A DNA stretch of 23,203 nucleotides from a virus, in IMG/VR virus record IMGVR_UViG_3300017917_000984, positions 1-23,203 of that record; one strand, given 5' to 3'. Below the pieces are notes generated by a model. It did not search any database. It saw nothing but the letters and a program-made list of their open reading frames with translations, and was not told the DNA's origin. Numbering within the stretch: position 1 is the stretch's first letter; each line of letters opens with the position of its first letter. Below are positions 1 to 23,203 of this stretch, piece by piece. Position numbers and translations under genes: made by a program.

Positions 1-27
1 CACATTGTTGTTACTCTGTTTTATCAT
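1..27 (-). CDS. Start of an unidentified gene, cut by the left edge
   Basis: On the minus strand a strong Shine-Dalgarno sequence (AAGGAGG, complement of about 32-38) lies four bases before an ATG at 27-25. Nine codons (MIKQSNNNV) are open to the edge of the window. The gene follows the lysozyme gene in the same direction, beyond a terminator-like hairpin. A lysis function such as a holin would be a natural guess from position only; nine residues give no sequence support for any function. Confidence 0.5.
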
Positions 28-46
28 TTGTCCTCCTTAGAACAAA

Positions 47-67
47 AACATCCTTTGAGGGGATGTT
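47..67 (-). terminator. Hairpin terminator after the lysozyme gene
   Basis: The arms 61-67 (GGATGTT) and 47-53 (AACATCC) form a perfect 7-bp stem with a 7-base loop. Read on the minus strand the hairpin is followed by a T-rich run (complement of 41-48). It begins about ten bases after the lysozyme stop codon. This fits a Rho-independent terminator, although the stem is short, so some read-through into the next gene is possible. Confidence 0.6.
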
Positions 68-75
68 CTATTTAA

Positions 76-597
76 TTATACAGGAAATTTTTCCATGAAG
101 TGCAAAACTCGTTCAGATACCCCACCCCAAGCAGACCAATTAGTTCCTTTATTAGACATGTGGTATGCAATTTTTGCATTTGTTAATGGATCAAACAATG
201 CATCATTACTGCTTAAATCAAATTGTTTTCTACGTGCTGGTCCAAGCGAATCAATCATGTTTATTTGGAAAAGACCATAGGAGTTATCTCCAGTTTTTCT
301 ATTCTTATTGTGAGAATATGGTCTTCCAGTTGATTCCTTCATGACAACTGCCCAAGCAATTTTTAAAGCATCTCCTTTAAATCCAGCAAGCTCAAGAATA
401 GCTTTTAGTTCTTTAGGCTTCAGCATTTTTGATCTATCAATTTTAACAATCTTGATATTTTCTAGTCTGTCAAAAGATACTTCGTATGAATTAGGAGCTG
501 CATAGCTTTGTGTAGGCTTATTAGTAATATCAATAGATGATAATGCTAAAACAGCAACGGTAGCTGGGATAGCAAATCTAAGTTTTGAAATATCCAT
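76..597 (-). CDS. Exported lysozyme-like / lytic transglycosylase protein
   Basis: The 173-residue product has a likely signal peptide: Lys5 and Arg7, a hydrophobic stretch at about 8-22, and a possible SYA|A cleavage site near 33. A lysozyme-like domain covers about 60-173. It contains the candidate catalytic Glu88 in MKESTGRP and the GLFQIN motif (108-113) typical of transglycosylase SLT and goose-type lysozyme folds. It is therefore expected to cut peptidoglycan, either as an endolysin exported by the host Sec pathway or as a virion-associated enzyme. It is transcribed away from all structural genes, which favours a lysis role. No separate wall-binding domain is visible. The ATG is supported by a promoter whose -10 box lies six bases upstream; there is no Shine-Dalgarno sequence, so the mRNA is probably leaderless. 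Confidence 0.8.
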   Translation of the reverse strand: MDISKLRFAIPATVAVLALSSIDITNKPTQSYAAPNSYEVSFDRLENIKIVKIDRSKMLKPKELKAILELAGFKGDALKIAWAVVMKESTGRPYSHNKNRKTGDNSYGLFQINMIDSLGPARRKQFDLSSNDALFDPLTNAKIAYHMSNKGTNWSAWGGVSERVLHFMEKFPV

Positions 598-603
598 TAC
601 TTA

Positions 604-632
604 ATTATAACAAAGTCAAGCTTTAAAGTCAA
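604..632 (-). promoter_or_regulatory. Sigma-70-type promoter of the lysozyme gene (leaderless)
   Basis: On the minus strand: -35 TTGACT (complement of 627-632), a 17-base spacer, then -10 TATAAT (complement of 604-609) preceded by TGT, an extended -10 element. Only six bases (598-603) separate the -10 box from the ATG at 597, so transcription should begin at or beside the start codon. A second TTGACT lies inside the spacer (614-619). This is the best-matching promoter in the window. Confidence 0.8.
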
Positions 633-639
633 TATATTG

Positions 640-648
640 TGATATAAT
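640..648 (+). promoter_or_regulatory. Extended -10 promoter for the tail-fibre block (leaderless)
   Basis: TGA followed by TATAAT (643-648) ends six bases before the ATG at 655. There is no convincing -35 hexamer at the usual distance and no Shine-Dalgarno sequence. It is divergent from the lysozyme promoter, sharing the 57-base intergenic region. Confidence 0.65.
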
Positions 649-654
649 TTAGTC

Positions 655-1053
655 ATGGCCACAGGAAGAACATCTAATACCCTATATTCTGTTGGTAGTC
701 CACCACCAGAAATTATCTGGACAGTAGTCCGTGGAGACACTGCAGCTTTTAAAGCATATGTAACTACCGATGCTCTAGAACCACTTTTTATCCCTGACTG
801 GGAAATAGAGATGGATGTTAAGAGGGGAGATCTTGTAGTGGTTACTCTTTATCCACAGGCAATTCCAGATACAACTACTGTAGATCCAAATGACAAGGTT
901 CCAGGAGAGTTTTTGGTATCATTGACAGCAGAGCAGTGTGACCTACTTAGAACTGGTGATGTTTTTGATATTCAGATGACTAATGAAACAACAAACCAGG
1001 TTTGGACAGTTGCTAAAGGAACATTTGAGATTATTGAGGATATTACTAGATAA
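655..1053 (+). CDS. Small structural protein, possibly baseplate/fibre Ig-like
   Basis: A 132-residue, acidic, probably all-beta protein with no signal peptide or membrane segment. The pattern 'WTVVRGDTAAFKAYV ... FIPDWEIEMDVKR' (about 22-57) resembles the beta-sandwich N-terminal domains of phage upper-baseplate and fibre-attachment proteins, which describe a value range to be combined with a fibre. That resemblance is by eye and weak. It is the first gene of the plus-strand block and overlaps the next gene by one base (TAATG), so the two are translationally coupled. The ATG is set by the -10 box six bases upstream. Exact role unknown; a virion protein is the best reading from context. Confidence 0.55.
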   Translation: MATGRTSNTLYSVGSPPPEIIWTVVRGDTAAFKAYVTTDALEPLFIPDWEIEMDVKRGDLVVVTLYPQAIPDTTTVDPNDKVPGEFLVSLTAEQCDLLRTGDVFDIQMTNETTNQVWTVAKGTFEIIEDITR

Positions 1054-1373
1054 TGGCAACATTATCAATTACAGACCTTTCTGCCAGAAGTCTTTCTCAA
1101 ATAACAGATCTATCTCCAAAAACATCATTTTCTAAATCAAGCGAAAAAGTTCTATCATCAATTACTAATCTTGCAGATCGTAGAATTGGCTGGGTAAATC
1201 AAGAGCAATACGCAAAATCAAGATTTTCAAGTATTATATTTTCTAAAATGTCAGCGTCTCAAATTCTGCCATTCAGGATATCTTTTGAATCAATTGGTGT
1301 TAAGCCATATGATAACCAATATACTCCACCAGTTGGTATTCAGGTTATTGGATTTAATAACTATATTCTTTAA
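1053..1373 (+). CDS. Small hypothetical phage protein, Ser-rich N-terminus
   Basis: A 106-residue protein that I do not recognise. The N-terminal half is rich in Ser, Leu and Thr, with a loose repeat of the form 'ITDLS...S' (about 6-20) and 'SSITNL' (35-40). The C-terminal half (about 60-106) looks like a compact beta-rich segment ending in VIGFNNYIL. Its start codon overlaps the stop codon of the upstream gene (TAATG at 1051-1055), so it is co-translated with it. A promoter for the following gene begins at its 3' end. Membership of the virion or of fibre assembly is inferred only from position. Confidence 0.6.
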   Translation: MATLSITDLSARSLSQITDLSPKTSFSKSSEKVLSSITNLADRRIGWVNQEQYAKSRFSSIIFSKMSASQILPFRISFESIGVKPYDNQYTPPVGIQVIGFNNYIL

Positions 1374-1378
1374 TATAA

Positions 1379-1387
1379 TGTTATAAT
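1379..1387 (+). promoter_or_regulatory. Extended -10 promoter (leaderless)
   Basis: TGT followed by TATAAT (1382-1387) ends six bases before the ATG at 1394. The spacing and extended -10 match the promoter at 640-648. No -35 box or Shine-Dalgarno sequence is seen. Confidence 0.65.
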
Positions 1388-1393
1388 AGCCTC

Positions 1394-1840
1394 ATGGCCA
1401 AAATTGACATTTCTAATCTTAAAACTAAGTTTGAATCTGGTGACAGACCAACTGGTCAAGATTTTGTTGATTTAATTGATACCCTTGCTGCAAATTCTAC
1501 AGACTTGGGGTCTAATGGAAATAATGAGCATTCCGTCTCTGGAATTGAAAATACAACAATTTTAGAGTCTGTTCCAATCGCTGATTGGAGAATGATTAAG
1601 TACATTGTTTCTATTTCTAAAACAACAAATGGAGATAATAAGTTTTATGGCACAGAATTTACCGTATTGATTGATGGATCAAACATTAATATTAGTCAGT
1701 ATGGAATCATAGACAATGATGGGGATATTGGAACCGTTGATGTCTCAAGGGTAGGAAGTAACTTAGTTTTAAGTATTATTCCAAACCCTGCAGTTAAGCC
1801 AGTCACCGCACGTTTTGCACGTATGGGACTTAAGGCATAA
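1394..1840 (+). CDS. Small fibre-associated protein with beta-sandwich C-terminal domain
   Basis: A 148-residue protein. Residues 1-40 are probably helical ('LKTKFESGDRPTGQDFVDLIDTL'), a pattern often seen at the start of phage fibre proteins where the segment describes attachment to a neighbour. Residues about 64-148 ('DWRMIKYIVSISKTT ... TARFARMG') align by eye with the C-terminal domain of the next gene's product (about 419-497, 'DYRSAEFLVKVSHGT'), sharing the Tyr-Gly-Ile/Ala-Ile-Val core and spacing. This type of domain is common at the C-termini of fibre-like proteins of aquatic T4-like phages. The two genes are adjacent and co-directional, so this one could be a short partner or trimerisation cap of the longer fibre. 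The start is defined by the -10 box six bases upstream. Confidence 0.65.
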   Translation: MAKIDISNLKTKFESGDRPTGQDFVDLIDTLAANSTDLGSNGNNEHSVSGIENTTILESVPIADWRMIKYIVSISKTTNGDNKFYGTEFTVLIDGSNINISQYGIIDNDGDIGTVDVSRVGSNLVLSIIPNPAVKPVTARFARMGLKA

Positions 1841-1857
1841 AATAAGGAGATAAACCC

Positions 1858-3351
1858 ATGGCAACAGTAACTAAAGACTTTAGAATAAAGTCAGGTCTGG
1901 TTGTTGAAGGTACAAGCGGTACAATCAATGGCTCAGACATTATTACAGAGGACGCTATTACTGGCGGGACTCAAACTAATATTAGCGTAACGTATAACCC
2001 TACAACAAAGCTTGTAGATTTTGTAGCAGAAAATGGAGTATCAGACTCTACAACAGCAGATTTGGCAGAAGATCCAGATGCAACTGTTGACAGTGGAACT
2101 ATGTATTTCACTAATGCTCGTGCAAGAGCTGCAGTTGATGTAGAAGAGTCTAGTCACTTAACTTATGATTCGGAAACAGGGATTTTTGGATCAACAGTTG
2201 GAAATGGTTTAGAGGTTGAAACTGGAGAGCTTCAGATTGATCTAACAGTGACTGTAGATTTAGATTCTGAGCAAACACTAACTAACAAGGTTCTTGGAAC
2301 TGCAACATCTTTAGGAGCAAATTTAGATGCAGATTCTAATAAAATTATTAATCTTGCAGCACCAGAAAACGCATCGGATGCTGCAACAAAGGGATATGTT
2401 GATGGTGTTGCTGCTGGTCTAACTTGGAAACCAGCTGTTAATTTACTTGCTACTTCAAATGTTCCACTAACTGGCAATACTGAAACTGTTGTTATTGATG
2501 GTCATGCTGCCCTAGATAATACAGATGACGGATATCGCCTATTGCTTATTGGTCAGACTACTACAACTGAGAATGGTGTTTATGTATATGCTGATAACGG
2601 AACTACATATACTCTAACTCGTGCAACCGATCTAGATACTGTTGAAGAGCTAGATGGTGCAGCTGTCTTTGTGATGGAGGGTACTCAGTATGGATCAACT
2701 TCCTGGGTCCAATCAAATCACTATGCAGATTCATTTGATGATCAAGAGTGGGATCAGTTTTCTGGAGCTGGAACATATCTGGCAGGAACAAACCTAGAGC
2801 TAGATGGAAATACCTTTGCCTTGGCTGATTCAATTACACTAACATCTGTTACTGCAGATCTAACTGGAGATGTTACTGGTACTGTTTCGGATATTTCAAA
2901 TCACGATACATCTGCTCTTGCAGAAGATCCAGAGGGAGATGGCAATAGTGGAACCTGGTACTTTACCAACCAAAGAGCTGTTGATGCGATTGAGGCAGTT
3001 GTACCAAACTTCACTGAAATTGACATTAATAGCATTGCAAAGCAGGTTGCAGCAACAACTGGTGTGGTAGCTACTGCTTCCACTGTTACTGCATATGAGT
3101 TTGCAAAGGCAGATTACAGATCAGCTGAATTTTTAGTAAAGGTTTCTCACGGAACACACACAGAGGTCTCCAAGATAATCCTTACGCTAGATATTTCTGA
3201 TAATATTGCAATTACAGAATATGCTATTGTTGGAACCAATGGATCGCTTTCGTCTATTTCGGCAGATGTTAGCGGAAATGATGTTAGACTGAGAGTAACA
3301 ACTGAAGAGGATTCTTCTACTGTAAAGGTAGTTGGAACACTTTTAGCATAA
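1858..3351 (+). CDS. Tail fibre-like protein
   Basis: A 497-residue modular fibre protein. In order: an N-terminal 'KDFRIKSGLVV' attachment module (about 6-16); repeats with 'YFTNARARAAV' (about 83-93) and 'YFTNQRAVDAI' (about 368-378); the 'NLAAPENASDAATKGYVD' motif (about 165-182) typical of long phage fibres; a globular beta domain (about 185-310) starting 'GLTWKPAVNLL' and including 'ENGVYVY' and 'AAVFVMEGT'; and a beta-sandwich C-terminal domain (419-497) shared with the preceding gene. It is expected to form a trimeric fibre for host recognition. A good Shine-Dalgarno sequence (AAGGAG, 1844-1849) sits eight bases before the ATG. A strong terminator follows the stop codon. The receptor cannot be predicted. 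Confidence 0.8.
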   Translation: MATVTKDFRIKSGLVVEGTSGTINGSDIITEDAITGGTQTNISVTYNPTTKLVDFVAENGVSDSTTADLAEDPDATVDSGTMYFTNARARAAVDVEESSHLTYDSETGIFGSTVGNGLEVETGELQIDLTVTVDLDSEQTLTNKVLGTATSLGANLDADSNKIINLAAPENASDAATKGYVDGVAAGLTWKPAVNLLATSNVPLTGNTETVVIDGHAALDNTDDGYRLLLIGQTTTTENGVYVYADNGTTYTLTRATDLDTVEELDGAAVFVMEGTQYGSTSWVQSNHYADSFDDQEWDQFSGAGTYLAGTNLELDGNTFALADSITLTSVTADLTGDVTGTVSDISNHDTSALAEDPEGDGNSGTWYFTNQRAVDAIEAVVPNFTEIDINSIAKQVAATTGVVATASTVTAYEFAKADYRSAEFLVKVSHGTHTEVSKIILTLDISDNIAITEYAIVGTNGSLSSISADVSGNDVRLRVTTEEDSSTVKVVGTLLA

Positions 3352-3369
3352 GCTAGTTAATAAAATTTT

Positions 3370-3410
3370 GAGGCTCTTTCAATAAAACGAAAGGGCCTCA
3401 TTATTTTAAT
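3370..3410 (+). terminator. Rho-independent terminator after the first fibre gene
   Basis: GAGGCTCTTTC (3370-3380) pairs with GAAAGGGCCTC (3389-3399) with one T-G wobble, an 8-base loop, and a T-rich tail (3400-3410). It is flanked upstream by A-rich sequence, so it may also work for the opposite strand. It separates the transcripts of the two fibre genes. Confidence 0.85.
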
Positions 3411-3435
3411 AAAATATGTTAGAATTAATAAGGAC

Positions 3436-3441
3436 TATAAT
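3436..3441 (+). promoter_or_regulatory. Possible promoter for the second fibre gene
   Basis: A perfect TATAAT lies 34 bases before the TTG start at 3470 and just after the terminator at 3370-3410, so a new transcript is expected here. Unlike most promoters in this window it lacks an upstream TGn, and no -35 hexamer is convincing. The Shine-Dalgarno sequence AGGAG (3456-3460) would lie in a normal leader. Confidence 0.45.
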
Positions 3442-3469
3442 CTAATTATAGCAATAGGAGAAACCGCTT

Positions 3470-4783
3470 TTGACAACTTCTGAAAAAGATTTTAAGGTAA
3501 AAAATGGCTTAATCGTAGCCGATGGCGGTACTTTTGGTGGCCCAGTGGTCATCCCAGAACCAACTGAGCCAAATCAGGCAGTAAATAAAGGCTATGTTGA
3601 TTTTGAAATAGGCCAAATACGTGCTGTCATAGGTGTTTTTCTTGCTACTACAGAAAATATAGATATAGCAACTGATACATTAGCTAACGAAGTGCTTGAT
3701 GGATTTACACTTGAATCCCAAATGAAAATTTTGATTAAAGACCAAACTGATACATCAGAAAATGGAATTTATATAATAACCGAATCTGGTCCAGCCATTC
3801 GTGACTTAAACTATGATGACGCAGAAAAAATTAATGCTGGAGATATTGTATATGTTGAAAATGGAATTTCAAATTATCAAAGTGGCTGGGTTCTTCTTGG
3901 CAATGTTGTAACTTTAGACGAGGACCCACTAAATTATTCCAAAATTTTTGGTCCGACTTTTATCCAAGATTCTATCGGGGCTGGAAACGGAATTACGGTA
4001 ACACCATCCGCTACTGAGACTACTATTTCAATTGATTCTTCTGTGGTTGCTACTCTTTCTGGAGCAGGACAGCTTGATTCATCTATTACATCATCTAGTC
4101 TAACTTCAGTCGGAACTCTTTCTTCTTTAAATATTTCTGGTTCATTGGATATTGCAGAAGATCTAGATGTTGTTGGAGATACCAACCTTGTAAACACAAA
4201 TATTACTGGAACTGCAAGCATTAATGATATAGACGTATCTGGAGATGCAACACTAGTTAATCTAGATGTATCTGAAGATACAAGCTTAGCGAATTTAGAT
4301 GTTTCTGGTATTGCCAATGTTAATTCTTTAAATGTTTCTGGAGAAGCAGATTTTTCAGATGCAATAACAATCATAGAGCCAACAGGACCTACAAATCCAG
4401 CAACAAAGGCCTATGTAGACGCCCTGCTTGATCAAGATTCTGTAGAAATTAAAACTATAGACGACTTGTCAAATTATTTTAATGGATATAATAGTAGGTT
4501 TCAGCCAACTTATCAAGGTATTCCAGTAACACTTCAAAATCCATTCAACCTTTTATTAACAATTGATGGTATAATACAATCAGTAGGTTATCCAGATTAT
4601 GTCTGGCAATCTGTTATGCCAAGGGTAGGATTTAGAATAGACAATGATGGCTATATCGCCTTCCCAGAAGCAGTTCCAGTAGGTTCAACCTTTGATGCTA
4701 GAATTCTAGTGGGATCAGCAACAACTACACAAACAAAGGTCTATCCATTTAAGGCGATGGATATAGTCCTAGGAGGATATTAA
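3470..4783 (+). CDS. Tail fibre-like protein, second copy type
   Basis: A 437-residue fibre protein with a TTG start. The start is supported by AGGAG nine bases upstream and by matching of its N-terminus ('EKDFKVKNGLIV', residues 5-16) to that of the fibre at 1858-3351. The 'NKGYVD' motif (about 39-44) leads into a beta domain (about 51-165) related to the one in the first fibre ('ENGIYII ... AGDIVYVENG'). Residues about 200-300 form a regular strand-turn repeat ('LDVSGDATLVN', 'LDVSEDTSLAN', 'LNVSGEADF'), likely a beta-coil shaft. 'NPATKAYVD' (about 309-317) precedes a distinct C-terminal domain (318-437), the likely tip. The first and second fibres share their N-termini but not their C-termini, as expected for alternative receptor-binding proteins. 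It is followed two bases later by the 1005-residue gene. Confidence 0.78.
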   Translation: MTTSEKDFKVKNGLIVADGGTFGGPVVIPEPTEPNQAVNKGYVDFEIGQIRAVIGVFLATTENIDIATDTLANEVLDGFTLESQMKILIKDQTDTSENGIYIITESGPAIRDLNYDDAEKINAGDIVYVENGISNYQSGWVLLGNVVTLDEDPLNYSKIFGPTFIQDSIGAGNGITVTPSATETTISIDSSVVATLSGAGQLDSSITSSSLTSVGTLSSLNISGSLDIAEDLDVVGDTNLVNTNITGTASINDIDVSGDATLVNLDVSEDTSLANLDVSGIANVNSLNVSGEADFSDAITIIEPTGPTNPATKAYVDALLDQDSVEIKTIDDLSNYFNGYNSRFQPTYQGIPVTLQNPFNLLLTIDGIIQSVGYPDYVWQSVMPRVGFRIDNDGYIAFPEAVPVGSTFDARILVGSATTTQTKVYPFKAMDIVLGGY

Positions 4784-4785
4784 AT

Positions 4786-7700
4786 ATGGCAAGAAGAATT
4801 TTGGATCTTAAGGGATACACCCTCAATCCAGCTACACGAGTTATTACATACCCAGGAATTATTAAGCAAGAACAGCTTATCCTGATTACTAACGTAACTG
4901 CTGGGCAGGTGATTTATAATTTTTCTGACCCATCACTCAAAGCAACAGCATATTCAACGTCTATTTCTGGTGCAACTGGAACAACAACGATAACCCTAAA
5001 CTTTAACACAGCAGCAATGTCATCAACAGATAAACTTCAGTTTATTATTGATGAGCCAAATGAAAAAATTGAGCCATCAGAAGTTCTAAAAGACCCAGTA
5101 AACAAACTCCGTGTTTCTCAGGGTAAAGCCTTAATTGATACTGACTTTGAGTATGGCTCTCAGCAAACCAAATGGGAAAATCTTGCCATGATTAATAATC
5201 GTCCATTTGCTTTCCAAAATGCTAATGCAATTACTAGCATTTCTGCTATTACTATGAGCACTGGATCAAAAACTGTTTCTGTAACTAGAAGCTCTGGAAA
5301 TTTCCCAGCTAATGGATCACCAATTTATGTTCAGGACACATTCTTGTCTATTGCAAATGGTAACTTTATTATTGAAACAGGTGGTGGCACTGGAACAATT
5401 ACTTATACTGCAAGAGCAAACAATACAACTGATATTACGGATATTCTAGACACTAATAAAACTGCAGTTTATGAAGGGTCGATCTATTCTTCTGCAAAAA
5501 TTGGTGGAGCGCCAACAATGACATATTCTGGAAGAGAGATTACTGTTACAACAACAGTTCCACACGGACTATCAATTGGTAACGAGATTACAGTTTCTGG
5601 AACTACTGCTAGCACCAATGCGCCTAATGGCACATTTGTTGTTGCTACAATTATTGACAATGATACTTTTGAGTACTATGTAAATGCAGCTCCAACTGGA
5701 ACTCTAACGGCTAGCTCAGCTTCCGTTTACGTTGTTCCACAGGGACAGGTTCTTCACAGACCGCAAGATGGTGGAGTTATATTTTCTTCAAACTCTAGCT
5801 CTAATTTTGAGCAATTAATTAGGCAGACTCGTCGCTATTTCCGCTATCAGTCTGGAAAAGGTATGCAGGTTTCTTCTGGAACAATTCTAAAGCCTAACCT
5901 ACAATTAGACTCAATTACATCGTCTGGTCTAACAGCAACAGTCCAGACAAAAGAAAAGCATAACATTCTTCCTGGAACAACAGTTACAATTGCTGGATGT
6001 TTTGATGCAGCCTACAATGGAACATTCTTGATTACTTCTGTAACTGGGTTTAATACTTTCCAGTATACGATGCTGAGTGAGCCAACTAGTACTGTTGGAA
6101 CTGGGCCATACTACGCAGCTATTCAGGGGTGGTATGGAGCATCAAACAGGCTAGGAATGTTCGATCAACAGAATGGTGTATTTTTTGAGTTTGATGGACA
6201 AACTTTATATGCGGTTCGTAGGTCATCTACATTCCAGCTATCTGGAAGAGTAAATGTTACTAACGGCGGGAATACAGTTACACAAACCAGTTCTTCGTTC
6301 CCAACAGCATTTTCAAAGCAACTTGCTCCTGGAGACTTTATTGTTATTCGTGGACAGTCGTATAAAGTTCAGGATATTGCTTCAGAAACTTCTCTGACCA
6401 TCTCTCCATCATATCGTGGTGCAACATCATCACATGTGATTATGTCAAAGACAGTAGATACAAAAATTTCACAATCAGAATGGAACATTGATAAGGCAGA
6501 CGGTAGTGGTCCATCAGGATTTAATATTGATCTGTCGAAGATGCAAATGTTCTACATTGATTATTCGTGGTACGGAGCTGGATTTATTCGCTGGGGTCTT
6601 CGTGGAATTAATGGAGATGTTTTCTATGTACACAAGATGGAAAACAACAACATTAATCAAGAAGCATATATGCGTTCTGGAAACTTGCCAGCTCGTTATG
6701 AGTCAATTACTTATCCGCCAACAACAAAAACTACTGCTTTGTTTGGTGAATTGGACCTAACACTCTCAGTTGGTTCTACATCTGGATTCCCATCAGCTGG
6801 AACAATTTGTATTAGGGATGGCTCTAAATATGAATATGTTGAATACTCTTCAAAGACTCCGACATCATTTGTTGGCTTGACTAGAGGAAAAGCTGGAATT
6901 ACAACAGCAACTTCTATGACTATTGCTGCTGGCTCTAATCTTGGAACACTTTCTAGCGTTACAAATGTTCAGCCAGGAATGAGGGTTTCTTCAGCGTCTA
7001 TTCCAGAAGGAACATTTATTTCAAGTATAATCCCAGGTACAAATAATGTGCGACTAAGTCAAGCAGCTACTGCAGCAAATCCATCGGATGTCATTATTCC
7101 ACCTCTGGGATCTGCTAGCCAAACTTTTGCATATTCTGAAACTGCTCCAGTATCAGTAGAGTTGGCTTATCCAACATATGGACCAAGCTTGTCACACTGG
7201 GGAACTTCCGTAATTATGGATGGAGGATATGATGACGATAAGTCTCTTATCTTTACCTATGGTATGACTACCCCAACTGTTATTCCAGCAGGAGCATCAC
7301 GTGCACTGTTTTCAATTCGTGTGGCACCATCTGTAGATAATGGTATTGCTGCCAACTTTGGACAGCGTGACCTAATCAATAGAATGCAGCTTAAACTAAA
7401 AGATCTTGGTATCTCTACCAGAACAGCTAGCTCAAACTATTTAGTTCGTGCTTATCTAAATGCTACCCCATCGATATCGTCTACATGGAGTACGCCAACA
7501 GAGGGTGCGGCTGGACTAGCAAACTCTTCATTGGCTCAAATTGCAGCTTATCCATCAGCATCTAACGTAACTGTATCTGGTGGTGAGATTACAGGTGGAT
7601 TCTTGTCTCAAGGAACTGACTCTATTGATCTTACCTCACTGCGTGACCTAGGAAACTCAATCTTGGGTGGTGGATCTTCTGTGTCCAACACACAGATTTA

Positions 7701-7803
7701 TCCAGATGGACCAGATACGCTAACAATTGTTGTTACAAATCTAAATTCATCTAGCTCAATTGATATTTTAGGTAGATTATCTTGGACAGAGGCCCAGGCC
7801 TAA
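4786..7803 (+). CDS. Large virion structural protein of the cyanophage/T4-like type
   Basis: A 1005-residue protein. Several stretches match, from memory, a large structural protein widely conserved in T4-like cyanophages: 'QTKWENLAMINNRPF' (about 127), 'QSGKGMQVSSGTIL' (about 355), 'RRSSTFQLSGRV', 'KMQMFYIDYSWYGAGFIRWG' (about 585-604) and 'YMRSGNLPARYE' (about 628-639). It also has two copies of a 50-60 residue beta module, 'HGLSIGNEITVSG ... NGTFVVATI ... TFEYY' (about 260-310) and 'HNILPGTTVTIAG ... NGTFLITSV ... TFQYT' (about 392-440). It is probably a tail or baseplate protein that carries or supports the fibres. A strong Shine-Dalgarno sequence (AGGAGG) lies just before the ATG. The exact position in the virion is unknown. 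Confidence 0.78.
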   Translation: MARRILDLKGYTLNPATRVITYPGIIKQEQLILITNVTAGQVIYNFSDPSLKATAYSTSISGATGTTTITLNFNTAAMSSTDKLQFIIDEPNEKIEPSEVLKDPVNKLRVSQGKALIDTDFEYGSQQTKWENLAMINNRPFAFQNANAITSISAITMSTGSKTVSVTRSSGNFPANGSPIYVQDTFLSIANGNFIIETGGGTGTITYTARANNTTDITDILDTNKTAVYEGSIYSSAKIGGAPTMTYSGREITVTTTVPHGLSIGNEITVSGTTASTNAPNGTFVVATIIDNDTFEYYVNAAPTGTLTASSASVYVVPQGQVLHRPQDGGVIFSSNSSSNFEQLIRQTRRYFRYQSGKGMQVSSGTILKPNLQLDSITSSGLTATVQTKEKHNILPGTTVTIAGCFDAAYNGTFLITSVTGFNTFQYTMLSEPTSTVGTGPYYAAIQGWYGASNRLGMFDQQNGVFFEFDGQTLYAVRRSSTFQLSGRVNVTNGGNTVTQTSSSFPTAFSKQLAPGDFIVIRGQSYKVQDIASETSLTISPSYRGATSSHVIMSKTVDTKISQSEWNIDKADGSGPSGFNIDLSKMQMFYIDYSWYGAGFIRWGLRGINGDVFYVHKMENNNINQEAYMRSGNLPARYESITYPPTTKTTALFGELDLTLSVGSTSGFPSAGTICIRDGSKYEYVEYSSKTPTSFVGLTRGKAGITTATSMTIAAGSNLGTLSSVTNVQPGMRVSSASIPEGTFISSIIPGTNNVRLSQAATAANPSDVIIPPLGSASQTFAYSETAPVSVELAYPTYGPSLSHWGTSVIMDGGYDDDKSLIFTYGMTTPTVIPAGASRALFSIRVAPSVDNGIAANFGQRDLINRMQLKLKDLGISTRTASSNYLVRAYLNATPSISSTWSTPTEGAAGLANSSLAQIAAYPSASNVTVSGGEITGGFLSQGTDSIDLTSLRDLGNSILGGGSSVSNTQIYPDGPDTLTIVVTNLNSSSSIDILGRLSWTEAQA

Positions 7804-7820
7804 ATAGGAAGGGGTTTTAG

Positions 7821-8507
7821 ATGCCAATCAACAGAGCAAAAGTAAGTGAAGTTAGTCAAGAAAAAGTACTTAACCTGATTAATGATCTTGCTTCTAAGGT
7901 GTCATCATCTAATCCAGTTTTCACTACTTCTCCAGTTTTACCAGAATCTGGAATTACTTTTATTGACGGCAGTCAGACAAAAGAAGGGGTTGTTTCTAGA
8001 ACTCCAATTATTAAAAAGACATCTTCTTATACCTTAAGCAGCCTATCAGAACGAGATTGTTTAATTGAAATGAATAGCACTTTGCCAGTAACCCTTACGA
8101 TACCTACTGATCAAGCATTAAACTTTCCGATAGGATCTTCATTAGACATAATTCAAGCTAATTCTGGTGAAGTTACTGTTACATCAAGTCCAATTACGCT
8201 TGGGACATTTGGCTCTGGCGGATCTTCTAGCGGAATTACTCTGGCTCTTGCTACACAAAATCTTAATGTTGAGCCTGGACAGCTAATATCTGGAACTGGA
8301 ATTGCAGCAGGGACATTGGTTGTAAGCTCAGATGGAACAAACATTGTTGTAGATACTCCGTTTACTGGTCAGGTATCTGGAACATTAACTTTTAAGGTTG
8401 GTCTTGTAGCTACTCCAGGATTTAAGCTACGAACCAAGTGGTCATCTGCTACAATATTTAAAAGAGCTGAAAATAGTTGGATTATGTTTGGCGATTTAGA
8501 AGCTTAA
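7821..8507 (+). CDS. Tail fibre/tip-like structural protein
   Basis: A 228-residue protein with a short helical start ('EVSQEKVLNLINDLASKV', about 10-27). The beta domain from about 65 contains 'SSYTLSSLSERDCLIEMNSTLPVTLTIP' and the ending 'PGFKLRTKWSSATIFKRAENSWIMFGDL', a pattern recurrent in phage fibre tips and cell-surface-like phage proteins. Between these a Gly/Ser-rich segment (about 130-195, 'TLGTFGSGGSSSG ... GTLTFK') interrupts the usual short turn, which looks like an inserted beta module. The Shine-Dalgarno sequence AGGAAGGGG is 6-8 bases before the ATG. The gene lies between the 1005-residue protein and the Hint protein, in the same transcript. The role in adsorption is inferred from domain style and position. 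Confidence 0.65.
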   Translation: MPINRAKVSEVSQEKVLNLINDLASKVSSSNPVFTTSPVLPESGITFIDGSQTKEGVVSRTPIIKKTSSYTLSSLSERDCLIEMNSTLPVTLTIPTDQALNFPIGSSLDIIQANSGEVTVTSSPITLGTFGSGGSSSGITLALATQNLNVEPGQLISGTGIAAGTLVVSSDGTNIVVDTPFTGQVSGTLTFKVGLVATPGFKLRTKWSSATIFKRAENSWIMFGDLEA

Positions 8508-8520
8508 AGAAAGAGTATAT

Positions 8521-9855
8521 ATGGCTGTAAGTAAGAGAACTGGCAAAAAGTCTTTAGCGGCAAATGACTTCCTTATTCCTTTGCCACCAGGACCGCCAAC
8601 CGCATCTGATGTTGGAACAAATAGGCCATATGATAATGGATCTGCTGTTGTAGAATTTAGTGCTGTAGATTTAGCTGTTTCTTATAAGGTTTATGCAAAT
8701 GCAACTGGGCAAAGCACTGTGACTGCAACTGGAACCTCCTCTCCAATAATTATTACGGGACTTAAGTCAAATGTTTTATACACCTTTACTGTTACTGGAT
8801 TTAATGATCAGGGTGTAGAAGGTGACCCAAGCGATCCATCTATTGCAACATTAATAACAACTGTTCCAGCCACTCCAGCTGCACCAACAGCAACTTCTCC
8901 AAATGCTGATCAAGATAATGTTTCCTGGACAGCACCAAATAATGGTGGAAAAACTATTTCTGGATATATTTGGACATGCTCTGATGGCAAAACAAACCTT
9001 GCTGGAGGAACTCCAGGAGGTGGACCAACAACTAGCACTTCTATCACTGTATCTCAAGAAGCTGGTACTGCTCAGACATATACTGTGTATGCCATTAATC
9101 CAAATGGAAATTCCGCAACCTCTCCAGCCTCTGCTAGCGTAACCACAACATTTTCTTTTGCACCATTTGGAGCTTTTGGATTTTCACCATTTGGATTTTC
9201 GCCATTTGGATTCTCTCCATTTGGATTCTCACCATTTAGTGCCTTTGGATTCTCTCCATTTGGATTTTCACCGTTTAAAGCTTTTGGATTCTCTCCATTT
9301 GGATTTTCACCGTTTAAGGCTTTTGGGTTTTCTCCTTTTGTATGCATTGCGTCTGATACAAAAATTGCAACAATATCGGAAAGTGGCAAGGTCTTATGGG
9401 TAAAAGCAAAAGACATTGTTGTTGGTGATAAAGTATTTACTCCTAATTGGGACGAATTTCTTGGCGACGATATTGAAAGCCCATATGATTCTATTATTGA
9501 ATATCAAAGTCTTACTAACATGAGAATAGAATCTGGTGAGGTTGTTGCAATAAAGAAAAAGGTTGTTGAAGAAACTGTAGTGTTTAATAACAATATTGAA
9601 AAGAGGTTTTCTTTAACACAGCCAGTCTTAGTGATGAGAGCTGGGCAAGATTTACACTCATGGGTTTTTGCTGGTGACGTTATTGATGGTGATATTGTTT
9701 GGGAATATGATTTTGATACTCAAACCTTTAATAAAACTATTATAGAAAACGTGTCTTTTATTTCTGAAGATGAATATGTCTATGCCTTTGACGTAGAGGA
9801 AATAGATACCTTTATTGCTGGTAATGTTATATGTCACAATAGACTTAAGGTTTAG
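8521..9855 (+). CDS. FN3 - GFSPF repeat - Hint domain surface protein
   Basis: A 444-residue fusion. Two fibronectin type III domains (about 21-112 and 113-210, both with the usual Trp/Tyr core and 'YTFTVTGFN' or 'YTVYAINPNG' strands) are followed by a low-complexity region built on GFSPF (about 214-273). A Hint domain (about 275-440) completes it. The Hint domain has the N-terminal nucleophile Cys275 in 'VCIASDTKI' and ends 'AFDVEEIDTFIAGNVICHN' (His439-Asn440) followed only by RLKV. At the place where Hint block B normally has T-x-x-H, the sequence reads S-L-T-Q (Ser364, Gln367). Hint domains catalyse self-cleavage or splicing. With no Cys/Ser/Thr after Asn440, splicing is not expected; cleavage at Cys275 or at Asn440 remains possible. 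FN3 domains are common on phage tail surfaces, so this is probably an exposed adsorption protein. Confidence 0.75.
   Translation: MAVSKRTGKKSLAANDFLIPLPPGPPTASDVGTNRPYDNGSAVVEFSAVDLAVSYKVYANATGQSTVTATGTSSPIIITGLKSNVLYTFTVTGFNDQGVEGDPSDPSIATLITTVPATPAAPTATSPNADQDNVSWTAPNNGGKTISGYIWTCSDGKTNLAGGTPGGGPTTSTSITVSQEAGTAQTYTVYAINPNGNSATSPASASVTTTFSFAPFGAFGFSPFGFSPFGFSPFGFSPFSAFGFSPFGFSPFKAFGFSPFGFSPFKAFGFSPFVCIASDTKIATISESGKVLWVKAKDIVVGDKVFTPNWDEFLGDDIESPYDSIIEYQSLTNMRIESGEVVAIKKKVVEETVVFNNNIEKRFSLTQPVLVMRAGQDLHSWVFAGDVIDGDIVWEYDFDTQTFNKTIIENVSFISEDEYVYAFDVEEIDTFIAGNVICHNRLKV
9160..9339 (+). repeat. Coding tandem repeat, 15-bp (GFSPF) unit
   Basis: About 180 bases encode back-to-back GFSPF pentapeptides, with interspersed GAF, SAF and KAF spacers. 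Two adjacent 39-bp units (9247-9285 and 9286-9324) differ at only one base, marking a recent duplication or replication slippage. The repeat joins the FN3 domains to the Hint domain. Confidence 0.9.
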
Positions 9856-9881
9856 ACTTTTTATTTCAAATATGGTATGAT
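9853..9881 (+). promoter_or_regulatory. Promoter of the oxygenase operon
   Basis: -35-like TAGACT (9853-9858, overlapping the Hint gene's stop codon), a 17-base spacer, then TGG and TATGAT (9876-9881). The ATG at 9903 is 21 bases downstream, behind a purine-rich Shine-Dalgarno region (AAAGAAAG), so this mRNA has a leader. It should drive the genes from 9903 to 11932. Confidence 0.6.
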
Positions 9882-9902
9882 AGATAAAAAGAAAGAAGTC
9901 GA

Positions 9903-10562
9903 ATGATAACTGATCAACTACCACAAAGCGTAAGCCAATCACCACAACCACACAAATTTTTTGAAAGATATCTAGATAATGATTTGAATAGTCTCTCTAA
10001 AGAGTTAAGGATTAGATATGATAGGATTCAAAAAGCAGAAATACTTGGCGTAACTCCACTAACAGATTATGAGTCTTGGGCAGAATCAAATAGCGTCTCT
10101 ACAATGAAGTGGAGACAATACAATGTTTTTCAATTTCACATTCCAGAAATCTATAATTTATATATTGCTGTTAAAGAAATGGCACAAGAGGCTTGTGAAT
10201 ATTATGGCCTAGATTTTGCAAAACAGAGATATATGATGCAGGGATGGTTTAATATTAATAGCACAAGTAAGGGTGGAAAGTTAGATTGGCATGATCACGG
10301 ACCAACTGGTGCACCACTGTTTCATGGCTATTATTGTGTAAATGCCGAACCATCAATTACAAATTATGTTGTTTTTAATCAATCAGTCGAAAATATAAAC
10401 AAAAACAATCGGGCAATCCTCTCTGAAATGGGACATCCCCATGCAATGGGTGACTGGGAATGGGATGGAGATAGGATTACTATTGCCTATGACCTTATTC
10501 CATTAGATCAAGTTGTTAATTTTGGAATGGAAAATGAGCAGCATTGGATACCTATAAATTGA
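9903..10562 (+). CDS. 2OG-Fe(II) oxygenase-like protein, paralogue 1
   Basis: A 219-residue protein of the putative 2-oxoglutarate/Fe(II) oxygenase type common in aquatic phages. The candidate iron-binding motif is His130-Asp131-His132 in 'LDWHDHGPTGAP', followed by the strand 'HGYYCVNAEPSI'. The distal histidine is His178 or His180 in 'MGHPHAMGDW', and Arg191 in 'DRITIAYD' is the likely 2-oxoglutarate carboxylate anchor. Such enzymes hydroxylate protein side chains, nucleobases or small molecules; the substrate here is unknown. The next gene is a clear paralogue (shared 'KFFERYLDN', 'EACEYYG', 'FHGYYCVNAEPSIT', 'GHPH' and 'RITIAYD'). The start ATG is preceded by a purine-rich ribosome site and its own promoter. 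The reading frames overlap by 19 bases. Confidence 0.75.
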   Translation: MITDQLPQSVSQSPQPHKFFERYLDNDLNSLSKELRIRYDRIQKAEILGVTPLTDYESWAESNSVSTMKWRQYNVFQFHIPEIYNLYIAVKEMAQEACEYYGLDFAKQRYMMQGWFNINSTSKGGKLDWHDHGPTGAPLFHGYYCVNAEPSITNYVVFNQSVENINKNNRAILSEMGHPHAMGDWEWDGDRITIAYDLIPLDQVVNFGMENEQHWIPIN

Positions 10563-11197
10563 AAACCCCAAAGCCGCCACAAAAATTTTTTGAAAGATAT
10601 TTAGATAACAATCTAGATGAATTATTTAATTATCTACAAGAAAAGCAACAGGACATTTTGGCTGGAAAAATAGCTGGTATCCCATTAGACAAAATTAAAG
10701 ATTACGACATATACAATGGACCGTCTACTCAGCTTGGAACATATTATAATATTTTTGATTTTGATAATGAAGCAATTCAGAAGCTAAAGAATGCACTAAA
10801 ATCTGCAACCCAGGAAGCCTGTGAGTACTATGGCATTGATTTTGAGTCAAAAAATTATCATATTCATGGTTGGTTTAACTTAGACTATCAATCTCCAGAA
10901 AACAAAGAAGAAGGAGTGTCACCATTAAAACATTCTGAGCATTATCATGATCACATGGGCGGAGAGGGCGCACCCACCTTTCATGGGTATTACTGCGTAA
11001 ATGCTGAACCATCTATTACATACTATAAGATAGATAGAATTGTTGATTTTGAAAATATTAATAAAAATAATCGAGCAGTTATATCTGAAACTGGACATCC
11101 TCATGGAAGAGATGATTGGTATTCGGAAAAGCCAAGAATAACTATTGCATATGATATATCTCCAGTTGGGTTTGGGTCATTATGGCAAAAGTTATAA
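10544..11197 (+). CDS. 2OG-Fe(II) oxygenase-like protein, paralogue 2
   Basis: A 217-residue tandem paralogue of the preceding protein. The candidate metal site is His135-Asp136-His137 in 'HYHDHMGGEGAP', with a distal His185 or His187 in 'GHPHGRDDW' and an Arg in 'PRITIAYD'. Relative to paralogue 1 it carries an insertion of about a dozen residues before the HDH motif ('SPENKEEGVSPLKHSEH'). The start is uncertain: TTG at 10544 gives the longest product, and a second in-frame TTG at 10559 overlaps the upstream stop as TTGA and would remove only five residues. Neither has a strong Shine-Dalgarno sequence, so translation probably depends on coupling to the upstream gene. The tandem arrangement points to duplication followed by divergence, possibly for two related substrates or a heterodimer. 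Confidence 0.75.
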   Translation: MDTYKLKTPKPPQKFFERYLDNNLDELFNYLQEKQQDILAGKIAGIPLDKIKDYDIYNGPSTQLGTYYNIFDFDNEAIQKLKNALKSATQEACEYYGIDFESKNYHIHGWFNLDYQSPENKEEGVSPLKHSEHYHDHMGGEGAPTFHGYYCVNAEPSITYYKIDRIVDFENINKNNRAVISETGHPHGRDDWYSEKPRITIAYDISPVGFGSLWQKL

Positions 11198-11331
11198 ATA
11201 AGCTCAGGTGTGTTATTTTTGGGCATCAAATTTTAACACAATCTTGTCCAGTAACTGGAAGCAGGCTAGAATCTTGCACAAGATGTGGCTTAGGAAATCT
11301 TCCACATAATAAAGAAATGAGGTTCATTTAA
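11182..11331 (+). CDS. 49-residue zinc-ribbon-like protein
   Basis: A short open frame that overlaps the end of the preceding gene by 16 bases and ends one base before the next ATG, filling exactly the space between the two oxygenase-like genes. The protein has Cys10-x4-His15 ('RCVIFGHQ') and Cys32-x2-Cys35 ('SCTRCG'), with an additional Cys22. The 'RCxxFGH ... CxRCG' arrangement is typical of very small zinc-binding proteins found in many actinobacterial phages and their hosts. It would bind one zinc ion; the function of these proteins is unknown. Coding status is supported by the motif, the tight packing and the reading-frame fit. The Shine-Dalgarno sequence is poor (GGG at 11175-11177), consistent with translational coupling. 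Confidence 0.75.
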   Translation: MAKVINKLRCVIFGHQILTQSCPVTGSRLESCTRCGLGNLPHNKEMRFI

Positions 11332-11332
11332 T

Positions 11333-11932
11333 ATGATTCATATTATTAAAAATTTTATATCAAAAGAAGATGTATCGATAATTAAAGAATATATTGAAAC
11401 AATTAAGTTTAACACTAAAGAAGATCATGTTCCTTTGCACGATAATTTGTTTGAAGTAAATGGCGTTGTTTTTGATTTACATACTCGTGGAGAAATGCCA
11501 AATCATATACTTAGTATATTTTCTAAATATTCTGAAGGATTTTATAAGGCAGTTCAGGAGATTGAAAGCATAAATTATCATCCACCAATGTTCTCTAAAC
11601 ATTATATAGCAAGATATAGAACTGGAGTCTCTGTTGGACCACACTTTGACCCAGATAAACCAGAAGGAACCTATAAGTCTTATATTTACTGGAATGATGA
11701 TTTTTCTGGCGGAGCACTAAATTTCCCAGAACTTAAAGAAACGTTTACGCCACAACCAGGAGACCTTGTTTTCTTTATTGAAAATGAAGAAAATCGTTAT
11801 GAGGTTACAAGAGTTGAGTCTGGCATTCTGTATATGTCAGAAGCCTGGATGGGCAAGGTTGGCAAGGCCTGGATGCCAAATGTTAACTATGAAGAAACTA
11901 ATTGGGATGATTGGGAAATAAAGGGCTTTTAG
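11333..11932 (+). CDS. Prolyl-4-hydroxylase-fold protein with degenerate active site
   Basis: A 199-residue protein of the prolyl 4-hydroxylase / 2OG-Fe(II) oxygenase superfamily. The double-stranded beta-helix is recognisable: His104-x-Asp106 in 'GPHFDPD', 'YIYWNDDFSGGALNFPE' and 'FTPQPGDLVFF'. In active members the next part reads roughly H-x-V-x-x-V-x-x-G-x-R. Here it reads 'NRYEVTRVESGILYMSEAW', so the distal iron ligand His is Tyr156 and the 2-oxoglutarate anchor Arg/Lys is Leu166. Two of four key residues are thus replaced, suggesting a non-catalytic or altered-cofactor protein. It closes the oxygenase operon, one base after the zinc-ribbon gene. GAGG (11319-11322) lies ten bases before the ATG. 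A scaffold, decoy or substrate-binding role is possible. Confidence 0.75.
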   Translation: MIHIIKNFISKEDVSIIKEYIETIKFNTKEDHVPLHDNLFEVNGVVFDLHTRGEMPNHILSIFSKYSEGFYKAVQEIESINYHPPMFSKHYIARYRTGVSVGPHFDPDKPEGTYKSYIYWNDDFSGGALNFPELKETFTPQPGDLVFFIENEENRYEVTRVESGILYMSEAWMGKVGKAWMPNVNYEETNWDDWEIKGF

Positions 11933-11943
11933 TTATGTTAGTG

Positions 11944-11952
11944 TGATAAAAT
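11944..11952 (+). promoter_or_regulatory. Extended -10 promoter of the LamG tail gene (leaderless)
   Basis: TGA followed by TAAAAT (11947-11952) ends six bases before the ATG at 11959, with no Shine-Dalgarno sequence. Same arrangement as at 640 and 1379. Confidence 0.6.
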
Positions 11953-11958
11953 AGACTT

Positions 11959-14900
11959 ATGTCAATCCCATCTAATCTTTATGCAGAAAAAATTTTTAGC
12001 GAACACCCAATTGCAATGTGGGCATTAGATGATAATCTAGACTACTTATCCCTAATCTCTAATAATAAAAGAAACATATATCTTCCATCTTCAAATCCAG
12101 ATTCTTGGACGATTTTAAATGGAACTGCAACACAGAATACGCTAATTACCAATGAGCCACTGCCACAAACTTCGACTTCAACTATTGAACCAATTCCATC
12201 AATATCAAAAACTAATCAAATTACGCTAACCAGCTCTGAAATAATTAGCCCACTTTTTATGTCAGCAGATCTCGAAACATTTTCTATTGGGGCATATATC
12301 TATGCCGCAAACCCATTCTCCTTATCTTATGAAATTGGCTATACTTATGACGGGCTTGATAATCCAGTTTTTAGAAAGTTTGATTCAAAAATAAATAATA
12401 GATGGATTTTAGTTTCTGAAACTTTTACTGTTCCTCAAACAATTAATCCTATTAAGATTGTTTTGAGAATTACTCATTTAAACGTGGGTGGTAGTTCAAG
12501 TGACTATCAATTTTATATTAATGGAATTAATATTGGTCAATGGTCAGAAGAATTTTTAGCTACATCTGTAGGAGTTTCTGGATCTTCACTAGCAATAGAT
12601 GCACCATTTACATCTCAGACAATAGAGGCAAAGTCTTATGGTCTGCAAGAACTTAATGGCTATTACTTTATTAATGACAATAAATTATTATGTAAAAATG
12701 CTGGGGTACCTATAGTTTATGGGTCATCTAATGTAACTAGAATATTTCCAAATAATGATAATCCTTCACTAATTATTCCTGGTCAAGGATTTTTAAATGA
12801 TTCTGGTAGGTATAGAGATTATACTGTAGAAATGTGGGCTAGAATAGACTCTAGATCTACAGAGCCATTTAGAATATTTGGTCCTATTGGATCTGCTGAT
12901 GGAATTTATGTCGATGGCCCATTTATAAAAATTAAAGTCGGTGATCAAACAGGGGCACATCCAATATCAGAATGGTTTAGACCAATGCTATTAGACTTTA
13001 AGGTTTCAGAAAATTCTGCCTCCTTATTGATTAATGGCGAAGAAGTTATTTCTGTTGCATATTCTACAGAAAATATTTCATTACCACCAGAAAAAATAAT
13101 GTACAGCTCTCAGGAAGTAAGCAATGACTGGCTTGGGTTTTATGCATCTAATAGTGTGCCATTTTTAGATATTGATTGTGTTGCAATATATTCATACCTA
13201 GTTCCTGCAATTATGGCAAAAAGACGTTTTGCATATGGTCAGGCAGTAGAGTTTCCAGAAAGTGCAAATAGTGCCTATGGAGCAACCTCCGTATTAATCG
13301 ACTATTCTTTTGCAGACTATACTAGCAACTATAGCTATCCAGATATTGGAAGATGGAATCAAGGTATAGTAGAGAACCTGGTGGTTAAAGATGAATCTTT
13401 ATCAGTTCCAGAGTATAGCTTGCCAAATGTTATATTTGATGATGCTACTGATCTTAAATCTTGGTATGAAGATTTATATGAATTGCAAGACGAAGATCCA
13501 TTCTTTAGTTTTACTGGAAAAGATGGGTATATTCTTTTTGACAACTTGAGCATTTTAAAAGAAGACCTAAAGGCATTTTGGGGAATATTTTATGCGACAT
13601 CTATTTTGGAATCTACTCAAATATTGTTTAAAATACAAAATAAAAATAGCCTAGATTATTTAGAGGCATCTATTATTGGCGGAACATTACAATATAAGTT
13701 GGTAACAAGTGGCGAAGAGCAAATAATCTACTCATCATCTAACATTACAGCAAACAAGGAGATTGTTGCTGGGATAGACATTGATAAATTTTCAGAAAGC
13801 TTTGGTGCGGCAGCTTCTTCATTTTTTGGCAATAAGAATAATCTATCTCTTTTTATTGGCGGAGATCGAACCTTTTCAAAAACCTTTACTCAAAAAATAA
13901 ATAGGTTTGGTTTTTCATCAAAATATAATTTAGAAAAAATTTCACAACTTTTTGATTCCTCTGGCATATTAGCATATTACAATGGTGTAAGCATTCCAGA
14001 AGATTATCCAATTGAATTCATTCAGAGTTTTGTTGGAAGCTATACCCTAATTCCAAAAGTATCTTTTGGCACCATAAAGATGGATATTGCCATTAGTTCC
14101 TACTGGGAAGACTACTTACCACTAACATACTTTGCCCAATATGTTTCAGACGTCTTTGATAAAAAATATTATGACGTTGATTTTATTCAATTTAATATTG
14201 ACTATCCTGCCCTTGAGATTTTTAATCAAAATACCTATAACACCTCTAATAATCTTATAAAGTCTTATGTATCATTTCAATATCTAAAAAATCAGCCATC
14301 TTCACAGGACTCTTATTTTGTAAAAGTTCCTGCTCCAAAAAATAGCGTTATTAGTCCAGGATCAGAATGGCCTAATACAAAGTATGAGGTTACAGATGGC
14401 ACCATAATTTATCCTCCTAAAAATATTAGGTTGGCAGACATATCAATAGTTACGCATTTAGAGTGGGCTGTAGATGGCATTATAGACAATCCATTAGTAG
14501 TTAAAAAAATGCAATATGCCTCACAGGCATTTAATGAGAGAACATCAAATCCAGTTCAAACTAGATTTGGTACATCAGTTTTTCCGTATTTAAAATATGG
14601 ATCATACTTTGATTATAAGTCAAAAAATCCATTTAGAATTTATAAAGGAAGCACTCCATATTTATATTTAACTAAAAATACTGGAATAGAAAAAGTTGGA
14701 GATTATGATGATCTAGTTAATAGGGGACTATCAATACCCATTAACCAGAACATTGCAGAAAAGTATAAAATCATTGCCATTCAATCTTTTATTAGATATG
14801 GAAAAGACACTTTTCCGCAAGATCCAGAGCAAATTTTTGAGATAGAAAGCAAAGATACCTATATCAAGTTCTTTATTGTTGCAAATGATATTTCTGGTAA

Positions 14901-15411
14901 AAGGGCAAGAATTTATGGAATTAACGCAAAAACTGGGACATTTGAGAATGGAATTGCCTTTTATTGGAATGGTAAAATAGTTCGTGAACCAGTCATAACT
15001 CTGAATGACTGGGGTGTCTTGGGGATATCCTTTGCTAATGTACTAGACTTTGATTCGTATGTTGGTGGGTTTAGAGTTACTGGATCAGTTTTATTTAACA
15101 ACCTTTCGCAATACCAATCAACCAATCTTCAAGAAATTCAAAGGCAGACCCTAAGATCTTGGTTTACTGCTAAATACGATGGCATTGACCCATATGACTG
15201 GGATTTTTGGAGTGATGACTATACGTGGAATGGACTTTTAGTATTTTCAGAATCATCGTTCTTTGGTGTTAATCCATCAGATATTTATAAGATTTACACT
15301 GGCACTAACAAAATAATTATTGACGATGATGTTCCGCTCAAGATAAATAGCTATGAATATCGTAAATATCAGAATATTTCTTGGGGAAATAAGATTATTC
15401 CTGCTGTATAA
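11959..15411 (+). CDS. Large LamG-type minor tail protein
   Basis: The 1150-residue product is the largest in the window. The N-terminus ('LYAEKIFSEHPIAMWALDD', about 7-25) is of a type seen in minor tail proteins of actinobacterial phages. Two concanavalin-like/LamG regions can be proposed: one at about 95-220 (beta-rich, ending 'YQFYINGINIGQW') and a clearer one at about 285-425, with 'YTVEMWARID', 'ASLLINGEEV' and 'LDIDCVAIYSYLVP'. The remaining 700 residues are aromatic-rich and beta-rich without a motif I can name. LamG folds bind glycans or proteins, so an adsorption role on the tail is likely. The gene is leaderless and lies between the oxygenase operon and the head module. Its size is normal for such proteins; no truncation is visible. 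Confidence 0.7.
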   Translation: MSIPSNLYAEKIFSEHPIAMWALDDNLDYLSLISNNKRNIYLPSSNPDSWTILNGTATQNTLITNEPLPQTSTSTIEPIPSISKTNQITLTSSEIISPLFMSADLETFSIGAYIYAANPFSLSYEIGYTYDGLDNPVFRKFDSKINNRWILVSETFTVPQTINPIKIVLRITHLNVGGSSSDYQFYINGINIGQWSEEFLATSVGVSGSSLAIDAPFTSQTIEAKSYGLQELNGYYFINDNKLLCKNAGVPIVYGSSNVTRIFPNNDNPSLIIPGQGFLNDSGRYRDYTVEMWARIDSRSTEPFRIFGPIGSADGIYVDGPFIKIKVGDQTGAHPISEWFRPMLLDFKVSENSASLLINGEEVISVAYSTENISLPPEKIMYSSQEVSNDWLGFYASNSVPFLDIDCVAIYSYLVPAIMAKRRFAYGQAVEFPESANSAYGATSVLIDYSFADYTSNYSYPDIGRWNQGIVENLVVKDESLSVPEYSLPNVIFDDATDLKSWYEDLYELQDEDPFFSFTGKDGYILFDNLSILKEDLKAFWGIFYATSILESTQILFKIQNKNSLDYLEASIIGGTLQYKLVTSGEEQIIYSSSNITANKEIVAGIDIDKFSESFGAAASSFFGNKNNLSLFIGGDRTFSKTFTQKINRFGFSSKYNLEKISQLFDSSGILAYYNGVSIPEDYPIEFIQSFVGSYTLIPKVSFGTIKMDIAISSYWEDYLPLTYFAQYVSDVFDKKYYDVDFIQFNIDYPALEIFNQNTYNTSNNLIKSYVSFQYLKNQPSSQDSYFVKVPAPKNSVISPGSEWPNTKYEVTDGTIIYPPKNIRLADISIVTHLEWAVDGIIDNPLVVKKMQYASQAFNERTSNPVQTRFGTSVFPYLKYGSYFDYKSKNPFRIYKGSTPYLYLTKNTGIEKVGDYDDLVNRGLSIPINQNIAEKYKIIAIQSFIRYGKDTFPQDPEQIFEIESKDTYIKFFIVANDISGKRARIYGINAKTGTFENGIAFYWNGKIVREPVITLNDWGVLGISFANVLDFDSYVGGFRVTGSVLFNNLSQYQSTNLQEIQRQTLRSWFTAKYDGIDPYDWDFWSDDYTWNGLLVFSESSFFGVNPSDIYKIYTGTNKIIIDDDVPLKINSYEYRKYQNISWGNKIIPAV

Positions 15412-15413
15412 TA

Positions 15414-15422
15414 TGGTATACT
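15414..15422 (+). promoter_or_regulatory. Extended -10 promoter before the head module
   Basis: TGG followed by TATACT (15417-15422) ends seven bases before the ATG at 15430. No -35 hexamer is convincing. It would start the transcript of the small gene and the portal. Confidence 0.55.
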
Positions 15423-15429
15423 GGTGGTT

Positions 15430-15801
15430 ATGGAAGACAAATTTGCAGAAGCTCTTGGTAAGGCTAAGGTAACCCTAGTAGAGCAAACTGGATATTCTTG
15501 GGGTGTCTATGTTTGGAAAAAGTCTAATGGAAAATGGTTTACGGACGGCAATGGGAATGTTTTGAATATTCCAGCAAACAAGGGTGATGAAAATCAAATT
15601 GCAAAGCTTAAGCAGGCAGCGGCCTATCATGGAGAACCAGATGGAACACCAGTATTTTTCCCTGGGACAGCAAGAATTAGTGACGAAGAGTATAGTGAGC
15701 AGATTGACAGAATGAAGCAGGGATTAATCCCATCACTAAATGATATTGGTGCTGTAATGGCAGCAAAGAAAACCCTAGAGCTTTATGGAGATGAAGGCTA
15801 A
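15430..15801 (+). CDS. Small hypothetical protein upstream of portal
   Basis: A 123-residue protein that I do not recognise. Residues about 1-45 form a beta-rich start ('AKVTLVEQTGYSWGVYVWKKSNGKWFTDGNG'), and the C-terminal half is helical ('YSEQIDRMKQGLIPSLNDIGAVMAAKKTLELYG'). There is no signal or membrane segment. An upstream in-frame GTG at 15424 would add two residues but lies only one base after the -10 box, so the ATG at 15430 is preferred. The stop overlaps the portal ATG (TAATG), so the two are coupled. In many phages the terminase lies here; this protein has no ATPase or nuclease motif and is too short to be a large terminase. Confidence 0.65.
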   Translation: MEDKFAEALGKAKVTLVEQTGYSWGVYVWKKSNGKWFTDGNGNVLNIPANKGDENQIAKLKQAAAYHGEPDGTPVFFPGTARISDEEYSEQIDRMKQGLIPSLNDIGAVMAAKKTLELYGDEG

Positions 15802-17432
15802 TGTCTGATGAGTATCAGTACCCTATTAATATTTCCTTGCCTGAATTAGAGCAAGAAGAAAATGTATTTAAAAAGCAAGATCCATTTGCCAAAAAGTGGG
15901 AAGACCTCAAATCATTATCTGGCTTAGAGAAAAACTTTAAGAGACGTTCTGATAGAATTGCCAAGGCGTATGATAGTGCAACGTTTACTGGTATTGATAC
16001 TACTAGACAGGGATATCAGGATAGCGCCTTAGCAACTAGTTCTGGCGTAAATGGTGCAAGATCAAAAGAAATTAATCCTGGGACAGTGTTCCACAATGGC
16101 TATGGAATGTTTGATGTTATCACCCCACCATGGAACCTTTATGAGTTGGCAAATTATTATGACACCTCTTTTGCCAACCATGCAGCAATTGATGCTAAGG
16201 TAGAAAATATTGTTGGTTTAGGCTATGACTTTCATGTATCAAAAAGAACATTAATGCAGCTAGAAGCTTCTGACAATGATTCAGCAGTAGAAAAAGCAAG
16301 AAAACGTATTGAACGTGCTAAAGTTGCAATGAGAGATTGGCTAGAGAGTTTAAATAGCGATGACTCTTTTACAAATACTATGATGAAGTTTTATACAGAT
16401 GTTCAGGCAACTGGAAATGGATATCTTGAAATTGGTAGAACTGTGACTGGAGAAATTGGATATATTGGTCACATTCCTGCAACGACAATGCGTGTGCGTA
16501 GACTAAGGGATGGATACGTTCAGATCATTGGTCAAAAGGTTGTTTATTTTAGAAATTTCGGGGCAAAGAATCCTAACCCAATTACTGCTGATCCAAGGCC
16601 AAACGAAATAATTCATTATAAAGAATACTCTCCATTAAACACATTCTATGGCGTTCCAGATATCATGTCTGCCATATCCTCACTGCATGGAGATCAACTC
16701 GCATCTCAATATAATATTGACTATTTTGGAAACAAAGGAGTGCCGAGATATATTGTTACCCTAAAGGGTGCAAAGCTGTCATCTGATGCTGAGGACAAAA
16801 TGTTTAGATTCTTGCAGACTAGCCTAAAGGGTCAGTCACATAGAACACTGTATATTCCCTTGCCAGCAGATTCAGAAACCAATAAGGTTGAATTTAAGAT
16901 GGAGCCAATTGAGGCTGGTGTTCAAGAGGCATCATTCAATGAATACAGAATTAGGAATAGAGATGACATTCTTGTTGCCCATCAAGTTCCGCTATCTAAA
17001 ATTGGTGGTGGAGACTCTTCTGCCATCGCAGCAGCCCTTGCCCAGGACCGAACATTTAAAGAGCAGGTAGCAAGACCAGCACAGGCCAATCTTGAAAAAA
17101 TGATAAGTAAGATTATTAAAGAAAAAACAGACATGCTGGACTTTAAGTTTAATGAGCTAACTCTAACTGATGAAATTGCTCAATCACAAATCCTTGAGAG
17201 ATACGTTAAGACTCAAATTATGGTTCCGAATGAGGCACGTGAAAAGCTTGGCCTACCACAGCGCCCAGACGGAGATGAGCCATTTGTCTTATCTCCTAGA
17301 CAGTCTGCAGATACCAGAGCAAATGTTTCTGGTAACAGAGCAAGGGATGCAGAAAGACGAAATAATGTTTCTGATAGTCCAGCGACAGTTTCTGGTAGAA
17401 ATCCTTCTGGAGAAGGTAGATCATCAGAATAG
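15801..17432 (+). CDS. Phage portal protein
   Basis: A 543-residue portal protein of the PBSX/HK97-like family, which forms the dodecameric ring at the capsid vertex through which DNA enters and leaves. The supporting stretches are 'NHAAIDAKVENIVGLGYDF' (about 129-147), 'DVQATGNGYLEIGR' (about 200-213), 'NEIIHYKEYSPLNTFYGVPDIMSAI' (about 270-294), 'NIDYFGNKGVPRYIV', and the 'NRDDILVAHQVPLSKIG' and 'EQVARPAQANLEKMI' segments, all typical of this family in order and spacing. The C-terminal 50 residues are Arg/Ser/Asn-rich and disordered. It begins on the stop codon of the upstream gene (TAATG). It is followed by the protease/scaffold and capsid genes, the classical order. Length is within the family's range. 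Confidence 0.9.
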   Translation: MSDEYQYPINISLPELEQEENVFKKQDPFAKKWEDLKSLSGLEKNFKRRSDRIAKAYDSATFTGIDTTRQGYQDSALATSSGVNGARSKEINPGTVFHNGYGMFDVITPPWNLYELANYYDTSFANHAAIDAKVENIVGLGYDFHVSKRTLMQLEASDNDSAVEKARKRIERAKVAMRDWLESLNSDDSFTNTMMKFYTDVQATGNGYLEIGRTVTGEIGYIGHIPATTMRVRRLRDGYVQIIGQKVVYFRNFGAKNPNPITADPRPNEIIHYKEYSPLNTFYGVPDIMSAISSLHGDQLASQYNIDYFGNKGVPRYIVTLKGAKLSSDAEDKMFRFLQTSLKGQSHRTLYIPLPADSETNKVEFKMEPIEAGVQEASFNEYRIRNRDDILVAHQVPLSKIGGGDSSAIAAALAQDRTFKEQVARPAQANLEKMISKIIKEKTDMLDFKFNELTLTDEIAQSQILERYVKTQIMVPNEAREKLGLPQRPDGDEPFVLSPRQSADTRANVSGNRARDAERRNNVSDSPATVSGRNPSGEGRSSE

Positions 17433-17453
17433 TAACTTTTTAATAACTTTTTA
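17433..17453 (+). repeat. Short AT-rich direct repeat upstream of the protease gene
   Basis: TAACTTTTTA occurs twice (17433-17442 and 17444-17453) with an 11-base period, about one helical turn, just upstream of the -10 box at 17465. It could act as an UP-like element or a regulator site; chance is also possible in AT-rich DNA. Confidence 0.45.
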
Positions 17454-17464
17454 TAAAAATACTA

Positions 17465-17470
17465 TATAAT
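17465..17470 (+). promoter_or_regulatory. Probable -10 box of the protease/scaffold gene
   Basis: A perfect TATAAT lies nine bases before the ATG at 17480. There is no TGn in front and no clear -35 hexamer, but the upstream 30 bases are extremely AT-rich with a phased repeat. There is no good Shine-Dalgarno sequence, so the mRNA would have a leader of at most a few bases. Confidence 0.5.
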
Positions 17471-17479
17471 TGAGATAGC

Positions 17480-18805
17480 ATGACTATACAGAAAGCCCAT
17501 TGGGACACAGAGGGCGAAAGTGTCCGCCTATCAATGCCATTTAGCAAAGTGGATAAAGAGAGACGTATTGTCTCTGGATTTGCCACATTAGACAATGTTG
17601 ATAAACAAGCTGATATAGTCACCACTGAAGCAAGCCTAAAGGCTTTTGCTAAATTCCGAGGTAACATTAGAGAGATGCACCAGCCTACAGCTGTTGGCAA
17701 AATGGTATCCTTCAAGGAAGATAAATATTTTGATCCAGAAACAAAGAAGTTTTACTCTGGAGTTTATGTGTCCACATATATTTCTAAAGGTGCACAAGAT
17801 ACTTGGGAAAAGGTTCTAGACGGAACCCTATCTGGTTTTTCTATTGGTGGTAGAATGAACAAGTGGGATGACGCCTATGATGAAAAAATCGATTCAAAAA
17901 TTAGAATCATTAAAGATTATGATTTAGTAGAATTATCTTTGGTAGATAATCCAGCAAATCAATTTGCAAATGTTTTATCTGTTGAAAAAGTTGATGGAGT
18001 AGACATGATTAAGGGAGAAAGCTTAGACACCCAAATTGAAAATGTTTTTTGGGATAATGAGTCTGGAATTGTCATGCTGTCAGAGAACGACTCTGAGCTA
18101 AGCCCAACATCTGGAATTCCAATGCAAAATATAGGTTTCGTTGAAAAAAATGACAGCGAAAAAACAGATATGATAAAGTTCTTAGTTGATAGTGCTAAAG
18201 GCATTAATACAATTGAGATTAACAAGGAGGTAAGTCCTATGAATGAAAACACAACAGAAGACGTCGTTGAGAAGTCTGATGAAGTAGAAGAGTCACAGGT
18301 CGCTCCAGAGGCAGATGCCGTAGTAGATTCTGTTGAAAAGGCAGATGATGCTGAAGTCGCAAAGACTGAAGACATGGATGAGGATGACGCTAACGGCGAT
18401 TCTGATCCAGAAGAGAAGTCTGCGGACATGGATGAAGACGAGATGAAGACAGAAAAGTCTGATTCTGTTGAAGAGGTATCTAAGTCGGATGAAGTAATTG
18501 TTGCCGCAGTTACTGAAATCCAGAGTACTCTAACATCAGCCTTTAGCGATCTAGCAAATACCGTAAAGTCTCTACACGAGCAGGTATCTGCGCTAAGCAA
18601 GTCAATTGATTCTGTAAAAAATGAGGTAGCAGAAGCCAAGGGACAGTTTAACGAATTTGGAAAGAGAGTGGACGCAGTTGAAGCAGACACCGCTTTCCGT
18701 AAGTCTGGCGATCTAGGCGAGATCGTACAGGAAACTCAACCAGAACAGGTTGAGAAATCCCTATGGGGCGGACGTTTCCTCAAAACTGCCGATCTATTTA
18801 GATAA
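17480..18805 (+). CDS. Prohead protease fused to scaffold domain
   Basis: The N-terminal 175 residues are a prohead serine protease of the XkdF/HK97-like (S78-type) group. 'IVSGFATLDNVDKQADIV' is the conserved start; the candidate catalytic residues are His67 ('IREMHQP') and Ser121 ('LSGFSIGG'), with Glu151 in 'DLVELSLVDNPAN' as third member. It should cut scaffold and capsid precursors during head maturation. Residues about 253-350 are strongly acidic and low-complexity (Glu/Asp/Lys/Ser), about 350-400 form a predicted coiled coil ('VKSLHEQVSALSKSIDSVKNEVAEA'), and the tail 'EKSLWGGRFLKTADLF' resembles capsid-binding ends of scaffolds. A strong internal ribosome site before Met254 suggests that the scaffold is also made separately. 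The major capsid gene follows directly. Confidence 0.87.
   Translation: MTIQKAHWDTEGESVRLSMPFSKVDKERRIVSGFATLDNVDKQADIVTTEASLKAFAKFRGNIREMHQPTAVGKMVSFKEDKYFDPETKKFYSGVYVSTYISKGAQDTWEKVLDGTLSGFSIGGRMNKWDDAYDEKIDSKIRIIKDYDLVELSLVDNPANQFANVLSVEKVDGVDMIKGESLDTQIENVFWDNESGIVMLSENDSELSPTSGIPMQNIGFVEKNDSEKTDMIKFLVDSAKGINTIEINKEVSPMNENTTEDVVEKSDEVEESQVAPEADAVVDSVEKADDAEVAKTEDMDEDDANGDSDPEEKSADMDEDEMKTEKSDSVEEVSKSDEVIVAAVTEIQSTLTSAFSDLANTVKSLHEQVSALSKSIDSVKNEVAEAKGQFNEFGKRVDAVEADTAFRKSGDLGEIVQETQPEQVEKSLWGGRFLKTADLFR
18224..18230 (+). promoter_or_regulatory. Internal Shine-Dalgarno site for a separate scaffold protein
   Basis: AAGGAGG lies inside the protease gene, eight bases before an in-frame ATG (18239). 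It is a better ribosome site than that of the protease itself, which has none visible. Confidence 0.75.
18239..18805 (+). CDS. Nested scaffold protein (internal in-frame start)
   Basis: Starting at Met254 of the protease-scaffold frame, this gives a 188-residue protein with the same C-terminus. It consists of an acidic, disordered first half rich in Glu, Asp and Lys, a coiled coil in the second half, and a conserved-looking end 'SLWGGRFLKTADLF'. These features suit a capsid scaffold, which must be made in excess over the protease, and the same arrangement is known from phage lambda (gene C and nested Nu3). The start is supported by a strong Shine-Dalgarno sequence at the right spacing exactly at the junction between the protease domain and the acidic region. 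A protein made only as the fusion would be the alternative. Confidence 0.72.
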   Translation: MNENTTEDVVEKSDEVEESQVAPEADAVVDSVEKADDAEVAKTEDMDEDDANGDSDPEEKSADMDEDEMKTEKSDSVEEVSKSDEVIVAAVTEIQSTLTSAFSDLANTVKSLHEQVSALSKSIDSVKNEVAEAKGQFNEFGKRVDAVEADTAFRKSGDLGEIVQETQPEQVEKSLWGGRFLKTADLFR

Positions 18806-18827
18806 AAATCACTAGGAGGTGACAATT

Positions 18828-19940
18828 ATGTCGGAAGAGATTATTAAAAACTATCCAGGTGCTGGTGCCAACGAAGTAAATGGCGAAGGTGCATTTGCGT
18901 CTGGAGGTGTTGGTGGTGTAAACAACCCAGGTACAGACACACTTGGAAACATCCCAACAGCTAGCTTTGGTGTTACAACTGGTCCTAATGCCGTAAATCC
19001 TTCGGGTGATGCGGCAAGCGGTATCCTACGCCCTGAACAGGCACGTCGTTTTATTGACTACGTATGGGATGCTACAGTTCTCGCCAAGGATGGTCGTCGT
19101 GTTACTATGAGAGCTAACTCTATGGAGCTCGAAAAGATTAACGTAGGCGAGCGTGTAATTCGTGCAGCAGCTCAGGCTAACGCAGAGTACACAAACACTG
19201 GTGCAACATTCTCAAAGGTTGAATTGACTACAAAGAAGATTCGTCTTGACTGGGAAGTTACAGCTGAAGCACTTGAAGACAACGTTGAGGGTGGTGCTCT
19301 TGAAGATCACCTAGTTCGACTAATGACAAACGCATTTGCGAATGACATTGAGGACTTGGCAATCAATGGTACTGGAACTGGATCTGACGCATTCCTTTCA
19401 ATCATGAATGGTTTCGTTAACAGAGTCAAGACCAATGGAGACGCTCACGAGGCTGTTGTAACAGTAGCTGATGATGCATGGACACCAGAGGTTATGCAGA
19501 AGATTATTCTTGCATTGCCACGTAAGTATCGTGCACTTAAGAGCAATCTTAAGTTCTACGCTGGTACAGATGCATTCCAGGGAATCGTTAAGAACAACGG
19601 TACCCTATCAGATGCAATTGCCGAGGCACTTGGAAAGAATGGTAACACTGCAGCTAACACTCAGTCTTACCTAGATGGACAAGGCCAGACATTTGGTGGT
19701 GCTCGCACTACTCGTGTTCTAGGCATTGATGTACAGGAAGTTCCTTACTACCCTGCTGGTTATGTTGACCTAACATTCCCACAGAACCGTGTATGGGGAT
19801 TCCAGCGTGACATTACCGTAAACCGTCAGTATGTTCCTAAGAAGGACACCATTGAGTACACCGTATTCGTACGTTTTGGTATTCAGTGGGAAGAAGAGGA
19901 CGCAATTGCGTTCGCTGACGCAGATAGCTCAGATTCATAA
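18828..19940 (+). CDS. Major capsid protein, HK97 fold
   Basis: A 370-residue capsid protein. After a Gly/Asn-rich, probably flexible N-arm (about 1-65), the HK97-type core shows 'ILRPEQARRFIDYVWDATVLAKDGRRVTM' and the long strand/helix region 'SKVELTTKKIRLDWEVTAEALEDNVEGG' (E-loop/spine area), then 'NAFANDIEDLAINGTGTG', the P-domain pattern 'LPRKYRALKSNLKFYAGTDAFQGIV', and the ending 'TVFVRFGIQWEEEDAIAFADA'. It forms the capsid shell. A GTG at 18819 in the same frame lies inside the AGGAGG Shine-Dalgarno sequence (18814-18819), so the ATG at 18828 is the start. Codons differ from the neighbours: Arg is mostly CGT and Lys mostly AAG, where other genes use AGA and AAA, as expected for the most expressed protein. 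A strong terminator follows. Confidence 0.92.
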   Translation: MSEEIIKNYPGAGANEVNGEGAFASGGVGGVNNPGTDTLGNIPTASFGVTTGPNAVNPSGDAASGILRPEQARRFIDYVWDATVLAKDGRRVTMRANSMELEKINVGERVIRAAAQANAEYTNTGATFSKVELTTKKIRLDWEVTAEALEDNVEGGALEDHLVRLMTNAFANDIEDLAINGTGTGSDAFLSIMNGFVNRVKTNGDAHEAVVTVADDAWTPEVMQKIILALPRKYRALKSNLKFYAGTDAFQGIVKNNGTLSDAIAEALGKNGNTAANTQSYLDGQGQTFGGARTTRVLGIDVQEVPYYPAGYVDLTFPQNRVWGFQRDITVNRQYVPKKDTIEYTVFVRFGIQWEEEDAIAFADADSSDS

Positions 19941-19959
19941 ATCTTAGCTTGATCCTTAG

Positions 19960-19989
19960 AGGGGGTAGGGGTTTCGGCTCCTGCCCCCT
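19960..19989 (+). terminator. Strong hairpin terminator after the capsid gene
   Basis: AGGGGGTAGGGG (19960-19971) pairs with CTCCTGCCCCCT (19978-19989) around a 6-base TTTCGG loop, with two G-T wobbles. The downstream tail (TTCTAATATCTGTT) is only moderately T-rich, so partial read-through to the connector genes is possible. It lies 20 bases after the stop codon and would insulate high-level capsid expression. Confidence 0.85.
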
Positions 19990-19998
19990 TCTAATATC

Positions 19999-20007
19999 TG
20001 TTATAAT
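19999..20007 (+). promoter_or_regulatory. Extended -10 promoter of the connector operon
   Basis: TGT followed by TATAAT (20002-20007), right after the capsid terminator. A short leader carries AGGAGG (20016-20021), five bases before the TTG start at 20027. Confidence 0.65.
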
Positions 20008-20026
20008 ATTATTTTAGGAGGATATT

Positions 20027-20209
20027 TTGTCACACAATAATGACGAAAAGGTAGCAATATATTCTTCTAAAAATGTTTCCTGGCATGGAGTTGGGAAAAT
20101 CGTTAAGGGTTATAACATAGTCACAAAGCTAGCTTCAGAAAAATGGCTAGAACGTGATCATGTACGTATTGCGACCCCAGAAGAGGTTGCTAGGAGTTTT
20201 GGTAGATAA
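20027..20209 (+). CDS. 60-residue hypothetical protein after the capsid gene
   Basis: A 60-residue protein with a TTG start set by AGGAGG five bases upstream. The sequence has 'WHGVGKIVKGYNIVTKLASEKWLERDHVRIATPEEVARSFG': a short strand part followed by a helix that ends in a 'R-x-A-T-P-E-E-V-A' motif. Small proteins with this 'kGYNIV...W....VR.ATPEEVA' pattern occur, as I recall, next to capsid genes in other aquatic phages, but the function is unknown to me. It is coupled to the next gene by TAATG. A head-associated role, such as a minor head protein, is inferred from position only. Confidence 0.65.
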   Translation: MSHNNDEKVAIYSSKNVSWHGVGKIVKGYNIVTKLASEKWLERDHVRIATPEEVARSFGR

Positions 20210-21102
20210 TGGAAATATTAAGGGTCAAGCCATATGGTAATGCACTTGTTACTTTTACAGTTCCAGATGGCTATCCAGCAGATTCCGAATTTAAAGTTTT
20301 AATTACAGATCTATCAGATTTTTCTGTTACAGAAAATATATATATTGCAGAATCTGGAGATACTTTAAGCTTTGCATTGCCAGAATACTATGACAATGCT
20401 TATAGAATAGAGGTCATAGATGAAGATGAACAAGACCTTGTTTTGATGGATGAAACCTACGATCTTGTTAGGCCATATGTAGAGCCATCATCAATGGCTG
20501 AGACTGCATCAGAAATTGCAGAATATACAAAATATGAAGAGCTAGCCAGAGCAATAATTGACTCTATTGTCCTAGAGGGTTTTTATTACAAAAAGGTAAC
20601 ACTAGAAACTGTCGGTCTGGGCGCAGATTATATCCCGATATGGGTAGATGCAAAGAAGATTATTGAGGTTTACGAAAATAACGTTTTGGTAACGGACAGG
20701 CTTTATGAAATAACAAAAGATAAAACAGCTATTACTGAAAAAGTGTCTGATAGGGTTAATAGAGATGAGCAAGCTCCGCTAATAATGCCAACAAGCAGAT
20801 CAGACATTATAGACGCAAATCTTCCACCACTTAGAGGGTTTCCAAATGGATATGACTATAAGTTTGTTCTAGAGGTTGGTCACACTTCTGTGCCATCCGA
20901 TATTGTAAAAGCAACAAAGTTGTTAATCGATGACATTAAGTGCGGAAGACTTGACTATTATCAAAGGTACATATCTTCTTATAATACTGATCAATTTAAA
21001 CTGCAGTTTGACAAGAGGGTTTTTGAAGGAACAGGAAATATTGTTGTAGATAAGATACTGTCTAAGTATCAAAAATCTATTACTAGACTTGGGGTATTAT
21101 AA
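20209..21102 (+). CDS. Head-tail connector (adaptor) protein
   Basis: A 297-residue protein. The first 95 residues form a beta-sandwich-like domain ('ILRVKPYGNALVTFTVPDGYPADSEFKVLITDL'). The remainder contains a helical connector pattern, 'EYTKYEELARAIIDSIVLEGFYYKKVTLETVGLG' (about 104-137), and a region with 'DIVKATKLLIDDIKCG' (about 228-243), as in the adaptor proteins (HK97 gp6/SPP1 gp15-like function) that attach below the portal. It would form the first ring between portal and tail. It starts at the stop codon of the 60-residue gene (TAATG) and ends overlapping the next start in the same way. The assignment rests on order and helix style; the extra N-terminal domain is not part of minimal adaptors. 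Confidence 0.65.
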   Translation: MEILRVKPYGNALVTFTVPDGYPADSEFKVLITDLSDFSVTENIYIAESGDTLSFALPEYYDNAYRIEVIDEDEQDLVLMDETYDLVRPYVEPSSMAETASEIAEYTKYEELARAIIDSIVLEGFYYKKVTLETVGLGADYIPIWVDAKKIIEVYENNVLVTDRLYEITKDKTAITEKVSDRVNRDEQAPLIMPTSRSDIIDANLPPLRGFPNGYDYKFVLEVGHTSVPSDIVKATKLLIDDIKCGRLDYYQRYISSYNTDQFKLQFDKRVFEGTGNIVVDKILSKYQKSITRLGVL

Positions 21103-21551
21103 TGGTAAACTGCGAAAGCCCATCTTTAATCTTTCCAATGCTTGCTGACATTTTTTATCCGATTGTAGATCAAGGAGCTTATGGCAATGTCAAAAAGGTT
21201 TGGGTTCATGACAGAACAATTGCTTGTAATTTTAATTCTGCAGGAACTGCCTGGAAAGAAGACATAAAGCCAAATGTCAATATAACTCAAGATAGCACAA
21301 TGTTGGGAAGAGTTAAAACTGATATCAGATTTTCTAGTGCAGATGGACAAAATTCCATCACAAATATTATTGTGACAAATATCAAAGATAAAAACTCAAA
21401 TGAAATTTATTTAGAAACTGCTGGCCCAAGAGCTGGAAAATCAACACTTTTTGAGGTTGCCACAGTAGAGCCTTTTATGGGGCCATTTGGTTCTGTAGAA
21501 TATTATAAGGTTGTTATACGAAGATCTGAAAACCAGGCGGTAGATCTATGA
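21102..21551 (+). CDS. Head closure/stopper-like protein
   Basis: A 149-residue, largely beta-rich protein. 'MLADIFYPIVDQGAYGNVKKVWVHDRTIACNF' (about 13-44) and the following 'DIRFSSADGQNSITNIIVTNI' fit the small beta-barrel stopper proteins that close the head after packaging. It occupies the position after the adaptor and before the neck protein, where a stopper is expected. The resemblance is structural-pattern level only. Its start overlaps the previous stop (TAATG) and its stop overlaps the next start (ATGA), so it is part of the tightly coupled connector operon. Confidence 0.55.
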   Translation: MVNCESPSLIFPMLADIFYPIVDQGAYGNVKKVWVHDRTIACNFNSAGTAWKEDIKPNVNITQDSTMLGRVKTDIRFSSADGQNSITNIIVTNIKDKNSNEIYLETAGPRAGKSTLFEVATVEPFMGPFGSVEYYKVVIRRSENQAVDL

Positions 21552-22225
21552 GAATAAGATTTGATGGTAGAGAGTTTGCTAGGGATATGAAGAATATTAT
21601 GAATTATTCTGCTGGATTCTTAGACGGAGTTCAGATGGGCAAACAGCAATTAATGCATTCTATTGGGGTTCAAACTATAGAGATTTTAAAAAGCTATATT
21701 GATGCTAATGCAAAAACCAATCCAGCAATACTTCATCACGTTTATGAGTGGCACAAAACAGGAAGCCCAGCTGCAAGGCTTTATGACATAGACTATACTA
21801 TAAGCAATGTTGGTTTATCTTTTAAGTCATCTTTTAGGCAATCAACCACAATTCAGAATGGTTCAAACACTCCATTTTACGATAAAGCAAGAATTATGGA
21901 AAATGGAATTCCAGTAACGATTGTTCCAAGAGAAGCACAGGCCTTGAGATTTTTTGATAATGGTGAAGAAGTATTTACAAAGGGACCAGTTACCGTTCAA
22001 AATCCAGGAGGAAAAACTGAGGGTAAATTTGAGCAAGTATTTGATAACTTCTTTAATAAATATTTTACACAAGCATTTTTAAGAACAAGCGGAATGGCTG
22101 CTTACTTAGAAAATCCAGTTGCCTATAAAAAGAATTTGCCAGCTGGTAAAAAAGGCGGTAGAGCCAAAGGAGTATCAACTGGCTATAAGTGGATAGCAAA
22201 TGCAGGGGTGATGAAGATTGGCTAA
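21548..22225 (+). CDS. Neck/tail-completion protein (HK97 gp10-like)
   Basis: A 225-residue protein. The helical start 'EFARDMKNIMNYSAGFLDGVQMGKQQLMHSIGVQTIEILKSYIDANA' (about 9-55), followed by a strand region and a basic end ('KKNLPAGKKGGRAKGVSTGYKW'), fits the HK97 gp10-like neck proteins that sit between head closure and tail terminator. It is longer than minimal members (about 110-150 residues); the extra part is the middle beta-rich region (about 60-150). It starts with ATGA overlap. The next gene starts inside its last codons. The role in head-tail joining is inferred from order and this pattern. Confidence 0.6.
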   Translation: MRIRFDGREFARDMKNIMNYSAGFLDGVQMGKQQLMHSIGVQTIEILKSYIDANAKTNPAILHHVYEWHKTGSPAARLYDIDYTISNVGLSFKSSFRQSTTIQNGSNTPFYDKARIMENGIPVTIVPREAQALRFFDNGEEVFTKGPVTVQNPGGKTEGKFEQVFDNFFNKYFTQAFLRTSGMAAYLENPVAYKKNLPAGKKGGRAKGVSTGYKWIANAGVMKIG

Positions 22226-22802
22226 TGACACATTATTAAATACTCCAGTTTTATGGATAAACAAATATCTACAGTCTAAGATTTTAGAAAATACTCAGCT
22301 TGACACGCCGTTTTTCCCAACCTTGCCATCTACGATTAATGACTTAACCCAGTATTTTCCTACTGGCGGAACTATGGCTACCTGGGATAGACTTGTCAGA
22401 ATGAATAAAAAAAGCTTTCCTCACATTAAGTGTGAACAGGTTATGTATTATTTTTATGCAACTGGAGACAATCCCATTGAAAAAATGGTACAAATTCAAG
22501 AGCAAGTTTTAAGATTAATGGATCGTGGAGATGAGACTGCTCAAGAAATAAATAACTGGGCAACTAATCGTCAGGTAAATCTGGGAACAACTCAAAATCC
22601 AGATCTAATTGACAACATGTTTTATTTCCATGATTTTAAGGTGTATCAGCTAGAGGAAGCAAGAGATATCATAGATTTTGGTACTGCCAGAACTTATGGC
22701 GGAAACAAGATTATTATTGAGTATGATTATCACCAAATGCCAGATTTAACTGGGGCATCTTGGGAACCAGAGCGTAAGTTAGCTATAAAAGAAATTATTT
22801 AA
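22218..22802 (+). CDS. Tail terminator-like protein
   Basis: A 194-residue protein. The TTG start at 22218 overlaps the preceding gene by eight bases, with a GGGGTGATGA ribosome-binding region upstream. It begins with helix-forming 'VLWINKYLQSKILENT' and includes 'YYFYATGDNPIEKMVQIQEQVLRLMDRGDETAQEINNW' (about 76-113) and a strand-rich end 'NKIIIEYDYHQM'. This layout (helix, sheet edge, long helix, sheet) and its position directly before the tail tube gene suit a tail terminator, which caps the tail and joins it to the neck. The sequence itself is not diagnostic. A minor neck component is the alternative. Confidence 0.55.
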   Translation: MANDTLLNTPVLWINKYLQSKILENTQLDTPFFPTLPSTINDLTQYFPTGGTMATWDRLVRMNKKSFPHIKCEQVMYYFYATGDNPIEKMVQIQEQVLRLMDRGDETAQEINNWATNRQVNLGTTQNPDLIDNMFYFHDFKVYQLEEARDIIDFGTARTYGGNKIIIEYDYHQMPDLTGASWEPERKLAIKEII

Positions 22803-22808
22803 ATAGGC

Positions 22809-22817
22809 TGTTATACT
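22809..22817 (+). promoter_or_regulatory. Extended -10 promoter of the tail tube gene
   Basis: TGT followed by TATACT (22812-22817), just after the tail-terminator stop codon. The 51-base leader carries AGAGGTGA (22856-22863), five bases before the ATG at 22869. A separate promoter suits a highly expressed tail protein. Confidence 0.55.
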
Positions 22818-22868
22818 TAATCTTGAGGAAACACGCCACTTTTATTCTAAGAAAAAGAGGTGAATTAT

Positions 22869-23203
22869 ATGGCATATACAAGAGGTACAAGTACCAACAT
22901 TATCGTTGGTGCAGCAGCTTTGTTTACATACGAAGCTGGTGTCCTTTCGGATGGAGCTCTTCCAGCTTACGATCCAGAAGGAAAGACAACTCCATACGCA
23001 AATCCAACAGGAACATACCGTGAGACTTTGGCTCAGGACCCAGACTTCCGTAACGTAGGTTACACAATGAACGGTCTAGAGCTACAGTTCCAGCCAGATT
23101 TTGGTGAAGTGCAGGTAGACCAGGTTCTTGACGTTGCTAAGCTATACAAGCAGGGTATGCAGGTTAACCTGAACACTGCTTTTGCTGAGGCAACACTAGA
23201 GAA
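22869..23203 (+). CDS. Major tail tube protein, N-terminal part (cut by right edge)
   Basis: The first 111 codons are visible and stay open to the right edge. The protein begins 'MAYTRGTSTNIIVGAAALFTYEAG' and continues 'YRETLAQDPDFRNVGYTMNGLELQFQPDFGEVQVDQ', a pattern typical of major tail tube proteins, in which the N-terminal strands precede a long loop and the inner-surface beta-barrel ('VQVDQVLDVAKLYKQG'). It would polymerise into the tail tube. The codon choice (CGT, AAG, TAC, frequent C/T-ending pairs) resembles that of the capsid gene and suggests high expression. The ATG is supported by AGAGGTGA five bases upstream. No sheath gene precedes it, so whether the virion is a siphovirus or a myovirus cannot be told from this window. 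Confidence 0.75.
   Translation, partial: MAYTRGTSTNIIVGAAALFTYEAGVLSDGALPAYDPEGKTTPYANPTGTYRETLAQDPDFRNVGYTMNGLELQFQPDFGEVQVDQVLDVAKLYKQGMQVNLNTAFAEATLE

Follow-up and report, generated by a model that had tools for sequence, protein, structure and literature searches.

An intein-like Hint domain with glutamine at the block B position at the C-terminus of a probable phage fibre protein

The window analysed here, a virus record of 23,203 bases, encodes on the + strand at 8521–9855 a protein of 444 residues with the layout FN3-FN3-(GFSPF)n-Hint. Its C-terminal Hint domain is of a known kind, related to inteins and Hedgehog; what is new is a variant in phage fibres with a swapped block B histidine. 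In the reading that we favour, and regard as reasonably probable, the fibre protein carries at its C-terminus an active autoprocessing cassette of intein-like (BIL-like) type, which probably severs itself from the fibre or else transfers the fibre to another molecule. Three things argue for activity: Cys1, His and Asn are conserved, the identity of residue 1 goes with that of the last residue, and selection is purifying.

Domain layout, genomic setting and active-site residues

Other genes of the window have matches to portal, prohead protease and major capsid proteins, and those upstream of 8521–9855 match PHROGs families of virion structural, head decoration and minor tail proteins, so that a virion role for the FN3-GFSPF-Hint protein is likely. 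As in the original prediction, the N-terminal part is formed by FN3 domains (residues ~21–207, 8581–9141 +, borders approximate), which Pfam recognises in two stretches (PF00041, E 7e-10). They are followed by a Phe/Pro-rich repeat at residues 209–273 (9145–9339 +), likewise predicted, which has DNA repeat periods of 15 and 39 and nine exact GFSPF units within residues 220–273.

Three genes lie directly after the Hint gene (9903–11932). The first two are without a Pfam match and resemble each other by eye, and a homologue of one of them is found at most 4 kb away in 53/53 FN3-GFSPF loci with enough downstream sequence; the third (11333–11932) has a 2OG-Fe(II) oxygenase match slightly below the cutoff. 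Our guess would be that the Pro-rich repeat is hydroxylated. A sulfotransferase-like gene, recognised by eye, comes after the Hint gene in several Gln-type phages (L009, L004 and L026), for example at L009:6405–7130, between the Hint gene and OxyA, and a ribonucleotide reductase-like gene, also by eye, stands amid oxygenase-like and structural genes at L016:8462–10492 and L033:7580–9613.

The Hint domain itself (residues 275–440, 9343–9840 +) is supported by Pfam, profile alignment, AlphaFold2, Foldseek and VIA. Pfam Intein_splicing matches residues 277–440 with an E of 1e-6, the score, 29 bits over the full protein and 32.5 when the domain is searched by itself, being below the curated cutoff of 35.8. 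The AlphaFold2 model, built from an input alignment of 22 sequences, has a pLDDT of 89 and a pTM of 0.85; Foldseek (E 1e-7) places BIL2 of Tetrahymena BUBL1 (6tmm, 6y75) at the top, with inteins and Hedgehog lower. VIA gives a Z of 18.1 to the Mtu RecA mini-intein (1.9 Å over 137 residues), 17.8 to BIL2, and 16.9 each to Hedgehog (1at0) and the C. thermocellum BIL (2lwy). The modelled fold of residues 275–440 is thus clearly that of a Hint domain, and the original prediction of such a domain at the C-terminus of a probable virion protein holds.

Two of its catalytic sites are as expected, and as originally reported: Cys275 (9343–9345 +) is residue 1, the nucleophile of the N-terminal junction, with Cys or Ser in 115/115 relatives and Cys in 36/36 of its class, and His439-Asn440 (9835–9840 +) forms the C-terminal junction, each residue being kept in 35/36 of the Cys1 class. 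Block B, on the other hand, is Ser364-Leu-Thr-Gln367 (9610–9621 +) instead of Thr-x-x-His. Aligning the family profile with the Pho RadA intein (4e2u) puts Gln367 on the H and Ser364 on the T of block B T-P-S-H-P; the placement of Gln367, first made by eye, is thereby confirmed, the threonine is altered likewise, and, since Gln367 occupies the histidine's place, no other histidine fills the block B position. At the block F His position of inteins stands Asp429 (9805–9807 +), almost invariant in the family (111/115).

Conservation, block B variation and exchange among relatives

Searches of IMG/VR returned numerous loci, of which a considerable share come from phages with this gene order; INPHARED held no relatives of the full-length protein. 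Among 115 non-identical Hint domains, Thr280 is invariant, 54 domains have Cys at residue 1 and 61 have Ser, and the last residue is Asp in 60, Asn in 51 and another in 4, with Cys1 paired to Asn in 50/54 and Ser1 to Asp in 60/61. Related phages have a second class at the same locus, with Ser1, terminal Asp and, in every member, block B His. Over all 115 domains block B has His in 84, Gln in 23 and Glu in 8. Thinned at 80% identity, the Cys1 class comprises 36 domains with a median identity of 34%, in which Cys1, the penultimate His and the terminal Asn are among the best-conserved sites and block B is divided between His (17), Gln (14) and Glu (5).

A tree of 81 domains requires nine type changes overall and at least four for the Cys-Gln-Asn label, which indicates that His, Gln and Glu have been interchanged at block B several times, close relatives included: L166 and L167 (His, CAC) are 88% identical over the domain to L159 (Gln, CAA). 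Pairwise dN/dS in the Cys1 class is at most 0.17 with a median of 0.11, Gln–Gln pairs being about equal to His–His pairs (about 0.1), and the Ser1 class has a median of 0.08 (in neither class are the pairs independent). By this measure purifying selection acts on Gln types no less strongly than on His types, and nothing suggests decay. Gln367 is therefore a poor sign of a dead copy, as which it might be taken: Gln and Glu recur in relatives that are strongly selected and keep Cys1 and the HN end. No compensating residue for Gln367 was identified in the family, and a bulky −1 residue, considered as compensation for loss of the histidine, is not the rule there, Gly being common. The HN end is lost in a few members (L059, L061, L062, L126). 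Degenerate Hint copies, without Cys1 at L127:2196–2723 and without the HN end at L126:1903–2379, occur in genomes that hold a second Hint protein.

The original prediction had passed over the tail that follows Asn440, as it had the Ser1/Asp class, the Hint-less orthologues and the cultured jumbo phages described below. In the window, Arg441-Leu-Lys443-Val444 (9841–9852 +) is the entire C-extein; in the Cys1 class (n=36) the tail has 1–7 residues, with Lys at +1 in 16, +2 in 15 and +3 in 2, that is 33/36 (relatives not independent), where the Lys content of the domain would lead one to expect 3.7/36. The three remaining tails belong to two members that have lost HN (L059 and L126) and to L122, which has Lys at +5. 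There are two main registers, with +1 found in several separate lineages (the HNK clade, L001, and L172/L174) and +3 in the window. Cys, Ser or Thr at +1 is found in 0/36 of this class. Of the 32 tails in the Ser1 class, 2 contain Lys and 16 have Ser or Thr at +1.

The Hint domain behaves as an exchangeable cassette. In related phages (L028–L032, L037–L040, L043, L046–L050) the FN3-GFSPF gene stops at the repeat, without Hint; on the tree of the next gene Hint is gained or lost no fewer than four times, and Cys1 and Ser1 types are found among neighbours there (L004 beside L013 and L035), and the same Hint also stands behind PASTA domains and Thr/Pro-rich linkers. Where the FN3 protein bears a Hint, the genome in most cases encodes a second Hint protein; wherever the gene order could be followed, this lies upstream of the lysozyme gene, which in this record would be just past the left edge. 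The tendency to two Hint proteins (13 both, 6 neither, 2 mixed; Fisher p 5e-4, records not independent) is not an all-or-none pairing, which was rejected on account of the mixed genomes G048 and G017 and of many Ser1-class genomes with one copy. A Hint match past the stop in L032 was discarded, the DNA having a 2OG-like gene that starts there and no Hint. At L045:2960–3087 the repeat lacks two bases, so that the Hint is out of frame, a single case that is either real or an assembly error.

Comparison with known Hint systems

The domain has the mark of the Hint superfamily, a Hint fold with a residue 1 nucleophile (Cys275) after an upstream part. Class 3 inteins have no Cys1 nucleophile and carry a WCT motif, and the presence of Cys275 sets the domain apart from them. 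Hedgehog has a similar fold (Z 16.9) and a C-terminal Hint acting on the part that precedes it; the Hog domain, however, is without the terminal Asn and has a sterol-recognition region, whereas the phage domain has an HN end and is followed by no such region, the protein stopping four residues after Asn440. Nor does a toxin domain of the Pretoxin HINT kind (PF07591, weak matches) come after it, as nothing follows.

With class 1 inteins it shares the fold, Cys1 and HN. It differs from them in block B (S-L-T-Q), in lacking an endonuclease and in not lying inside a conserved enzyme, nor is it inserted in a host protein that needs both exteins: the C-extein has four residues and orthologues end at the repeat. 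Since +1 is Arg441 rather than a nucleophile, canonical class 1 splicing is out, as originally predicted. The wider statement that the domain should not splice was too strong. According to a review (PMC4031507), no intein residue is better conserved than the block B His, and it knew of two inteins that lack it, one of them dead. Tko CDC21-1 splices without this histidine, by means of Lys58, and is the one known case of activity after its loss (PMC4031507).

The domain bears the sequence marks of an A-type BIL, namely Cys1, the HN end and no conserved +1 nucleophile, and likeness to a known member, the C. thermocellum BIL (2lwy, Z 16.9), is by fold only. Surface-type proteins are common to both; the phage family differs in that many of its members have Gln or Glu at block B, and in its extreme C-terminal place, its Lys tail of 1–7 residues and its occurrence in phage fibres. 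BIL2 of BUBL1, the top Foldseek match, has a Lys as reported acceptor (PMC8616854), but comes from a eukaryotic, polyubiquitin-like setting, retains His at block B (H69), and has its acceptor Lys in a folded downstream domain.

A design of the same kind exists in cultured jumbo phages. In Alexandravirus AD1, Erwinia phages such as Y3 and Yoloswag, Yersinia phage fHe-Yen9-02 and phage NCTB, a tail protein that is collagen-like, and hence also fibre-like, terminates in a Hint that has Cys1 and HN and is followed by a few residues including Lys (e.g. TDIVAKAEKK). Block B His is kept, unlike in the window, in the members read (THEHP; TEQHP in NCTB), the tail has 7–10 residues with Thr, Val or Ala at +1, and identity is only ~19–36% to those Hint domains of the phage family that found them. 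The records of Y3 and NCTB already annotate an intein domain. In phage NCTB three genes at L256:2960–8465 are annotated as intein domain proteins, one of just 153 aa that ends in HNKVD. In the literature we found no report of FN3 or GFSPF phage Hint proteins, nor any biochemical or virion proteomic study of a member of the family.

Proposed mechanism and alternatives

Setting out from the fold, residue identities, conservation, selection and cassette exchange described above, we infer an activity, an order of steps, an acceptor and a virion location for the Hint protein as follows. Cys275 would attack the Val274–Cys275 bond, so that the FN3-(GFSPF)n part is held as a thioester, with Gln367 substituting for the block B His. 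An amine or water would resolve the thioester; the best candidate amine is the tail lysine, Lys443, whose attack would give an isopeptide as in Tetrahymena BIL2. Cyclisation of Asn440 would release the Hint domain, and the mature fibre would end at or near the GFSPF repeat, like the orthologues without Hint. Self-cleavage or attachment through the Cys275 thioester, both named in the original prediction, are the likeliest uses of the domain. A missing block B His does not speak against activity: Tko CDC21-1 is active without it, and bulky −1 residues rescue a His mutant of Ssp DnaB (PMC6333167), a pattern that the phage family does not follow. The review also cites splicing by BIL domains that have no nucleophile at +1 (PMC4031507), BIL domains mostly cleave (PMC7664689), and for BIL2 both an isopeptide with Lys and conjugation of the upstream domain to other proteins have been reported (PMC8616854).

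How the thioester would be resolved is where the readings part. Tentatively, we suggest that the Cys1 thioester ligates the fibre, without a block B His, to the amine of the conserved Lys just after Asn; the acceptor would lie in cis or on a neighbouring subunit, the result would be splicing or cross-linking by an isopeptide, and the Ser1/Asp sister chemistry would be exchangeable at the same gene. Two observations weigh on this, as on Lys443 in our preferred reading: the Ser1/Asp class at the same locus nearly always does without Lys, so that Lys is dispensable for whatever both classes share, and a tail can be a single Lys, which leaves little obvious product from attaching it. What the two classes may have in common is the acyl shift at residue 1, the only nucleophile shared by them, and this speaks for plain self-cleavage, in which the (thio)ester is hydrolysed, the Hint domain is a temporary C-terminal cap or chaperone shed on maturation, and the Lys tail only aids folding or Asn cyclisation. 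Other tail fibres have autocleaved C-terminal chaperones, and the Hint is found at the same place in different fibres and is missing in orthologues. We hold this to be possible, if somewhat unlikely, as it leaves unexplained both a Lys within three residues of Asn in nearly every member and the retention of HN, since cleavage at residue 1 would suffice.

That the domain is catalytically dead, retained for structure or binding, is improbable. The absence of the block B His in the window and the loss of HN in a few members would fit, yet few sites are as well conserved as Cys1, His and Asn, selection is equally strong in Gln and His types, and the linkage of Cys with Asn and of Ser with Asp is hard to explain other than by catalysis. 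Quite doubtful, too, is conjugation in trans, in which the fibre would be transferred from the thioester to an amine of a different virion protein or of the host surface. Hedgehog passes its N-part to cholesterol, and the PASTA fold, found in some of the upstream domains, is known for cell wall binding. In structure both Hedgehog and BIL2 come close to the domain, conjugation to foreign proteins is on record for BIL2 (PMC8616854), and two Hint proteins often occur in one genome; against this, the sequences point to no acceptor and orthologues manage without Hint.

The family is a repeated natural trial of His, Gln and Glu at block B with Cys1 and Asn kept, together with a Ser1/Asp sister class at the same locus. 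With these natural variants one can test directly what the block B His does and what decides whether such a domain cleaves, splices or ligates. If active, the domain would give phages an ATP-free route to finish or cross-link their fibres, and may possibly yield new ligation tools.
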